Shown: positions 1 to 64,000 of the stretch, one piece after another
Layout of the letters: every line of letters begins with the position of its first letter
Position numbering within the stretch: the first letter of the stretch is position 1
Origin: Acidobacteriaceae bacterium
GTDB lineage: Bacteria; Acidobacteriota; Terriglobia; Terriglobales; Acidobacteriaceae
Direction of reading: 5' to 3'
Assembly: GCA_030041045.1 (NCBI GenBank)
Contig: JASHOQ010000128.1
Span: 1 to 64,000 of the forward strand
DNA: 64,000 nucleotides
Position numbers and translations under genes: made by a program
Notes under the pieces: generated by a model
Databases searched by the model: none
What the model was told of the DNA's origin: nothing
Seen by the model: the letters and a program-made list of their open reading frames with translations, nothing else

Positions 1-248
1 TATTTCACAGTTGCGGAAGGTGGCTTTTTCTTGGTGAAAAAGCCACTTACGGCATTTTCTGAGTTACTGTGTCCTCTTCGTTCCATCGCAAGGTCGCCGC
101 TCCCTGTAGGTCCCACCCCAGCAAGCGAGAAGCGCTTGCCGGGGACCCGGGTTGGTCGCGTCGACTCTGCTTTCCGTCTTCGGGATATAGCTACTCAGAA
201 AATGATTTAGCATCTGCGGCTTCGGGATACAGCAACTGTGAAACCGCT
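1..248 (+). repeat. MITE-like element A carrying nested element B, left end cut by window
   Basis: Element A is recognisable by its 11-bp hairpin (GTGGCTTTTTC/GAAAAAGCCAC, near 20-46) and its right arm ending ACTGTGAAACCGCT at 248. Element B (50-207) interrupts it: it begins CGGCATTTTCTGAG, ends CTCAGAAAATGATT, and has TA on both sides (48-49 and 208-209). The composite is almost identical to the one at 47412-47686. It has no coding capacity. The TA duplications and inverted termini suggest mobilisation by an IS630/Tc1-mariner transposase acting in trans (inference). Confidence 0.75.
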
Positions 249-438
249 CAAGTTTCGGCGGTACCCCCTCCCCCCCGGGGGTTTGGCGGGAAATTTCTCG
301 CCCGATTGAGCTTACCGACGGAGCTCAGCCGCAAATTCCTCTAAACATTGGGCTTGTGTGCAGGTTCCTGCGGGACAAGGAGTTAGGCGTGCGGGCGATG
401 CTTTTTGAGGGCAAGGCCCGGGAATCGCAGCCGGCCTA

Positions 439-553
439 GAGCGGTTCCACAGTACATGTAGCCGTATTTCACAGTTGCGGAAGGTGGCTTTTTCTTGGTG
501 AAAAAGCCACTTAGCGTCCGCGGCTTCGGGATACAGCAACTGTGAAACCGCTG
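439..553 (+). repeat. MITE-like element A, intact 115-bp copy
   Basis: The element is flanked by TA at 437-438 and 554-555. Its termini are inverted: AGCGGTTCCACAGT on the left and ACTGTGAAACCGCT on the right. Inside lie a second inverted pair (TTTCACAGTTGC/GCAACTGTGAAA) and a perfect 11-bp hairpin around TTGGT, so the whole unit can fold into a nested stem. There is no ORF. Confidence 0.8.
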
Positions 554-555
554 TA

Positions 556-1117
556 AAGTCATTGTGCGCCAAGTGGGGGAAATGATCTGCAAAGAAGCCA
601 TTCCAATGCTCCCAGCACAAGACGCATGGAGCCTAACCGTGTCTTCCTAGTGTAGCGTCCCAGAAGTTCGTGTCATAATCCGAGGTCGAGAAATGCAGAT
701 CCTTCGACTCACCACCCCCAAACTGAAGAGCGTTTGGGGCCCCGTTCGCTCAGGATGACAGCGGAATTTATGTCGTGAACTTCAGGGACAGGATACTAGT
801 ACAACTTGTGAAAATCAGCGGTTGAATCGGTGGGAGTTGACCCCATAGTGCCGGCCAGCAGAATTACTGTATCCGGGCGCGGGGCGGCCGGCGTTGGTTC
901 GGACGATGCAAGTACTCCCGATGGTCATCGGGGCCTCAGGTGCCCGCAATTTGGGCGGCCTGGGGGCACGATATCACTTTCTCCGCTCTTGGTAAGGTGA
1001 ATCATCTTGATTAAACTCGCGTACTTTTACGAGGCCGTTTGCACAACCAGTTTTACGGACCCTGTGCGCCGGGCGGGGGAGACGATCGGGAAGGGTGAGC
1101 AGCCTTCTGACGGCGGG
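556..1117. other. intergenic stretch without a recognisable gene
   Basis: I see no ORF with a credible start and no RNA gene here. The stretch has mixed composition. A block around 700-765 (CTTCGACTC to GCTCAGGATGACAG) looks like dispersed repeat sequence, but no second copy occurs in this window. A short ORF beginning near 1007 runs into element A and is not credible. Confidence 0.4.
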
Positions 1118-1143
1118 AAAAAAAGCCCGGCGCATGGCCGGGC
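1118..1143 (-). terminator. intrinsic terminator downstream of pstS
   Basis: Read on the minus strand, a perfect 7-bp stem (GCCCGGC/GCCGGGC, loop of five) is followed by seven T residues. It lies 142 bp after the pstS stop codon. Element A (1154-1268) sits between stop and terminator, so the terminator probably belonged closer to pstS before that insertion. Confidence 0.85.
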
Positions 1144-1153
1144 CTTGCTGCTA

Positions 1154-1268
1154 GAGCGGTTCCACAGTACATGCAGCCATATTTCACAGTTGCGGAAGGT
1201 GGCTTTTTCTTGGTGAAAAAGCCACTTAGCGTCTGCCGCTTCGGGATGCAGCAACTGTGAAACCGCTG
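1154..1268 (+). repeat. MITE-like element A, intact 115-bp copy
   Basis: Same termini and internal hairpin as the copy at 439-553, with a few substitutions, flanked by TA at 1152-1153 and 1269-1270. It separates pstS from its terminator and would be transcribed as a long hairpin in the pstS mRNA 3' untranslated region. Confidence 0.8.
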
Positions 1269-1285
1269 TAGCCTCGCCTAAAAAA

Positions 1286-2284
1286 TCAGGGAAGCGCATA
1301 GATGGTGTTAAGCACCTTGTCGGCCACATTCTGCGGCAGGGGCGCATAGGAAAGCCCGGAAGTCTCGCTTTCGCCGGACTTGATGCACCAGCTCAGGAGG
1401 TCTTTGAGAACCTTCTCTTTGGCGGCGTCTGAAGGGTGGGCGGGGATGAGCAGATAGGTGAAGCTGGAGATGGGATAGGCATCCGCTCCGGGCGCGTTGG
1501 TGATCGAGACCCGGTAGTCGGCCGGGATCTTGGCGCCGGCTGCCGCCGCCGTCACGCCGTCGATTGAGGCCTTCACCCAGTTGCCCGCGGCGTTCTTCAT
1601 GGAACCGAAGTTGATGTGGTTCTGCAGCGCATAGATCAGCTCCACGTAGCCGATGGCGCCGGGCAACTGGCGCACCAGGCCGGCCACACCCTCATTGCCC
1701 TTGCCGCCCACGCCTACGGGCCAGTTGGGCGATGTGCCCTTGCCCGGGCCATTCGCCCAGTCCGGGCTCACCTTGCTCAGGTAGTCGGTGAAGATGAAGC
1801 TGGTGCCGCTGCCGTCAGAGCGGTGCACCACGATGATTTTCTGGTCAGGCAGATGCACGCCGGCGTTGTCTTTGGCAATGCGCGAATCGTTCCAGTTGGT
1901 GATCTTGTTCAGGTAGATGTCGGCGAGCACGTCGGGACTGAAATTGAGATCGTTGACGCCGGGAACGTTGAAGATGGGGACAACGGCGCCCAGAACCGTG
2001 GGAATGTGAACGAGCTTGATGGGCGAGCTCGAGAGCATCTGGTCGGTCATGGGCATGTCTGACGCGCCGAAGTCCACCAGGCCCTTGGTCACCTGGCTGA
2101 TGCCGCCGCCCGAGCCGATGGACTGGTAGTTGATCTCGACGCCGGAGTGCGCGGCGCTGTACTCAGTGAACCACTTGGAATAAATCGGGTAAGGAAATGT
2201 GGCGCCCGCTCCAGTCAGCTTTTGTGCCTGCGCCGAAGTCAAGGCCACGAGAAACAACGCAACAGCAACCCATGCTTTCTTCAT
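1286..2284 (-). CDS. pstS: phosphate ABC transporter substrate-binding protein PstS
   Basis: Periplasmic phosphate-binding protein that delivers phosphate to the PstCAB importer and influences PhoR signalling. The 332-residue product starts at the ATG at 2284, preceded by a GAGAGG-type ribosome site, and has a typical Sec signal peptide (MKKAWVAVALFLVALTSAQA). Family motifs are visible: LTGAGATFPYPIYSKW near the mature N-terminus, an SGGGISQVTKG segment, DFGASDMPM, and RSDGSGTSFIFTDYL in the second lobe. It follows phoB and phoR on the same strand. No pstC, pstA, pstB or phoU occurs in the window and an intrinsic terminator follows, so the permease must be encoded elsewhere. Confidence 0.95.
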   Translation of the reverse strand: MKKAWVAVALFLVALTSAQAQKLTGAGATFPYPIYSKWFTEYSAAHSGVEINYQSIGSGGGISQVTKGLVDFGASDMPMTDQMLSSSPIKLVHIPTVLGAVVPIFNVPGVNDLNFSPDVLADIYLNKITNWNDSRIAKDNAGVHLPDQKIIVVHRSDGSGTSFIFTDYLSKVSPDWANGPGKGTSPNWPVGVGGKGNEGVAGLVRQLPGAIGYVELIYALQNHINFGSMKNAAGNWVKASIDGVTAAAAGAKIPADYRVSITNAPGADAYPISSFTYLLIPAHPSDAAKEKVLKDLLSWCIKSGESETSGLSYAPLPQNVADKVLNTIYALP

Positions 2285-2494
2285 CCTCTCACTCCCATTT
2301 TTCGGATTTCCTGCCGGGTTCATTCTCTATGGGGATTGTTACGGAAGCATGAATTCACGGGGATTTCAAGGAGTTGGGCCGGCGCTGAGGCGCAGTGCGC
2401 GGTGCGGATGACACTGGCGCGCTTGAAGAGAAAGGCGAAGCCGCGCCCAGCGGCCTTGTTTCTGTGTACCAACCGGAACAAGCAAGACGGCCGC

Positions 2495-3928
2495 TCAGGA
2501 AGCGGCTTCCGGCACCGGGGCGGGCATGGTGGAGGGTGCGGCAGGCGGCGGCTGCACCGGCGCCAGCGGCAGCGTGAAGTGAAACGAGGCGCCGCTGCCC
2601 AGATCGCTTTCCGCCCAGATGTGACCGCCGTGGGCCTGCACGATGTGCTTGACGATGGCGAGGCCGAGGCCGGTTCCGCCGGACTCGCGGGAGCGCGCTT
2701 TGTCCACGCGATAGAAGCGCTCGAAGATGCGCTCCAGATGCTCGGAAGCGATGCCGGGGCCGAAATCCTGGATGGTGAACTGCACCTCATTTGCGAGCTC
2801 GCGCGCGCCCACGCGAATGCGCTTGCCTTCTTTGGCATACTTGAGCGAATTCTCAATGAGATTGCCGAAGACCTGGTTCATGGCGTCGGGATCGGCCATC
2901 ACCAGCGCCTCCGGCGCGCCGGCTGACTGCAGCTTGATGCCGGAATCGACGAGCAGGCCGCCGAGGGATTCGATCGCATCCTTCACCAGGGCGCTGGAGC
3001 GCATGGGCTGCAGGCTGAGCTTGTAGTCGGGGCTCTCTACGCTGGCCAGGGCGAGCAGATCTTCGGTGAGCCGGTTCATGCGCGAGGCATTCTTGAGAAT
3101 GATGGCGAGGAATTCGCGCGTGGTCGCCGAGCCGGGATTGGGATCTTCGATGAGCGTCTCCACGTAACCCTGAATGGAGGTGAGCGGGGTGCGCAGCTCG
3201 TGGCTCACGTTGGCGACGAATTCGCGGCGGGATTGCTGCGCGGCTTCAATGCCGGTGACGTCATGGAGAACCACCAGCGCGCCGCCCGAGGGCAGGGGCG
3301 CGGCATTGATCTCAAAGACGCGGCCGTGCGCCAGGGAGCCGGCGCGACCGAAGCAGAGCTCCCGGCGCTCCAGCGCCACGCGCACGCACGAGAGCAGCTC
3401 GGGGTCGCGGACCGCGTGAATGAGCGGGCGGCCGGGCCGGATCTGCATGCCGGCGATGCGCTGCATGACCGCGTTCGACCAGCGCACCAGGCCTTCCGCA
3501 GTGACCGCCACCACGGCCTCCTGCATGGAGTCAAGCATCACCGCGAGCTCGTGGCGGCTGCTTTCGAGCTCGGCGAAGTCCTGGCCCAGGCGCTCGGCGG
3601 TCCGGTTCAAGGCCGCTTCCATCGGCGAAAGCTCATCCCGGCTGGTCTCATTGAGCCGCGCGGAGAGGTCGCCGTCAGCGATGCGCCGGGCGAAGTTCAT
3701 CACCTGCTGCAGCCGCCCGGAGATGCGCAGGGACATCCATGCCGCAATGGGCAGCGCCACCGCCAGGGCAATCACGCCGGACCAGAACGCCTCGTGGCCC
3801 AGCGAGTGCAGCGTGGCGCCGGCCGTGTGCTCCACAAACCCGCGGAAAAGAACCTCCATCACCAGCGTCTGAAGAGCCAGCAGAAGGAAGAAAAGACCGA
3901 GAAGCTTGATAAAAACCTTGGAAGTCAT
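2495..3928 (-). CDS. phoR: phosphate-regulon sensor histidine kinase PhoR
   Basis: Membrane histidine kinase, 477 residues, expected to phosphorylate the neighbouring PhoB-type regulator under phosphate limitation. It has two N-terminal membrane segments (about residues 9-30 and 47-70), a HAMP region (about 70-120), a PAS domain (about 125-225), then HisKA with the phospho-acceptor motif FVANVSHELRTPL, and HATPase_c with N-box NLIENSLKYA, DFGPGI and GTGLGLAIVKHI. The C-terminus is proline- and alanine-rich. Only a short extracytoplasmic loop lies between the membrane segments, typical of PhoR, which senses through the Pst system rather than binding phosphate itself. Gene order with pstS and phoB supports the name. 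Confidence 0.92.
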   Translation of the reverse strand: MTSKVFIKLLGLFFLLLALQTLVMEVLFRGFVEHTAGATLHSLGHEAFWSGVIALAVALPIAAWMSLRISGRLQQVMNFARRIADGDLSARLNETSRDELSPMEAALNRTAERLGQDFAELESSRHELAVMLDSMQEAVVAVTAEGLVRWSNAVMQRIAGMQIRPGRPLIHAVRDPELLSCVRVALERRELCFGRAGSLAHGRVFEINAAPLPSGGALVVLHDVTGIEAAQQSRREFVANVSHELRTPLTSIQGYVETLIEDPNPGSATTREFLAIILKNASRMNRLTEDLLALASVESPDYKLSLQPMRSSALVKDAIESLGGLLVDSGIKLQSAGAPEALVMADPDAMNQVFGNLIENSLKYAKEGKRIRVGARELANEVQFTIQDFGPGIASEHLERIFERFYRVDKARSRESGGTGLGLAIVKHIVQAHGGHIWAESDLGSGASFHFTLPLAPVQPPPAAPSTMPAPVPEAAS

Positions 3929-4057
3929 CGGGCCCTTTCCCCTCCCATTTTGCCCGTTCCGGAGGCTGGCGAATCATCGATCGCGCAAGGCATTGAACAT
4001 AGGGTGTTTCCGGCATCGGCAAAGGAAAACGGGAAAATCGCCTCGGGGTTCCGGCGA

Positions 4058-4756
4058 TCAATCGCTTCTGGGCAATTCAAATCGATAACCGGCTCCGCGC
4101 ACCGTTTTCAAATAGCGCGGATTCTCCGGATCGAGCTCGATCTTTTCGCGGATGCGGCGCACATACACGTCAACGGAGCGGGGCGTGACGAAGCGGGCAT
4201 CGCCCCACACCGCGTCCAGAAGATGGTCGCGGCTGAAGACGCGGCCTGGATGCCGCGCCAGGTAATCGAGCAGGCGGAATTCGGTGGCGGTGGTGGTGGT
4301 CAGCTCGCCGCGAACCTTCAACTGCATGGCGCTGGCGTCGATGACAATCTCCTCAAAACTGATCACTGCGGGCGTGGCCGGGCGCTCGAAGCGGCGCAGC
4401 ACGGCTTTGACGCGGGCCACGAGCTCGCGCGTCGAAAAGGGCTTGGTGATGTAGTCGTCGGCGCCCAGCTCGAGACCCAGCACGCGGTCGTTTTCGCCGG
4501 CGCGCGCGGTGAGAAAGATGATGGGCACCGTGGACAGCCCGTTGTGGTTGCGCAGGCGCCGGCAAACGTCGAGCCCGTCGCCGCCGGGAACCATGATGTC
4601 GAGCAGAAACAGCGCGGGCGGCTTGCGCTCCGCATCGGGAATCAGGCTGGTTGGAGTGTGGAAGAGGCGCGCCTCAAAGCCCGCCGCCTCAAGGTGATGC
4701 TGCACGAGCCGCGAGATATCGGCATCGTCTTCCAGAACAAACACGGATTGGCTCAA
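4058..4756 (-). CDS. phoB: PhoB-type response regulator (OmpR family)
   Basis: Transcription factor with an N-terminal receiver domain (EDDADISR acid pocket, LLDIMVPGGDGL with phospho-acceptor Asp, LTARA, and Lys in TKPFSTREL) and a C-terminal winged helix ending RTVRGAGYRFELP. The frame is open up to 4840, but the best start is the TTG at 4756, which has GCGAGGG nine bases upstream and puts the receiver four residues from the start (232 residues, normal length). Upstream ATG codons would add an N-terminus not seen in this family. It is first in the phoB-phoR-pstS set; 129 bp separate it from phoR. Confidence 0.9.
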   Translation of the reverse strand: MSQSVFVLEDDADISRLVQHHLEAAGFEARLFHTPTSLIPDAERKPPALFLLDIMVPGGDGLDVCRRLRNHNGLSTVPIIFLTARAGENDRVLGLELGADDYITKPFSTRELVARVKAVLRRFERPATPAVISFEEIVIDASAMQLKVRGELTTTTATEFRLLDYLARHPGRVFSRDHLLDAVWGDARFVTPRSVDVYVRRIREKIELDPENPRYLKTVRGAGYRFELPRSD

Positions 4757-4888
4757 ACGGTCAGCCCTCGCCCCGGCGAAGGTTAAAAAACGGGAAACAG
4801 AGACGCCGAGACCCATGAACAGAGTAATGCACGGAGGCAAACAGATTGCAAACGTTTGATGAATTTGGCCCGCCGGGCCAAGGGCCGC

Positions 4889-6211
4889 TCAGCGCGAATC
4901 TTCAACGGCTTTGAGCGGCACCGGCAGCGGCTCTTTGGAGCGAAGAGAGGCAGGAATGGATGGCTCCGCGACAAACGTGCGCAGCGGGATTCGGGGAGCG
5001 ATCGCCGCCGCTGCCTGCCGGCTGATCTGCGCGTCCGTGCCCGAGGCCGGGTCGGCCGATCCGCTGCTTTGACCCGCCCTCCGGCGATTGCGGCGTTTGC
5101 GCACCTCGTCGGAGGCAACCAGGATGAGCACCGTAAAGGTGACGGCAACCAGCAAAATGGCCACCAGTCCGTGCAACTGCTCGAGCGGCGCGCCCACACC
5201 GTCGCCCACGTCTCGAACCAGGAGCGCGAGACCAACGAAGACGAAGAGGAGGTGGGTGCAGAAGACGCGCAGAGAAGCTCTGCCCAGAGTCAGAAACGGT
5301 TCCACGGCCACGAATTTGACCAGATGGCGGCGCAGCCAGTAAACGACGATGGTAAACGTGACCATATTGAGGACGCGCAAAGGCCCGATCTGCCACTTGT
5401 CGAGTGGAATGTCGAGCGCCTGCCAGGTCAGGTGCGCTCCCCACCAGCCCCAGCGAATGCCCACGAAGAACAGGCACAGCAGGCACGAGGCGATGGCCAG
5501 CCAGCCCGGCGGATCGCCAAACGTCTCGCGCCGTGTGGCGGACCGCGCTCCCACCCACAGCCCCACAATCCAGATCGCCTGCCAGGCGAAGAGATTGAAG
5601 GCGCCGGTTTCCTGGATGGGAATTTTGAGATGGGTGAGATGGACAACCCAGTTGTGCACCAGGTCGCGCAGGCCAAACTGGGCCAGCAGCCAGACGCATG
5701 CGCTCAAAAACAAAATCTTCTTCCATCCGCAGCGCACCGCGGCCGAGAGCAGCACGGGCGTGAAGAAGAGAAAGATTACGTACATGGGAAGAATGTCGAG
5801 CAGCGGCGGGCAGTAAAGCAGCAGCACCGAGCCGATGATGGCGACAAACGGGTGCGCGAGATAGAAATCGAGAAGATTCGAGATGGCCGCCTTGTGCGTA
5901 TGCACGGCAAACGCAGCAGCAACCGTAAACACCAGCGCGAGCATGACCAGGTGATAGCCGTAGATCTGGAGCGATCGCTTCCACAGGCGGCTGCGCACGC
6001 CCGAGGCGTCCTCGACCAGTTCCCGGAAATAAAGGCGGCCGACGAGGAGCGCAGAAATGAAGACGAATCCTTCGGCCGAGGAAATGAAGCCGATGGGCGA
6101 ATTGACAAAATCGCTGAAATGCGTGGGCAGATGGGTGAGCGTCATCCAGACCAGGAAGAGCCCGCGCAACGCATCGAGTTCAGGCCGGCGTTCAAGACGG
6201 GGAAGCTGCAT
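4889..6211 (-). CDS. opgC: OpgC-type multispanning acyltransferase
   Basis: Integral membrane protein of the OpgC family, 440 residues, with about ten hydrophobic segments. In proteobacteria OpgC adds succinyl groups to osmoregulated periplasmic glucans; the substrate here is unknown. The N-terminus RRPELDALRGLFLVWMTLTH is the diagnostic start of the OpgC fold, followed by SSAEGFVFISALLVG. A hydrophilic tail rich in Arg, Ala and Ser covers roughly the last 70 residues. The ATG at 6211 is chosen because longer frames run into the downstream end of the TROVE gene; no strong ribosome site is visible. No opgG or opgH lies nearby, so a role in another surface glycan is possible. Confidence 0.75.
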   Translation of the reverse strand: MQLPRLERRPELDALRGLFLVWMTLTHLPTHFSDFVNSPIGFISSAEGFVFISALLVGRLYFRELVEDASGVRSRLWKRSLQIYGYHLVMLALVFTVAAAFAVHTHKAAISNLLDFYLAHPFVAIIGSVLLLYCPPLLDILPMYVIFLFFTPVLLSAAVRCGWKKILFLSACVWLLAQFGLRDLVHNWVVHLTHLKIPIQETGAFNLFAWQAIWIVGLWVGARSATRRETFGDPPGWLAIASCLLCLFFVGIRWGWWGAHLTWQALDIPLDKWQIGPLRVLNMVTFTIVVYWLRRHLVKFVAVEPFLTLGRASLRVFCTHLLFVFVGLALLVRDVGDGVGAPLEQLHGLVAILLVAVTFTVLILVASDEVRKRRNRRRAGQSSGSADPASGTDAQISRQAAAAIAPRIPLRTFVAEPSIPASLRSKEPLPVPLKAVEDSR

Positions 6212-6377
6212 AGGCACACGGATTCGGCGTCGGGCGCAACGCGCCGATAGCTCATTAGACGCGAGCCGCCGGTACCGGTTGTCCGGCTGTTGACCGGGCA
6301 AAAATCCGCAGTCCCAGCGGCAACTTGCATGCCGCCCGCGGACTCCGGTGAGTTTTTCTTTTGATTTACGTAGCGGC

Positions 6378-7793
6378 TCAGGCAACCGAAACGCCATCGG
6401 CCCGCTCGAGTTCGACGATGTAGTCCACCACCGCCTCGCTCCAGCCATCGATGTGCGTCCACTCGCCGTAGCCGATGCCGTTCTTGAAGCTGGCCACGTT
6501 AATCAGGTAGTTGGTCCGGCCGAACGGATGCGCGCTGGAGGGCTTGTTCACCAGGTCGCAATCCTGCTCATCGGTAATCACGATGATTCTGTCCGCCTCG
6601 CCTCTCTCCTGCTTGCCGACATAGTCAATAACCTGCTTCAGGAAGATTCCGCCGCCACCGATCGCGCGCGCGGTCTTCTCATAGGCGAGCAGGTCGCGCA
6701 AGGCGAAGCCACGCCGCGGCGGAACAAGCATGGTTGCATGAATCCGCTTTCCGTCATCTCCCGCGGTTGCATAAACGGCGATTTCCTCCGAGATCTCCCG
6801 CAAGAGCATGGCAAGGGCGGCGGCCGCGCTCAGCCGGTCAAGCTCAGACTTACGTGAAATCTGCCCGTGCATTGAGCCGGAGCAATCGACAATCAGAACC
6901 GTCTTTCCCGCCAGCTTCCCGTAGCCTTCGAGACATTTGAACATCGCCTTCTCCAACTCGGGCTCCAGCCCGGGCGCGTGCTTGGCCGCGGAGACAAAGC
7001 GGAAGGGCAGGATTCGTTCGGCCTTCATCGCTCGCAGTCCCTCGCGCATCAGGTCCAGCTCCACGCCGGCCTTCTGCATATTGCGCAGGTTGCGCAGCAG
7101 GGCCATCGCGCCGAGCTTGCGGTCTGCCAGCAACCGTTCCCAGATCTCGCGCTTGTCGATGCGCCGGCCCTGACTGTCGCGGCCAGCCGCCGAAAGCGCC
7201 ACCTCCCACGTATCCGGCGTCGCCAGCTCATTCGCCGCCAGCCGCTTCCACAGCGCCGCCTGCGTCCCGTCCACCGGGCGCGCGTGCGACAGAAAGAGCA
7301 CGTCGCGCAGGCGAACCACGCCGGCGCGGTCGTACTTGGCCAGCTGGTACTCGTCGAACTTGGCGAATGCAGCGGCGAGCCCCTTTTTGACCTGCGCCGA
7401 AAGCGGCTGGCGCCCCGCAGCCCAGTAAATGGCCACAAACTCGCTCAGCTCATCGGCGCGCTGGATCACGCGCGCCAGGGTCTGAGCCACCAATGCGCGA
7501 TGGGTGGCATGACGCGCCATCTCCCGCACCAGCAGCAACGGTGCGTGCCGCAGCTTCATGCGCTCGCGCGCCTCGATGGCCAGCGCGGCTACCTGGGCCG
7601 GGGCCACCTGCGGCACCAGCTCGTGGATGCGCCCGGCAATCTGCACGCCATCTTCATAGAACTCGCCCTCCCACAACATGCAGGAGAGGACCGAGCGGCG
7701 CAGTGCCTGCTCGGGCGCAATCACGCTGGCGCGGGCTCCCTCGTGGGTCCGCGGCCCGGTCCTCTTCGCGTGCTTCAAAATGTTCAGGCGCAT
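6378..7793 (-). CDS. rsr: Ro60/Rsr-like TROVE-vWA RNA-binding protein
   Basis: Bacterial orthologue type of Ro60, the ring-shaped RNA-binding protein that holds Y RNAs and misfolded or damaged RNAs and works with exoribonucleases in RNA quality control. The 471-residue protein has an N-terminal alpha-helical HEAT-like TROVE region (about 15-290) and a C-terminal von Willebrand A domain. The MIDAS motif is intact: VDCSGSMHG with D303, S305, S307, and ITDEQD near 405-411. The ATG at 7793 has AAGGAAG upstream. Downstream in transcription is opgC; upstream are a tRNA-like element, a four-Cys protein and six further tRNA-sized elements, all on the same strand, which resembles the known linkage of rsr with Y-RNA genes. 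No rtcB or rtcA is present. Confidence 0.9.
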   Translation of the reverse strand: MRLNILKHAKRTGPRTHEGARASVIAPEQALRRSVLSCMLWEGEFYEDGVQIAGRIHELVPQVAPAQVAALAIEARERMKLRHAPLLLVREMARHATHRALVAQTLARVIQRADELSEFVAIYWAAGRQPLSAQVKKGLAAAFAKFDEYQLAKYDRAGVVRLRDVLFLSHARPVDGTQAALWKRLAANELATPDTWEVALSAAGRDSQGRRIDKREIWERLLADRKLGAMALLRNLRNMQKAGVELDLMREGLRAMKAERILPFRFVSAAKHAPGLEPELEKAMFKCLEGYGKLAGKTVLIVDCSGSMHGQISRKSELDRLSAAAALAMLLREISEEIAVYATAGDDGKRIHATMLVPPRRGFALRDLLAYEKTARAIGGGGIFLKQVIDYVGKQERGEADRIIVITDEQDCDLVNKPSSAHPFGRTNYLINVASFKNGIGYGEWTHIDGWSEAVVDYIVELERADGVSVA

Positions 7794-7879
7794 CGTGCTC
7801 TTCCTTTCTGCTCATGCACAACCTTGCCGGGGAAAAATCGGACGCGGCATTTGACACCGGCGCGCGCATCGCTGCGCAC

Positions 7880-7955
7880 ATCGGCGGCAGGATTCGAACC
7901 TGCACCACCGCTTTAGCGGTCTTCTGCCATTGAAGTATCCGTGCCCTGCGCCACC
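7880..7955 (-). ncRNA. tRNA-like element 1 (76 nt) upstream of rsr
   Basis: Read on the minus strand: a 7-bp acceptor-like helix (GGTGGCG/CGCCGAT, one mismatch) abuts a perfect T-arm (GCAGG, loop TTCGAAT, CCTGC) exactly as in tRNA. The centre has a D-arm-like hairpin (CTTC, loop AATGGCA, GAAG; 7921-7935) and a five-bp hairpin with only a four-base loop where the anticodon arm should be (7907-7920). Without a seven-base anticodon loop it cannot decode, so a tRNA mimic or Y-RNA module fits better than a tRNA. It lies 86 bp before the rsr start and may be part of the rsr transcript. Confidence 0.65.
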
Positions 7956-7966
7956 GGCAGGTGCTT

Positions 7967-8332
7967 TCACTCCCGTTCAAGCTCGGCAGCTATCTCCGCT
8001 TCGCCCTCCTCGCCCGCATCCTTTCCTTTTTCCTGCGCCGCCGCGGGGCAAGCCTCGGCAACGGCCGCAAATCCTTTCGTCCGCGCAGAGACAGGTCTCG
8101 CCGGCACGCGGATGGCCAGCTTCTCCATCTGCCTCCAGCTCGGACGATGCTTGTCATCGAAGCCGGTGCAGTCGAGCATGACAAACGGGACCACCATATC
8201 GGGGTACGTCTTGTTGCAGATCACCAGCCGATCCGACTCACGATAGCCGGTCATGGCCTGGGCCCAGGTGCAACGCAGGCACAGGTGCGCATTGCCCATC
8301 GGCATTCCGTTTTTGATGTTCACTCTGCTCAC
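7967..8332 (-). CDS. small four-cysteine protein of the TROVE locus, function unknown
   Basis: I do not recognise this family. The 121-residue product starts at GTG 8332; ATG codons at 8305 and 8299 are alternatives, and ribosome sites are weak for all. The first 75 residues look like a compact domain with four cysteines (C18-x2-C21, C39, C55), which could bind one zinc ion, and a conserved-looking block PFVMLDCTGFDDKHRPSW. The last 35 residues are Ala/Glu/Lys-rich and probably disordered. It sits between two tRNA-like elements and upstream of rsr on the same strand, so an RNA-related or Ro-partner role is a reasonable guess, but nothing in the sequence proves it. Confidence 0.55.
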   Translation of the reverse strand: MSRVNIKNGMPMGNAHLCLRCTWAQAMTGYRESDRLVICNKTYPDMVVPFVMLDCTGFDDKHRPSWRQMEKLAIRVPARPVSARTKGFAAVAEACPAAAQEKGKDAGEEGEAEIAAELERE

Positions 8333-8356
8333 GTCTGTCTCTTTTCTATCCGGATT

Positions 8357-8426
8357 GTTCCGGAAGGCCCTGGCCGGGGAACAAACGGGGCGGTCAACGG
8401 CGCTCTGGCCACTGAGCTACCCGAAC
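8357..8426 (-). ncRNA. tRNA-like element 2 (70 nt)
   Basis: The minus strand has a 7-bp acceptor-like helix (GTTCGGG/CCGGAAC, one mismatch), the universal TA at positions 8-9, and then a canonical D-arm (GCTC, loop AGTGGCCA, GAGC) at exactly the tRNA spacing. The 3' half lacks a recognisable anticodon arm and a T-loop; it contains TTTGTTCCCCGG, which recurs in other elements of the array. It is best read as a tRNA-derived or tRNA-mimicking RNA, not a working tRNA. Confidence 0.6.
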
Positions 8427-8456
8427 GCGCATCCAGAGCTCGCGCTCAAGACTCGC

Positions 8457-8519
8457 ATGCAGGGCGGGATTCGAACCCGCGACCTCCGGCTGTCAAGGCG
8501 AAGGAACCGCTTCCTACAC
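8457..8519 (-). ncRNA. tRNA-like element 3 (63 nt)
   Basis: The minus strand shows an acceptor-like helix with two wobble pairs (GTGTAGG/CCTGCAT) directly stacked on a perfect T-arm (GCGGG, loop TTCGAAT, CCCGC). Only 32 nt separate the 5' acceptor strand from the T-arm, against about 42 in a tRNA. That space holds a small GCG/CGC hairpin and no proper anticodon arm. The preceding bases CCGGTGG are shared with elements 1 and 5. Confidence 0.6.
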
Positions 8520-8570
8520 CACCGGCCAACGACAACGCTTCACAACACGCGTACCTAGAAACTCTGCGCC

Positions 8571-8640
8571 GGGGAACTTGCGAAGAGAGTGGGAACGGAA
8601 CCTCTGCTCTGCGGCGCCTTGTGCTTCAGGACTACGCCCC
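8571..8640 (-). ncRNA. tRNA-like element 4 (70 nt), weaker
   Basis: Ends can pair as a seven-position helix (GGGGCGT/GTTCCCC, one mismatch and two wobbles), followed by AG and a D-arm-like segment (CCT/AGG). No T-loop motif is present. It is included because its size, strand and the shared GTTCCCCGGC boundary motif match the neighbours. Confidence 0.4.
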
Positions 8641-8646
8641 CGCCCC

Positions 8647-8716
8647 GCGAAGTGACCCGTTCCGTCGGGGTCTCTAACCCCGCTCCTTGGCAGTGGAAGT
8701 AACTCGCTTCTTTCGC
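8647..8716 (-). ncRNA. tRNA-like element 5 (70 nt) with anticodon-arm-like hairpin
   Basis: Closed by GCGAA/TTCGC. Inside are a D-arm-like hairpin (GAAG, loop CGAGTTA, CTTC; 8696-8710) and a perfect five-bp stem with a seven-base loop TTAGAGA (8666-8682), the geometry of an anticodon arm with AGA in the middle. A canonical T-arm is missing. It starts with the array motif CCGGTGGCGAA. Confidence 0.5.
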
Positions 8717-8737
8717 CACCGGCGCGAACACTTCTAA

Positions 8738-8795
8738 GTTGGAATCCGGCGCGAAGCTCCCCCGTGCGCGCCGAATAACTTATTCCGGCGCCAAC
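8738..8795 (-). ncRNA. tRNA-like element 6 (58 nt), weaker
   Basis: The ends pair GTTGG/CCAAC. Inside is a stable hairpin formed by CGCC/GGCG around GAA/TTC with loop TAAGTTA, plus a GC-rich second hairpin. It is shorter than a tRNA and has no T-loop consensus. It is listed as a member of the array by position and strand. Confidence 0.35.
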
Positions 8796-8826
8796 AGACA
8801 ATGCGGCTAACTGACCGCTAAGTCAG

Positions 8827-8898
8827 CCCGAGGGAACAAACGAACGCAGTAACCTGTTCGAGTGTCAATCGAAGTACCTGAGTTCTTCGCCACTCGGG
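8827..8898 (-). ncRNA. tRNA-like element 7 (72 nt), three-way junction
   Basis: A perfect 6-bp closing helix CCCGAG/CTCGGG (8893-8898 with 8827-8832) encloses two perfect 5-bp hairpins, CGAAG/CTTCG (8870-8889) and CGAAC/GTTCG (8841-8860), each with a ten-base loop. This gives a cloverleaf lacking one arm. The 5' part (CCGAGTGGCGAAG) resembles elements 1 and 5 and the start of class II tRNAs; the 3' part carries TTTGTTCCC as in element 2. Confidence 0.6.
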
Positions 8899-8948
8899 TT
8901 AAGCTCGTGAATTGCAATTGATGCGCAGGAGGTGTGCCGAACGACCGG

Positions 8949-9041
8949 TTATGAATGGAACCCAGAGCACGCCCGGACGCCGGCGAGGCCCTCATAGGGC
9001 CATTCCAGCCTACGCATCGAGTTTTGCGTTTGATACTTCAT
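8949..9041 (-). CDS. candidate 30-residue ORF at the head of the tRNA-like array
   Basis: The ATG at 9041 is preceded by a good ribosome site (TAGGAG, eight bases upstream), and the frame runs 30 codons to TAA. The peptide starts MKYQTQNSMRRLEWPYEG and has no recognisable domain. It is the first possible gene of the array-rsr transcript, so it could be a leader peptide. Its DNA also contains inverted pairs GAATGG/CCATTC and GGCCCT/AGGGCC, so an RNA hairpin is an alternative reading. The flanking 9042-9204 is AT-richer than its surroundings and is the likely promoter region, though no confident sigma-70 or sigma-54 site was seen. Confidence 0.35.
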   Translation of the reverse strand: MKYQTQNSMRRLEWPYEGLAGVRACSGFHS

Positions 9042-9204
9042 CGGGCGTTCTCCTACGCATTCATTACTCTGCCATAACTCAACCGACTCATGCAAGAGGT
9101 TAGTGGAATAAATTTTCAGATGTTGCAATAAGTGAACGAATGTTACTTTGTGAATCTCGAGTAACTGAGCCTTTGGCCGGATCCACCGCCTCAAAGATCC
9201 GCAG

Positions 9205-9954
9205 TTACTTCACCGCGATAAAGCGCAGGCGCACGTAGTCCGCAGTCCAGTGGCCGTGCTCGTCGCGCAGGGCGGTGGAGAGAAGCTCGGCGGTGTCGTC
9301 GATGACGGCTTGCTGCAAGGATGCGGGAAGAGTGTCGAGAACGCCTTTGCGAAAGGTTCTGAGCCACGCGGCAATGCCGCCTTCGCCCAGCGGCGTGGGC
9401 CGGGGAAAGTGCGCCATGCGCGCGACGCGAAAACCGGCTTGCTCAAGGCGGCGCGTGTAAGACTCCGCCGTGGGGTAGTAGTTCACCTCGTCTTCGCGGC
9501 CGGCCAGGCCGTGACGCGCAAGCGCGGCGATGAAGGCCACGCGGAGGGCGGCGATATTGCCGTGGCCGCCCATCTCGGCGACAAATCGGCCGCCGGCCCT
9601 CAGCACGCGAAAAACCTCGGCCAGCATGGCGTCCTGATGACGCATCCAGTGCAAGGCGGCGTTGGAAAAAACGGCATCGAACGCGGCGCCGGCAAAGGGC
9701 AGCGCCTCGGCGTTGGCCACCTGCGCATCCACGCCGCGCGCCCGCGCCGCCGCGGCCATCTCCGGCGAGAGATCGGCGCCCGTAACCTGCGCGCCGCTCG
9801 CGGCCAGGCGCAGCGTGAGCTGGCCATCGCCGCAGCCGAGATCGAGAATGCGTTCGCCGGGCTGGGCGTCAAGCCACTCGAGCACGCCGCCGGCAAGTTG
9901 ATGCACGAAGGCGCCCGTGCGGCCGTACGACTGCGGATCCCAGGTCTGCGGCAT
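9205..9954 (-). CDS. class I SAM-dependent methyltransferase
   Basis: Rossmann-fold methyltransferase of 249 residues. Motif I is ILDLGCGDGQLTLRL, the acidic motif II follows at VTGADLSPEM, and FDAVFSNAALHWM resembles trans-aconitate methyltransferase-like enzymes (Tam/UbiE group). The frame extends to a TTG at 10008, but the ATG at 9954 (MPQTWDPQSYG) gives the usual family N-terminus; a GGAGG lies 13 bases upstream of it, slightly far. The substrate cannot be told from sequence. It is transcribed in the same direction as the TROVE array but is separated by an AT-rich gap, so linkage is doubtful. Confidence 0.85.
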   Translation of the reverse strand: MPQTWDPQSYGRTGAFVHQLAGGVLEWLDAQPGERILDLGCGDGQLTLRLAASGAQVTGADLSPEMAAAARARGVDAQVANAEALPFAGAAFDAVFSNAALHWMRHQDAMLAEVFRVLRAGGRFVAEMGGHGNIAALRVAFIAALARHGLAGREDEVNYYPTAESYTRRLEQAGFRVARMAHFPRPTPLGEGGIAAWLRTFRKGVLDTLPASLQQAVIDDTAELLSTALRDEHGHWTADYVRLRFIAVK

Positions 9955-10062
9955 AAATCTTTGAAAACCTCCAAACCCCAGTCTGGACGAAGCGGGCGCG
10001 GAAGACAAAGTGCTTCCGTTGGGGAGAGGAATAAGAAAAACTTATCGCAGAGACCGAAGCGC

Positions 10063-10839
10063 TCAGATCGACTGCACCGGCAGCAGCGTCAGGTCGTCCA
10101 CCAGGCCGACCTCTTTCTGCACGAAGGGCTCGCCGTAGCGCACGCCGGCGAGCTGCCCGTAGTGACGCGCTTCAGCGAAGGTGCGTTTGCGGATCTCTTC
10201 CTCGGGAACGAAGAGCCCGCTGCCGGCGGCCTGATTGGCGTATTGCGAGCGATAGGCCATGAGGGCGAGATGGCGCTGCTCGATGAAGGGCGTGATGTCG
10301 ACGATGAAGCTGGGGCGCACGTCAGCGTAGAGGCTGGCATAAACGATTTTGAAGGGCCGATGCGGCTCCCCGCCCCAAGATGTGGAGATGGCTTGCTGGG
10401 GACCGCGGATTCCGGAGCCGAGCGCGAACTTTTTGAGGCCGGCGAGAAAGCAGGCATCGTAACCCAGCGTAGCCACGATGGCATGATCGGGATGGCGCGC
10501 CTGCCAATAAGGCAGTATGACGACGCGCGGGCGAACCAGGCGCACAATGCGCGCGATGGCGAGCCGGTTCGCGAGCGTGTTTTCGATTGCGCCATCGGGC
10601 AGGGTGAGCGCCTCGCGCCATCCCACGCCGAGAATCTCCTGGGCCACAGCAGCTTCGCGCGCGCGCTCCTGCGCGGTGCCGCGCGTGCCCGATTCGCCCT
10701 GCGTGAGATCGAGAATGGCGGTGCGCAGCCCGCGCGCCGCCATGCGCAAAAGAGTTCCGCCGCAGGTCTGCTCCACGTCGTCGCGGTGGGCCGCGATGGC
10801 GAGCACATCGGCGTGCGTAGCCTCAGCCACAGCGGACAT
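10063..10839 (-). CDS. bshB1: BshB1-type N-acetylglucosaminyl-malate deacetylase (PIG-L family)
   Basis: Zinc-dependent deacetylase of the LmbE/PIG-L fold, 258 residues. The metal-binding motif AHRDDVE (usually AHPDDxE) is at the N-terminus, and the second motif HPDH appears in QARHPDHAIV. The segment LTQGESGTRGT and the C-terminal GVRYGEPF match BshB1, which removes acetyl from GlcNAc-malate in bacillithiol synthesis. No bshA or bshC occurs in the window, so another LmbE-type substrate is possible. It lies 5 bp after the lipoprotein gene and is probably cotranscribed with it. Confidence 0.85.
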   Translation of the reverse strand: MSAVAEATHADVLAIAAHRDDVEQTCGGTLLRMAARGLRTAILDLTQGESGTRGTAQERAREAAVAQEILGVGWREALTLPDGAIENTLANRLAIARIVRLVRPRVVILPYWQARHPDHAIVATLGYDACFLAGLKKFALGSGIRGPQQAISTSWGGEPHRPFKIVYASLYADVRPSFIVDITPFIEQRHLALMAYRSQYANQAAGSGLFVPEEEIRKRTFAEARHYGQLAGVRYGEPFVQKEVGLVDDLTLLPVQSI

Positions 10840-10844
10840 CGGAA

Positions 10845-12341
10845 TCAGTACACGGTATTATCGGAGTCCGTAATCGCGTCCATGTAGGCAACGTCGTAGG
10901 CGGTCCCGGTGACGGTCACATACTGGTTGTCGATGGAAGAACCGTCCACGGTGGAGTAAATGTACACCTGGCCGCCTTCGGCTGCATAGATCTTGTGCAG
11001 TCCGGTCACGGCGGCGATGCCGGTGGCGTTGCCGATGTAGGGCTCGAGCATGACCACCTGGCTGGTGGCGGTGTTGTACATGGTCAGGCAGCCGTAGCCG
11101 CTGGCCGGATTGGTGGCGTAACGGACGCCGACCGTGCAGCCGGTCATGCCGATCCAGAGGGTGTTGTCGTCGGCTTCGATCATGCGGCTGGTGGCGCCGG
11201 GCTGGCCGTCGCTGATGGCCGCCGTGCTGGCGATGGCCGCCCAGCCGGTTGCCGAGCTCGCGAGATTGAGCACCGTCAGATTGCCGCCGAAGAGCGTTAG
11301 TCCGTTGATCGACTGCGGCGCCTGGCCCACGACATACATCGTGGAGCTATCGACGAGGGCATTGCTCGATCCACCGGCAATAGGCAGGGTGCACGAACTC
11401 GCCGTGTTCGCAGCCGAGCAGGGCGCGATGGAAGCTTGCGTGGGCAACAGCCCGGAACCGCGGCCGGGAAGAAAGAACATGGGCGCGACCGGCAGCGGCG
11501 TAATCGACGAGGTGGTGCCGCCGCACTCCGGACCGCAGCTAAGAATGTAAGCGGTGTTGCCATCGGCCGAGAATACGGCCTTCACCGGCCGATCGAAGGA
11601 GAGCGGCTTCAGGTTTCCGCTGGTGCTGGAGGGATCGAGCACCTGAAACAGACACCAGAGAGGCGCATTCTGCGGCTCGCAATCCGTCGCACCCAGGGGC
11701 CAGGTGGAGGGACCGCCTGAGTAGGAAACCGTCTGCGATGCGGTGAGCTCAACCGGATAGTAAATGTAGTTCGAGTTCTGCACAAAGGCCAGCGCAACTG
11801 TCCCGCCGGGGTTCACGCTGACGCGGTAAACGCCGGGAAGACTCAGGGGGGCAGAGGCGCCTGTAATCTGGTTCACCACCGTGAGCACGTGCGATGCCTG
11901 GCTGGCGGCAAACACGTATTGCTGATTGCGGGTAATAAAAATGCTGGAAGAAAGGCCATTCAGTCCGCTGACGGTTCCCGTGGTTTTTTCCGTCTGATAG
12001 TTCGCCATTGTGAGCGAGCCGTCGCCGGAGCCGTAGATGGCGCCGATCTGCTCTTCGGGCATATTCTGAATCGTGATGGGCAGCTTGCCGCCAAAACCGG
12101 AAACCGCGAACGCGGGCGGCTGGCCGGTGTAGCCGCTGCGGATGTCGTAGTAAGCGTCCACAATCGAGAGGGTACCCGATTGCAGCGCGCTCGAATTCTG
12201 GACTGCAATCAATACGCGATTCACGAGCCCGCTGGGCGGGAGCTTGCGGCCATCGAAATAAGAAGTACCGCCACAGCCCGCCAGCACAATCGCAACCGCC
12301 AGGGCGGCGGCCGCGCTCACAAAAAGACTTCTCTTCTTCAA
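10845..12341 (-). CDS. putative lipoprotein, beta-propeller-like, function unknown
   Basis: The 498-residue product has a type II signal peptide with lipobox VLAGC at about residues 19-23, so it should be lipid-anchored. The rest is rich in Gly, Ser, Thr and Asn with recurring segments such as VNPGGTVALAFV, FSADGNTAYILS and EADDNTLWIGM. These look like blades of a YncE/WD-type propeller, a fold common in acidobacterial surface proteins. Several Cys pairs suggest disulfides. No catalytic motif was found. It is divergently oriented to the methionine gene and directly upstream of bshB1. Confidence 0.7.
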   Translation of the reverse strand: MKKRSLFVSAAAALAVAIVLAGCGGTSYFDGRKLPPSGLVNRVLIAVQNSSALQSGTLSIVDAYYDIRSGYTGQPPAFAVSGFGGKLPITIQNMPEEQIGAIYGSGDGSLTMANYQTEKTTGTVSGLNGLSSSIFITRNQQYVFAASQASHVLTVVNQITGASAPLSLPGVYRVSVNPGGTVALAFVQNSNYIYYPVELTASQTVSYSGGPSTWPLGATDCEPQNAPLWCLFQVLDPSSTSGNLKPLSFDRPVKAVFSADGNTAYILSCGPECGGTTSSITPLPVAPMFFLPGRGSGLLPTQASIAPCSAANTASSCTLPIAGGSSNALVDSSTMYVVGQAPQSINGLTLFGGNLTVLNLASSATGWAAIASTAAISDGQPGATSRMIEADDNTLWIGMTGCTVGVRYATNPASGYGCLTMYNTATSQVVMLEPYIGNATGIAAVTGLHKIYAAEGGQVYIYSTVDGSSIDNQYVTVTGTAYDVAYMDAITDSDNTVY

Positions 12342-12568
12342 AACCCTAACCCTCGATGGATGGCATGGAACGAGACGAGTGCTTGCAAACTCAGCGCGAT
12401 CCGGCTCTGCCGACAGGCGGCAAACCTGCGAACTTGCAGCGTGATTCTGCCCAAGCTTTGACTCCCGAAGTATAACAAAGCGCCCCGCCAGCGCGGCGCG
12501 CGCGATGCGCCCCCAGGCTCGCCGAAAGCGGTACGATTCTCGATGCGATGCGATAGCATTTCAGTAGC

Positions 12569-14482
12569 ATGACCCGGTTTGCCGAGATCTTTACCGACCG
12601 TCCCGTGCTCGCCGACGGCGCCATGGGCACCCTGCTCTACGCGCGCGGAGTGATGAACAGCCGCTGCTACGACGAACTGAACCTGTCGGATCCGGCGCGC
12701 GTACTCTCCGTGCACGAAGAGTATCTGCAGGCGGGCGCGGAGATTCTGGAAACCAATACCTTCGGCGCCAATCGCTTCCGCCTCTTGCGCCACGGGCTGG
12801 CGCCAAAAGTGAAAGAGATCAACCAGGCCGGCGTGCGCCTGGCGCGCCAGGCGGTGGAACACTTCAAGGAAAAACAGGCCGGCGCAGCGTGGGTTGCCGG
12901 CTCTATCGGCCCTCTCGGCGTGCGTCTCGAGCCGCTGGGCAAGACGGGGCTGGATGAGGCGCGGGCGGCCTTTGCCGAGCAGATCGCCGCGCTCGCCGAG
13001 GGCGCACCGGAGAGCGGCGCGAATCACCTGGGCCGGAATCGCGCGGGAGTCGATCTGCTGATCATCGAGACCATGCCGGCGCTGAACGAGGCGCGGGAGG
13101 CGCTCGAGGCCGCGCGGGCCGTGGCGCCCGATTTGCCGGTGCTGGTGATGGTGACGGTCGACGAGGAAAGCAATTGCCTGGATGGATCCTCGGCCGCGCA
13201 GGCCGCGGCGCTGCTCACGGAGTGGGGCGCCGGGGCCATCGGCGTGAACTGCTCCACCGGGCCGGCGACGGTGCTGACGGCGATTGAAGGAATGCGGCGC
13301 GCCACCACGCTGCCGCTCGCGGCCATGCCCAACGCCGGCATGCCCCGCGTGGTGGAAGGGCGCAACGTCTATCTCTGCTCGCCGGAGTATATGGCCACGT
13401 TCGCCCGCAAGGCGGTCAGCGCGGGTGCGCAGATTGTGGGCGGCTGCTGCGGAACAACGCCCAATCACATTCGCGCCATGCGCTCGGCCGTCCGTTCCAT
13501 GGACGAGCAGGCGCACGTGGAAGGAGCGGGGGTTGCCCCGGTGGAAAGCGCAGAGACACCGCCGGCTCCGCTTGGCGCGCGGTCGCGCATCGGCGCGCTG
13601 ATTGCCCAGAAGAAGTTCGTCAGCCTGGTCGAGATCGCTCCACCCAAGGGCATCGACTGCTCGCCGCAGATCGAAGGCGCAGCGCTGCTGGCGCGTCTCG
13701 GCGTGCACGGCATCCACGTGCCGGATTTGCCCGGGGCCGCGGCCCGCATGAGCGCGCAGAGCCTGTGCATCCAGATTCAGCAGCATACCGGGATCGACAC
13801 CATTCTGCATTACACCTGCCGCGACCGCAATCTGCTATCCATCCAGTCGGATCTGCTGGGCGCTTCGTCGATCGGCCTGCGCAATCTGCTCTGCCGGACC
13901 GGCGACCCGCCCAAGCAGGGCAACTATCCTGACGCTACGCAAGTATTTGACGTGGACTCCATCGGGTTGGTTAACATCGTGCACCGGCTGAATCATGGGC
14001 TCGACATCGGCTCCAACGCCATCGGCGCGAGCACCAACTTCACCATCGCCGTGGCCGCCAATCCCGTCGCACCGGACATGGATGAGGAGTTGCGGCGGTT
14101 TGCGTACAAAGTGGAGGCCGGCGCCGAGTACTGCATCACGCAGCCGGTCTTCGATCTCCGCCTGCTCGAGCACTTTCTTGAACAAATGCGCGACCACCGC
14201 ATTCCGGTGATCGCGGGGATTTGGCCGCTGGCCAGCCTGCGCAATGCCGAGTACATGAAGAACGATCTGCGCCTTTCCATGCCGGAAGAGATCATGCTGC
14301 GCATGGCGCAGGCGGACACGCCGGAAGCGGCGCGCCTGGAAGGGATCAGAATTGCGCAGGAGATGCTCGAAGCCGTGCGGCCTTACGTCGAAGGCGTGCA
14401 GGTGACCGCGCCGGCCGGCAATTATGCCGCCGCGGCCGAAGTGCTCGCCGCCGTGCTGCCCCAGGCTCCTTCCGCGTCCTGA
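12569..14482 (+). CDS. bifunctional homocysteine S-methyltransferase / methylenetetrahydrofolate reductase
   Basis: Fusion enzyme of 637 residues. The N-terminal half (about 1-310) is a homocysteine S-methyltransferase TIM barrel: LADGAMGTLLYARG, ETNTFGANRFRL, the zinc Cys in GVNCSTGP, and the GGCCGTTPNHIRAM zinc pair. The C-terminal half (about 340-630) is a MetF-like barrel: SLVEIAPPKG, HYTCRDRNLLSIQSDLLGA, NLLCRTGDPP and EYCITQPVFD. It should reduce methylene-THF and methylate homocysteine to methionine. The 227-bp upstream gap shared with the divergent lipoprotein gene has no recognisable SAM riboswitch. ATG at 12569 is the natural start. Confidence 0.93.
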   Translation: MTRFAEIFTDRPVLADGAMGTLLYARGVMNSRCYDELNLSDPARVLSVHEEYLQAGAEILETNTFGANRFRLLRHGLAPKVKEINQAGVRLARQAVEHFKEKQAGAAWVAGSIGPLGVRLEPLGKTGLDEARAAFAEQIAALAEGAPESGANHLGRNRAGVDLLIIETMPALNEAREALEAARAVAPDLPVLVMVTVDEESNCLDGSSAAQAAALLTEWGAGAIGVNCSTGPATVLTAIEGMRRATTLPLAAMPNAGMPRVVEGRNVYLCSPEYMATFARKAVSAGAQIVGGCCGTTPNHIRAMRSAVRSMDEQAHVEGAGVAPVESAETPPAPLGARSRIGALIAQKKFVSLVEIAPPKGIDCSPQIEGAALLARLGVHGIHVPDLPGAAARMSAQSLCIQIQQHTGIDTILHYTCRDRNLLSIQSDLLGASSIGLRNLLCRTGDPPKQGNYPDATQVFDVDSIGLVNIVHRLNHGLDIGSNAIGASTNFTIAVAANPVAPDMDEELRRFAYKVEAGAEYCITQPVFDLRLLEHFLEQMRDHRIPVIAGIWPLASLRNAEYMKNDLRLSMPEEIMLRMAQADTPEAARLEGIRIAQEMLEAVRPYVEGVQVTAPAGNYAAAAEVLAAVLPQAPSAS

Positions 14483-14559
14483 CACTTTTTCGCCAGTGTA
14501 ATCTGTGCGAGTTTGTGCGATCTTGAGAGCAGCTGACCGTGCTCAGGAGGCGCTCACGG

Positions 14560-15084
14560 ATGGCAGAAGCGCTCAACTTTGACGGTACCACCGAGGATCT
14601 TGACGTCTTCGAGTGCCCTCATTGCCACGAGACAATCGACACATCGGCCGAGGTGTGCCGGTTCTGCGGCGCGAAGATCGACCACGAAGCAGCAAAGAAG
14701 GCCGCCCACCTTCTCGCCCAGGTCGATCAGGCCTGCAGCGACGCGAGCTATTTGCGAAGTACGGCGGCGATTGCCCTGCTGTTGTGCGTGGGCACTGCGT
14801 TCGGCCTTTTGCGTGGGGGTTCCCGCTCTCCCCGCGTGATCCTGCTTGTGGGAATCCAGAATATTCTCCTGGGGCTTTGTGCGCTGTTCATTGTCTGTTC
14901 TCTACCATTCCCCTTCTGGTCCATGCGCTGGTGGGCGAAATACGCGCATCTCCCCAGCGACGACGAAGATTTTCAGAGTGCGCGCGCGGCGGTTCGAAGC
15001 ACGGGATACGCCGCCGTCGTCGCATTGACGGCTTCCGGCGTAATCGTGTGCCTGGTTTTCATCTACCGGATCACCCACGGATAA
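14560..15084 (+). CDS. zinc-ribbon membrane protein, function unknown
   Basis: A 174-residue protein starting at ATG 14560, nine bases after a perfect AGGAGG. The N-terminus carries a zinc ribbon (CPHCHETIDTSAEVCRFCG, two CxxC pairs), followed by three hydrophobic segments (about 70-90, 97-122 and 150-173) and a short soluble linker. This zinc-ribbon plus membrane layout is common in small bacterial proteins of unknown role. It follows the methionine gene by 77 bp on the same strand and may be cotranscribed. Confidence 0.75.
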   Translation: MAEALNFDGTTEDLDVFECPHCHETIDTSAEVCRFCGAKIDHEAAKKAAHLLAQVDQACSDASYLRSTAAIALLLCVGTAFGLLRGGSRSPRVILLVGIQNILLGLCALFIVCSLPFPFWSMRWWAKYAHLPSDDEDFQSARAAVRSTGYAAVVALTASGVIVCLVFIYRITHG

Positions 15085-15168
15085 TTCATTCAGGCCTCTC
15101 AGATCACGGAGACGTTGCCGACTTCGTGCTCCCCGCTTCGCGCAGACAGTCATGTATCCTGAGAACTC

Positions 15169-15411
15169 ATGAGGAACGCGCGGGCTATGCCGTCCTTTGA
15201 AGAATCCCTCAAAAAGCTCGAAACCATCGTAGACAAGCTCGAGAAAGGCGACCTCGCGCTCGAAGAGTCGCTCAAGCTCTTCGAGGAGGGCGTGGGGCTT
15301 TCGGCGGCCTGCAAGAAAGAGCTCGACGAGGCTGAGGGCAAAGTGCAGATGCTGGTCAAACAGCGCGATGGCTCGCTGAAGGCCGAACCGTTTCCTCCCC
15401 AGGATTCCTGA
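15169..15411 (+). CDS. xseB: exodeoxyribonuclease VII small subunit
   Basis: An 80-residue protein with the XseB signature: SFEESLKKLETIVDKLEKGD, then LALEESLKLFEEGVGL, forming the long helical hairpin that binds the XseA catalytic subunit. The complex degrades single-stranded DNA. Starts at ATG 15169 or 15187 are both possible. The large subunit gene is not in the window. Confidence 0.95.
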   Translation: MRNARAMPSFEESLKKLETIVDKLEKGDLALEESLKLFEEGVGLSAACKKELDEAEGKVQMLVKQRDGSLKAEPFPPQDS

Positions 15412-15478
15412 GGCGCGCTTCTGATCCGACCCGTCAGCACGCACGCTTTACCCGCAATTCTTCCCGTGGAGGTCTCCT

Positions 15479-17047
15479 GTGATCCGGAAGACTCTTGCTT
15501 TATGCGGCATGGTGGCCACGGTCGCCTTTTCCGCAGCGCTGGCTGAGGACGCGCCGCACTTCCGCTTTACTGAGCCGCCGGGCGCCTATGCCGTGGGCCT
15601 GAAGGTGGTGGAGCAATACGACACAACGCGCACCTGGGCCCCGGCCGCCGATATTCTCGGCAAGCCGCGCGAGGGCGAGCGCGAGCGGCCGATGCAGACC
15701 TTTATCTGGTACCCGGCCGAGAAGTCGAGCGCCGCGCCCATGACCCTGGCCGACTACTGGAGCCTGCTCGAGACCGAGACCAGCTTTGGCAAGCCGCACC
15801 TGTGGGAGGGCTGGGACGATTGGAAGACCGGCCTGGCCGGGTCAATGAAAGATACGCTGTGGAGCGTGCGCGACGCTACGCCCGTGGCCGGCCGCTTCCC
15901 CATCGTGATCTATGCGCCGAGCTTCGGCAACATGGCCTGGGAAAACGTGGACCTGTGCGAGTACCTGGCTTCGAACGGCTACGTCGTCGTGGCCAGCGGC
16001 GCGCTGGGCGCGGTTGACCGGCCGATGACCAACGATCTTGCCGGCATCGACGCGGAGGCGCGCGATATCTCGTTTCTGGTGGGCTACGCGCAGACGCTGC
16101 CCAATGTCGACCCTGCGGAGGTCGCGGTCGCGGGCTTCAGCTGGGGAGGCATCGCCAATCTGTTTGCCGCCGCGCACGACAGCCGCATCACCGCGCTGGT
16201 GGCGCTCGACGGCAGCATGCGCTACTACTCAGGACTGGTGAAGGATGGCGGAGTGCATCCCGAGCAGATGACGATTCCGCTCCTCTACTTCACGCAGGGC
16301 GAGTTCACCATGGAAGACCAGGCTCAATATCTGAGCGGCCCCAAATTCCAGGGACCGAGCGTGCTGAACGCGTGGACGCACGGCGACCTGGTCCTGGTGC
16401 GCATGCTGGGGATGATTCACATCGAGTACAGCTCCATTTACCAGCGCAATGAAAACAGCTGGAAGCATTTCGCCACGGAGGAGAAGGCCGACTACGGCCG
16501 CGCCGAAGGCATTCCCGGCTATGCGTGGATGGCCCGTTATACTCTCGGCTTCTTGAACGCTTATCTGAAGCACGACGCCACAGCGCTCGCGTGGCTCAAG
16601 AAGACGCCGGCGGAAAACGGTGCGCCGCAGCACTTCTTCAGCGTGCACTTCCGCGCGGGCAGCGGCGTTCCCGCGACCATGGACGCTTTCAAGCTGGAGA
16701 CGGGCAAGCGCGGGTTCGACCACATCCAGGATGTCTACGCCGACTTCCACAAGCAGAACCCCGACTTCAAGCTCGAAGAAGACACGGTCGACACGTGGGG
16801 CTACGAGCTGCTGCTAGCCGACGATCTCCCCGAGTCGATTGACGTGCTCGAATTGAATGCGCAGCTCTATCCGGACTCGGGCGGCGTGTACCAAAGCCTG
16901 GGCGAGGCGTATGCGAAGGCCGGCAAGAAGGACCAGGCCATCCAGAACTACCGCAAGGCACTTGAGAAGGACCCGAACGATGAGGAGTCCAAGCGCAAGC
17001 TGGAGGAGCTGGAAAAGCCGCAGCCGGCAAACCCGCCGGCGAAGTAG
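15479..17047 (+). CDS. secreted alpha/beta hydrolase (dienelactone-hydrolase-like) with C-terminal TPR
   Basis: The 522-residue protein starts at GTG 15479 with GTGGAGG seven bases upstream and carries a Sec signal peptide ending near ALAEDAP. The central alpha/beta hydrolase domain shows YAPSFGNMAWEN, the nucleophile elbow AVAGFSWGGIANLF (GxSxG) and a candidate acid in LVALDGSM; His candidates follow (HGDL, HIEYS). Residues about 470-515 form a TPR unit (GGVYQSLGEAYAKAGKKDQA). A TPR appended to a secreted hydrolase recurs in Acidobacteria and may dock partners. The substrate is unknown; peptidase- or esterase-like activity is plausible. Confidence 0.8.
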   Translation: MIRKTLALCGMVATVAFSAALAEDAPHFRFTEPPGAYAVGLKVVEQYDTTRTWAPAADILGKPREGERERPMQTFIWYPAEKSSAAPMTLADYWSLLETETSFGKPHLWEGWDDWKTGLAGSMKDTLWSVRDATPVAGRFPIVIYAPSFGNMAWENVDLCEYLASNGYVVVASGALGAVDRPMTNDLAGIDAEARDISFLVGYAQTLPNVDPAEVAVAGFSWGGIANLFAAAHDSRITALVALDGSMRYYSGLVKDGGVHPEQMTIPLLYFTQGEFTMEDQAQYLSGPKFQGPSVLNAWTHGDLVLVRMLGMIHIEYSSIYQRNENSWKHFATEEKADYGRAEGIPGYAWMARYTLGFLNAYLKHDATALAWLKKTPAENGAPQHFFSVHFRAGSGVPATMDAFKLETGKRGFDHIQDVYADFHKQNPDFKLEEDTVDTWGYELLLADDLPESIDVLELNAQLYPDSGGVYQSLGEAYAKAGKKDQAIQNYRKALEKDPNDEESKRKLEELEKPQPANPPAK

Positions 17048-17086
17048 CAGCGGACCAGGGCGAGCTTGTCGATCGCGCTCCTTCTG

Positions 17087-17680
17087 CTACGGCGAGAAGA
17101 CTCGCACTTGCCGGTTGCGGCCGGCGGTTAGCCGGTCGCGCAGCCATTGCTGCATCGATGCGGGAATGCGCGCAAAATCCTTCAGTTGAAAAACCGGATT
17201 TGCGCCAGGCAGGAATTTCTCCTCTTCGCCGGATCCGGCCCTGCGCACCGTCACCCGTTTCTCCTGCTCGACGAGCGCAAAGGACGGTTTGCGCGCTGAG
17301 CCCGGTTCCGGCTCGATGGCGAGACAGACGCAGGCGCGCAGATGGCCCAGGACGCGATTCGACTCGAAGATCAGATTCGCTTCCGGCCCAACCAGCTCTT
17401 CGAGCTCGCGCAGGCGTTTGCCGAGTTCGGCATCGAGGGCGCTCACCAGAAATGCGCGCCGCGCCCCCGCGGCAAGATAGCGCGCCGTGTCAGTTCCCTG
17501 CCCCGCGGCAGTTTCCTCCACCGGCGCGTTTTCCTCACCGATGCGCGCGAGACTCGAGTGCGCGTGCGTGGTCACCTTGATCGCGGTCCATTCGAATTCC
17601 TTGAGCGCGGCAACCACGCCGCAGACCAGCGCGGTCTTTCCCACCCCACGACCGTTCCCGCCCACAACTACGATCGCCAT
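17087..17680 (-). CDS. P-loop NTPase, MobB-like, function unknown
   Basis: A 197-residue protein starting MAIVVVGGNGRGVGKTALV, a Walker A loop at residues 8-16 of SIMIBI type. The order of elements (IKVTTHAHSS, AARRAFLVSA, LIFESNRVLG) resembles MobB-like GTPases and DTBS-like proteins, but the sequence is not close enough to name. No molybdopterin gene is nearby. The gene ends 40 bp from the convergent hydrolase gene. Its 5' side abuts a 237-bp inverted-repeat element, so its promoter probably lies in or beyond that element. Confidence 0.65.
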   Translation of the reverse strand: MAIVVVGGNGRGVGKTALVCGVVAALKEFEWTAIKVTTHAHSSLARIGEENAPVEETAAGQGTDTARYLAAGARRAFLVSALDAELGKRLRELEELVGPEANLIFESNRVLGHLRACVCLAIEPEPGSARKPSFALVEQEKRVTVRRAGSGEEEKFLPGANPVFQLKDFARIPASMQQWLRDRLTAGRNRQVRVFSP

Positions 17681-17703
17681 TCCTAGTCCCCAGCCCCTAG
17701 AAC

Positions 17704-17940
17704 TGGTTGCATAAATGGATCAAGGCCATGAAGTGAATTCCCTCAGGGGCTAAAGCATTTTCTGAGTAGCTATATCCCGAAGACGGAAAGCAGAGTCGAC
17801 GCTACCAACAGGGAGCGGCGACCTTGCGAAGGAACGAAGAGGACACAGTAACTCAGAAAATGCCGTAAAGCCCCAATGTTTATGCAGCCTTTGCGGCCCG
17901 GCTAAAGCCGTGCCCTTTTACAAACCCATTTATGCAACCA
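17704..17940 (+). repeat. 237-bp inverted-repeat element with element B nested inside
   Basis: Perfect 15-bp terminal inverted repeats, TGGTTGCATAAATGG (17704-17718) and CCATTTATGCAACCA (17926-17940). Outside them lie near-identical direct copies of CTAGTCCCCAGCCCC (17682 and 17944), possibly a duplicated target. The interior has the GGGGCTAAAGCCC and CCCGGCTAAAGCCG palindromes also found at 47758-47828. Element B (17753-17865, 113 bp, minus orientation) is inserted at a TA inside the first palindrome. There is no ORF. Confidence 0.7.
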
Positions 17941-17966
17941 TCTCTAGTCCGCAGCCCCCCAGCCCC

Positions 17967-19019
17967 TCAGTCCCTCGGTCCCTTGGTCCCTTGGTCCCTG
18001 CCGGCGGCCTTTTTCGCCAGCCGCGCCAGCACGGCCTGCTCGCGCAGCACCTGCTTGAGCGGGCGCGCCGGCGTGCCATAGAGCACGGTTCCGGGCCGCA
18101 GGCCTTCATTGGTCACGGTCTTGCCGTTGAAGACGCCGGATTGCCCGCCCAGAATCACGCCCGGGCCCACGTGCGCGTGGTCGCCGATACCGACCTGCCC
18201 GGCAAGAATCGCGCCCTTGCCCACGGTGCTCGAGCCGCTGATGCCGGTCAGCGCCACCAGGATCACATCTTCGCCGATATCGCAGTTGTGGCCCACGTGG
18301 ACAAGATTGTCGATCTTGGTGCCGCGGCAGATGCGCGTTTCGCCCAGCGCGCCGCGGTCGATGGTGGAGTTGGCGCCGATCTCCACGTCATCCTCGATCA
18401 CCAGAGTGCCCTGCTGCGGGAACTGGGTGTAGGCGCCCGATGCGGGGTCGCGCACGTAACCGAAACCGTCGGCGCCCAGCACCGCGCCGGCGTGCACCAC
18501 GACGCGATCGCCGATCTGCGTTCCGGGATAGATGACCACGCGAGGATAGATTCTCGAGAACTTTCCAATGCGGACATGCTTGCCGATCACTGCGCCCGCT
18601 TCAACATGGGTTCCTTCGCTCAAGCGCGCAAAGTCTCCGACGACTGCATTCGGACCCACGGAGACGCCCGCGTCCATCTCCACATGCGCCCCGACGGCAG
18701 CCGTAGGGTGAATGCCGCTCGACGCGACAAGAGGCTTGAGCAGCTTGGCCGCCAGAGCGAACCAGAGGCGCGGATGATCGGCCTCGACGATGCATGGATT
18801 GGGGCATCGGTCCGGCGGATATTCTTGGACGCAACCGGAGGGAAGCACCACCGCGGCCGCAAAGCTGTTCAGCGCCTTCGCGGCCGATTCCGCATTCTCG
18901 GCAAAAACCAGCTCGGAGGGACTGGCAAACAGGCTGGAGCTCACGCCGTCGATCTCTGCCTGCGGCGATCCCTGCACCAACTTGCCCCCCAGCGTTTCGA
19001 TCAGCTTTTCCAGCTTCAT
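17967..19019 (-). CDS. lpxD: UDP-3-O-acylglucosamine N-acyltransferase LpxD
   Basis: Third enzyme of lipid A synthesis; transfers a 3-hydroxyacyl chain from ACP to the 2-amino group of UDP-3-O-acylglucosamine. The 350-residue protein has the LpxD N-terminal uridine-binding domain (about 1-100) and a left-handed beta-helix of hexapeptide repeats (about 105-300), with [10 protein letters not shown] and the catalytic His region [14 protein letters not shown]-terminal helix follows. The last nine codons are a GTCCCTTG-type 8-bp tandem repeat, so the terminus [11 protein letters not shown] is not conserved protein and its length may vary. Confidence 0.95.
17970..18000 (+). repeat. 8-bp tandem repeat at the 3' end of lpxD
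   Basis: Four consecutive units of GTCCCTYG (the last partial), lying inside the final codons of lpxD on the other strand. Slippage would change the reading frame of the LpxD tail. Confidence 0.7.
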
Positions 19020-19086
19020 TGGGTCCCTCTCGTCGCGACGTGCCAGGGTTACCGAGCGGTCGGAGATCGCGAAAAGCCGGCTTCGC

Positions 19087-19500
19087 TCAAAAGGCTAAAA
19101 CTCCCAGTCCTGGGATCGCCTCGAAATGACGCTGATTCCCGGTCGCGACTTTGTAGCCCAATTCAAGAGCCGTTGCTCCAATCAGCAGATCGGCAAGGGC
19201 CAAATGAACACCCTTTGATTTGTTCGCCCCGTCGATTTCTCCCGCTCTAACGGCGTCTGGGGCAGTCACCGGCATGAGCGGAACCGCGCCCATCAGCTCC
19301 TCGAGAAAGAGCCGTCTCCTTGCTTCTCGGGGTGCCGTGTCGGCACGAGCGACTCCATGCGCCAGCTCCGCTAACGTAATCACGGAGATGGCTGTTTCCT
19401 CGCCCGGGAATCGCAGGGCTATTTCCTTGAGAGCCTGGCGCGCGCTCAGACCTCTACGCTCTGCCTCAATGAAAACAGTCGAGTCAATGAGGATGCCCAA
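19087..19500 (-). CDS. vapC: PIN-domain toxin, VapC type
   Basis: A 137-residue PIN ribonuclease. It starts [17 protein letters not shown] (first acidic residue D6), with further acidic residues in [10 protein letters not shown] (E45 region), [10 protein letters not shown] and [16 protein letters not shown], the usual four-Asp/Glu site for Mg. VapC toxins cleave tRNA or rRNA and are neutralised by the partner upstream. The start codon lies four bases after the antitoxin stop, so the two are translationally coupled. Confidence 0.88.
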
Positions 19501-19504
19501 CGGT

Positions 19505-19777
19505 CTAGTCCCACGAAGGCGGGTCGAGCGGCTCGCGATGAAAAGCTATTGCCTCTTCGACGTCGCGTGCGAAATCCTCTCCCATAACCACAGAAGAATC
19601 CTCGGGCAGCAACGCGATGGCCTCCTCGATGGTGCGGCTGGGCGGCATCGGACTGCGCAGGACCGCGATCGGTCGTGATTCGGATTCGATCACGATTTCG
19701 GCTCCAGCGCGCACACGCGCCAGAAGACTCGCAAAGTCCCGTACCGCGTCCGCTTCGGAGATGTGAATCGTTGCCAT
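19505..19777 (-). CDS. vapB: antitoxin of the VapBC-type pair (Phd/YefM-like)
   Basis: A 90-residue protein from ATG 19777, which has GAGAGG immediately upstream; the longer open frame to 19876 lacks a credible start. The N-terminus MATIHISEADAVRDFASLLA and VRAGAEIVIESESRPIAVL match Phd/YefM-type DNA-binding antitoxins. The C-terminal half is acidic and should wrap the PIN toxin. Antitoxin-first order with immediate coupling is standard, and autoregulation is expected. Confidence 0.85.
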   Translation of the reverse strand: MATIHISEADAVRDFASLLARVRAGAEIVIESESRPIAVLRSPMPPSRTIEEAIALLPEDSSVVMGEDFARDVEEAIAFHREPLDPPSWD

Positions 19778-19815
19778 ACCTCTCAATATTACGCCGGATC
19801 GATCCTGGATACAGC

Positions 19816-20715
19816 CTAGTACAACCCCGCTTCGCCCGCCGGCCGCGTCTTCCAGCGCCGGTGAATCCATAGCCACTGGTCAGGATAGCGCCGAATCCAG
19901 CTCTCGATCACGCCGGTCGAGAGCTCGGTTCCGGCAACGATGTCCGCGGCCACGTCTTCCGTGTGCGGCATTTCGATCTCCGGCCCGAAGTGCAGCACGT
20001 AGCGGCGCTCGGCCCGTTCCCAGAGCATGAATCCCGGCAGGACAGCGGCGCCGGTTTTGCGCGCCACATGCGCAAGGCCGGTCGCCGTGCAGGCCTCCAC
20101 GCCGAAGAAGCGCACGAAGGCGCCCTGCGGCGGGGTCATGTTCGTGTCCATCAAGATTCCAACGGTCCCGCCCTCGTGCATGGCCTTGAGCAGGCCGCGG
20201 CCAAAGTCGTCTTTGTGGAGCACGTAATTCCCATGCAGGCAGCGGATGCGGTTGACCCAGGCATCGAGAGGACGATTGTCGAGCCGGCGAATCACCATCC
20301 CCATGGGATAGCCCATGAGCGAGTGATAAAAGCTCGAGAGTTCCCATGCGCCCAGATGCCCGGTGACGATCAGAACGCCCCTGCCCCTGGCTCGCGCAGC
20401 CAGGTAATGCTCCTCGCCTTCGGTGCGCAGCCACGCGCGCGTGGTCTCGGGCGAGTAGCGGGTCATGCGGCAGAACTCGACCAGTTGCCAGGCCAGCGAG
20501 CGATACACCCCGCGCAGTATATTTTTCCTGGTTTTGGAGGAAATTTGCGGGAACGCCAACTGAAGGTTGCGCACGCCCACCCTGCGCAGCCGGCCAAAGA
20601 ACACATAGACCAGGAAAGCGAGAACCCCGGCCAGCCAGCGCGCCACGCTGCGCGGCAGGCGGCCCAGGCAGCGCGCCACGGCCACGACCAGCCAGTATTC
20701 GAGCTTCTCCCGCAT
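19816..20715 (-). CDS. lipid A biosynthesis acyltransferase, LpxL/HtrB-like
   Basis: A 299-residue inner-membrane acyltransferase. After an N-terminal hydrophobic segment (WLAGVLAFLVYVFFGRLRRVG) it shows the family motif VTGHLGAWELSSF (HxxxxE catalytic pair), then GMVIRRLDNRPLD, GTVGILMDTNM and FFGVEACTATGLAHVA. It adds a secondary acyl chain to Kdo-lipid A or a related lipid. With LpxD close by and MsbA and GmhB further along, it supports a lipid A-bearing outer membrane. It starts at ATG 20715. Confidence 0.88.
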   Translation of the reverse strand: MREKLEYWLVVAVARCLGRLPRSVARWLAGVLAFLVYVFFGRLRRVGVRNLQLAFPQISSKTRKNILRGVYRSLAWQLVEFCRMTRYSPETTRAWLRTEGEEHYLAARARGRGVLIVTGHLGAWELSSFYHSLMGYPMGMVIRRLDNRPLDAWVNRIRCLHGNYVLHKDDFGRGLLKAMHEGGTVGILMDTNMTPPQGAFVRFFGVEACTATGLAHVARKTGAAVLPGFMLWERAERRYVLHFGPEIEMPHTEDVAADIVAGTELSTGVIESWIRRYPDQWLWIHRRWKTRPAGEAGLY

Positions 20716-20793
20716 GGTGAATGCAAAAAGAATAGTGTACGGGGTTCAAAGAAGCTCGCTAGGCGGGAACGCCGGGGAGCGCAATTGGTCTAT

Positions 20794-20877
20794 AAACGAG
20801 AGACTGGAAACGAGAGACTGGAAACGAGAAACTGGAAACGAGAAATTGGAAACGAGAAACGGCAAACGAGAAACGGC
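20794..20877 (+). repeat. 14-bp tandem repeat, six units
   Basis: Six head-to-tail copies of AAACGAGARACTGG; the last two end CGGC. It sits in the 277-bp gap between the divergent acyltransferase start and the SYLF gene end. It is not CRISPR: there are no spacers. Copy number is likely variable. Confidence 0.85.
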
Positions 20878-20992
20878 GCGGGAGCCAGAGCGGGAACTGG
20901 CGCTGCACGCGACAAGGCCTGCCGAGGCGATCGCCCGGGCAGGCCCGTACGTAAAGATCGGAGCCGGCAGCCTGAACCCGGCAACCTCTCGG

Positions 20993-21682
20993 CTAACGAT
21001 GCTTCGCCATCACGAAGTAGTGCGCCACGTCGCTCACAAAAGGCACGGCGCCGGGCGGAACGCCAACATTGCCGCCGAGAACATTGTGGAAGTCCTGCGG
21101 CGTGCCGTAGTAGGTCGCCGTATCATCCCGGTTCTGGCTCACGCTGGTGCCGTCCAGGTCGATCCCGGCAAAGAGCCCTTTGTTGCGCGAATAGCTCAGC
21201 AGCTCGGCGTTCATCTTCCAATCGGTTGAAGCCTGGCCGGCGCGGCCCACCGGACCTGCGGCAGCCGAGGCGTCGCCGCCGATCTTGAACTTGTCGCGCA
21301 GCAGGTCCTGCATGCCGCGTTCATTGACGGCGACGAGAACCAGGTCGGTCGCCTGGCCGCCGATCTGCAGTCCCCACGAGCCGCCAGCCATGCGGATGAA
21401 CACCGGCGCGCTCCAGCCGTGGCCGGTGCGGCAGGTTACCACCCCCTGGCCGTACTGGGCGCCGAAGACGAACGCTCCCTTCACCATGCTGGGAACGACG
21501 GCCACGCAGGTGGCCCTTTGCAGAATGTCCAAGGGAATGGTATGGTCCTGCGCCCCCATGATCTGGTCGAGAACCGTCTTGGCCGAGTCAATGCGGTCCT
21601 GCAAATCCTCACGCGAAGATGCGGCGAATGCGGTCGATGCAAAGGTAAAGCCGAGACAGAGCGCGATCAGGGTTTTCTTCAT
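20993..21682 (-). CDS. secreted SYLF (Ysc84) domain protein
   Basis: A 229-residue protein from ATG 21682 (AAAGGAA upstream), with a Sec signal peptide ending TAFAAS. The SYLF/Ysc84 domain follows: PLDILQRATCVAVVPSMVKG, FVFGAQYGQGVVTCR, WSAPVFIRMAGGSWGLQIG, and GIDLDGTSVSQN with FYG/YYGT-type residues. SYLF domains bind lipids in eukaryotes; the bacterial secreted forms have no established role. It is a single gene on the minus strand followed by the tandem-repeat gap. Confidence 0.88.
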   Translation of the reverse strand: MKKTLIALCLGFTFASTAFAASSREDLQDRIDSAKTVLDQIMGAQDHTIPLDILQRATCVAVVPSMVKGAFVFGAQYGQGVVTCRTGHGWSAPVFIRMAGGSWGLQIGGQATDLVLVAVNERGMQDLLRDKFKIGGDASAAAGPVGRAGQASTDWKMNAELLSYSRNKGLFAGIDLDGTSVSQNRDDTATYYGTPQDFHNVLGGNVGVPPGAVPFVSDVAHYFVMAKHR

Positions 21683-21949
21683 GCCGAAATTCCTTTCCGA
21701 TTGTGGGGACGCTCCCCCTCCGTGCCGGTGAGCGAAAAAAGTAAGAACATACCCAGCTTGAAGCGGTTCTCCCACTTCGCCCCGAGGGGGCTGGGTGCTC
21801 CGGCGGAGCGCAGGTCCCTTCTCAAACAGCCTAAAGCATGGCGCTGGCAGGCGTGGACTTGTGCCGGGAAATAGCACGGAAGATTTGCGCCGGCAGGAGG
21901 GAGCCGGAATGCGGCGCCGGATGCGCCCGCGCCTCCACCGCGCCTTCTA

Positions 21950-22062
21950 TGACATTTTCTGAGCTACTGTGTCCTTTTCGTTCCTTCGCAAGGTCGCCGC
22001 TCCCTGTTGGCCGCGTCGACTCTGCTATCCGTCTTCGGGATATAGCTACTCAGAAAATGCTT
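21950..22062 (+). repeat. MITE-like element B, 113-bp copy
   Basis: The compact form of element B: left end ACATTTTCTGAG, right end CTCAGAAAATGCTT, flanked by TA at 21948-21949 and 22063-22064. It lacks the 45-bp insert present in the copies at 50-207 and 47487-47644. Non-coding. Confidence 0.8.
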
Positions 22063-22097
22063 TAAGCCTTGTTTTGCCAGGAAGTTGGCACAGGCAC

Positions 22098-22147
22098 AAA
22101 AAAGAGGAGTTCACAGGCGTCATGGAGACATGCTGCCTGGGAACTCC
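22098..22147 (-). terminator. intrinsic terminator of the LuxR-type regulator
   Basis: On the minus strand, GGAGTTC and CAGGC pair with GCCTG and GAACTCC (12 pairs, one internal mismatch, 16-base loop), followed by TCTTTTTTG. It lies about 100 bp after the stop at 22248. Confidence 0.75.
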
Positions 22148-22247
22148 TTTCCCCAGATCTGCGTTGTTTCTGCCAACAGAATTGTGGAAATTGGCGACTG
22201 ACACAAGAGTACTTAAGGGCATTGCCTGTAAGTAACCAAAAGATTTA

Positions 22248-22967
22248 CTAGTTGGTACTGTTCTTCCGCTGCTCCCCTGAATCGCGGTTGGGAAGGAAAG
22301 ATTCGGAGGGAACCAGCGACCGGTTGAGGGCAGACATGGAGAGCTTGATGCGGTTGTCCGCGCCTGTTTTACGCATCAGGCGTCCCACATACGCCTTCAC
22401 GGTCCGCTCTTCGATGCCGAGCTGTTCGGCGATCTCCCGGTTGGAGCGGGCCATGAGGATCAGCTTCAAAACCTGCTGCTCGCGCGAGGTGAGCTGAGGG
22501 CCGGGCGCCTGCGGTGCAGCGTCAGGAACCTTGAGCAGGCGATCAATGAGTTTGGAGAGGAGGCGCCGCGGCGCCCAGATGGAACCGGAGGTAACCACTT
22601 CCACGGCCTTGCGCACCACGTCAGGACCGGCGGTGAGATCGAGGAAGCCGCGCGCACCGGCCACGATGGAGTTGAGCACCAGCTCATCGTCACCCTCCGG
22701 CCCGATGACGATAAGGCGGATGTTGGGGCGGATCTGGCGGATGGATTCCAGGGCTTCCAGGCTGCCCGCCGCCGCGTGCAGGTCGATCACGAGATATTCC
22801 AGAGTGGAATCGGCCAGCAGCTCGTCCATCTTGGCCACAACGGGAAGCAGCTGGGGCTGGCCCTGCTGCGCCGGCTGGTCGAAGATGCTCGCCAGGCCGG
22901 CGGTGCGGATCGGCTCATCGGCTACCACGCCAATGCGGATGGCCTCCGGACTTGTACTCGTGGACAT
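22248..22967 (-). CDS. NarL/LuxR-family response regulator with degenerate receiver
   Basis: A 239-residue regulator starting at ATG 22967 (GGGGGAG seven bases upstream). Receiver-like domain (about 10-125): IRIGVVADEPIRTAGL replaces the usual acidic pair with a single D-E, and the phospho-site aligns with YLVIDLHAAAGS. The C-terminal LuxR-type HTH is well conserved: LTSREQQVLKLILMARSNREIAEQLGIEERTVK (read in two parts) and YVGRLMRKTGADNR. No histidine kinase is adjacent. It may respond to phosphorylation or act independently of it. Confidence 0.85.
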   Translation of the reverse strand: MSTSTSPEAIRIGVVADEPIRTAGLASIFDQPAQQGQPQLLPVVAKMDELLADSTLEYLVIDLHAAAGSLEALESIRQIRPNIRLIVIGPEGDDELVLNSIVAGARGFLDLTAGPDVVRKAVEVVTSGSIWAPRRLLSKLIDRLLKVPDAAPQAPGPQLTSREQQVLKLILMARSNREIAEQLGIEERTVKAYVGRLMRKTGADNRIKLSMSALNRSLVPSESFLPNRDSGEQRKNSTN

Positions 22968-23174
22968 CTCGATGCTCCCCCCGGAGCGGTTTTGACCAGT
23001 CTCCACCGGTTCAGGCCAGTTTAGACCGCTTTTTCCGTGCACCCGTGGCCGCCGCGCCTTTGCCCGGATGGCTCCGGAATGCTCTCAAAGGGCGCGGTGC
23101 GCGGCCGTGCCGCAAACGTGAGACTGGCAATCGGACGCAGTTAATTTCATATTAACGGCTCGCACCCGTTTGCC

Positions 23175-23729
23175 TCAGAGTTTTGGAAGAACAATCCCCT
23201 GCTGCTTTTGGTACTTGCCCTTGCGATCGGCGTAGCTGACCTCGCAAGGCTCGTCCCCCTGGAAGAACAAAATCTGGCACAGCCCCTCGTTGGCATAAAT
23301 CTTGGCCGGCAGCGGCGTGGTGTTGGAGATTTCAAGGGTCACGAATCCCTCCCACTCCGGCTCGAAGGGGGTGACATTGACGATGATGCCGCAGCGCGCG
23401 TAGGTGGACTTGCCCACGCAGATGGTCAGTACGTCGCGGGGTATGCGGAAATACTCGACCGAGCGCGCCAGGGCAAACGAGTTGGGAGGAACGATGACTG
23501 ACGGCGCCTGAACGGAGACAAAGGAGCGCTCGTCAAAGGCTTTGGGATCGATGACGGCGCTATTGACGTTGGTGAAGATTTTGAACTCGTCGGAGACGCG
23601 CAGGTCGTAGCCGTAAGAGGAAAGCCCATAGGAGATGACGCCGGCAGCCACCTGCTTCTCACTGAAAGGTTCAATCATGCGGTGATGGATGGCCTGCTCC
23701 CGGATCCACCGGTCACTCTGAATCGACAT
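23175..23729 (-). CDS. dcd: dCTP deaminase
   Basis: A 184-residue trimeric nucleotide deaminase that converts dCTP to dUTP for thymidylate synthesis. Signature residues are visible: [40 protein letters not shown], the nucleotide-binding [23 protein letters not shown] with the catalytic Glu, and [24 protein letters not shown]. The C-terminal lid [10 protein letters not shown] is present. Single gene, starting at ATG 23729. Confidence 0.96.
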
Positions 23730-24098
23730 GCGTCCCCTGTTTCCGGAAGCGCGCTGGCGGCACTTGGTGAATAAGTCGCGTTCCTTCTCCGAAACTCTAG
23801 CTTACACAAGGAACAGGGCAATGGAAATCTGCGAGACGAATCCAGAGGCCCAAGCGTTTTCCACAACTTGCCCGCTGTCACCCGTCGGAAATGCCAGTTG
23901 CCAGCCTGCGTTTTCCATGGCACGATAGCGGTTAATCCAGCAGGCCGCAAACTAGTCCGCAATCACTCCCCCCGGTCTTTCGCATTATCTGTTCCCGGCA
24001 TTGGAGAATGCACAGCTCCAACGCCGATCGATTCCCTGAGATCGCCTTTTCCCAAACCCAACTCAAGCCAAACAGTTTGGCTGCGAGGTGAAATCGTC
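23730..24098. other. divergent intergenic region
   Basis: This is the shared upstream region of dcd (minus) and the large secreted protein (plus). I see no repeat element, RNA gene or ORF of interest. It should hold two promoters, but no confident boxes were identified. Confidence 0.3.
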
Positions 24099-27098
24099 AT
24101 GCGCAATCGCGTTCTCTGGGCAGCAGTCTGTCTATCGGTATTGTGTTCTATGGCCATGGGCCAGGCCTCCGAAGTCACCATCGGCGCGGAAGTTTGGAAC
24201 TACAACCGCGTCTACCCGCTGCTCGACGGCCTGTTTCAAGACGCGGCGAGCACGCAGGTGCAGCAGCTTACGCTCGATCCGAACAAGGCCAACGGCTCGC
24301 AGCTGGATGCGCTGATCCAGTCGTTTCAGGTGCAGGCCGGCTTCAGCCAGCTCGCCGGCGCGCAGAACGCGGCGGCGGCACAAATGTCGGTGGCCAACGC
24401 ACAGTACCAGTCCGCTTTGGCGCAGGAGCAGCAGAGCTTGATGGTGCAGTCCGTCGCCGCCCAGCAGGCACTGACCAAAGCCTCGCAGGATTTGAACAAC
24501 GCCACCGCCGGGGGCGACCCAACGCAGATTGCCACCGCCAACCTGGAAGTGCAGAATGCGCAGGCGCTCGTGAACGGTCTTGCGGCCGAGCAGAAAGCCG
24601 CGCAGGGCCCCACCACGCCTTTCACGCCGGCGGCGGCGACGGGAACGATTGCCGCCACGCCTTCCACGTTCACGAGCGGCGTGCCGGCGGCGGTGCTGAG
24701 CAATGGCTCGCTGAGCGGAGGCCCGTCCTTTCCCGCCACCAAGCAGCTCGATAACCAGATGGACCTGCTGTGGTCGCGCATTTCCCGCGTCGTCGGCGTG
24801 ATGGCGGGGCCCGACTCGATCCCGTCCGCCACGACAAAGATGTTTCTCCTCAAGTTCGATACCTCGACATTCCCGCACAAGAATCGCAAGGAGAGGATTT
24901 TGGAAACGCGCTACAACCTGACCTGTATGGGCAATGTCGGCGGCATTCCTACCGTGGTGGATGTGTTTCCTAGCGTGGCCGCGGTCAACGTGGCCAACAC
25001 CAAGTACCGCGACAACGCCGACATCTTCGGCGTGCTGCTCTCGTTCTTGTCCTTCGGCTTCAACGCAAGCTATAACCGCGAGCACCTGAAGATGTCGCAG
25101 ACCCTCGGGCAGGCCTCCTACATCACCGGCTACGGCGTCGATCAGTCCACCTTCGGGTGGAGGTTCGGCATCCCCATCGGCGACAACTTTGTCTCCTCCG
25201 ATACCAAGATCACCTTCGCTCTCATAGCCGCACCCGCCAACTGCAAGCCGGTGGTGGCAGCCCCGCCCGCGACCATCGCCTGGGAGAGGCGCGATGGCAC
25301 CGAAGCGACAGCCGTGGCTGCGCCGGTGATCTCGCTGGGGCGCGCCAACGCCACCATGGCCGCTGAAGTCGCGGCCGACCCTCCGCCACCGGCGCTGGCT
25401 GCCGGAAGCCCAGCGCCGGATGTGGTGAAAAGCATTTCCTTCAACCGCGCTTCGTACAATCCCGCAACGTACACGCCGGCGAATCCTGTGCTCGTGGCTG
25501 TCTCCGTGACGCTGAGGCGGCCGATTGACCAGCAGGCCACGCTCACCGCAAACGGCATACTTCTGCGGCGTGCGCGCGATACCTTCGGCCGGGCGATTCC
25601 CACCGGGGCCGGCTCCGGCGGCCTGCTGGAAGAGTCAACCGGAATCGCTCAGGCCAACACCTGGATTCCCATCTCGCCCACGAATCTTCTCATCACCCTC
25701 GATGCAGGCCAGTTCGGCTCGGTGTTTCCGACGATCAAGGTGAACAACCCCGATCCGGTGCCCGCGAGCGTCATCACCGCCTCGTTTCCGCCAGGCCGAA
25801 GCGTCGTGGTGAACGGCCAGCCGTTCCAGTGCCTAACGGTCGGTGGAAACTGCCAGTTGCCTTCGCTCGGATACCAGACTCCGGCGAGCACCAAGGTGAG
25901 CGTCCTCCTCTGGGAGGCGGGCTGCATTTCGAGTGTCTCCCCGCCAGACTGCACCGGCTACCTGGTACTGCAGTCCCTTCCAGCGTCGATCTCAGGCAAT
26001 TCCTCGTCAGGCGCCTCGGCACAGGCAGTCTCCGGAACCAGCTTGAGCCCATGGGGAGTCAATCCGGAGGTCTCCCTTCAGGTACCGGCGCTCAACAACA
26101 ATGTCTACAAGATGAATTGCAGCACCGGCGATAGTTTCGGCGTGACTGACCCGGTGACGGCCAAACCCGATTACATAAGAGCAGAGGGAAACCTGATCTG
26201 CCAGTTTTGGGACGGCGATACGCTGGACGAATTTGCGAGTTTGCAGCAGACTGGCTACCAGCTTCAGGTGATCGACCAGGGGCATACGGGCGGTCCACTT
26301 CTTGGCACGGCGATTCTTCCACCGGGCGAGTGGGGATCGGACTCACCGGGGATGCCGAGGCTCTGGGCCGCTTCGAGCCCGCAGTGGTACGACTCGAACG
26401 GGGACCACGGCAGCGGCCATTGGGAATTTCACGTCACGTTTGCCAACGTGGTTGAGGGCAGCTCAATAGGTCTTTCGCCCGACCCCGTCAATGGCGGCAA
26501 AGCGATTTCCGCCACGTCCTGCGATCAGGTAGCCCGCATGTGCACCTGGAATTTCAGTATCGCCGCCGCGGACTTCTACAAATGGTATGACCGCATCCGG
26601 CTCACGCTCGCAAACGACCCCGGCGACGAATGGCAGCTCCTGAACATCCGCACCCAGATTTCGCCGCTCGTGAGCGCGATAAGCCCCGATTATTCGACCT
26701 GGTCCGGGTTGAACTTCACCAGCGTCTTCAGCTCTTCGGCCGGCCCGAAGACGGGTCTGCTGGTAAACAAGACCCTGTTTCCCATCAACTGCGTCGTGAC
26801 TTCGTGCACGGTGTCAGACGCAAGCAGCACGGCGGGCGCAAGCAATTTGGCGAAGACCCCGGGACTGATGATCCTTCAGACCGATTTCGGGCAGTTCCCC
26901 CTCATGCAACTGAGTGCGGGCGGCACGCCTCAGCAGATCTCGATTCCTCAGCCGCCGAAAAACGCTGCTGGCGGGAACCCCAGCCCGGGGCCGAATCCGA
27001 CAGGAGGGGCCAACCAGAACGGGCAGCAGACCGGCGCGCAGTCGAATACGCTCAGCAACCAGGTTCCCATCACGATTGTGGTAGGCGGATCGAAGTAA
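24099..27098 (+). CDS. large secreted protein with coiled coil, function unknown
   Basis: I do not recognise this family. The 999-residue product starts at ATG 24099 (GAGGTG upstream) and has a Sec signal peptide ending AMGQAS. Residues about 60-175 are Ala/Gln-rich with heptad character (a coiled coil). Next comes a hydrophobic-aromatic segment with SKYRDNADIFGVLL-like text around 300-340, then a Pro-rich stretch and several Thr/Ser-rich beta regions with scattered Cys. The C-terminus is Gly/Asn/Gln-rich (GPNPTGGANQNGQQTGAQ) and ends VPITIVVGGSK. The layout suggests an envelope or surface protein, perhaps an adhesin-like scaffold; this is inference. Confidence 0.75.
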   Translation: MRNRVLWAAVCLSVLCSMAMGQASEVTIGAEVWNYNRVYPLLDGLFQDAASTQVQQLTLDPNKANGSQLDALIQSFQVQAGFSQLAGAQNAAAAQMSVANAQYQSALAQEQQSLMVQSVAAQQALTKASQDLNNATAGGDPTQIATANLEVQNAQALVNGLAAEQKAAQGPTTPFTPAAATGTIAATPSTFTSGVPAAVLSNGSLSGGPSFPATKQLDNQMDLLWSRISRVVGVMAGPDSIPSATTKMFLLKFDTSTFPHKNRKERILETRYNLTCMGNVGGIPTVVDVFPSVAAVNVANTKYRDNADIFGVLLSFLSFGFNASYNREHLKMSQTLGQASYITGYGVDQSTFGWRFGIPIGDNFVSSDTKITFALIAAPANCKPVVAAPPATIAWERRDGTEATAVAAPVISLGRANATMAAEVAADPPPPALAAGSPAPDVVKSISFNRASYNPATYTPANPVLVAVSVTLRRPIDQQATLTANGILLRRARDTFGRAIPTGAGSGGLLEESTGIAQANTWIPISPTNLLITLDAGQFGSVFPTIKVNNPDPVPASVITASFPPGRSVVVNGQPFQCLTVGGNCQLPSLGYQTPASTKVSVLLWEAGCISSVSPPDCTGYLVLQSLPASISGNSSSGASAQAVSGTSLSPWGVNPEVSLQVPALNNNVYKMNCSTGDSFGVTDPVTAKPDYIRAEGNLICQFWDGDTLDEFASLQQTGYQLQVIDQGHTGGPLLGTAILPPGEWGSDSPGMPRLWAASSPQWYDSNGDHGSGHWEFHVTFANVVEGSSIGLSPDPVNGGKAISATSCDQVARMCTWNFSIAAADFYKWYDRIRLTLANDPGDEWQLLNIRTQISPLVSAISPDYSTWSGLNFTSVFSSSAGPKTGLLVNKTLFPINCVVTSCTVSDASSTAGASNLAKTPGLMILQTDFGQFPLMQLSAGGTPQQISIPQPPKNAAGGNPSPGPNPTGGANQNGQQTGAQSNTLSNQVPITIVVGGSK

Positions 27099-27208
27099 GT
27101 TTTCCCCGGAAAAAGCGGGCCCAGGGAAGGGGCCGTTCCCTAATCGTCGCAAAATCTGTAATATGACCGTGTGGAACTCAAGTTGAGCCAGCCAGCGAGG
27201 AGACTCCC

Positions 27209-27487
27209 TTGATTAAGCAGGACATCGTTCATCACGTAATCGAGCGTACCGGCTTGCCGCGCACCAAGGCTGAGGCAGCCGTGGATACGGTCTTCGAAGG
27301 CCTCAAACAGGCTCTCGCGGCCGGCGAGCGCATTGAGCTGCGCGGATTCGGCGTCTTCAGCGTCCGCGCGCGTAAAACCGGCATCGGCCGCAATCCCCGC
27401 ACCGGAACTGAAGTGAGCATCGCTCCCGGAAAAGCGGTCCGCTTCAAGCCAGGCAAGGAGCTGCACTCGCTCGAAAGCGGAAGCTGA
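27209..27487 (+). CDS. HU/IHF-family DNA-binding protein
   Basis: A 92-residue nucleoid protein starting at TTG 27209, with GCGAGGAGA seven bases upstream. The family motifs are complete: IKQDIVHHVIERTGLPRTKA, the helical dimer body, GFGVFSVRARKTGIGRNPRTG for the beta arm with the intercalating Pro, and VRFKPGKELH. It should bend or compact DNA. HU versus IHF cannot be settled by eye. It is a single gene downstream of the large secreted protein. Confidence 0.93.
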   Translation: MIKQDIVHHVIERTGLPRTKAEAAVDTVFEGLKQALAAGERIELRGFGVFSVRARKTGIGRNPRTGTEVSIAPGKAVRFKPGKELHSLESGS

Positions 27488-27759
27488 GCTCCTTCTAATC
27501 CCCCAACAGAAAGCCGCAGCCCGGGGCACGGGTTGGCCTGTCGAAGAGCCGTGACCCGCCCCTTGCCGGGCTTTCCCATGACACTGGAAGCAAGACCCGC
27601 GCCCTTGAACAGGCTCATTGATTCCTGCCCAGCGCTCGCTTGGAAGAAGCCGGCAGCCGGCAGCGCAAAGGAGCCGGTCATGCGCGCGCAATCAGCCGGT
27701 TGCGCATCCACCCGTTGATTGAGCAGCGGCCGAACTGCCGGAATACGAGAAGAGGCTCA

Positions 27760-28710
27760 GTGCGTTCCATTTTTCGCGAATACTGCGTACCGGCACTGCT
27801 GCTGGCGGCGAGCGTGGTCACCACCACCGCCAACGGCGCGCGCTTCATGCTGAATTTCAGCGAGGGCCTGCCGCCGGTGGTGCGCGACGTCGACCTCTGG
27901 CCATGGGCGTGGCTCAGGGACCATCCCCATCTTTTCGTTACCGGCTTTGCTTTTTCCTTCACCCTGCTGGGCATTTTGCTCATCCACGAATTCGGCCACT
28001 ACCTTGCCTGCCGCGCGCACCGCATCCGCGCCACATTGCCCTGGGTGCTGCCGGCGCCCACGCTCAGCGGCACCATGGGCGCGGTCATCCGCATCCGCTC
28101 CCGCATTCCCAGCCGCGATGCGCTGATGGACGTGGGCATCTACGGCCCAGTCGCCGGCTATCTTGCTTCCCTGCTCGCCGTGGCCGCGGGCTTTGTGCTG
28201 AGCGGTACGGCGCCAGCGAACGCGACCGCAGTGATGGTGCGCTTTGGCGGACAGCCGCTGACCATCCGGCTCGTCCACGCTGTTCTTCTACAGTGGAATC
28301 CGGCGCTGCCCACCTTCGACCGGATTGCGCCCCATCCGGTGCTGGTGGCCGGCTGGATCGGGCTCTTCATCACTGCTCTGAACCTGATTCCGGGCGGGCA
28401 GCTGGACGGGGGACATCTGCTCTACGCCATTTCCCCGCGGCTGCATCGCAACGCCACCAATCTTCTTCCCTTCGTGCTGGTCATCCTGGGCGTCTACTTC
28501 TGGATCGGATGGATCCTCTGGGGGCTGTTTCTGCTCATCCCCGCCATGCGCCACCCGCGCGTTCCGCTCCACGCCCGCCTGAGCCGCGGCCGCGCGCTGC
28601 TCGGCCTGGCCGGCCTGGCCACTCTTCTGCTCACCTTCACGCCCACGCCGTTCTCGCACGCCTCACTGCTCTACTTCTTTCACGCCGGCGCCTTGGCCGC
28701 TGCGCGCTGA
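27760..28710 (+). CDS. M50-family site-2 membrane metalloprotease
   Basis: An intramembrane zinc protease. The start is taken as GTG 27760 (AGAAGAGG upstream), giving 316 residues; the open frame reaches back to 27640. The zinc site HEFGHYLACR lies in the first third within a hydrophobic segment, and the third ligand motif LIPGGQLDGGHLLYA near residues 205-220, both diagnostic for M50. About six membrane segments are visible, and PWVLPAPTLSGTMGAVIRI resembles the plant/cyanobacterial EGY-type group. No PDZ domain is present. Substrates are unknown. Confidence 0.9.
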   Translation: MRSIFREYCVPALLLAASVVTTTANGARFMLNFSEGLPPVVRDVDLWPWAWLRDHPHLFVTGFAFSFTLLGILLIHEFGHYLACRAHRIRATLPWVLPAPTLSGTMGAVIRIRSRIPSRDALMDVGIYGPVAGYLASLLAVAAGFVLSGTAPANATAVMVRFGGQPLTIRLVHAVLLQWNPALPTFDRIAPHPVLVAGWIGLFITALNLIPGGQLDGGHLLYAISPRLHRNATNLLPFVLVILGVYFWIGWILWGLFLLIPAMRHPRVPLHARLSRGRALLGLAGLATLLLTFTPTPFSHASLLYFFHAGALAAAR

Positions 28711-28761
28711 ATTGTGGCAGCGGTGTTCGCTGCGTGAACGGAGCGTGCGGGCGGGGCTACA

Positions 28762-28787
28762 CCCGAGTCTCCATGTCGAGACTCGGG
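28762..28787. terminator. perfect 10-bp inverted repeat between convergent genes
   Basis: CCCGAGTCTC and GAGACTCGGG with a six-base loop lie between the M50 protease (plus) and the coiled-coil membrane protein (minus). There is no clear T run on either side, so this may be a weak bidirectional terminator or a protein-binding palindrome. Confidence 0.5.
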
Positions 28788-28833
28788 CAGCAGGCGTAGG
28801 GCTGACCGGAAAACTGTCTATGGCGATCCTGCC

Positions 28834-30192
28834 CTATTGCCTATAAGCGAACTGGATGCAACCGGGGATCGCGCCCGGGCCAGCCCGGTGAAGCTCCAAT
28901 GAGTGAACTGTCCACCCGCCTTGCCCTACAGCCCGATTTTCGACCGGGACGCTCGCCACGCCCTCGTCAGTTTCGTTTTCCGAAATTCTCACCGTAATTG
29001 ATTCTGGAAGCATCTCGGTGATCTCCCCGATCCGATCGTCGTTGAGCCCGGGACCACCCTGCGCGCTACACACACTCAACAGCAAGGGACCCCGCATGAG
29101 CAGATCGCGCGCGAAAAGCTTCCTCGTCTCCAAAAGATTGCTGCGAAAACTGTCATACGCGATCGAGATTCCGACCTTGGGAGCTTGCCCGCTTGGGCTG
29201 ACTATCGTGCGAACTCGTTTCGCGTCGTGCGGGTCGTCGCTCGAGTGCTCGAAGACTTCCATGTAAGCGAGAAAGAGGCAAGGCAACGTAGGCTGAGCTG
29301 GGCCGGGAATCAGCGCTCCGCAGTCCGTGACACTAAACCGTATCGGAACCCCGCTTAAATTCAAGTCTATACGGGTATCCAGCCCTCGCCTCACAAAGAG
29401 CCGCTCGGCAAAGAGGTGAGTAGACTGCCAATTTCGCTCCTGCAACACGCTCGCATCGCACGGGTTCGTCGGGTCGTCGGAGTCCGGGCTATGGGTAAAA
29501 CCTTGGGGGCCGCACTCCACCTTGGTCAACGCGGCTAGCTCTGCGTCCGCTCCTCTGCGGTACGGGGGCGGGTGATTTCCGTCTTTCGGCGGGATCGAGA
29601 TGGCGATCTCAAATTTGGTCACGCGCAGGTTGGCTTCAAGCATGGCCGCTTGCATTTCGATTAGGTTCGACGATGTCCTTGTGGCGGTGTCGGCAACATT
29701 TCTTTCAAGATCGTCGATCGCCTTCGAGGACTGCTCGATTCCCTCTTGCACCGCCTTCTCCTGCTTCTCGATAGCTCTCGTGGATTTATTGCTTTGCTTC
29801 CTCAGGTTCTCGCCCAGCGATTTCGAGGTCGTCTCGACTTGCCTCTCCAGACCATCGAGAATCGGTTTGAAACCATTGTTAAGCTGCCCGTCCAGCGCTT
29901 GTTTCAGCTCCTCCTGGTGCCGCGCATCAGCCGCTTTCGCCAACTGGGAATCCGCCATATCTCCCGCAATAGTCGTGGCTATCGTGAGGGCCGCCAAGGC
30001 GAGAACGGCACCCTGATACCACCGGCCGGCGTCGGTCAACTTCTTCCGCTGACTCGGATCATCACTCTTGATCGTCGTCTCGTACCGCAGACTTAGAACG
30101 CTGAGCGCCGTGGCAGCGCCCCCAAAACCATATTTCAACCATTTCGTTACCGCGCTGACGAAATCCCAGGTCTGCTCGGACAGAATGAACAT
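28834..30192 (-). CDS. membrane-anchored coiled-coil protein, function unknown
   Basis: A 452-residue product I cannot assign. Two hydrophobic segments lie near the N-terminus (about 20-40 and 60-80), followed by a long charged coiled coil (about 85-200: KQALDGQLNNGFKPILDGLE, then ENLRKQSNKSTRAIEKQEKA). The remaining 230 residues look globular with six or so cysteines. The DNA is less GC-rich than its neighbours and codon use looks different (more AAA, GAA and TCG), which hints at horizontal acquisition. No partner gene lies next to it, and 283 bp upstream of it (30193-30475) hold nothing recognisable. Confidence 0.65.
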   Translation of the reverse strand: MFILSEQTWDFVSAVTKWLKYGFGGAATALSVLSLRYETTIKSDDPSQRKKLTDAGRWYQGAVLALAALTIATTIAGDMADSQLAKAADARHQEELKQALDGQLNNGFKPILDGLERQVETTSKSLGENLRKQSNKSTRAIEKQEKAVQEGIEQSSKAIDDLERNVADTATRTSSNLIEMQAAMLEANLRVTKFEIAISIPPKDGNHPPPYRRGADAELAALTKVECGPQGFTHSPDSDDPTNPCDASVLQERNWQSTHLFAERLFVRRGLDTRIDLNLSGVPIRFSVTDCGALIPGPAQPTLPCLFLAYMEVFEHSSDDPHDAKRVRTIVSPSGQAPKVGISIAYDSFRSNLLETRKLFARDLLMRGPLLLSVCSAQGGPGLNDDRIGEITEMLPESITVRISENETDEGVASVPVENRAVGQGGWTVHSLELHRAGPGAIPGCIQFAYRQ

Positions 30193-30475
30193 GCGTACCC
30201 CCTCGTGCAGCTTCCGCGTACCTTCATGTATTCACAGTCCAACCCTGCCTAACTGCGGAGATTCGATATCCGGTTATCATGCCAGGAACTCAGGTCAGCC
30301 GCATCGCATCGAAATCCTCCGTCACATTCCTTCACGGCACGCCCCCCGCCTCAGTGTGCGCCCGCGCCGTAAGCCGCGCTCCGCCTCCAGGCCGCTGAAA
30401 CCTCGCGCAAACGAAGCGCGGCTCTAGCCCCGGAAAAAACTCCCCAATCGGCCGCAGCCAGCCGCGCAGCCACCT

Positions 30476-32101
30476 CTACTTCTTCCACTCCACACCCGGC
30501 CTGGCCACGGCGTACATCTCCGCGCCAATCCGGTCGAAGAGGCCGTAGCGATCGTCGCCCACCTTGTAGAGATCGAAGTGTGTGCGCCCGGGCAGATAGG
30601 TGAAGTGCGCGTCGGCATTGAGGCCGGCGAGCACGGCATCGAACTTGTGCGCCGGCCCGTCCAGGTAAAACGTGTCCGCGGTGCCTACGATCACGTGAAT
30701 CTTGCCCTTCAGCGCCGGGCCGCGCTGGGCCCAGTTCGCTTGGCAGATGTGCGCGAGGTCGTAGTGCTCGCGCCAGTAGGCAGCCACCTGCGGATCGACG
30801 GCGCCCGTCTGCCGGTCGAACATCGGCTCCGGCGCGCCGTCTTTGCCTTTGGGTGAAAACACCCAGTCGAACGAGGCCAATTGCCCGCCGTAGGGGCCCA
30901 AGACCGTCTCCAGCCGCGCAAGCTGTTCCATAGTCGCAATCACTTTGTCGTGGTCGCGGAAGATGGGCCTCGGCGTACCGTCGGGCCGGCGATAAAGATT
31001 GGCCTGGGGATCGTAGAGATCGGGTCCGGTAAAGTCATGAAAGTCGCTGGGATCGGGCGACGTGGACCAGGTGCCGCCGAAGATCTGCGGATAATTCACC
31101 TGCAACTGCAGCGTGGCCCATCCGCCGCTTGAGTGCCCATTGAGCAGCCGGCTCGAGGGCCGCGCATCCATGCGGTAGCGCGACTCGAGATACGGAATGA
31201 ACTCCGTGGTCAGCGCTGTTCCCCACGGTCCGTCGTTCACCGAGTCGGCAAACTCATGCGTGCCCTCGGGAAGCGATTCGTCGAGCATCACCCAGATCAT
31301 GGGCGGCATCTTGCCCTCTTCCATGCGCTGGCGGATGCGCATGCCCATGATCAGCGCGCCGTCGATGCCGCCGCCGAACCCATGCGTCCAGTACGCCGTG
31401 GGATAGGTCTGCGGGGCATGCGGGCCGAGGAGGCTCGGCGCATTGGGATCGTATGCGGGCGGCAGAATCACCCAGGCCCTGATCTTCATCGAGCGGCCCC
31501 AGAAGCGGCTGAGCAAGGGGCTCTCCACTTCCTCAAGCTGCGCCACGCCGGGAGCAACCTGGGCGCGCGCCTGCGCGAGATCTGCGGATCGTTTCGGGTC
31601 CTTTTGAGGATGCTCTTCCAGCGTCAATGTAGGCTCTGCGCCGCCCGCGGGATTCCAGCCTGTGAGCGGAACCACCGCGCTCATCCAGTCCTCGGGCGAG
31701 CGGCCGCTGTAGTTGTAGGTGTGATCCACGTCGAGCACCGCCTGCGCTTCATAATCGCCCGGCGCCAGCTGCGAAAACGGCTCGGGATAGGCCGTCTCGT
31801 CGGCATCGACCTCGACCGCTGCGCCGGGCGCGAGATCGTGAACCTCCAGCGCCGTTACCCATGTATCCTGCGGATGAAATTCCGTGATGTCGACTTCCTT
31901 GTCGCTCTCGCCCTGCTTCACGAAGACGAGCAGACGCCCGCTCACCGGTCCGTTGATGGAAGAAGCCGCCTCGACGCGAAAGAACACGTGCGCGGGACCC
32001 GCAGCCAGTGCTCTTGAGCCAGGCAGGTGGCAGGCGGCGATTGCCGCCGCCAAACCAAGAATTGCATTGCGCATCAATGCGGATCGGCCGATTTCCGGCA
32101 T
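30476..32101 (-). CDS. secreted putative esterase (enterochelin-esterase-like fold)
   Basis: A 541-residue protein starting at ATG 32101, after GAGGTGAAACG; upstream in-frame sequence is repeat-derived and not coding. It has a signal peptide (LGLAAAIAACHLPGSRALAAG), an N-terminal beta-rich domain (about 35-200), then a D-type esterase domain: PPAYDPNAPS, YPTAYWTHGFGGGIDGA (oxyanion region), the nucleophile elbow LLNGHSSGGWATLQL, and a catalytic His candidate in LPGRTHFDLY. The protein ends VEWKK. The substrate is unknown; Fes- or feruloyl-esterase-like members act on siderophores or plant ester bonds. Confidence 0.82.
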   Translation of the reverse strand: MPEIGRSALMRNAILGLAAAIAACHLPGSRALAAGPAHVFFRVEAASSINGPVSGRLLVFVKQGESDKEVDITEFHPQDTWVTALEVHDLAPGAAVEVDADETAYPEPFSQLAPGDYEAQAVLDVDHTYNYSGRSPEDWMSAVVPLTGWNPAGGAEPTLTLEEHPQKDPKRSADLAQARAQVAPGVAQLEEVESPLLSRFWGRSMKIRAWVILPPAYDPNAPSLLGPHAPQTYPTAYWTHGFGGGIDGALIMGMRIRQRMEEGKMPPMIWVMLDESLPEGTHEFADSVNDGPWGTALTTEFIPYLESRYRMDARPSSRLLNGHSSGGWATLQLQVNYPQIFGGTWSTSPDPSDFHDFTGPDLYDPQANLYRRPDGTPRPIFRDHDKVIATMEQLARLETVLGPYGGQLASFDWVFSPKGKDGAPEPMFDRQTGAVDPQVAAYWREHYDLAHICQANWAQRGPALKGKIHVIVGTADTFYLDGPAHKFDAVLAGLNADAHFTYLPGRTHFDLYKVGDDRYGLFDRIGAEMYAVARPGVEWKK

Positions 32102-32292
32102 CGTTTCACCTCGCTTTTTGATTGGAAGGGATGATAGCAGCGCAACGTGCGAACCGCGCAAACAGGAAAGGCCCCCTCCGCCAGGAGCTGAGTGCCCCCC
32201 GGTCCCGGTTTTGGAACCGGGAAGTGCACGAATCTTTGCGCCAACTCGCCAACCCGCTGCTTCGCGCGCGGCGCGAAGCGAGCTCGCCAGTT

Positions 32293-32340
32293 TGCCGACT
32301 TGCCGACTTGCCGACTCGCTGACTTGCTGACTCGCTGTCT
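32293..32340 (+). repeat. 8-bp tandem repeat, six units, next to the priA stop
   Basis: Six units of YGCYGACT (the last diverged to CGCTGTCT) end three bases before the priA stop codon at 32344 on the other strand. It lies in the 242-bp gap between priA and the esterase start. Non-coding. Confidence 0.75.
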
Positions 32341-32343
32341 TCC

Positions 32344-34947
32344 TCACATCAGCCGCATCGGATCTACGTCGACCACCAGGTTCCTCCGCGGCACGCCGGC
32401 TTCATCCGCGTGGGCGAGCATCCCGCGCAACGCCTCATTGAGCGCGCGCCGCGAAGCGGATTTCAGAATCAAGTGAAAACGGTGCACGCCCTTGATGCGG
32501 GCGATGGGCGCGGTGCACGGCCCCAAAACGCGAACAGCTCCGCTGTTCTGGTTTTGGAGGAGATACTTGCCCAGGACGGACGACCACCCCGCCGCTTCCT
32601 CAAGCTTGGCCGATTGCACAAGGACGTTGGCTAATGCGCCGAATGGGGGGTAATGCATCCAGCGGCGGTATTTGAGCTCCCGCTCCGCGAACGCGGCGTA
32701 ATCGTGCTTAACCGCGGCCAGAATGGCGTAGTGATCGGGGTAGTAGGTCTGCACCACCACGCGCCCCGGCAACGCGCCGCGTCCCGCTCGCCCTGAAACC
32801 TGCGCAATGAGCTGAAAGACGCGCTCGGCTGCGCGGAAGTCCGGCAGCGCGAGCGCATGGTCGCAGCCCACCACGCCCACGAGGGTGACGTTGTGAATGT
32901 CGTGCCCCTTGGCGATCATCTGCGTGCCCACCAGCAGGTTGATCTCGCCCGCGTGCAGACGCGCCAGCAGATGCTCGAGGTCGCGCCGGCCGCGCACGGT
33001 GTCGCGATCCATGCGCCCGATGCGCGCTCCGGAAAAGATCTGGTTCAGGCGCTCCTCACCCTGCTGCGAACCCGCGCCCAAGTAGTAAAGGTACTCGCTG
33101 TCGCACTTGGGACAACGTGCGGGCACACTGCGCTTGAAGCCGCAGTAGTGGCACTCCAGCCGCTCGCCCGCGCGGGCCAGCCCGGCGTCCCCTGCTTCGC
33201 CGCGCAGCGCGGATTTGTGATGCGTGAGCGCGATGGCGCAGTTCTGGCACTCGAGCTTTTCGCCGCAGGCGCGGCAGATGACGGCAAACGAGTAGCCGCG
33301 GCGATTCAAAAGAATCAGCGCCTGCTCGCCGCGGTCCAGCGCCGCGCGGGTCTGCTCAACGAGCGACCGCGAGAAAAGCTCATCGTGTGCGGTCTCATGG
33401 CCGGTTTCGCGGAATTCGCGGCGCATATCCACAAGTTCCACCTCCGGCAGCGGCCGGTTCATCACCCGCTCGCGCAGCTCGATGCGCGTGTACTTGCCGC
33501 GCTCGGCGTTGTGCCAGCTCTCGAGCGAAGGCGTAGCCGAGCCCAGCACCACCACGGCACCAGTGAGCTTGGCGCGCATCACGGCCACGTCGCGCGCGTT
33601 GTAGCGCGGCGTCTCCTCCTGCTTGTAGCTCTGGTCGTGCTCCTCGTCGACCAGGATCAAACCGAGGTTCGGCGCGGGCGCAAAGATGGCCGAGCGCGTG
33701 CCCACCACAATCGGCGCTTCGCCGCGGCGAATGCGGCGCCACTGCTCGCTGCGTTCCTGGGGCGTGAGCGCGGAGTGCAGCAGGGCCACGCGCCGGCCGA
33801 AGGCCTGATCGAGCAAACCAACGCTTTGCGGCGTGAGCCCGATCTCCGGAACCAGCAGGATGGACGAGAAGCCGCGGTCGAGCGCCTGCTGCATGGCGGC
33901 AAGATAGACGGCCGTCTTTCCCGAGCCGGTGACCCCGTGCAACAGGAACGCATGAAAGGCTCCGAGCGAAGAAGCGAGGACGCGAAGAGCCGCATGCTGC
34001 GCGTCGTTCAATTCAATGGCAGCGGCTGCGGGCGGCAGGCCGCCGAGATGAAACGCCGCCGCGCGCTCTTCGATGCGCACCATGCCGCGCCGCACCAGGG
34101 TCTGCAGCGTCGAAGAAGGCAAATCGGTGCGGCGCAGCTCGGCCAGAGCCATCTCTCCGCCGCGCGCGGCGAGCCCGTCCACAATCGCCCGCTGCTTCTT
34201 CGTCAGCTCGCGGCCATCGGCGCGCGCTGAATTACTCACTAAAACCGCGAACCGCTCCATGCGCAGCGCGTCGCGCTCCGCGGCCAGAGTTTCGCGCGCG
34301 ATCCATTTTCTGCGCACCAGGCTGGTGAGATCGGCCAACGTGGCTGCAGTGGCCGTGCGCAGCGTGGACACCTTTACCGGTTCGCCGGAGGCCAGCCGCG
34401 CAAGAATGCGGCGATCGAGATCCTGCTCTTCTGCCGACAACGCCTTGCCGCGTCTCTTGGTTGCCCCATCCCCGGCGCGTTTTTGTTGTTGCGCCAAGGG
34501 TGGGGATGGACGGAGCCGGGTGCTCCGGGTCTCGCTTTTGACACCTGGGAAAGCACCCTCTTCATCTCCGTCGAGCGCACGAGCGAGCACGTCGCGTCCC
34601 ACATCGGTAATGCGGTAGTAGACGGTGCGGCGCACTTCGGCCATCAGGGGCAGCATGGCGCGCAATACTTCGCCGAGCGGGGCCAGGTAGTAGTGCGCCA
34701 TCCACTCGGCCAGCTCCAGCAGTTGCTCGCTTAACAGCGGCTCTTGGTCGAGAACGGCGTCGAGAGAACGGGCTTCGAAATCGGAGGGAGCTTGTTCGCT
34801 CACCGCGGTAACCACGCCGATGAGCTTTTCACTGCGGAACGGGGCAATCACGCGGGCGCCACGCTGCGCAACCTGGCCGTCGCGGACCGCGTAAGTAAAG
34901 GTGCGGTCGAGCGGCACGGGCAGGGCGACTTGGCAAAAGGCAGGCAT
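32344..34947 (-). CDS. priA: primosomal replication restart helicase PriA
   Basis: A 3'-to-5' DNA helicase that reloads the replisome at stalled forks. From ATG 34947 the protein has 867 residues (the open frame to 35277 overlaps the divergent M3 gene). The N-terminal 3'BD domain starts CQVALPVPLDRTFTYAV. The helicase core shows Walker A LLHGVTGSGKTAVYL, DEEHDQSYKQEE, VLGSATPSLES, and later GTQMIAKGHDIHNVTLVGVV and QVSGRAGRG. Zinc-binding cysteines are present (CRACGEKLECQNCAIAL, CHYCGF, CPKC). An unusual insertion of about 150 residues, rich in Arg, Ala and Glu, sits between the N-terminal and helicase parts. Confidence 0.95.
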   Translation of the reverse strand: MPAFCQVALPVPLDRTFTYAVRDGQVAQRGARVIAPFRSEKLIGVVTAVSEQAPSDFEARSLDAVLDQEPLLSEQLLELAEWMAHYYLAPLGEVLRAMLPLMAEVRRTVYYRITDVGRDVLARALDGDEEGAFPGVKSETRSTRLRPSPPLAQQQKRAGDGATKRRGKALSAEEQDLDRRILARLASGEPVKVSTLRTATAATLADLTSLVRRKWIARETLAAERDALRMERFAVLVSNSARADGRELTKKQRAIVDGLAARGGEMALAELRRTDLPSSTLQTLVRRGMVRIEERAAAFHLGGLPPAAAAIELNDAQHAALRVLASSLGAFHAFLLHGVTGSGKTAVYLAAMQQALDRGFSSILLVPEIGLTPQSVGLLDQAFGRRVALLHSALTPQERSEQWRRIRRGEAPIVVGTRSAIFAPAPNLGLILVDEEHDQSYKQEETPRYNARDVAVMRAKLTGAVVVLGSATPSLESWHNAERGKYTRIELRERVMNRPLPEVELVDMRREFRETGHETAHDELFSRSLVEQTRAALDRGEQALILLNRRGYSFAVICRACGEKLECQNCAIALTHHKSALRGEAGDAGLARAGERLECHYCGFKRSVPARCPKCDSEYLYYLGAGSQQGEERLNQIFSGARIGRMDRDTVRGRRDLEHLLARLHAGEINLLVGTQMIAKGHDIHNVTLVGVVGCDHALALPDFRAAERVFQLIAQVSGRAGRGALPGRVVVQTYYPDHYAILAAVKHDYAAFAERELKYRRWMHYPPFGALANVLVQSAKLEEAAGWSSVLGKYLLQNQNSGAVRVLGPCTAPIARIKGVHRFHLILKSASRRALNEALRGMLAHADEAGVPRRNLVVDVDPMRLM

Positions 34948-35073
34948 GGAAGATAAGAACCAGTTTAGCGGGACGGGCGCTGGACCAGCCGGAAGGAGCC
35001 GTTGGTCAACAATCACGCGAAAATTTGCAATTTTTCCTGTTTTCGACCGGGCATCAGGTGAAATACTCGCGCC

Positions 35074-37152
35074 ATGAAAGCAAACAGGACTCGCTTTTTC
35101 TTTCTTGCAGTTCTGCTGACTGTACTGGCCATGGAAGCGGCCGGCCAGCAACCGGCAAACGATCCGCTGCACGCCTGGGTCGCCACCAAAGATCCCGCCG
35201 GCCTGGAAACTTGGGTAAACCAGCGCCTCGACGCGGAACAGGCGGATATCGCCCGCCTGCTCGCCGTCAACGGTCAACGCACGGTGGAGAATACTTTGCG
35301 CCCTTTCGACGACGCCGCGAACGAACTCGCCATCGCCGGCAACAATGCCTACCTTCTTTACTCGCTAGCAGACGAAGCCTCCATGCGCGACAAGGGGCAG
35401 GCCATGCAGGAGAAGATCTCCACGGCATCCACCGAGCTGAGCCTCAACCCGAAGGTTTACAACGCGCTCACTGCCGTCCCGTTGCCGTCAGGCGATCCGG
35501 CTACGCGGCACTATCTTGAACGCACACTCCTTGAGTACCGGCTGGCCGGAGTGGACAAGGACGATGCCACGCGGGCAAAGATTCGCGTGCTGCAAGACCG
35601 GATCACGTCACTATCGCTGACATTTGAACGGAATATTGCCGACGGCACGCTGAAGATCACGGCCACGCGCGAGGAGCTGGATGGGCTGCCTGACGATTAC
35701 ATCGCCCGGCACAAGCCGGCCGCTGACGGGACTTTCACCCTCACCACCGACGAGCCGGATGTGTGGCCGGTGCTGAATTTTTCAAAAAGCGCAGCGCTGC
35801 GCCGCAGGATGTGGGTGGCCTACAATATGCGCGCTTATCCCCAAAACGAACAAGTGCTGCGCGATTTGCTGGCCGCGCGCCAGGAGCTGGCGACAACTCT
35901 GGGGTACGCGCACTACGCCGACCTGGCCGCTGCCGACCAGATGATCGGCTCAGCGGCCAATGTGCAGCGCCTGATCGATGAAGTGGACACGGTATCGAAG
36001 CCGGCCGCGCAACGCGAGTACGACCAGTTGCTCGCCTTCGCGCAGCAACGGGTTCCGGACCTGAAGAGCATCAGCCGCGCCGACGCGGCCTACTGGGTTG
36101 AACAGTACCGGCGCGCACAATTCTCTTTCGATGCGCAGAGCGTGCGCCCTTACTTCCCTTACGCGCAGGTGCAGGCCGGAATTCTGTCCACCGCGGCACG
36201 GCTCTTTCACGTCTCCTTCAAGCCGGTCAAAGACGCGGTGGTGTGGGACGCGTCTGTGGATACCTTCGACGTATACGACGCGGCGCCAGGCAGCGAGGGC
36301 AGATTGCTGGGCCGCATTTACCTCGACATGCATCCGCGGCAGGGCAAGGACAAGTGGTTTTCGTCTTCGCCGGTGCTCCCGGGAATACGCGGCCGCCAAC
36401 TTCCGGAAGGCATGCTGGTGTGCAACTTCTCCGGCGGCTCCGCAGGCGATCCCGGTTTGATGGAGTACAACGAGGTGGTCACGTTCTTTCATGAGTTTGG
36501 CCACCTGATGCATCACATCCTGGGCGGGCAGGGCGAGTGGTCCGGCGCAGGCGGGTTCAATGTGGAGGGAGACTTCATCGAATCGCCCTCGCAAATGCTC
36601 GAAGAAATGTTTCATTCGACGGCCATCCTGCAATCCTTCGGGAAAAATTTTGAGACCGGCGAAGTGATCCCCGCAAGCCTGATTGAAAAGATGAACGCAG
36701 CCAACGCTTATGGCCGCGGGCGCTGGTTGCAGGGCCAGTCGATGTACTCCGAGTACGCATTCCAGATTTACGACCAGGCCCCGGCCGGGATCGATTTTGA
36801 CGCTCTCTGGGAATCCGACGACAAGCGGTTCAGCTTTTTTACACCGGTGGCGGGCGAACACTTTTTCGCATCCTTCACACATCTGATCAGCTACACATCG
36901 AACTACTACACCTACCTGCTGGACAAGGTGATTGCCATCGACTTCTTTGCGCAGTTTGACAAACAGGATCTTCTGGATGGGCCGACGGCTATGCGCTACC
37001 GGCGAGAAGTTTTGGAACCGGGCGCGAGCAAACCCGCGGCCGAGCTGGTGAAGGACTTCCTGGGGAGACCCGAAAACATGGATGCGCTGAAAGGCTGGAT
37101 GAACGAGGAGTTCGCGGCGCCCGCGACAGGGGAAAAGCAAGGGCGGATGTAG
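35074..37152 (+). CDS. M3-family zinc oligopeptidase (thimet oligopeptidase-like)
   Basis: A 692-residue metallopeptidase with a signal peptide (MKANRTRFFFLAVLLTVLAM, then EAAGQQ), so likely periplasmic or exported. The zinc site FFHEFGHLMHHILGG is intact, with the third ligand Glu downstream (IESPSQMLEEM). The Tyr/His loop YSEYAFQIYD follows, as in the M3A group. The family cleaves short peptides. It starts at ATG 35074, divergent from priA with 126 bp between starts, and is followed 170 bp later by the glucokinase-like gene. Confidence 0.92.
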   Translation: MKANRTRFFFLAVLLTVLAMEAAGQQPANDPLHAWVATKDPAGLETWVNQRLDAEQADIARLLAVNGQRTVENTLRPFDDAANELAIAGNNAYLLYSLADEASMRDKGQAMQEKISTASTELSLNPKVYNALTAVPLPSGDPATRHYLERTLLEYRLAGVDKDDATRAKIRVLQDRITSLSLTFERNIADGTLKITATREELDGLPDDYIARHKPAADGTFTLTTDEPDVWPVLNFSKSAALRRRMWVAYNMRAYPQNEQVLRDLLAARQELATTLGYAHYADLAAADQMIGSAANVQRLIDEVDTVSKPAAQREYDQLLAFAQQRVPDLKSISRADAAYWVEQYRRAQFSFDAQSVRPYFPYAQVQAGILSTAARLFHVSFKPVKDAVVWDASVDTFDVYDAAPGSEGRLLGRIYLDMHPRQGKDKWFSSSPVLPGIRGRQLPEGMLVCNFSGGSAGDPGLMEYNEVVTFFHEFGHLMHHILGGQGEWSGAGGFNVEGDFIESPSQMLEEMFHSTAILQSFGKNFETGEVIPASLIEKMNAANAYGRGRWLQGQSMYSEYAFQIYDQAPAGIDFDALWESDDKRFSFFTPVAGEHFFASFTHLISYTSNYYTYLLDKVIAIDFFAQFDKQDLLDGPTAMRYRREVLEPGASKPAAELVKDFLGRPENMDALKGWMNEEFAAPATGEKQGRM

Positions 37153-37322
37153 CCGGCCAGCGCGCAGTCGAAGGCGGAAGCGCGCAGGCGCTCGAGGAAA
37201 TCTGCAATTGCCGCTCTTCGATGAATCGGCGCATGGGTGAGGCGGGAGCAGGGGACGCATTTCGCGATGACGCAAAGGGCGCGGGTGAGGACGTACGCGC
37301 TGCACGCGCAGTTTACAATTCA

Positions 37323-38096
37323 ATGCTGATGAGTGCCAACGAATCCAACACGCCATCTTCCACCGCGGGCGCGGCGCGCAACGCCGGCAATAGCGCGCAT
37401 TCCCAGGGACCCGTCACGCTGGCGATCGACATTGGCGGCTCCGGGTTGAAGGCCATGCTGCTCGACCCCGAAGGCAAGCCCCTGAGCGAGCGCGAACGCG
37501 TGGATACGCCCGCCGTCCCCACGCCGAAGGCGGTGATGGCTGCGCTCGACGGGCTGGTCAAATCGCTGCCCGGATATGACCGCGTCTCCGTGGGATTTCC
37601 CGGCGTGACCAAAAAGGGCGTCACGTATACGTCCTTCAACCTGCATCCGGACTGGATGAACTTCCACTTCCAGGAGGAGCTGGAGAAACGCTGGAGGAAA
37701 CCCGCCCGCGTGGCCAACGACGCCTCCGTGCAGGGTTACGGCGCCATCAAAGGCGCGGGCGTGGAGATGATCGTCACCCTGGGCACGGGCATGGGCTCGG
37801 CGCTGTTCACTGACGGCAAGCTCTGCCCCGGCCTCGAGCTGGGCCATCACCCGTGGAAAAAGAAAACCTACGAGGATTATCTCGGCCGCCGCGGCATCGA
37901 CAAGTACGGCAAGAAGCAGTGGAACAAGCTGCTCCAGGAGGCCATAGCGCAAATCACGAATACCTTCAACTGGGATTATCTCTACCTGGGCGGCGGCAAC
38001 ACCAAGAAAATCGAATTCGATCCGCCGAAAAACGTGAAGATCGTCTCCAATGAGACCGGGCTGCTGGGCGGCGTGGCCCTGTGGCGCGATCAATAA
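37323..38096 (+). CDS. ppgK: ROK-family polyphosphate glucokinase
   Basis: A 257-residue kinase from ATG 37323 (37329 also possible); the longer open frame is unlikely. It has the ROK phosphate loop LAIDIGGSGLKAMLLD, VSVGFPGVTKKG, the catalytic Asp in VANDASVQGYGAIKG, LGTGMGSALFTDGKL, and GLELGHHPWKKKTYEDYLG. The Lys-rich stretch and overall pattern fit polyphosphate-dependent glucokinases; the usual ROK CxCGxxGC zinc motif is absent, as in that subgroup. It should phosphorylate glucose with polyphosphate, ATP or both. Confidence 0.85.
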   Translation: MLMSANESNTPSSTAGAARNAGNSAHSQGPVTLAIDIGGSGLKAMLLDPEGKPLSERERVDTPAVPTPKAVMAALDGLVKSLPGYDRVSVGFPGVTKKGVTYTSFNLHPDWMNFHFQEELEKRWRKPARVANDASVQGYGAIKGAGVEMIVTLGTGMGSALFTDGKLCPGLELGHHPWKKKTYEDYLGRRGIDKYGKKQWNKLLQEAIAQITNTFNWDYLYLGGGNTKKIEFDPPKNVKIVSNETGLLGGVALWRDQ

Positions 38097-38326
38097 CGAG
38101 AGCGAAGCTGCGACAGAGCCTTCAGTACCGGAGGGGTCCCCGGCTGAGTGACTTTTGAGGGGTGTTCGGGTTACGTATTGGCAGCAGCGAAATCACACTT
38201 TTCTGTTAGGGATTCCACGAACGTGGTAGGGTTTCGGTTAGCTCCTGAATGTCAGCTTCCTCGAACGGCGCAAATAACCCCGGGGTCTTGGATCTCTGGG
38301 CCCCCAAAAAAGCGGAGATAACGCGA

Positions 38327-38512
38327 ATGAATAGCTTATTGCAGCAGATATATCTCAAGGTTTGCAACGAGATTTACAACGAAGAGGGCCAGGACCTGGT
38401 GGAATATGCCCTGGTCATCGTTTTGGTTGCGCTTGGCTGCGTTGCCGGCGTAAATAATATGGCGTCCGCGGTCAACGCGGTGTTCAGCAACATCAGCAAT
38501 ACGCTTGCCTGA
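38327..38512 (+). CDS. Flp/Fap-type pilin
   Basis: A 61-residue prepilin from ATG 38327 (GCGGAG upstream), shorter than the open frame from 38249. After a short basic leader it has the class IVb signature EEGQDLVEYALVIVLVALG: Gly before the cleavage point, Glu near position +5, and one hydrophobic helix. Flp pilins form Tad pili for adhesion. No tad or cpa genes occur in the window, so this is an orphan pilin gene. The 230-bp upstream gap contains GC-rich palindromes (CCACGAACGTGG) and may hold its promoter. Confidence 0.88.
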   Translation: MNSLLQQIYLKVCNEIYNEEGQDLVEYALVIVLVALGCVAGVNNMASAVNAVFSNISNTLA

Positions 38513-38586
38513 TCGCCGCGCGCATCCTCACAGCTACGCCGCATCACTCGCTCGGATTGGCGATTCTTTCTGCGCACAAGGCACGG

Positions 38587-39441
38587 TTATGCGCGTGCTG
38601 CCGGCTTCAAACCCAGCTCGCGCATGGCGATCTGCAGATCGGCCCAGGCCTCCTTCTTCTGCCGCGGGTCGCGCAGCAGAAAGGCGGGGTGGTAGGTGAC
38701 GATAAGCTTCGCGCCGCGAAACGAATGCACGCGCCCGCGCAGGGCGGCGAGCGGCTGGCGCTGGCCGAGCAGATAAGTGGCCGCCGTGGCGCCCAGCGCA
38801 ACCAGCACCTCAGGACGCACCACGTCGATCTGGCGGAACAAAAACGGCGAGCAGGTGTTCGCTTCCGCGGGCTCGGGGGTGCGATTGTTGGGCGGCCTGC
38901 ATTTGACCACGTTGGCGATGTAGACCTCTTCGCGCTTGAGGCCCATGGCGGCGATCATGTTGTTGAGCAACTGGCCGGCGCGGCCTACAAACGGCAATCC
39001 CTGCGCGTCCTCATCGGCCCCGGGGCCTTCGCCCACAAACATCAATCGCGCCGTCGCTGAGCCATCGGCGAAGACGATCCGGTTGCGGCCCTTGTGCAGC
39101 GCGCAGCGCGTGCAGTCGCCGATGTCGTCGCGGATGCTTTCGAGCGCCGCTACGCGCTCGGCAGCAGGGATGACGGGAAGCGCGGTCGAAAACACCGAAG
39201 AAGGCCTGCGCGCGGAAGGAGCCGGTTCCTCGCCGAAAAAACTGCCCTGGCTTGGAGCTGCGGCGGATTGCGTTTCGCCTGCGGAAACAGAGGCGGGCGC
39301 CGGATGCGATTCCGCACAGCTCTCGATCGACCCAGGAGCTTCTGCCGCGCGGCGGTAGAAATCGGTAAGGCCCAGATCGCGATAAAAACGCATGCGCTCG
39401 GCCAGAGCGTCGCACAGCGCGGGATCGAGAGCGCGCGCCAC
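38587..39441 (-). CDS. uracil-DNA glycosylase, family 4 (Fe-S)
   Basis: Removes uracil from DNA. The 284-residue protein starts at GTG 39441, where GGAG overlapping the coaBC stop codon serves as ribosome site; the longer frame overlaps coaBC. The N-terminal 95 residues are variable. The enzyme core shows CTRCALHKGRNRIVF (two cluster Cys), GEGPGADEDAQGLPFVG (catalytic motif A), VVKCRPPNNRTP and a later Cys in EANTCSPFL, together the 4Fe-4S ligands; the C-terminal motif is VTYHPAFLLR. It is translationally coupled to coaBC. Confidence 0.92.
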   Translation of the reverse strand: MARALDPALCDALAERMRFYRDLGLTDFYRRAAEAPGSIESCAESHPAPASVSAGETQSAAAPSQGSFFGEEPAPSARRPSSVFSTALPVIPAAERVAALESIRDDIGDCTRCALHKGRNRIVFADGSATARLMFVGEGPGADEDAQGLPFVGRAGQLLNNMIAAMGLKREEVYIANVVKCRPPNNRTPEPAEANTCSPFLFRQIDVVRPEVLVALGATAATYLLGQRQPLAALRGRVHSFRGAKLIVTYHPAFLLRDPRQKKEAWADLQIAMRELGLKPAARA

Positions 39442-39448
39442 GAGCCGG

Positions 39449-40780
39449 CTACTCCACGATGAGCCGGCGCCGTGCCCGTGCGGCGGCGATGGTCTCTTCT
39501 TCCTGGACGCGCGCCCGTTCATCCGCCTGGTTGCGGGTCTGCGGGACCTCGCGGCCATCGAGCTCGATGACAACCGGACGCGGACGGCGCAAGGCAAGAA
39601 TCTCGTCGAGGATGCGGTCGGCCAGCTGGCGCTTGGGCATCAGGGGCAGCTCGATGGCAGTGGTGGGTGTGAGAAAAGTGGCGGCGTTGGTGTCGGAATC
39701 GATGCCGACATGTTCTCCCGCCGCGTTGTTGACCACGATGGCGTCTGCCCCCTTGCGCAGCAGCTTCGCGCGTCCGTTTTCCATCTGGTTTTCAGTCTCC
39801 GCGGCAAAGCCGACGATGAGCTGCCCCGGACGGCGGCGGCGCACCACTTCAGCCAGAATGTCTTCGGTGGGGGTGAGCTCGAGGGTGAGCGGACCCTCGC
39901 GCCTGAGCTTGTGGCCGGAGACCGCGAGGGGGCGATAATCGGCCACGGCCGCGGCTTTTATGACCAGCGTGGCGCCAGCGGCGCGCTCAAGAACCGCGGC
40001 GCGCATCTCTTCCGCGGTGGTGACTTTCACCAGCTCGCAGCGCGCGGGCGCATACAGCGCCGTGGGTCCGCTGACGAGGATCACGCTTGCGCCGCGGCTC
40101 TGCGCAGCGTCAGCCAGCGCGTAGCCCATTTTGCCGCTGGAGCCGTTGCCGAGAAAGCGCACCGGATCGATGGCTTCGCGCGTGCCGCCGGCGGTGACCA
40201 GGACGGTTTCCCCGGCAAAGTCGCGGCGGTGATGGAGTGCACTGAGCACCACGGCGGCAATGGATTCAGGCTCAGCCATGCGGCCGGCGCCCACCATGCC
40301 GCAGGCCAGGCCGCCGGTGCCGGGCTCGACGACGCGCACGCCGCGTTGACGCAGAATCTCGAGATTCGCCTGCGTGGCGGGATGGTGCCACATATTGACG
40401 TTCATGGCCGGAGCCACGAGCACAGGCGCGGTGACGGCCAGGTAAAGCGTGGAAAGAAAATCGTCGGCGATGCCGTGCGCGAACTTGGCCAGAATATTGG
40501 CCGTTGCCGGCGCCACAACCAGCGCATCGGCCCACTGCGCTTCCGCAATGTGGTCGATCCCGCTTTGCCCGGGCGCGGCGTCGTCCGGAGATGGCTCATC
40601 CCAAAGCCCGGCATAGACGCGATGGCCCGTGAGTGCGGCGAAGGTAAGCGGCTGCACGAATCTCTGCGCCGCGGCCGTCATCACCACGCGCACCTCAGCC
40701 GACTGGCGTTGCAAGGCGCGCACCAGCTCTGCGGCCTTGTAAGCGGCAATTCCCCCGGAGACACCTACGAGGACACGCAT
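39449..40780 (-). CDS. coaBC: bifunctional phosphopantothenoylcysteine decarboxylase/synthetase CoaBC
   Basis: Coenzyme A biosynthesis. From ATG 40780 it has 443 residues. The CoaC flavoprotein half begins MRVLVGVSGGIAAYKAAELV, with SGIDHIAEAQWAD (active His), the VAPAMNVNMW Asn loop and GGLACGMVGAGRM (catalytic Cys). The CoaB half has VTAGGTREAIDPVRFLGNGSSGKMG, AAVADYRP and VGFAAETEN. The tail is charged (RARVQEEETIAAARARRR). It is followed by the UDG gene and preceded by rpoZ and gmk on the same strand, a common arrangement. Confidence 0.96.
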   Translation of the reverse strand: MRVLVGVSGGIAAYKAAELVRALQRQSAEVRVVMTAAAQRFVQPLTFAALTGHRVYAGLWDEPSPDDAAPGQSGIDHIAEAQWADALVVAPATANILAKFAHGIADDFLSTLYLAVTAPVLVAPAMNVNMWHHPATQANLEILRQRGVRVVEPGTGGLACGMVGAGRMAEPESIAAVVLSALHHRRDFAGETVLVTAGGTREAIDPVRFLGNGSSGKMGYALADAAQSRGASVILVSGPTALYAPARCELVKVTTAEEMRAAVLERAAGATLVIKAAAVADYRPLAVSGHKLRREGPLTLELTPTEDILAEVVRRRRPGQLIVGFAAETENQMENGRAKLLRKGADAIVVNNAAGEHVGIDSDTNAATFLTPTTAIELPLMPKRQLADRILDEILALRRPRPVVIELDGREVPQTRNQADERARVQEEETIAAARARRRLIVE

Positions 40781-40882
40781 GACTCGATTGTAAAGCAGTG
40801 GAAGGTTTTTGCGGCGCAGCCGGCAGACGCACACGCCGGGCGCGCTCGCCATGTGCGGGCGTGGACGAAGAGCGAAACCAAT

Positions 40883-41113
40883 TCAGCTGAGCAGGATGGG
40901 AACGGCGGGTCCCTCAACGAGAGGTTTGGTAACGGCGACATCGGCCTTGACGTAAGCAATTTTGCCGGCTTCGATTTCTTCCTGAGCGATGCGGCAGGCC
41001 TTGGTGGATTGCGTGGCGATCAGCGCGTGGGATCCGCTCTGCAGCTGGCGTGCGCGCCGCGCGGCCACCAAAACCTTGCGGTAGTTTGAGTCGAAACTGG
41101 TCTCAATCGTCAT
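40883..41113 (-). CDS. rpoZ: RNA polymerase omega subunit
   Basis: A 76-residue omega subunit. The ATG at 41113 has GGAG nine bases upstream and lies inside the 3' end of gmk (11-bp overlap), so the two are coupled. The core pattern is DSNYRKVLVAARRARQLQSG, then KACRIAQEEIEAGKI, matching the conserved omega helices (YrxVL..A.RArQL). It stabilises RNA polymerase assembly and takes part in ppGpp sensing in some phyla. Confidence 0.9.
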   Translation of the reverse strand: MTIETSFDSNYRKVLVAARRARQLQSGSHALIATQSTKACRIAQEEIEAGKIAYVKADVAVTKPLVEGPAVPILLS

Positions 41114-41843
41114 CGGGTTCGTCTCCAAAGGGGAGTTGCTGCTGGCCGGAGTCGCCCAGAATGCCGAACGCCTCCAGCACCGGTTTCATCCGCTCCTGCG
41201 AGTTGGTTTGCAGGCAGGCAGCGGCTACCTCCAACACCCTGCGGGAGCGATACGCAATCGGCTCGCCATTGCGGTAAAAGCGTTCCGCGAGAACAATGGC
41301 CTCCAATTGCGCAACCGCCCGATCGAGGATGTCGTTGATGAGAATATAACCGTATTGGCGAAAATTCTCAATCTCCTTCCGGGCTTCACCCAGGCGGCGA
41401 TGGAGCTCGTCCTCATCCACAACGCCTTCTGCGCGCATGCGGTTGCGCAGCCGCGTGCGCAGCACGTTGGGATTGGGAGGAAGCACGAAAATGCCCACGG
41501 CCTCCGGCATTTTTTGCCGCACCTGCGCCGCGCCCTTCACGTCGATGTCGAGGAGAAGATCGTGACCGGCGGCGCGCGCGTCGTCGAGCGAAAGGCGCGC
41601 CGTGCCATAAAGCTTGCCAAAGACCTCGGCGTGCTCGAGGAAAAGGCCGTCATCGGCCATGCGCAGGAACTCTTCCCGCGTGGTGAAGTGGTATTCGCGC
41701 CCGTCTTCTTCCGAGCCGCGCGGCGCGCGCGTGGTCCACGAGACCGAAAAATCGACGCCGCTTACCTGCTTGCGCAGCTCGCTCACCAGAGTGCTCTTGC
41801 CTGAGCCCGAGGGCGCCGAAATGATGAAAAGAATCCCCGCCAA
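41103..41843 (-). CDS. gmk: guanylate kinase
   Basis: Phosphorylates GMP to GDP. A 246-residue protein with P-loop ISAPSGSGKSTLVSELR, the GMP-binding SWTTRAPRGSEEDGREYHFT, FLEHAEVFGKLYGT, and the lid region IFVLPPNPNVLRTRLRNR. It is about 40 residues longer than E. coli Gmk because of a C-terminal extension ending GDEPDDD. It is immediately upstream of rpoZ, the classic gmk-rpoZ pair. Confidence 0.96.
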   Translation of the reverse strand: MAGILFIISAPSGSGKSTLVSELRKQVSGVDFSVSWTTRAPRGSEEDGREYHFTTREEFLRMADDGLFLEHAEVFGKLYGTARLSLDDARAAGHDLLLDIDVKGAAQVRQKMPEAVGIFVLPPNPNVLRTRLRNRMRAEGVVDEDELHRRLGEARKEIENFRQYGYILINDILDRAVAQLEAIVLAERFYRNGEPIAYRSRRVLEVAAACLQTNSQERMKPVLEAFGILGDSGQQQLPFGDEPDDD

Positions 41844-41887
41844 TGTTCTTGTTTCCTCTTCAGAGGCTTATTGTTGTCAGTTGTCAG

Positions 41888-41921
41888 ATCCCTGTTCCCT
41901 GATCCCTGATCCCTGTTTCCC
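41888..41921 (+). repeat. short CCCTGAT tandem repeat upstream of gmk
   Basis: About four units of ATCCCTG/TTCCCTG in the 85-bp gap between yicC and gmk. It resembles other short tandem repeats at gene boundaries in this window (17970, 20794, 32293). Confidence 0.55.
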
Positions 41922-41928
41922 GCCGGCA

Positions 41929-42822
41929 TCATTCCACGTTCTGAATCTGCTCGCGCGCTTTCTCGATTTCGGCTTTCATGGCCAGCCCCAATTCGGTCAC
42001 GCGCGTGCCTTTTCCGCTCACGCCGCCGGTTTTTGAGAGCAGAGTGTTCGCCTCCCGGTTCATTTCCTGGAGCAGAAAATCGAGCTTCTTGCCCGCTTCG
42101 CCGCCGGCCTGGAGCAGCTCGCGAAAATGGGCGATGTGCGCGGTCATGCGCGCCAGCTCCTCGGAAACGTCGCTGCGCTCCACCAGGACGGCGACTTCCT
42201 CGAGCAATCGCTGCTGGTTGAACTCCGGCCCGGTGGCGGCGCTGAGGCGCTGGGCAAGGCGCTCCTGGTAGCGTTTTTCAATTTCAGGGCGAAGAGCCGC
42301 CACTCCCTCAGTGGCTTCGGCCAGCCGGTCGAGCGTGCCCTGAAGAACCGCTCCCAGAGCTTCGCCCTCGCGGGCGCGCATGGCTTTCAGCCTTTCCAGG
42401 AGCGGCGAAATCTGCTCGAGCACGCTGGCCGCAAGCAGGGCGAGATCGTCGTCGCGGCCGCCGTCAAGCTGCAACGCACCGGGAAGGCGAAGCACGGAGT
42501 TCAGGTCCGGCTCGCCGGCAAGACCATGTTCCCGCCGCGCGGCGTCAAAAGCGGCAAGATAGCCGCTCACCAGTTCGCGATTGTAACCGGATTTTTGCTG
42601 CGAACCGCGATCAACCGAGAGCGTCAGCTCCACGTGCCCGCGAACGAGAGCCTCTTTGAACAGCTTGCGCAGGTCCATTTCCAACGCGTCCAGACCGGAG
42701 GGCAAGCGAAACTGCAAATCCAGGAACCGGTGATTTACAGCTTTCAGGCTCATGGTGTAACTGAGCTGGGGATCGACGCGAACCTGCACCTGCGCGAATC
42801 CCGTCATCGAAAAGAGAGGCAT
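41929..42822 (-). CDS. yicC: YicC-family endoribonuclease
   Basis: A 297-residue protein. The N-terminal YicC domain starts FSMTGFAQVQV, then SLKAVNHRFLDLQFRLPSG and GHVELTLSVDRG; the C-terminal DUF1732 domain has DVSEELARMTAHIAHF, GKKLDFLLQEMNREANTLLSK and the end of the coiled helix. Members are hexameric RNases that act on regulatory RNAs in E. coli. It lies upstream of gmk on the same strand, an arrangement seen in many bacteria, and 2 bp after msbA. Confidence 0.93.
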   Translation of the reverse strand: MPLFSMTGFAQVQVRVDPQLSYTMSLKAVNHRFLDLQFRLPSGLDALEMDLRKLFKEALVRGHVELTLSVDRGSQQKSGYNRELVSGYLAAFDAARREHGLAGEPDLNSVLRLPGALQLDGGRDDDLALLAASVLEQISPLLERLKAMRAREGEALGAVLQGTLDRLAEATEGVAALRPEIEKRYQERLAQRLSAATGPEFNQQRLLEEVAVLVERSDVSEELARMTAHIAHFRELLQAGGEAGKKLDFLLQEMNREANTLLSKTGGVSGKGTRVTELGLAMKAEIEKAREQIQNVE

Positions 42823-42824
42823 GC

Positions 42825-44705
42825 TTAGTGTGCCTCCCGCAAAGCGGTGAAGGCAGGCGCCAGGGGATCGGCGGCCGGCGCTTCAGGCATTTCGATGAAC
42901 TGCAGATGATAGAGCCTCTGATAAGTGGCGGAACAGAGAAGCAGGTCCTCGTGGCAACCGACGGCGGTGATGCGCCCATCCTCGAGCACGGCAATGCGGT
43001 TGGCGCGGCGAATGGTGGAAAGACGATGAGCGATGACGAGGACGGTGCGATCGCGCATGAGGTTGGAAAGCGCGGCCTGCACCAGAGACTCGCTTTCGGC
43101 GTCGAGCGCCGAGGTAGCCTCGTCGAGGATGAGGATGGGCGCGTCCTTGAGAAGCGCACGGGCAATGGCAATCCGCTGCCGCTCGCCTCCGGAGAGACGA
43201 AACCCTTTTTCGCCAACCACGGTGTCGTAACCCTGCGGCATGCGCAGGATGAAATCGTGCGCCAGGGCGTTGCGTGCGGCGCGCTCCACCAGCGAGAGCC
43301 GCGCTTCGGGCTGGCCGTAAGCGATGTTGTTGCGCACCGTGTCGTTGAACAGGATGGTCTCCTGCGTGACCTGGGCAACCTGGCGGCGCAGCGAAGCCAG
43401 AGTGAGAGTGCGAATGTCCTGGCCGTCAATGAGGATGCGGCCCGAAGTCACGTCGAAAAAGCGGGGAATGAGGTTGACGAGCGTGGATTTGCCGGCGCCG
43501 CTCGGGCCCACGACCGCGAGGACTTCGCCGGTCCGCACTTCAAGGTCCACGTGATCCAAAACCTCCTGCTCGCCATCCGCATTGGCGTAGGAGAAACCCA
43601 CATTCTCAAAACGGATAGAGCCGCGGAAGCGCGCCAGCACGGCCGCGCGCGGGCGCTCGATGACATCGTCCTTGACATCGAAAAAGGCGAAGATGGAGGC
43701 CGAGGCGCCCATGGCCTGCTGAAAGCTGTTGTAGTAAGCGGCAAACCGGCGCACCGGATCGTAAAGCTTGAAGAGCAGGATGATGAAAGTGATGAAGACC
43801 GGGGCCGTCATGCGTCCATGCTGAATCTCGTTGCGGCCGATCCATAATAGCAGGGCGATGGCCATCGAGCCGATCGTATCCATGAGCGGCGAGCTGATGG
43901 AAGCCACGCGCACGCTATGCAGGTTGGCGCGAAAGAGGCGCTTGGCGGCCTTCTGGAAGCGGAGAATCTCCCAGAGCTCAGTGTTGAACGCCTTGACGAT
44001 GCGATTGCCGGTTACGGTTTCATGCAGAATGTTCTGGATTTCAGCCAGCTTGTCCTGGCCGGTGCGCGTGCGTTTGCGCACCGAGCGCCCGATGCGCCGC
44101 GCCGAAGTAATGACCACGGGCACAAAGATCAGCAGCGCCCAGCTCAAACGGCGCCCATAGACGATCACCAGGCATACGGTGAAGGTGAAGGTAAAAAACT
44201 GCTGCAGAAAATCGCCCAGCACGGAGCTGAGCGCGATCTGCACGCGGTCCACATCGTTGATGAGCGTGGACAGGATGGTTCCGGTGGGATGGCGGTGAAA
44301 GAAGCTGGCGGAACGGCGGATGATGGTCTCATACAGGCGATTGCGCAGATCGGTGATGGTGCCGAAGCCGGCGTAATTCACCAGATAGGTGCCCGCGTAG
44401 TCGCAGATTCCCTTGATGATGGTGGAGCCGATCAGCGCCACTGCAATCACCGTAAGCACATTGTGCATGTGCATCCATCCGGGAATCATGCGGTGCACGT
44501 CAAACTGCCAGCGCGGCGGAGCCGAAGGGAACAAAGGCAGCGCGCTCGATTTCGATTCCGGATCGAGCACCACGCCAAGAATGGGCACAAACAGCGCCAC
44601 GCGCAGGGTGTCGAGCACGCCCACGACCGCCAGCAGAAACACACCCGGAACCCACTCGAGCGTGTAGGGCAGCCCGTAGCGCAGCAGGCGCAGAAAACTC
44701 TTCAT
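42825..44705 (-). CDS. msbA: MsbA-type lipid exporter ABC transporter
   Basis: A 626-residue half-transporter with six membrane segments in the first 340 residues and an ATPase domain from about 370. ATPase motifs: Walker A VVGPSGAGKSTLVNL, Q-loop QVTQETILFNDTV, signature LSGGERQRIAIARALL, Walker B ILILDEATSALD, and H-loop VIAHRLSTIR. The coupling-helix text TDLRNRLYETIIRRSASFFHRHPTGTILS is MsbA-like. It flips lipid A-core in Gram-negatives; transport of another lipid or drug cannot be ruled out. The start at 44705 faces gmhB divergently. Confidence 0.9.
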   Translation of the reverse strand: MKSFLRLLRYGLPYTLEWVPGVFLLAVVGVLDTLRVALFVPILGVVLDPESKSSALPLFPSAPPRWQFDVHRMIPGWMHMHNVLTVIAVALIGSTIIKGICDYAGTYLVNYAGFGTITDLRNRLYETIIRRSASFFHRHPTGTILSTLINDVDRVQIALSSVLGDFLQQFFTFTFTVCLVIVYGRRLSWALLIFVPVVITSARRIGRSVRKRTRTGQDKLAEIQNILHETVTGNRIVKAFNTELWEILRFQKAAKRLFRANLHSVRVASISSPLMDTIGSMAIALLLWIGRNEIQHGRMTAPVFITFIILLFKLYDPVRRFAAYYNSFQQAMGASASIFAFFDVKDDVIERPRAAVLARFRGSIRFENVGFSYANADGEQEVLDHVDLEVRTGEVLAVVGPSGAGKSTLVNLIPRFFDVTSGRILIDGQDIRTLTLASLRRQVAQVTQETILFNDTVRNNIAYGQPEARLSLVERAARNALAHDFILRMPQGYDTVVGEKGFRLSGGERQRIAIARALLKDAPILILDEATSALDAESESLVQAALSNLMRDRTVLVIAHRLSTIRRANRIAVLEDGRITAVGCHEDLLLCSATYQRLYHLQFIEMPEAPAADPLAPAFTALREAH

Positions 44706-44863
44706 GCGGGAGGACTCGCCCGGCGAGCCAGGTCCGGTTGCGGATGGGCGCCAAAGTCCATCCCCCTATTGTATCCGCAGAACAAGCCGGGACCACCGGA
44801 GGGGAGAAACGGCCCAACGAGCCGCGCTCCGATGGAGCAAAACGCAGGCGCGGCAGGAGATAG

Positions 44864-45511
44864 ATGCGGCGCGCAGGTTATGATAGCGGCGTGACCGCCG
44901 GCCACGCGAGCGCGCCCTGGAGCCATGTGAAGACGGTCTTTCTCGACCGCGACGGCGTGCTGAATAAGAAAGCGCCGGAAGGGGAATACGTCGCGCAGTG
45001 GGAGCACTTCGAGATCCTTGACGGCGTGGTGGAGGCGCTGGGCCGGTTGCGGCGCGCCGGACTGCGGACGATTGTGGTAACCAACCAGCGCGGCGTTGCC
45101 CTGGGGCGATACTCGGCGGCAGAGGTGGCGACGATCCACGCGAAGTTTCAGGAAGTGCTGGCTGCGGCGGGCGCGCAACTGGATGCGGTGTACGTATGTC
45201 CCCACGACCATGGAGAGTGCAACTGCCGCAAGCCGCTGCCGGGATTGTATGCGCAGGCTGCAGCCGATGATCCCAGCATTTGCGCTGCAGAGAGCGTGAT
45301 GGTTGGGGATTCTCTCGTCGATATGGAGTTCGGAAGGCGCCTGGGAATGCGGACGATCCTGATCGAGGCGGGCGCCGAAGAGCGTGCGGGCGGGGAGAAA
45401 CAGGCACGGCAGATGGCGGATTTGCGCTGCTCGTCGCTCCAAGAGGCGGTCGACGAGATTCTTGGCTCAATCCGCGGCCCGATCGATGACCCAATTGACG
45501 GGACTGGATAA
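44864..45511 (+). CDS. gmhB: HAD-IIIA phosphatase, GmhB-like (heptose bisphosphate phosphatase)
   Basis: A 215-residue HAD phosphatase. Motif I is VFLDRDGVLNKK (nucleophile D28), motif II TIVVTNQRGVALG, the GmhB zinc-loop residues CPHDHGECNCRKPLPG (four metal ligands), and motif IV MVGDSLVDMEFGRRLGM. In LPS heptose synthesis it dephosphorylates D-glycero-manno-heptose 1,7-bisphosphate. The N-terminal 20 residues are not conserved; GTG codons at 44891 or 44927 are possible starts. The divergent partner is msbA, another envelope gene. Confidence 0.9.
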   Translation: MRRAGYDSGVTAGHASAPWSHVKTVFLDRDGVLNKKAPEGEYVAQWEHFEILDGVVEALGRLRRAGLRTIVVTNQRGVALGRYSAAEVATIHAKFQEVLAAAGAQLDAVYVCPHDHGECNCRKPLPGLYAQAAADDPSICAAESVMVGDSLVDMEFGRRLGMRTILIEAGAEERAGGEKQARQMADLRCSSLQEAVDEILGSIRGPIDDPIDGTG

Positions 45512-45549
45512 AAAGAAGAGCGGGAACCACCGGGACGGTCCCCGCTCTT
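45511..45549 (-). terminator. intrinsic terminator reading on the minus strand
   Basis: A 13-pair stem with one mismatch (AAGAGCGGGAACC/GGTCCCCGCTCTT, eight-base loop). On the minus strand it is followed by CTTTTTATCC, a good T tract; on the plus strand there is none. It may also stop gmhB transcription weakly, but its polarity points to a leftward transcript from 45550-46000. Confidence 0.7.
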
Positions 45550-46056
45550 GGCTATGAAACCAATCTCTTTTCGATTCCCACCTCACGTAATTGGTCTCGC
45601 CGGCTGCAGTCCAGGGAAAGAACTCGACGAGATTACGCGCGCAGAGTTAACGCGCTGGTGGAAATCGCCCCGATTGATGGCTAATTTCTTGAGCAATGTA
45701 GAAAAGACCGTGCCCAAAGGCAAGTAAAATTTTCTGAATTCCTTGCGCGAATGGAGAAGGTGTTGTGACTTTCGATCCGCCGTCGATGGAAACTTCGCTC
45801 TCAGGATTTCCCAGCCGGTGATGACCGCTCCTTGCCGCCTGGATGAATCGGACGGTTTCGCAACCCGCTTATCTGTCCAGCCTCCGTATCCGGAGCGTTT
45901 GCGACTGAGAATCCGCCGAACTTTTGTTTTCAATAAGGCGGGCCGTTTTCCTATACTGCCGAAGGATTAAGCCGATGGCCCGCCAGGCCCCGAGCCCGGT
46001 CAACGGCCAGCCGCTCGTTGCCGCCGGCCTCGTCTGACGGGAGCAACGCCTTTCGC
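45512..46056. other. 545-bp intergenic region with an orphan minus-strand terminator
   Basis: It contains the hairpin at 45516-45549 and a lower-GC stretch up to the gntP start. A minus-strand frame of 116 codons (45583-45933) starts MKTKVRRILSRKRSG, is basic and low in hydrophobic residues, and has no ribosome site; I do not call it a gene. No repeat element was found here. Confidence 0.4.
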
Positions 46057-47412
46057 ATGCCGCCGATCGATTCGCATAGTTACTTTCTCCTGGGTGCGAC
46101 GCTGATTTCGGTGATCGGCCTCATTGTGCTGGTTGCCGTAGTCAAGCTGAATCCGGTGATCACGCTGCTGCTGACGGCGCTCGCGCTCGCCGTGGCAGCC
46201 GGAATGCCCATGACCGCCGTGATTCATTCCTTTGAGGCAGGCGTGGGCGGAGTGCTGGGCCACATCGCCATCGTGGTGGCCCTCGGCACCATGCTGGGCA
46301 AGATGATGGCCGAATCGGGCGCGTCGGACCGGATTGCCTTTACGCTCATCCGCGCCTACGGCGAAAAGAACGTGCCCTGGGCCATGTTGACCATCGCGCT
46401 TATCGTCGGATTGCCGGCGTTCTTTGAAGTAGGCTTTGTCCTTCTCGCGCCGGTGCTGTTCACGGTGGTGCGGCGCACGCGCGTTTCTCTTGTGCTTGCG
46501 GGCCTTCCCATGGTGGCCGGGCTCTCGATTACGCAAGGACTGGTGCCCCCGCACCCGGCGGCCATGCTTGCCGTGACCTTGTTTCATGCCGACGTGGGAC
46601 GGACGATTCTTTTTGCCCTGCTTGCCGGCGTGCCTGCGGCCGCGATTGCGGGGCCGCTCTATGCCAAGCTGATTGCGCCGCGTATTACGCTCACGGATGA
46701 AAATCCCATGGCCGATCAGCTTACCGGGCGCGGCGAAGAACGGGAGATGCCCGGTTTTGGGCTGAGCATCCTTGCCATTGTGTTGCCCGTGCTGCTGATG
46801 CTCGCCGGCAGTTTTGCCGACGTGTTTTCCGCGCAGGGCGCTCGACTGAACAATACTCTGCGCTTTCTGGGCAACGACGATATGGCGCTGCTGATTGGCG
46901 TGCTGTTCAGCTTTGTCACGCTGGGCGTTATGCGCGGATTCTCGCGGGCGACCGTTCTGCGCTTCAGCACCGAGTGCCTGGCGCCGACCGCGGCCATTAC
47001 GCTTCTGATTGGGGCAGGCGGAGGGTTCGGCCGCGTCTTGTAGGATTGCGGCGCAGCGGACGCCATCCTGGCCATGGCCCTTCGCGCTCACGTGCCGATT
47101 CTCTTGCTGGCATGGCTGCTGGCGGCAGTGATTCGCCTCGCTACCGGCTCAGCGACGGTGGCCATGTCAACGGCCGCCGGCATAGTGGGGCCGATCGCGC
47201 TGCACTCCGCGGGAATGCACCCGGAACTGCTTGCCATTGCCACCGGCTCGGGCTCCCTGATCTTTTCCCACGTGAACGACAGCGGCTTCTGGCTGGTGAA
47301 GGAGTATTACAACCTGAGCGTGGGGCAGACGCTGAAGACGTGGTCCATTTGCGAGACCATCATCGCCGTCGTGGGACTGGCATTCACTGCATTGTTCTGG
47401 CGCCTGGTTTAG
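46057..47412 (+). pseudogene. gntP: GntP-family gluconate-type permease interrupted by an in-frame TAG
   Basis: The reading frame from ATG 46057 encodes a GntP-family H+ symporter (about 451 codons, 12-14 membrane segments): LNPVITLLLTALALAVAAGM, GKMMAESGASDRIAFTLI, LPAFFEVGFVLLAPVLF, and GLVPPHPAAMLAV, the family substrate motif. At 47041-47043 an amber TAG follows GAGGGFGRVL. The same frame continues with DCGAADAILAMALRAHVPI, TGSATVAMSTAAGIVGP and SHVNDSGFWLVKEYYNLS, all well conserved, to a natural-looking end at 47412. One base change (CAG to TAG is the simplest) explains it. Either a recent pseudogene, a readthrough gene or an assembly error. The final TAG uses the TA target duplication of element A. 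Confidence 0.85.
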
Positions 47413-47686
47413 AGCGGTTCCACAGTACATGTAGCCATATTTCACAGTTGCGGAAGGTGGCTTTTTCTTGGTGAAAAAGCCACTTACGGCATTTTCTGAG
47501 TTACTGTGTCCTCTTCGTTCCTTCGCAAGGTCGCCGCTCCCTGTAGGTCCCACCCCAGCAAGCGAGAAGCGCTTGCCGGGGACCCGGGTTGGTCGCGTCG
47601 ACTCTGCTTTCCGTCTTCGGGATATAGCTACTCAGAAAATGCTTTAGCATCTGCGGCTTCGGGATACAGCAACTGTGAAACCGCTG
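47412..47686 (+). repeat. MITE-like element A with nested element B
   Basis: Element A starts at 47412 after TA (47410-47411) and ends at 47686 before TA (47687-47688). Element B (47487-47644, 158-bp form) is inserted in A with TA at 47485-47486 and 47645-47646. The composite matches 1-248 almost base for base, so it moved or was copied as a unit after nesting. A 28-bp fragment of B's left end (TACGGCATTTTCTGAG) recurs at 47701. Confidence 0.8.
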
Positions 47687-47757
47687 TAGCTTCGATATTC
47701 TACGGCATTTTCTGAGTTACTGTGTCGTCTAGTAGTGGCGCAGTTTGAAAAACCATC

Positions 47758-47828
47758 CCTCGGGGGCTAAAGCCCGCATTCATTTTGCGCCGCTTTTTTG
47801 GCCCGGCTAAAGCCGTGCCCTTGTTACA
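47758..47828 (+). repeat. GGCTAAAGCC palindrome repeat
   Basis: It contains GGGGGCTAAAGCCC and CCCGGCTAAAGCCG about 35 bases apart, the same pair as in the element at 17704-17940 but without its 15-bp termini. Non-coding; possibly a dispersed regulatory or REP-like sequence. Confidence 0.55.
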
Positions 47829-47901
47829 GGGCCCTTTTGGGGTTCTTCAGCGGCGTGTGGCGCCGTGCCCTTTCAAATCGAATTCAAATTGGCCCGCTGC
47901 C

Positions 47902-47994
47902 TGTCCTCTTCGTTCCTTCGCAAGGTCGCCGCTCCCTGTTGGCCGCGTCGACTCTGCTTTCCGTCTTCGGGATATGGCTACTCAGAAAATGGTT
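47902..47994 (+). repeat. element B, left end missing, overlapping the rhaB stop
   Basis: The right three quarters of element B, ending CTCAGAAAATGGTT at 47994 and followed by TA (47995-47996). The rhaB stop codon (minus strand, 47994-47996) is made of that TA plus the last base of B. The left terminus is absent. Confidence 0.7.
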
Positions 47995-49415
47995 TAGCCG
48001 CAACCGCAGAGCTGCCCGGCCCAGGAACGGATAGACGCGGGCGTGACCGCGCTCCCCGCGGCTTCGCCGGCTGCCATTTGCACGGCGAAGCTGCCCACGG
48101 TAGCGCTTTCGCACTCGCCCACCTCGACCCGCAATCCGGTGCGCTGCTCGGTCAGCTCAATGAGCAGCCTGTTGCGGGCCGCGCCGCCGATCATGTGCAC
48201 GCGGCCGAACTTGCGGCCCAGCATGTTTTCGAGATTGGCGAGCGCAGCCGAGTAGCGCAGCGCCAGGCTTTCGAAGATCACGCGGGCGAATGCGGGCTCG
48301 TTGCAGGCGATATCGGCGATGGGATCGAAGCCGAGACGCTGGAGTTCGGCATTGATGCGGATGGGCATCTCGGTGTCGAGCATCAGCGTTTCGGCATCCA
48401 TATCGAGGAAGGCGCCTGTCGATCTGGTCCGGGCAGCCTTCCCCACCAGGTCTTCGATCTCCCACGCGCGTCCCGCTGAAGCCCACGCATCCATGCATTT
48501 CTTCAGCACCCACATGCTGTTGATGAGGGAGTGAAAGAGCAGGCCCCCGGCAGCGGCTCCGATATTGGTATAGCCCGCTTGGAGAGCGGTCTCCGTGGTG
48601 ACGGGCGCAGCGGTGGTAGCGCCCACCAGGGACCACGTGCCGGAGCTGATGTACGCAGCGGCGTTCAAGTCGCCGGAGATGCCGGCGATGGCTGCGGCGG
48701 TGTCGTGCGTGGCGGCAGCGATGATTTCGGTCCCGCGAAAGGCCTCGAGCCGCGCCAGGGCTCCCTGCATGGGGCCCAGGACGGTTCCCGAGGGAACGAT
48801 GGGCGGCGCAGCGTCGAGAGAGAGACCGAGCAAGCGGAAGACGTGGTCATCCCAGTTGCCGGTCTTAAGGCTGACGAGGCCGGTGTGCGAAGCATTCGTG
48901 AACTCGGCCACGCGGCGGCCGCTGAGCCAATAGAGAACGTACTCGGGGAACATGACCCAGGGCGCACGCGCGTCAATCCCCGAACTGGAATCGGCCAGAA
49001 GTTGATAAACGGTGTTGATGCGCAGCGGCAGGGTTCCGGTGCGCTGATAGAGATCGAGGGCCGGGATCGACGCGTCCGCCATTTGCTTGCTGGCCACGGT
49101 GCGCTCGTCGCGATAGCAGAACGGCTCGCGCAATGCGCTGCCATCGGGGGCGAGGCGCACATAATCGACGGACCAGCCATCGACGGCGATGGAAGCGATG
49201 CCCTCGGGAGCGAGCGCGGCGCACTTGCGCAGGCCCTCTTCGAGGCCGGCGAGAATCGATGCCAGCGGCCAGTGGAGCGAAGCGCCGCGATGAACGGGGC
49301 CGTTGGGGATGCGATGGACGACTTCGATTTTGGGGTTGCCGCCGGGCCATTGCAGCAAGGAGACGCGGCAGCTTTCGGCGCCCAGATCGATGGCGACGCG
49401 CGCGGGCTCCGGCAT
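47994..49415 (-). CDS. rhaB: L-rhamnulokinase (FGGY family)
   Basis: Phosphorylates L-rhamnulose to L-rhamnulose 1-phosphate. The 473-residue protein has the FGGY N-terminal motif VAIDLGAESCRVSL, the substrate Asp region IAVDGWSVDYVRL, LYQRTGTLPLRINTVYQLLA (rhamnulokinase-type), THDTAAAIAG and the ATP-site Gly loop VHMIGGAARNRLLIELTEQ. It is the last gene of the rhamnose operon, 15 bp after the aldolase fusion gene. Its C-terminus (GQLCGCG) is set by the repeat element B, so a few native terminal residues may have been replaced. Confidence 0.94.
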   Translation of the reverse strand: MPEPARVAIDLGAESCRVSLLQWPGGNPKIEVVHRIPNGPVHRGASLHWPLASILAGLEEGLRKCAALAPEGIASIAVDGWSVDYVRLAPDGSALREPFCYRDERTVASKQMADASIPALDLYQRTGTLPLRINTVYQLLADSSSGIDARAPWVMFPEYVLYWLSGRRVAEFTNASHTGLVSLKTGNWDDHVFRLLGLSLDAAPPIVPSGTVLGPMQGALARLEAFRGTEIIAAATHDTAAAIAGISGDLNAAAYISSGTWSLVGATTAAPVTTETALQAGYTNIGAAAGGLLFHSLINSMWVLKKCMDAWASAGRAWEIEDLVGKAARTRSTGAFLDMDAETLMLDTEMPIRINAELQRLGFDPIADIACNEPAFARVIFESLALRYSAALANLENMLGRKFGRVHMIGGAARNRLLIELTEQRTGLRVEVGECESATVGSFAVQMAAGEAAGSAVTPASIRSWAGQLCGCG

Positions 49416-49430
49416 GGAGTTCAGCTCCGC

Positions 49431-51644
49431 TCAGCGCAAAAATGCGTCGGTAAGGCCGCCATCGACGGGGATCACGTGGCCGGTGGTGCAGCGCGCGCGG
49501 GGACTGGCGAGGAACAGGATGGCCTCAGCGCAGTCGGCGGGGTCGATGGTCTTCAAGGTCAGCGTGCGCTCGGCGTAAAAGGCGGCCAGGCGGCTGCGCA
49601 GCTCCTCGTCGCTGAAGGACTCCTGGAAAGGTATCTGGTATTTAAGCAGCGAAGCGCGCACGCGGTCGCGGGGAAACATGGTGGAACCCTTCACCACCGT
49701 GGCCGGGCTGATGGCATTGACGCGCACGTTGGGCGCAAGGGACACGGCCAGCTCGCGCACCAGATGCGAGAGCGCAGCCTTGCTCACGTCGTACGCCTCG
49801 CTGCCGCGCTTGGCCACAACGGCGTTGGCGGAGCTGGTGAAGACGATGTTGCCGTGGAGACCCTGCTGGTCAAAAACCTTGGCCACTTCCGTGGCCAGAA
49901 GAAAGTTGGCGGTCACATTCACGTCGAGCGTGTTGGACCAGGCGCTGTCGGGGATCACGCCGTCCGGCGAGGAGGGGAACAGCGCGGCGGTATTGACCAG
50001 AATATCGACGCCGCCGAACGCGGCGACGGCCGCGTCGATGGCACCGCGAATGGCCTCGCGGCTGCGAATGTCCACTGAAGTGGAGGCGGTAAACTCGGCC
50101 GAGGTAAGGCTGGCCAGTTCGGCGCAAACGCGGGCTGCGCCCTCGGCGTCGCGGTCGGCTACCACGACGTGAGCGCCGCGCGCGGCCGCCAGGCGCGACA
50201 CTTCGCGGCCGATGCCGCTAGCTGCGCCGATGACCAGGGCAACACGCCGGCTCAATTCCTTCTCCGGCGGCTGGCGGCGGATTTTGGCTTCCTCGAGCGC
50301 CCAATATTCGATTTTGAAGGCCTCGACGGCGGGCAGCGCCACGTAATTGGTGTAGACGCGGAAGCTGGCCGGATCCATGCCCGGCTGGCATTGCGGAACC
50401 GGACCGGCGACTTCGCCTTCCGCGAGCAGGGTGGCGCCTTCCATCACGTGAATCGCATTGGTGTAGAACTCGCCGGTGATACGCGCCTCAGTCTTGTTCT
50501 TGCCGAAGCTGAACATGCCCAGCCCGGGAATGAGCACGATCGCCGGGCTGGCATCGCGGATGGCGGGCGAACCGGGCGAGGCGAAGGTGCGATAGTAGGC
50601 GCGGTATTGCTTGCGGTATTCGGCGAGCGAGCGCTCGATCTGCTGGCGCAGCGCATCGAGATCTTCGTTTGCCGCCCAGGGAACAAAAAGCGGGCGAATC
50701 TTGGTGCGGATGAAGTGGTCGGGACAGCTTGTGCCCAGGAAGGATAGTTCACGGGCGTGCGCGGAGTTGACGAACTCGAGAACGCCCGGCGCATCAGTAA
50801 AGCTCGCGATATAACGCTGCTGCGTGCTGATGCGCCCGCGCAAGAAAGGCGCGATGCGCACGGCAAGCTGCCTGCGGTCTTCGCGCGCGGGAACGGCCTC
50901 GCCGCCGAAGCGAACCTTGCCCCGGCCGTGGCGCTCAACAAACTGGCCGATGCTGTCGATCATGGTGACGGTGTTCAGGTAGCACTCGCGCTGCGTCTCG
51001 CCCCAGGTAAAGAGCCCGTGGCCGCCGAGCACAATGCCGTCGCAGCCGGGATTGGCTTCGACAGCGCGCTTCATCATCATGGCCAGCTCAAAACCGGGGC
51101 GCTGCCAGGGGAGCCATATCAGGTGATGCCCGAACTCGCGGTTGAACTCCTCCGTCTTGGCTTTGCCGTTGGCCGCTGCCGCCAGCGCGATGCCCCAGTC
51201 GGGATGCAGATGGTCGACGTGCTTGAAGGGCAGAAAACCGTGCAGGGGTGTGTCAATGGAAGCGGCCACCGGATTGCCGCCAAAGGTGCAGAGCGGATAC
51301 AGGGCCACCATCTCGTCTTCCGTGTCCACGCCCTTGTAACTCTGCTCGAGCGCCAGCAGCTTGTCGAGATAGAGCGTGGCAAAACCGGAGCGCTTGATGC
51401 TGCCCAGGTCGCCGCCCGAGCCTTTCACCCACAGCACGTCCACGGGTTCGCCGGTCAGGGGATCGGTCTCGCGAATTTTGGAGCTGGTGTTGCCGCCGGC
51501 AAAGTTGGTAATGCGAAGATCGGAGCCGAGCAGATTCGATCGATAGCGCAGCAACTCCGGCTCGTCGAGCGTCGCGGCCAGGCCGGCGTCCCAGCGATCG
51601 TCAAGAAATTGGAGCACGGGTGAAACCACGGTTGCCGTTGTCAT
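49431..51644 (-). CDS. bifunctional rhamnulose-1-phosphate aldolase / L-lactaldehyde dehydrogenase
   Basis: A 737-residue fusion. The N-terminal class II aldolase domain (about 1-440) shows GGNTSSKIRETDPLTGEPVDVLWVKGSGGDLG and HLHPDWGIALAAA, with metal His in GGHGLFTWGETQRECY. The C-terminal short-chain dehydrogenase (about 475-737) shows ALVIGAASGIGREVSRLAA, DILVNTAALFPSS, SSANAVVAKRGSEAYDVSKAA (Tyr-x3-Lys) and VPVDGGLTDAFLR-like end. It cleaves rhamnulose-1-P to DHAP and L-lactaldehyde and oxidises the aldehyde to L-lactate (RhaEW type). It sits between the regulator and rhaB. Confidence 0.93.
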   Translation of the reverse strand: MTTATVVSPVLQFLDDRWDAGLAATLDEPELLRYRSNLLGSDLRITNFAGGNTSSKIRETDPLTGEPVDVLWVKGSGGDLGSIKRSGFATLYLDKLLALEQSYKGVDTEDEMVALYPLCTFGGNPVAASIDTPLHGFLPFKHVDHLHPDWGIALAAAANGKAKTEEFNREFGHHLIWLPWQRPGFELAMMMKRAVEANPGCDGIVLGGHGLFTWGETQRECYLNTVTMIDSIGQFVERHGRGKVRFGGEAVPAREDRRQLAVRIAPFLRGRISTQQRYIASFTDAPGVLEFVNSAHARELSFLGTSCPDHFIRTKIRPLFVPWAANEDLDALRQQIERSLAEYRKQYRAYYRTFASPGSPAIRDASPAIVLIPGLGMFSFGKNKTEARITGEFYTNAIHVMEGATLLAEGEVAGPVPQCQPGMDPASFRVYTNYVALPAVEAFKIEYWALEEAKIRRQPPEKELSRRVALVIGAASGIGREVSRLAAARGAHVVVADRDAEGAARVCAELASLTSAEFTASTSVDIRSREAIRGAIDAAVAAFGGVDILVNTAALFPSSPDGVIPDSAWSNTLDVNVTANFLLATEVAKVFDQQGLHGNIVFTSSANAVVAKRGSEAYDVSKAALSHLVRELAVSLAPNVRVNAISPATVVKGSTMFPRDRVRASLLKYQIPFQESFSDEELRSRLAAFYAERTLTLKTIDPADCAEAILFLASPRARCTTGHVIPVDGGLTDAFLR

Positions 51645-51720
51645 AAAAATCGATCTTCACGAGAAAGTTTCGAATCCCAACTAACATCATACAGCCGGAA
51701 AGAGGCGAAAATCCCCATTT

Positions 51721-52869
51721 TCACGCGGAGTCTCCGGCTGCTCTCGAAGCATGCGCCAGCGGCGTGTTTGCGGCCGCCTGCTCTGCGGCCAGCGTTTCCG
51801 CGGTCACGGCGCGATGATGCACATAATTGTAGGGCGGCACGGTATAGCCGCGAAGCAGGGCGATGCCGAGCTGGATCAGGCGCGGGCCGTAGCTCTCGGC
51901 TTGGTGCGAGATGGAGCCGAAAAGGGCGCTTACCCCGGTGCGCATCTCGTCCAGAGCTTCGGGAATGCAATCCTGGCCGACAATGGCGAAGCTGGCCTCT
52001 CTTCCCGCCTCGCGAATCGCATCCAGCACGCCCAGCGCGCTGGAATCGGTGGCCGCGGCCACAAGCGTGTGCTCGCCATTGCGGCAAGTGCGGAGAAATT
52101 CAACCGTGGCGCGGCGGCTGGCCTCACGCATGCCGCGGCCCTCGATCTGGAAATAGCTTTCCGCGGCCAGCTCGGGCAGGCGCTGGCGAATGGCATCGAA
52201 GGCGCCGGCGATGCGGCTCTGGACGAAGCTGCCGGCCTCATTGAACCCCACGCCCACCACCTTGTCGACCTTCCCTTTCCATTTCCGCTGCGCGAACTGC
52301 GCCAGCAAGGAGCCGGCCTCATAGCCCACCTCGAAATTATCCACGCCGAAGTAGGTCGCGTTGGGGTGGGGAACATCGATGGCCACCAGGGGAATGTCGG
52401 CTTTCTTGAGGATGTGCGCCACGCGCGGGGCCACGGCTTCTTCCACCTGGAACTCGAGCACCAGGTCAACGCGTTTGGAGACGAACTCTTCGGCGTTGCG
52501 CACCGCGGCTTCAGGATCGAAGCGATTGTCGAGGACGAGAAGCTCAACCCCTGCGGCGGCGGCGGCGGCGGTTACGCTTTGCGATACGGCCACGGAAAAG
52601 GGCAATTCCGCGCTCTGTACGGCAAAGCCGAAGTGCAGGCGGCGAGGCCGCGAAACCAGGCGGTACTGGCCGCTCTGCGTCTGCGCCAGATAGCCGCGAT
52701 GCACCAGCGTTTTGAGGATGCGGTAGACGCTGGTCTTGGAGATGCGGGTCTTCTGGTACACGTCTTCGAGGGTGAGCGGCGCGTGATCCCGCTCCAGCAG
52801 CTCGATGACGTCGAGCGCCTTGGAAAGGATCGGTATCAGGTAAAGCCGCTTGATCTTGGCTTTCGGCAA
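51721..52869 (-). CDS. IclR-like HTH fused to a periplasmic-type sugar-binding domain, likely rhamnose regulator
   Basis: A 382-residue regulator with an unusual build. Residues about 10-75 form an IclR-type winged helix (ILSKALDVIELLERDHAPLT, KTRISKTSVYRILKTLVHRG). From about 90 to 355 the protein is a type I periplasmic-binding-like domain of the RbsB group: VAVSQSVTAAAAAAGVELLVLDN, VDLVLEFQVEE, LVAIDVPHPNATYFGVDNFEVG, VAAATDSSALGVLDAI, IVGQDCIPEALDEM. LacI-family proteins pair this binding fold with a LacI HTH, not an IclR HTH. Its place inside the rha operon makes L-rhamnose or an intermediate the probable ligand. Confidence 0.85.
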   Translation of the reverse strand: MPKAKIKRLYLIPILSKALDVIELLERDHAPLTLEDVYQKTRISKTSVYRILKTLVHRGYLAQTQSGQYRLVSRPRRLHFGFAVQSAELPFSVAVSQSVTAAAAAAGVELLVLDNRFDPEAAVRNAEEFVSKRVDLVLEFQVEEAVAPRVAHILKKADIPLVAIDVPHPNATYFGVDNFEVGYEAGSLLAQFAQRKWKGKVDKVVGVGFNEAGSFVQSRIAGAFDAIRQRLPELAAESYFQIEGRGMREASRRATVEFLRTCRNGEHTLVAAATDSSALGVLDAIREAGREASFAIVGQDCIPEALDEMRTGVSALFGSISHQAESYGPRLIQLGIALLRGYTVPPYNYVHHRAVTAETLAAEQAAANTPLAHASRAAGDSA

Positions 52870-52937
52870 TCAAACCTCCACTTTCACTGCCCTGCCCCCT
52901 TCCCCGATTCATTCCAAAATATCAGGGAACGGCGTGG

Positions 52938-54131
52938 CTATGCATAGGTGTTTACCGTCTGACCCCGGCTGCCGCGCTCGCGCGCGATGCGCTCCACATA
53001 CCCGCCGTCACGGAGAGCCTGGAGCGGATCGGCGGGCAGTCCGCGCGCCTCGCGCCAGGCGCGCGCCACAGGGCGCACGTCGCGCCAGAATGCGCCGCGA
53101 AACAGCTCTTCGGCCGCCACCAGATCGCAGGCCTGCTGGAGCTCGGCCAGGCGGGTGCGGTCCACGAGCGCGGCCCTCAGGTACAGCTCCTGCGCGGCCA
53201 TCACGGTCTGCACCATGGCTTCGATCTTGCCCTTGAGGTTGTGGCTTTGATCGATCATGTAGGCCAGGTTCAGCTTCAGGCCGTCGCGGACGGCGGAGTG
53301 AATCTCATGGAAGATGCGAAAGATCTGATAGGGATCGATGGAGCCCATGGTGAGGTCGTCGTCGGCGTAGCGGCGGTCGTTGAAGTGGAATCCTCCGAGC
53401 AGGCGCGTGTGCAAGAGCCAGGCCACAATCTGCTCGATGTTCTGCGCAAGGTAGTGATGGCCGGTATCGACGAGCACGCAGGCCTGCGGCCCGGCGTGGC
53501 GCGCCAAATGAGACGACATGCCCCAGTCGGCGATGTCGGTGTGGTAGAAGGCCGGCTCGAAGGGCTTGTACTCAATGAGCAAACGCTGGTTGGGCGCCAG
53601 ATGCCCATGCGCGGCGCGGAGCGCGTCCTCAAGCCAGCCGATGCGCCTGCGCATGCTTTGGGTGCCGGGATAGTTGGAACCGTCGGCCAGCCACAGAGAG
53701 ATGTCGCGTGAGCCGAGAGCCCTGGCCATCTCGATGGAGTCGAGCACGTGCTGAAGGGCCTGCTCACGAACCGCGGGCGAAGGATTGCACAGGGAGCCGA
53801 ACTTGTATTCCTGGTCCTGAAAAAGATTGGGATTGATGGAGCCGGAACGAATCCCGTAGCGACGCTCGAGAGCGCGGACTTCGGGCACGTCCTTGAGCCC
53901 GCCGGGCAAATCCCAGAGGACGTGGAGGGCGAGCGTGGGCGTGGCGCCGGTGAGCCGGTTGACCTCCGCCGCATCGGAGAATTTTTCTTCGAGGGTGTTG
54001 GCCGCGGCGGCCTGCACAAACTTGCCGAAGCGCGTACCGGTATTAGCGAACCCCCAGGAGGGAATCTCGATTTGAAAAGCATCGAGAACTTTGAAGGCCA
54101 GATCGTGGATTTGAGAATCTGCAAGCGTCAT
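52938..54131 (-). CDS. rhaI: L-rhamnose isomerase (RhaI type)
   Basis: Interconverts L-rhamnose and L-rhamnulose. From ATG 54131 (GAGGT upstream) it has 397 residues of a xylose-isomerase-like TIM barrel. Metal-site segments are DISLWLADGSNYPG, RLLIEYKPFEPAFYHTDIADWG, CVLVDTGHHYLAQNIEQI and GGFHFNDRRYADDDLTMGSIDPYQIF. This is the Pseudomonas-type RhaI, not E. coli RhaA. It lies 4 bp after lutC, so both are on one transcript. Confidence 0.93.
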   Translation of the reverse strand: MTLADSQIHDLAFKVLDAFQIEIPSWGFANTGTRFGKFVQAAAANTLEEKFSDAAEVNRLTGATPTLALHVLWDLPGGLKDVPEVRALERRYGIRSGSINPNLFQDQEYKFGSLCNPSPAVREQALQHVLDSIEMARALGSRDISLWLADGSNYPGTQSMRRRIGWLEDALRAAHGHLAPNQRLLIEYKPFEPAFYHTDIADWGMSSHLARHAGPQACVLVDTGHHYLAQNIEQIVAWLLHTRLLGGFHFNDRRYADDDLTMGSIDPYQIFRIFHEIHSAVRDGLKLNLAYMIDQSHNLKGKIEAMVQTVMAAQELYLRAALVDRTRLAELQQACDLVAAEELFRGAFWRDVRPVARAWREARGLPADPLQALRDGGYVERIARERGSRGQTVNTYA

Positions 54132-54135
54132 CGTG

Positions 54136-54891
54136 TTACCTCGTGCCGGGCCGGTCGACTCCGTTTTCTTCGTTCTCTTTCCAGTCTTCGTTCGCACTTG
54201 CCTGGGCGTCCTGGTCACGGACCAGGACGACATGGAGAAAGCGCGGCCCGTGCACACCCTTGATGCGCGTCATTTCAATGTCGGCGGTGGCGCTGGGGCC
54301 GGAGATCCAGGTGACCAGGGCCGGGGCGGAGGGCAATTCCCTTGCGCGGCTGAAATACTCGGGCAGCGTTTCCACCACCTGGCTGGCGCGCAGGATGCAC
54401 AGGTGCCAATCGGGCAGAAGCGAGAGCACGCGTCGGCCCTCGGCTGCGGTGTGGTGCAGGACGATGGTGCCCGAGTCGGCCACTCCGCAGAAGCACGCGG
54501 TAAGAACGCCGTCGGCGCGCTCAATTTCCCCGATCTCGAGACCACCGTTCTCAGGGCCGCCGTCGATCTTCCATTTGAAACCGGGAAGGAGCCACTCCGG
54601 CGGAAGACCCGCGGGGGCGACCAGCGATCGCCGGGCGCTGCGGTTGAGCTGCGCGCCAATGGCGGCCGGCAGCTCCTCCGGCGGGCACTCCGAAATTTCC
54701 GCATCGTATTCGCGCAGCCGCTCCATCATCAATTCAAGCCGCGACTGCGCGGAGAGCGAGCCGCGGCAGACGTAATTGCGCGGCAAGCCTGACCAGGAGC
54801 GCAGCGCCTCCTCCGCAGAAGAAGCTCCCTCCGGCGTAGCCGCGCGGACGCGGTCGAGAATCTGCTCGCGGCTTGAGGCTGACGCGTTCAT
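54136..54891 (-). CDS. lutC: LutC-type subunit of L-lactate oxidation complex
   Basis: A 251-residue LUD-domain protein from ATG 54891, which overlaps the lutB stop by four bases; the much longer open frame is out of phase with lutB's code and not real. Visible segments: REQILDRVRAATPEG, LTACFCGVADSGTIVLHHTAAEGRRVLSLLPDWH and VTWISGPSATADIEMTRIKGVHGPRFLHVVLV, typical of LutC/YkgG. Together with LutA and LutB it converts L-lactate to pyruvate. Confidence 0.92.
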   Translation of the reverse strand: MNASASSREQILDRVRAATPEGASSAEEALRSWSGLPRNYVCRGSLSAQSRLELMMERLREYDAEISECPPEELPAAIGAQLNRSARRSLVAPAGLPPEWLLPGFKWKIDGGPENGGLEIGEIERADGVLTACFCGVADSGTIVLHHTAAEGRRVLSLLPDWHLCILRASQVVETLPEYFSRARELPSAPALVTWISGPSATADIEMTRIKGVHGPRFLHVVLVRDQDAQASANEDWKENEENGVDRPGTR

Positions 54892-56378
54892 CGGCCCTCC
54901 CTCGGGGGGCGTGCACGGCGGTTTGCCCACCAGGCGTGGAAAGTCTGCGCGGGAAGCCCGCGCAAATCGCGTGTCTCGGTCCACTCGGCGCCGGCCGAGG
55001 GCAGCGCATGAATCCATCCATCCTTTCGTGTGAACGGACCCAGGCCCATGCGGGCCAGCCGCTGCGCGGCGTGAAAGAGCCAGGCGCGCGAGAAGACGAG
55101 AGCGGCGATCCGGAGAGCGAGATACATGGGATCGAACAGCCGCTTGATGCGGCGGCGCTCCTGATCGGTGACCTGGGCGCGGAGATCGACGAGCACCTCG
55201 GGAATATTGATTTTGACCGGGCAGACCTCGTAGCAGGCGCCGCACAAGGTTGAGGCATAGGGCAGCGATTGCGCGTGGCGCAGCTGCATGAGCTGCGGCG
55301 TGAGGATGGCGCCGATGGGGCCGGGATACACGGAGCCGTAAGCGTGGCCGCCGGTCTGGCGATAGACGGGGCAGGCGTTCATGCACGCGGCGCAGCGGAT
55401 GCAGCGCAGGGTCTGGCGCTCGGTTTTGCGCCTGAGAATCCGCGAGCGGCCGTTGTCGAGCAGGATCACGTGAAAGCGCCCGGGGCCGTCGCCCGCGCTT
55501 ACGCCCGTCCAGAGCGAGGTGTAGGGATTCATGCGCTCGCCCGTGGCCGAGCGCGCCAGCACCTGCAGCATGACTTCAAGATCCTGGTAACGCGGCAAAA
55601 CCTTCTCGATGCCCGCGAGGGTGATGAGCGTTTGCGGCAGCGTGAGGCACATGCGGCCGTTGCCCTCCGATTCGACCACCGCGACCGCGCCCGTCTCCGC
55701 AATGAGAAAATTGGCGCCGCCGACGGCCACGGGAACGCGCAGAAATTTTTCCCGCAGGTAATTGCGCGCGGCAGCCGTCAAAGCCTGGGGATTGTCAGAG
55801 AGATTTTCGATGCCCATGCGGCGGGCGAAGATCTCGCGCACCTGGCTGCGATTCACGTGCAGCGCGGGCACGACGATGTGCGAGGGCTCGTCGTCGCCCA
55901 GCTGGAGGATGATCTCGGCGAGATCGGTTTCGAAGACTGCGATGCCGGCGGACTCGAGAAAGGGATTGAGCTGAATCTCGGCCGAGGTCATGGTCTTGAT
56001 CTTGATGACCTCGGAGGCCTTTTCGCGCCGCAGCAGATCGAGAACGATCTCGCGCGCTTCGGCGGCATCGCCGGCCCAGTGCACCTGGCCGCCGGCCGCG
56101 GTGCAGCGCGCTTCGAAGAGTTCCAGATAAGCGCCCAGATTTTCGAGAGCGTGCGCGCGGATGGCCGCCGCCGCCGTGCGCAGCGCCTGCCAGTCGACTT
56201 TTTCCTCCACCAGGCGAGTGCGCTTGGCCTGAATCACGTCGATGGCGTGAGCCACGTTCTTGCGCAGTTGGGGATTGCGCAGAACCGGCAGCGCGGCAAC
56301 CGGAAACGGCGGCGCCAGCGCGGGGTCGAGAACCGGTCGACGATGGGAACGCGGGGCCGCGGCAGCATTCATGCGCAC
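54888..56378 (-). CDS. lutB: LutB-type iron-sulfur subunit of L-lactate oxidation complex
   Basis: A 496-residue protein. The N-terminal LUD domain (about 60-300) contains IKTMTSAEIQLNPFLESAGI and IVVPALHVNRSQVREIF. Two ferredoxin-like cluster motifs follow: CIRCAACMNACPVYRQTGG and CGACYEVCPVKINIP, so it should carry two 4Fe-4S clusters. The last 70 residues match the DUF3390 tail. It overlaps lutA by ten bases and lutC by four, indicating tight translational coupling. Confidence 0.94.
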   Translation of the reverse strand: MRMNAAAAPRSHRRPVLDPALAPPFPVAALPVLRNPQLRKNVAHAIDVIQAKRTRLVEEKVDWQALRTAAAAIRAHALENLGAYLELFEARCTAAGGQVHWAGDAAEAREIVLDLLRREKASEVIKIKTMTSAEIQLNPFLESAGIAVFETDLAEIILQLGDDEPSHIVVPALHVNRSQVREIFARRMGIENLSDNPQALTAAARNYLREKFLRVPVAVGGANFLIAETGAVAVVESEGNGRMCLTLPQTLITLAGIEKVLPRYQDLEVMLQVLARSATGERMNPYTSLWTGVSAGDGPGRFHVILLDNGRSRILRRKTERQTLRCIRCAACMNACPVYRQTGGHAYGSVYPGPIGAILTPQLMQLRHAQSLPYASTLCGACYEVCPVKINIPEVLVDLRAQVTDQERRRIKRLFDPMYLALRIAALVFSRAWLFHAAQRLARMGLGPFTRKDGWIHALPSAGAEWTETRDLRGLPAQTFHAWWANRRARPPREGR

Positions 56379-57121
56379 GCCTCCGCGGGAGCCCTTTCCG
56401 TGCTGGCTAGGATTTCGGCAAGATGGATGGTCTTCATGCCGGCGAACTGCCGATGCAGGGCGCCGCCCAGGTGCATGAGGCAGCTGTTGTCGAGCGCGGT
56501 GCAGAATTCGGCGCCGGTGGCCATCACATCGCGGAGCTTTTCAGCCAGCATGGCCGAGGAGACCTCGCCGTTCTTCACTGAGAATGTGCCGCCAAAGCCG
56601 CAGCAGCGGTCGAGGTTCTTGAGCGGAACCAGATCGAGCCCGCGCACCCTGGCCAGCAGACGGCCCGGGCGATCGCCCAGGGCCAGCGCGCGCAGGCCGT
56701 GGCAACTGGCGTGGTAGGTCACGCGATGGGGAAAGTAAGCGCCCACGTCTTCGACGCACAGTTCGTCGACAAGGTACTCGCTCAACTCGAAGACCCGCGG
56801 CAGCAACGCCGCGAACGCGCTGCGCAGGCTGGCATCGCCCAACTCTTCGAACAGGGGTGCGTACTGCTCGCGAATCATGGCCACGCACGACGAGGAGGGA
56901 ATGACAACGGCTTCGGCCTCCTGATACTGTCGAACAAAACGCTGGGCGAGGAGAAATGCTTCCCGGCGGAAACCGGTGTTGGCATGCATCTGTCCGCAGC
57001 AGGTCTGCTGGGGATTAAAATCGAGCGCGACCCCCAGCCGCTCCAGCAGGGCGACCACGGCACGGCCCGTCTCAGGAAAGAGCGTGTCGTTGTAACAGGT
57101 AATGAAAAGTGAAGCCCGCAT
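56369..57121 (-). CDS. lutA: LutA-type CCG-domain subunit of L-lactate oxidation complex
   Basis: A 250-residue protein from ATG 57121. It has two CCG-type cysteine-rich domains: PQQTCCGQMHANTGFRRE and LDRCCGFGGTFSVKN, which bind non-cubane iron-sulfur clusters, plus the linker VTYHASCHGLRALALG. It starts RASLFITCYNDTLFPE, as in LutA/YkgE. It is first in the seven-gene lut-rha transcript; the promoter should lie in 57122-57300. Confidence 0.94.
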   Translation of the reverse strand: MRASLFITCYNDTLFPETGRAVVALLERLGVALDFNPQQTCCGQMHANTGFRREAFLLAQRFVRQYQEAEAVVIPSSSCVAMIREQYAPLFEELGDASLRSAFAALLPRVFELSEYLVDELCVEDVGAYFPHRVTYHASCHGLRALALGDRPGRLLARVRGLDLVPLKNLDRCCGFGGTFSVKNGEVSSAMLAEKLRDVMATGAEFCTALDNSCLMHLGGALHRQFAGMKTIHLAEILASTERAPAEACA

Positions 57122-57722
57122 CGCCAACACCTGCAAGACCATCCAGGAAGAGGCATAATATACCATAGGAAATCAATTGTCTATTGCAATCGGCGAATTC
57201 TTCACACCCGGCTGGAGGCATCATCAGCAAACCTTCAGAAACCCCGGCGGCCGTGCGCTGGTGAGCGATATACTTTGATTCGTAGTGGATGACGGAAGTG
57301 CAGCGCTCGTCTCTCCCCTGTTCCGGAAGAGTCAACTTTAGCGGATCAAGATCGTCTAATGGGTCGAGATGTGCCGGACATCTTAAGGATTTCTTCTTCT
57401 TTTCCCCAGTTGCTTCCGTTTCTTAGAGTTTCCTTTTTTGCGTGGTGCGGGATGCGCAGGAAGAAAGGCGCAGATGCCCCGTCTGATAGGATCAGCCGCT
57501 TGCAGGCCGCGAATCATCGCCCGCTTCCGCTTGGCCCGAGTCTGTGTGCCCGGGGCCAGTCTGCCCGCACAGAGCCAGCCTGCCGGCGAGCAGGGCAGCC
57601 GGCGAAAATCTTCGCTTCGAGAGCAATTTTTCAGCCCACCATCTTTTCAGCCCGACAACTTTTTAACCCTTCGGGGGTTCATCCGAAGGTTGAGGTCCAG
57701 CTTGAGGTCTAGGACAACCACC
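57122..57722. other. divergent regulatory region between the lut-rha operon and the S53 protease
   Basis: About 600 bp with no convincing gene. The part next to lutA (57150-57190) is AT-rich (ATAATATACCATAGG, then CAATTGTCTATTGCAATC) and is the best place for the operon promoter and for the regulator's operator; TTGNNATAGACAATTG-like symmetry is visible but weak. An open frame begins at 57438 in phase with the protease but lacks a signal-peptide-like start. Codons there look unlike the mature protein. Confidence 0.45.
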
Positions 57723-60700
57723 ATGGCAAATCCGCGTTCCCTCCCCCTGTGTGTCCTTGCCGGCGCATTCATGCTTGCCACCGCGTCTCATGCTCAGTCA
57801 GCGGCACAGAACGCCCGCATCACGGGCCCCATCGACGAAAGCCAGCTGGTTACGCTCACGGGAAGCGTGCACCCGGCAGCCAATGCCAGGAACGACCGCG
57901 GACCGGTGAGCGCGTCCATGCCCATGCCGGATATGACCCTGGTGCTCAGCCGCAGCCCGGAAGAGCAGCAGGCTTTCGATGCCTACGTTGAGAGCGAGTA
58001 CGACTCCGGCTCGCCCAATTTCCATCACTGGCTCACGCCGGTTGAGATCGGCGAGCGCTTTGGCCCTTCGGAGGCGGACATTGCCACCATCTGCGGCTGG
58101 CTTTCCGGCCACGGGCTCACGGTCACCAGCGTCCCGCTCGACCGCATGACCATCCGCTTCAGCGGAACTGCAAGCCAGGTGCAGAGCACTTTTCACACCT
58201 CCATCCACAACCTGAGCGTCAATGGCGCAGCCCATTACGGAAATATGAGCAATCCGGAGATTCCCGCGGCTCTGGCGCCGGTGGTGGTGGGCATCAAGAT
58301 GCTGCACAATTTCCTGCCCCGGCCCGAGCACAAGCTGGGCAGCCTGGTTCAGTTCAATAAACAAGCAGGCAAATGGCAGCGAGCCGCGAATAGCGCGGCC
58401 GCGTCCGTTACTTCAGATGGTTCCAAGCCGTCCTTTGCGCCGCCCGGCGCCGCGTCCAAACCAGCGCTCAGCCCGCGTCCCCTCTTCGGCGAGAACGCCT
58501 GCATAGGAACCGACTGCGAGACCAACGAATTTCTGGAAGAAGATGTGACGCCCTACGACTTCGCCACCATCTACAACGTCCTGCCGCTCTGGACCGCAAA
58601 CACGCCGATCAACGGAACGAATGAGACCATCGCCATCGCTGGAACCAGCCTTATCAATGTAGGTAAAAACGGAGGCGCCAATGACGTGGCCACTTACCGC
58701 AGCGCCTTCGGCCTGACCGCGGGTTTGACACCCATCGAAATCGATACCGGGGCCGGACCTGCGGCAACCATCTGCACCAGCACCAGCGCGACCGCACCCT
58801 GCGGCATTAGCGACCTGACCGAGAACACGCTCGACGTGGAGGTGTCGGGAGCGGTTGCTCCCGCCGCGCAGATCGACCTGGTGGTCACCGGCCAGAACTC
58901 CGCCGGTACCATCGACACCCTCTACGACTCGGCGCAGTACGTTGTCCAGAACGTAACCGCGAAGATCCTCAGCTTAAGTTACGGCTTGTGCGAACTCGGC
59001 CAGGGCACAACCGAAAACGTCGCCTACTACGACCTTTGGCAGTCGGCCGCGGCCGAAGGCATCTCTGTCTTCGTGTCTACCGGCGACTCCGGCTCGCCCA
59101 GCTGCGACGATGGCGGCGACGCCGCGGGCAACCCCTATGTCGCGCAGTACGGCCTTTCCGTGAATGGCATAGCGTCCACACCCTTCAACACCGCCGTCGG
59201 CGGAACCGACTTCAGTTGGTGCCAGCCCTATTACAACTCCAGCGGCGATTTCGAGGGTTGCGCCATTTCGAGCACCACCCAGGGCACCCCTGCCTATTGG
59301 AGCACCTCGAATAGCTCCACGACCGGCGAAAGCGCACTGAATTACGTGCCTGAAATTCCCTGGAACGATACCTGCGAAAATCCCATCCAGGCCCGGTATA
59401 TCGAGACCTTGCTGTCCGTTTCCGGGGCCGATTCCGAGTTCGACGTCAGCCCGTCGACGCCTGACCAGACCTGCAACGTCCTTTACGAGGGTTGGTCCGA
59501 CCTTGATGAGTACTTCGAAGACGAATACGATTTCGACCCTTACATCGAAGTTTACGTCGATACGGTAGGCGGCGGCGGCGGGGCCAGCAACTGCGTGGTG
59601 AACAACGACAGTGCTTCCAATGAGAACCCGACCTGCACCGCCGGCTCAACCTCGACCGGTGCGGCCAACGGTTCCATTCCGCTGACCGACGACGGATGGC
59701 CGGTTCCATCCTGGCAGTCCGGCGTCCCAGGCACAAGCGGGCTGACGACGCGCGCGATTCCCGACGTCAGCTTTTTCGCCGGCAACGGCGCGCTCGACAG
59801 CGCCACGCTGATCTGCCTCTCCAACCTGGGAGCCTGCACCTACTCTGCATCCATCACGACGACGACCGAGGCAGACGACGCCACGGCTCAGGAAATCGGC
59901 GGAACTTCGGTGGCTTCGCCGGAGATGGCCGGCGTCATGGCCCTCATCGATCAGAAAGCCGGAGGGGCGCAGGGCCTTGCCACCAAAGAACTGTATACGC
60001 TTGCCGCCCAGCAGACCTACTCGGAGTGCAGCGCCGAGACGGTGAAAAACACCAGCAGCGGTTGCTACTTCCAGGACATCGACAACGGCCCTTCAGGCTA
60101 CTCGAACGCGCAGACCAATTCCATGCCTTGCGCCTTGAGCGCCGACACGCTGGAGGGCGGCGACGTCGAAGGCGGGGAGTATTACACCGCCGCCGCTTCG
60201 CCCAATTGCGCGGCGCTCACTTCCGGCGACGTCATCGGCACCCTCGTCTCCACAGGGACCACCCCGGCTTTTAACTCCGCCACCGGCTACGACGAGGCCA
60301 CGGGATTGGGCTCGCTGAACGTGGCCAACGTGGTCAACGCGTGGGTCTCCGATTCCGGTACGAACACAGCGACCATGTCCATCACCACCACACCCGCGGC
60401 CGGCTCTTCGGGCACCATCACCCTGGGCACGGGCGTCAGCCTCGTGATTGCGGCCACGGTGACCGGCTCCGACGGAACGCCTACGGGATCCGTCACCGTC
60501 GCGGGAGGCGGCTACAACTCCAGTGGAACGTTGTCGGCGAGCGGAGCGGTGTCCATCACGGTTCCGGCGGGCAGCCTGGCGCCGGGCACCGACACGCTGA
60601 GCGTGACCTACAGCGGCGACTCGAACTACGCCTCCACCAGCCAGACGCTGACGGTGAGCGTGGCGGCGGCGACGCCAACGGTGGTCATCGTTGCCCCCCA

Positions 60701-61826
60701 AAGCGGCAATGTTGCCAACAGCGTTACGGCAACGGTGACCGTGAGCGGACCTCTCGGCAGCCCGACCCCGACGGGAACGGTGACGGTTTCGAGCGGCACT
60801 TACAGCTCGACGGCGACTACGCTCACGAGCGGCTCGGCTTCCATTACCATCCCGCCAGACAATCTGGCTACCGGCACCGATACGCTGACCGCGAATTACA
60901 GCGGCGACTCCAATTACACCTCGGGCAGCGGAACCACGCAGATCACGATGTCTGGTACGGCGCTGCTGACGCCGACGGTCACCGTGACGCCTTCGCCGAC
61001 AAGCATCGACTCGAGTCAATCGCTGAGCGTGGCCGTGGCCGTGAGCGGCGGCAACGGCAACCCGACGCCGACCGGAACGGTGACCCTGACGGCCGGGAGC
61101 TGCTCGACGTCCTCGGGCGGCGCCTGCGCCGCGGTATCGCTTGTGGGCGGCGCGGCCAGCTTTACCATCCCTGGCTTCACTCTGAGTGCCGGGACGGTGA
61201 GTGTTACGGCGAATTACAGTGGCGACGCAAACTACAAGTCCGGCACCGGCACGGGAAGCGTAACTGTGACCGCGTCAACCTACTCGCTTACGGGAACGAC
61301 GATTGCTTCGCTGACTGCCGGCGCAACCACGGGCGACACTTCGACCATCACCGGCAACGCCAGCACGACCGACTACTCGGGAACGGTCACGGTCAACTCC
61401 TGCACCTTGACTGCGTCCCCATCGGGCGCCGGCAACCTGCCAAGCTGCACGGCGTCCGGTACGATCACCTACGCCAGCGGTACGGCAACCGGGAGCGCGA
61501 CGGCAACGGTGATCACCTCCGCCGACACGGCCATGCTCGACAACAAACCCGCCGGATGGCTGCGCGCGGGCGGCGGGGCGGTGCTGGCGTTCCTCGTCTT
61601 CCTGGGCATTCCGGCGCGGCGGCGCAACTGGCTGGCCATGTTCGGCCTCGTGGTCCTGCTGGCGTCGCTGGGCGGCCTTTCGGCCTGCGGCAGCAGCGGC
61701 AGCACAGTCATTACCACCAGCAACGCGACCAGCCCCGGGACCTACACCTTTACCGTTTCGGGCACAGGGAGCGATCCCGCGAGCACGACGGGAAGCGGAA
61801 CGTTTACGGTGACCGTGTTGAACTGA
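57723..61826 (+). CDS. secreted pro-kumamolisin (S53) protease with Ig-like repeats
   Basis: A 1367-residue protein from ATG 57723, with a signal peptide ending ATASHAQ. Pro-domain about 30-240 (GPIDESQLVTLTGSVHP, FHHWLTPVEIGERFGPS). The sedolisin domain carries the full Glu-Asp-Ser triad: E367 and D371 in ENTLDVEVSG, S729 in GGTSVASPEMAG; VSTGDSGSPSC supplies the oxyanion Asp. From about 880 there are four Ig-like repeats of SVTYSGDSNYASTSQT type, then a hydrophobic tail with two segments and LGGLSACGSSGS before a last Thr-rich stretch. S53 enzymes work at acid pH. The tail is probably a surface-retention signal (inference). Confidence 0.9.
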   Translation: MANPRSLPLCVLAGAFMLATASHAQSAAQNARITGPIDESQLVTLTGSVHPAANARNDRGPVSASMPMPDMTLVLSRSPEEQQAFDAYVESEYDSGSPNFHHWLTPVEIGERFGPSEADIATICGWLSGHGLTVTSVPLDRMTIRFSGTASQVQSTFHTSIHNLSVNGAAHYGNMSNPEIPAALAPVVVGIKMLHNFLPRPEHKLGSLVQFNKQAGKWQRAANSAAASVTSDGSKPSFAPPGAASKPALSPRPLFGENACIGTDCETNEFLEEDVTPYDFATIYNVLPLWTANTPINGTNETIAIAGTSLINVGKNGGANDVATYRSAFGLTAGLTPIEIDTGAGPAATICTSTSATAPCGISDLTENTLDVEVSGAVAPAAQIDLVVTGQNSAGTIDTLYDSAQYVVQNVTAKILSLSYGLCELGQGTTENVAYYDLWQSAAAEGISVFVSTGDSGSPSCDDGGDAAGNPYVAQYGLSVNGIASTPFNTAVGGTDFSWCQPYYNSSGDFEGCAISSTTQGTPAYWSTSNSSTTGESALNYVPEIPWNDTCENPIQARYIETLLSVSGADSEFDVSPSTPDQTCNVLYEGWSDLDEYFEDEYDFDPYIEVYVDTVGGGGGASNCVVNNDSASNENPTCTAGSTSTGAANGSIPLTDDGWPVPSWQSGVPGTSGLTTRAIPDVSFFAGNGALDSATLICLSNLGACTYSASITTTTEADDATAQEIGGTSVASPEMAGVMALIDQKAGGAQGLATKELYTLAAQQTYSECSAETVKNTSSGCYFQDIDNGPSGYSNAQTNSMPCALSADTLEGGDVEGGEYYTAAASPNCAALTSGDVIGTLVSTGTTPAFNSATGYDEATGLGSLNVANVVNAWVSDSGTNTATMSITTTPAAGSSGTITLGTGVSLVIAATVTGSDGTPTGSVTVAGGGYNSSGTLSASGAVSITVPAGSLAPGTDTLSVTYSGDSNYASTSQTLTVSVAAATPTVVIVAPQSGNVANSVTATVTVSGPLGSPTPTGTVTVSSGTYSSTATTLTSGSASITIPPDNLATGTDTLTANYSGDSNYTSGSGTTQITMSGTALLTPTVTVTPSPTSIDSSQSLSVAVAVSGGNGNPTPTGTVTLTAGSCSTSSGGACAAVSLVGGAASFTIPGFTLSAGTVSVTANYSGDANYKSGTGTGSVTVTASTYSLTGTTIASLTAGATTGDTSTITGNASTTDYSGTVTVNSCTLTASPSGAGNLPSCTASGTITYASGTATGSATATVITSADTAMLDNKPAGWLRAGGGAVLAFLVFLGIPARRRNWLAMFGLVVLLASLGGLSACGSSGSTVITTSNATSPGTYTFTVSGTGSDPASTTGSGTFTVTVLN

Positions 61827-61850
61827 TCGAACAAGCCTGAAGTCTTCCCA

Positions 61851-61883
61851 GAGACGCCCTTCCGCAAAGGAAGGGCGTTTCTC
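61851..61883 (+). terminator. intrinsic terminator after the S53 protease
   Basis: The stem ACGCCCTTCC/GGAAGGGCGT, extended by GAG/CTC, has a five-base loop GCAAA and is followed by TTTCTCTTG. It lies 25 bp after the protease stop codon. Confidence 0.85.
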
Positions 61884-62103
61884 TTGCATCGCACCGCATG
61901 AGCGCGGACGCAGCCGTTTCAGGGCGTTCCTGAAAGGCTCGGGCGATTGCGGGAGCGGGTTGGGCGATGGCCGCCTGGGACATTCCAAAGGCGGGACTGC
62001 TCCCACAACGGATTCCGAGGGCCGCGAAAAACTGCATCCGGTCCGCATACAGTGACTCGGTTTCTGCTCTAATCCCCCAGTGAAAGGTCCGGGAACCACG
62101 GTC

Positions 62104-64000
62104 ATGCCAGGACTGCGCCTGCATCTTGCGCTTGCGCTCGGCGCCGCGATGCTTTGCGCCGCGCCCATGCGCGGACGCGCGCAGCAGGCCGCGCCCGCGG
62201 ATGGCGTCCCGCGCGCCGACGGCATTTCACCTGTCGACCGCATTCTCGGGCCCATCGACGAGAGCCAGCTGGTGACGCTCAAAGGGACGGTGAGCCCGCT
62301 TGCCAACGCGGCCAACGATCGCGGCGCGGCTCCGGACGGCATGGAGCTCGAACGCTTGCAACTCAAGCTCAGGCGCAGCCCGGCCCAGGAAGCGGCGCTG
62401 CGCGCGCTGCTGGCGCAACTCGATGCGCCGGGCTCGCCGATGTTTCACAGATGGCTTACGCCGGAGGAGTTCGGCGCGCAGTTCGGACCTTCAGACAACG
62501 ATATTGCCGCGGTGAAGAGCTGGCTCGTTGGCCATGGTTTCCGCGGGTTGCGCGTGAATCCGGGCAAGGAAACGATGGAGATTGCGGGCAACGTGGCCGC
62601 GATGCGTACCGCCTTCCACACCGGGATTCACCGCTACCAGGTGAACGGTGAAACCTACTACGCCAACGCCAACGATCCCGCCATTCCCGCGGCGCTGGCG
62701 CCGGTGGTGGGTGGGTTTTTCTCGCTGAATAATTTCCGGCCGAAGAGTTTGAGCCAGGTGCTGGGCAGAGCCGGCTACGATGCGCGCACAGGAACAGCCA
62801 CGCCGGAGTGGACCATCGGCTCGGGGGCCTTCGATTATCCGAACTACCAATTCGTGCTCGCGCCGGCGGATTTCGCCGTCCAGTACGACCTGAACAATCT
62901 TTATACGAGCGGAGTGACGGGAGCGGGGCAGTCCATCGCCATCGTCAACGAGTCCAACATCAACGTCGACCTGGTCAACCAGTTCCGCAGCGTGTTTCTC
63001 TCCAGTTATCCGGCGAACCCGCCGCAGGTGATCGTCGACGGCAACGATCCGGGCGTGGACGGGATGAACAATTACGACGGCCCCAACTACGACTCCACCG
63101 AAGCCTATCTCGACGTGGAGTGGGCGGGCGCCGTGGCGCCGGACGCCACGGTCGATCTGGTGATTGCGGCCGATACTGCGCTCGAAGACGGGCTCGACCT
63201 GGCAGCGAGCTACGCGGTCTACACGGATGTGGCTCCCGTCATCAGCCTCAGCTTTGGCCAGTGCGAGCTTTACCTGGGCGCTAAGAACGAGGCCATCGAG
63301 GACCTCTGGGAGCAGGCCGCGGCCGAGGGCATTACCGTGGTGGTCTCCTCCGGCGACGGCGGCTCCGCCGCGTGCGACGACCCCAATGCGCAGGATTACG
63401 CACTTCATGGGCAGGCGGTGAGCGGCTACGCCTCCACGCCCTTCAATGTGGCCGCGGGCGGAACGGATTTTTACTACAGTTCCTTCAGCCAGGGCGATGC
63501 GGCCATCGACGCGCAGCTCGCGCAGTACTGGAACACGACGGCTTCGAACAATACGCCCGCGGTCTCAATCAACGCGGCCAACGCGCCCATTCCCGAGCAG
63601 CCGTGGAACAACAGCCAGTATGGCGACGACCTGATCAGCTATTACAACGTGATTACGGATGAGATGGACACGAGCATGGCGGCGGGCGGCGGAGGCGCGA
63701 GCAACTGCTCCATGGGAAGCGGAGGGGGCAGCGGGACCGGCAGCGGAGGGTGGAGCTCGTGCGCGGCGGGTTATGCGAAGCCCGCGTGGCAGCAGGATCT
63801 CGTCGGCGTGGCCGGCTCCGGCATGCCGAACGACCAGGCGCGCGACCTTCCCGACATTTCGCTCTTCGCGGCCAACGGCTTGAATGACAGCTACTACCCC
63901 ATCTGCGCGGCCGATGGCGATTGCCAGCCGGTGGCGAGCGGCGGTCTGGTGCAATTTACGGGAATCGGCGGCACCAGCGCAGCTGCGCCCACGTTTGCCG
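62104..64000 (+). CDS. second pro-kumamolisin (S53) protease, cut by window end
   Basis: From ATG 62104 the frame stays open to the window edge (632 codons). It has a signal peptide (LHLALALGAAMLCAA), a pro-domain (GPIDESQLVTLKGTVSP, MFHRWLTPEEFGAQFGPSD) and a sedolisin domain with E333 and D337 in STEAYLDVEWAG, VVSSGDGGSAAC for the oxyanion Asp, and S625 in GGTSAAAPTF just before the edge. It is clearly paralogous to the upstream protease (same pro-domain wording) but diverged. No Ig repeats can be seen before the cut; the C-terminus is unknown. Confidence 0.9.
   Translation, partial: MPGLRLHLALALGAAMLCAAPMRGRAQQAAPADGVPRADGISPVDRILGPIDESQLVTLKGTVSPLANAANDRGAAPDGMELERLQLKLRRSPAQEAALRALLAQLDAPGSPMFHRWLTPEEFGAQFGPSDNDIAAVKSWLVGHGFRGLRVNPGKETMEIAGNVAAMRTAFHTGIHRYQVNGETYYANANDPAIPAALAPVVGGFFSLNNFRPKSLSQVLGRAGYDARTGTATPEWTIGSGAFDYPNYQFVLAPADFAVQYDLNNLYTSGVTGAGQSIAIVNESNINVDLVNQFRSVFLSSYPANPPQVIVDGNDPGVDGMNNYDGPNYDSTEAYLDVEWAGAVAPDATVDLVIAADTALEDGLDLAASYAVYTDVAPVISLSFGQCELYLGAKNEAIEDLWEQAAAEGITVVVSSGDGGSAACDDPNAQDYALHGQAVSGYASTPFNVAAGGTDFYYSSFSQGDAAIDAQLAQYWNTTASNNTPAVSINAANAPIPEQPWNNSQYGDDLISYYNVITDEMDTSMAAGGGGASNCSMGSGGGSGTGSGGWSSCAAGYAKPAWQQDLVGVAGSGMPNDQARDLPDISLFAANGLNDSYYPICAADGDCQPVASGGLVQFTGIGGTSAAAPTFA

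What the first reader, a model, noticed from the sequence alone, without database searches (positions are those of the whole stretch)
7880..8898. Array of seven tRNA-sized RNA-like elements upstream of a Ro60/TROVE gene
Seen: on the minus strand, seven consecutive units of 58-76 nt each have pairing ends, and several carry true tRNA parts. Elements 1 and 3 have a perfect T-arm stacked on an acceptor-like helix, element 2 has a perfect D-arm with the TA linker at tRNA spacing, and element 5 has a seven-base-loop anticodon-like arm. None has all arms, and shared motifs (CCGGTGGCG, GTTCCCYSGG) recur. Known: bacterial Ro60 (Rsr) genes are linked to Y RNAs, and some Y RNAs contain a tRNA-mimicking module. 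Inference: this is a multi-copy family of tRNA-like RNAs serving the TROVE protein, rather than the one or two Y RNAs known elsewhere. A decayed tRNA cluster is the main alternative.
Basis: partly seen in the sequence, partly recalled or inferred. Interest (0 to 1): 0.9.

Follow-up and report, generated by a model that had tools for sequence, protein, structure and literature searches.

The report
Four Y RNA genes before Ro60
An acidobacterium carries a row of four different Y RNA genes just before its Ro60 gene, two of them built partly like tRNAs, and relatives carry up to eight; this could give one ring-shaped protein several exchangeable RNA partners.

Summary
The feature is real, but it is four RNAs, not seven. 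Inside sit four modules: a short loop (Y1), a conserved non-tRNA fold (Y2), a permuted tRNA with YrlA topology (Y3), and D/stem/T (Y4). Of 49 family TROVE loci with at least 4 kb upstream, 44 carry three or more such units (median 4, maximum 8). Both-sided pair changes are abundant. A model trained without Y3 recovers all four units at the same ends. Strong matches occur in 52 of 300 family genomes, 51 with TROVE. The operon also has a structured leader with a 30-codon ORF and encodes a four-cysteine protein without a known family. Transcription and binding to TROVE are untested. Best reading: exchangeable Ro60 adaptors. Outside the family, 5 of 13 TROVE loci scanned hold 7 to 30 tRNA genes, two with RtcB, which hints at tRNA damage.

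The parts
9066..9096 (-). promoter-like site C-TTGCAT-N18-CAGAGT with TGG just before the -10 (extended -10 type)
   Evidence: the pattern occurs just upstream of the leader in 29 of 46 loci and once in the window, both strands (128 kb), which is this site; sequence
8922..9059 (-). structured leader RNA, terminal helix TGCGTAGGAG/CTCCTGCGCA, 138 nt
   Evidence: 31-row alignment A4: 14 of 22 pairs with both-sided changes, 93.5% of cells paired against 34-45% when slid (rows chosen for terminal pairing, so that helix is biased); single-sequence fold z -3.09, 0 of 200 shuffles as good
8949..9041 (-). leader ORF of 30 codons inside the leader RNA, preceded by AGGAG
   Evidence: each of 46 leader rows gave an ORF (25-39 aa; the script required 24-45), ATG start in 43 and TTG in L078, L084, L094; the row of L090 was anchored at a wrong place; peptide alignment of 30 chosen rows, mean column identity 33%
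8827..8898 (-). Y1: short (class S) Y RNA, 72 nt
   Evidence: R1 31.8 bits (not in training); R2 78.5 bits (its own row was in training); A3 covariation
8567..8724 (-). Y2: class C Y RNA, 158 nt, module GGGGCGGGGGCGUAGUCC, not tRNA-like
   Evidence: R1 38.6 bits (not in training); R3 134.6 bits (its own row was in training); A1 covariation
8372..8527 (-). Y3: class P Y RNA, 156 nt, permuted tRNA module (anticodon-like arm, T-arm, closed acceptor-like hairpin, UA, D-arm) inside the basal stem
   Evidence: R1 99.1 bits, E 4.9e-18, not in the training set; Rfam YrlA 30 bits, below gathering; A2 covariation
7967..8332 (-). gene for a small protein with four conserved cysteines (121 aa, GTG start)
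   Evidence: homologues in 38 of 55 loci, in each of the 38 downstream of at least one unit, in 24 between units; C18, C21, C39, C55 invariant in 36 aligned rows; no Pfam or NCBIfam family at E 0.001, only single-member matches at E 0.02-0.1
7825..7959 (-). Y4: Y RNA, 135 nt, D-arm, stem, T-arm in normal order, then a GC hairpin
   Evidence: R1 63.7, R3 46.3, R2 42.8 bits at these ends, not in any training set; Rfam tRNA match 7887-7937; weak Deinococcus Y RNA match 7852-7959, 20.8 bits
6378..7793 (-). TROVE (Ro60/Rsr-like) gene, 471 aa, with a VWA-like domain
   Evidence: PF05731 E 4.5e-13; only TROVE match in the genome; aligned over 11-464 to PDB 9l5y, E 2.1e-26; no NCBIfam match

Best explanation
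The locus is one operon that makes several different Y RNAs and the Ro60-type ring protein that binds them. Shown: four units share one basal stem with conserved sequence marks, the same architecture is conserved in related genomes, and strong matches go with TROVE. Inferred: the TROVE protein binds the shared stem of each RNA, so that different RNAs compete for the same ring. The part that differs (a tRNA mimic in two orders of arms, a separate conserved fold, or almost nothing in the short form) then decides what the ring is joined to or closed against: an exonuclease such as PNPase, tRNA-handling enzymes, or nothing (gate only). The cell could thus make four kinds of Ro60 particle from one protein. 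Also inferred: one promoter drives the leader, the RNAs, the four-cysteine protein and TROVE, and the RNAs are released by processing.
For: Four units with the same ends by motif and pairing and by model R1, which had seen none of the window's units. Calling units by sequence motifs only, the flanking six-mers are fully complementary in 99 of 193 units, against a mean of 9 and a maximum of 17 in 500 partner shuffles. Both-sided changes at 24 of 34 (class P), 25 of 40 (class C) and 13 of 16 (class S) pairs; 0 of 500 shuffles reach any of the five measures; pairing falls from 93-96% to 38-56% when partners are slid. Of 49 family loci with at least 4 kb upstream, 44 have three or more units. At E 1e-6 or better, R1 matches 52 of 300 genomes, 51 with TROVE; TROVE is in 68 of 300. 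UACUUC-type mark and T-arm shared with the Rfam Deinococcus Y RNA consensus. [quoted passage not shown]
Against: No transcript and no protein binding was tested. In the motif-only test 60 of 193 units have four or fewer of six pairs; I think the last UUCC was often the wrong one, but this was not checked one by one. The vertebrate Ro site (a bulged C and a three-base bulge opposite) is not reproduced base by base; the internal loop UGGYGNA/NNNUUCC is only in a like place. The window's Y3 has a mismatch in its anticodon-like stem and a long acceptor-like hairpin. Unit number varies from 1 to 8 in the 49 loci, so no module is indispensable everywhere. Of 68 TROVE genomes 17 have no strong R1 match. 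The terminal and inner helices were used to choose the rows of A1-A3, so their pair counts are biased; the module helices were not.
Confidence: 0.6

Rival explanations
1. The units are real Y RNAs but do the same job: several copies simply raise the dose of Y RNA, and the differences between modules are drift.
For: Unit number varies from 1 to 8 in 49 loci; several class P copies occur in one locus, e.g. L041.
Against: The class C module is conserved across genera with covarying helices (19 rows), and the order S, C, P, four-cysteine ORF, last unit recurs; drift would not keep distinct folds.
Confidence: 0.15
2. The array is mainly a cis-acting 5' leader: TROVE protein binds Y-like hairpins in its own mRNA and shuts off its own synthesis.
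For: The window's units lie on the coding strand upstream of TROVE; Y4 ends 31 nt before the start codon; there is a structured leader with a short ORF.
Against: In 49 loci the distance from the last called unit to TROVE runs from 22 to 2,459 nt (missed units would inflate it), which does not suit a fixed cis element; in some other loci units lie downstream of TROVE (L050, L141); a cis switch would not need different modules.
Confidence: 0.13
3. A decayed tRNA gene cluster without function.
For: T-arms and D-arms are of tRNA type; some TROVE loci in other families of the phylum lie in real tRNA arrays, so an origin from tRNAs is plausible.
Against: Helices covary and the shared stem is not part of a tRNA; Y1 and Y2 have no tRNA parts; presence follows TROVE; no intact tRNA in the window.
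Confidence: 0.02

Closest known systems
YrlA (Rfam RF02553), the Y RNA of Salmonella rsr-yrlBA-rtcBA and others
   Same: Basal stem made of both ends, then T-arm, closed acceptor-like hairpin, UA, D-arm: the same permuted order as Y3 (alignment; description in PMC8394870, passages).
   Different: Window Y3 scores 30 bits against a gathering score of 69, and 0 of 120 family genomes reach it (best 60). Class P often adds an anticodon-like arm: 25 of 38 rows are gap-free there, 24 of the 25 with U33 and all 25 with a purine at 37; the part of the Rfam consensus shown (positions 23-86) has no such arm, and PMC8394870 names D, T and acceptor arms only.
Deinococcus radiodurans Y RNA (RF01053)
   Same: Y4 shares the UACUUC-type mark and a T-arm near the end of the module.
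   Different: 20.8 bits against a gathering score of 80.
Vertebrate Y RNAs (four in humans, one Ro60)
   Same: Several Y RNAs with one lower stem and different loops for one Ro60 (PMC4726728, passages; human Y1, Y3, Y4, Y5 in the abstract of PMC4030889, listing).
   Different: No sequence kinship claimed; there separate Pol III genes, here an apparent operon.
Listeria phage CKA15, Rsr-like gene near three strongly transcribed regions (PMC12282133, passages)
   Same: Its authors suggest that one or more of the three regions may be Y RNAs: a possible earlier case of several Y RNAs by one Rsr.
   Different: A phage; the RNAs there are only proposed and no modules are described in the passages seen.
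Anabaena trn operon with 26 tRNA genes, repressed with rtcB by TrcR (PMC10272220, passages)
   Same: Some TROVE loci outside the family lie in tRNA arrays with HNH genes (L134, L140, L141) or have RtcB in or beside the array (L134, L137).
   Different: The window itself has no tRNA, and the genome's RtcB match is on another contig.

Membership tests
bacterial Y RNA (Rsr-bound RNA) | gene linked to a TROVE/Rsr gene | tested here: met
bacterial Y RNA (Rsr-bound RNA) | 5' and 3' ends pair into a basal stem with conserved sequence marks | tested here: met
bacterial Y RNA (Rsr-bound RNA) | separate module beyond the stem | tested here: met
   Y2, Y3, Y4; minimal in Y1
bacterial Y RNA (Rsr-bound RNA) | bound and stabilised by the Rsr/TROVE protein | not testable with these tools
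   needs pull-down
bacterial Y RNA (Rsr-bound RNA) | expressed as a small RNA | not testable with these tools
   no transcript data
YrlA RF02553 (Y3) | score at or above Rfam gathering (69 bits) | tested here: not met
   30 bits; 0 of 120 family genomes
YrlA RF02553 (Y3) | permuted T-arm, acceptor-like hairpin, D-arm | tested here: met
Deinococcus Y RNA RF01053 (Y4) | score at or above gathering (80 bits) | tested here: not met
   20.8 bits
tRNA | complete tRNA in normal order | tested here: not met
   ARAGORN 0 in the window
rsr-rtcBA RNA repair operon | RtcB beside TROVE | tested here: not met
   the one RtcB match is on contig C115, the window on C125 of 142 contigs

The most novel reading that the evidence does not exclude
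The locus is a Ro60-borne bank of tRNA decoys and adaptors for times of tRNA damage. Circularly permuted, end-less tRNA mimics with varied anticodon-like loops draw anticodon nucleases, tRNA-modifying or tRNA-surveillance enzymes to the Ro60 ring. Relatives that keep real extra tRNA arrays, sometimes with RtcB, around the same gene would answer the same threat by replacement and repair.
Probability: 0.2. Interest if true: 0.92.

Novelty: new variant of a known kind. Interest (0 to 1): 0.76.

Why it matters
Why an organism keeps several Y RNAs for one Ro60 protein, and what the variable part of each does, is open in animals and bacteria (my view, from the reviews seen in passages). Here is a bacterial operon with up to eight Y RNAs of at least four architectures, one of them (class C) a conserved fold with no tRNA likeness, in a family that includes cultured strains with such arrays (Terracidiphilus gabretensis S55, Occallatibacter savannae AB23). 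It makes the question testable by deleting single units. It adds RNAs that Rfam does not call at gathering score in the family loci tried, a four-cysteine protein family without a name, a structured leader with a short ORF, and a link between some Ro60 loci and extra tRNA arrays.

Tried and rejected
Single-sequence folding as proof: not significant for the four units. Decayed tRNA cluster: rejected by covariation. Rfam at gathering score in 12 related loci found none of the units as a Y RNA, only one ordinary tRNA (L044) and one tRNA-like piece (L056). Structure of the four-cysteine protein: two predictions, mean pLDDT 52.7 and 58.8, too poor to use; the Foldseek search of the second gave one match, E 8; its profile matched no PDB sequence at E 1. 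Weak family matches of single members (best E 0.02 in Pfam, 0.05 in NCBIfam for a 'YcgN family cysteine cluster protein') were not taken as kinship. The loose caller made one false call that I know of, inside the small ORF of L073, removed from the final counts, set the end of the L048 unit at -1435 too far, found no units in L051 and L050 where R1 or R2 find some, and in nine loci of other families made only two calls that look like chance. R1 is not specific in tRNA arrays: it also matches neighbouring ordinary tRNAs (e.g. L137 4356-4475), and ARAGORN in turn calls a tRNA inside units (L047 2706-2776, probably L137 4595-4660). The promoter pattern misses 17 of 46 leaders. I did not align the short T-class units or the last units, so their covariation is untested.

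Selection of rows: of the 68 family genomes with a TROVE match 45 were fetched with long flanks, those with high-scoring, near full-length matches; with 12 named loci this makes 57 loci, 55 after two duplicates. The loose caller gave 195 calls in the 55 loci. A1 (19 rows), A2 (38) and A3 (37) were picked by hand from these by class; A2 leaves out the window's Y3, A1 and A3 contain the window's Y2 and Y1. A4 holds 31 of 46 leaders, those of the main type with 7 or more of 10 complementary end bases. A7 holds 36 of 38 four-cysteine proteins, two near-copies dropped. The cut at E 1e-6 for strong R1 matches was set after seeing the list.

Full report
What is in the window. The TROVE gene is the ORF 6378-7793 on the minus strand: PF05731, E 4.5e-13, followed by a VWA match just below its cut-off. 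It is the only TROVE match in the genome and aligns over residues 11-464 to PDB entry 9l5y, 'TROVE domain-containing protein', E 2.1e-26. ARAGORN finds no tRNA in the window. Rfam gives one match above gathering, a tRNA-like one at 7887-7937. Below gathering it gives YrlA at 8397-8488, a tRNA match at 8456-8519 and a Deinococcus Y RNA match at 7852-7959. Together these say tRNA-like but in the wrong order, as in a Y RNA.

The unit. Four stretches begin and end alike: six bases X, then UGGYG, then an inner helix of about eight pairs with a mismatch, then a UACUUC-like mark, a module of variable length, the other inner strand, a loop ending in UUCC, and the complement of X. They are Y1 8827-8898, Y2 8567-8724, Y3 8372-8527 and Y4 7825-7959.

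Relatives. The TROVE protein has matches in 68 of 300 genomes of the family; named loci of the same kind come from Terracidiphilus, Occallatibacter and Acidobacteriaceae MAGs. I read the upstream DNA of 45 of the 68 and of 12 named loci; two were duplicates, leaving 55. Calling units by sequence motifs alone, without using the pairing of the ends, gave 219 five-prime motifs, 193 with a UUCC downstream. Their flanking six-mers are fully Watson-Crick complementary in 99 of 193 (five or six pairs in 133), against a mean of 9 and a maximum of 17 full matches in 500 shuffles of partners, with 60 different six-mers; no such unit occurs in 126.7 kb of control sequence. With a looser caller (2 calls in 174 kb of control DNA) and one false call removed, 44 of 49 family loci with at least 4 kb upstream have three or more units; the median is 4 and the largest number 8, in L041; five have one or two.

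Classes. Class S is a bare stem with a short loop (Y1). Class C carries a conserved fold with a hairpin of the type GRGGC-GUA-GYCYC and a GAANCACAAGG-like sequence (Y2). Class P carries the permuted tRNA (Y3). The last unit before TROVE often has a D-arm-like part, a stem and a T-arm in normal order (Y4). A recurring order is S, short T units, C, P, the four-cysteine gene, last unit, TROVE, with parts missing in many loci. Covariation: class P 24 of 34 pairs, class C 25 of 40, class S 13 of 16 with both-sided changes; none of 500 shuffles reaches the observed values, and sliding the partners drops pairing from 93-96% to 38-56%. Terminal and inner helices took part in the choice of rows and are biased; the module helices did not.

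The permuted tRNA. In class P the order is: anticodon-like arm (for instance UUCGC-CUGUUAA-GCGGG), variable loop, T-arm, an acceptor-like stem of about seven pairs closed by a small loop, UA, D-arm. This is a tRNA opened between positions 26 and 27 and closed at its ends. Of 38 rows, 25 have no gap in the anticodon-like arm and 13 do; 24 of the 25 have at least four of five pairs, 24 have U at position 33 and all 25 a purine at 37, with 15 different anticodon triplets. Two pairs of this arm show both-sided changes, one fails in 15 of 38 rows and one in 8, so its support is weaker than that of the other helices. The window's own Y3 has a mismatch there and a long acceptor-like hairpin.

Models. 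R1 (class P, trained without any window unit) finds the four units in the 64-kb window with the same ends at 99.1, 63.7, 38.6 and 31.8 bits; the next best match has 14.2. R3 and R2 give 134.6 and 78.5 bits to Y2 and Y1, whose rows were in training, and 46.3 and 42.8 to Y4, which was not. Across 300 family genomes 76 match R1 at E 0.001 or better; at 1e-6 or better 52 do, 51 of them with a TROVE match, and the exception lies near the end of a 3,316-base contig. Of the 17 TROVE genomes without a strong match, 10 show only TROVE fragments and two others (G029, G126) have 250 and 438 bases of upstream DNA. Of the 24 weaker genomes 20 lack TROVE; several of their matches cover only model positions 26-104 and look like neighbouring ordinary tRNAs, but one of them, G082, has a divergent TROVE beside the match.

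Other parts of the operon. A leader RNA at 8922-9059 has a terminal helix, inner helices with both-sided changes (14 of 22 pairs) and a fold better than 200 shuffles (z -3.09); it holds a 30-codon ORF at 8949-9041. Upstream is a promoter-like site, its pattern seen in 29 of 46 loci. The ORF 7967-8332 encodes a protein with four invariant cysteines found in 38 of 55 loci, in each after at least one unit and in 24 between units; no Pfam, NCBIfam or PDB-sequence family was accepted, and the structure predictions were too poor to use.

Beyond the family. TROVE matches occur in 15 of 297 genomes drawn from the phylum, six of them of the window's family; I read the other nine loci. ARAGORN tRNA genes in four of the nine, one in a fifth, none in four; a Clostridia MAG (L051) has seven. 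In all, 5 of 13 loci scanned outside the family have seven or more. The four genomes hold 58 to 74 tRNA matches each, against 47 in the window's genome, so I infer extra sets. RtcB lies in the array of L134 and beside TROVE in L137; L134, L140 and L141 have an HNH gene in the array. L137 has a YrlA above gathering, 70.6 bits. R1 finds units beside TROVE in several of these loci (e.g. L134 82, L051 99, 90 and 57 bits), but it also matches tandem ordinary tRNAs there. Units also occur in a Desulfonema-labelled MAG (two) and in a Bauldia-labelled MAG (four by the first scan; two by the second; three by R2).

How it may work. [quoted passage not shown] PMC4726728); Salmonella has yrlB and yrlA with rsr and rtcBA, and its authors consider that YrlA might compete for an anticodon nuclease (PMC7790460). 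I therefore propose exchangeable adaptors on one ring. Shown: architecture, conservation, link to TROVE. Inferred: binding, processing, partners.

Novelty. Y RNAs are known. An array of several architectures with one TROVE gene I did not meet in ten searches nor in passages of eight papers; the nearest is a Listeria phage whose three transcribed regions near an Rsr-like gene may include Y RNAs (PMC12282133). But the key papers on bacterial Y RNAs (Chen 2013 and 2014, Sim and Wolin 2018, Sim 2020, Wang 2018) are not held and may mention multiple copies. I rate it a new variant of a known kind.

Noticed in passing
L134, L137, L140, L141 (other families of the phylum) and L051 (Clostridia MAG): TROVE genes with Y-like units lie in or beside arrays of 7 to 30 ARAGORN tRNA calls; L134 and L137 have RtcB, and L134, L140, L141 an HNH endonuclease gene.
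   Followed up: partly
window 8922-9059 (-): Structured leader RNA with a conserved short ORF whose Shine-Dalgarno-like AGGAG lies in the terminal helix; could be a translation-coupled switch.
   Followed up: partly
window 7967-8332 (-): Four-cysteine small protein, often with an acidic tail, conserved in the arrays, no family found.
   Followed up: partly
L111 (G082), about 3820-4956: A divergent TROVE gene missed by the protein search lies beside a weak R1 and YrlA match.
   Followed up: partly
L049 (Bauldia-labelled MAG), 4217-4961: Units of the form ATGGTG...TTCATC...TTCC upstream of TROVE in a presumed alphaproteobacterium: multi-unit arrays are not limited to Acidobacteriota.
   Followed up: no
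L050 (Cesiribacter andamanensis), 3023-3253: R2 (41.6 bits) and R1 (35 bits) match downstream, not upstream, of the TROVE match at 1370-2656.
   Followed up: no
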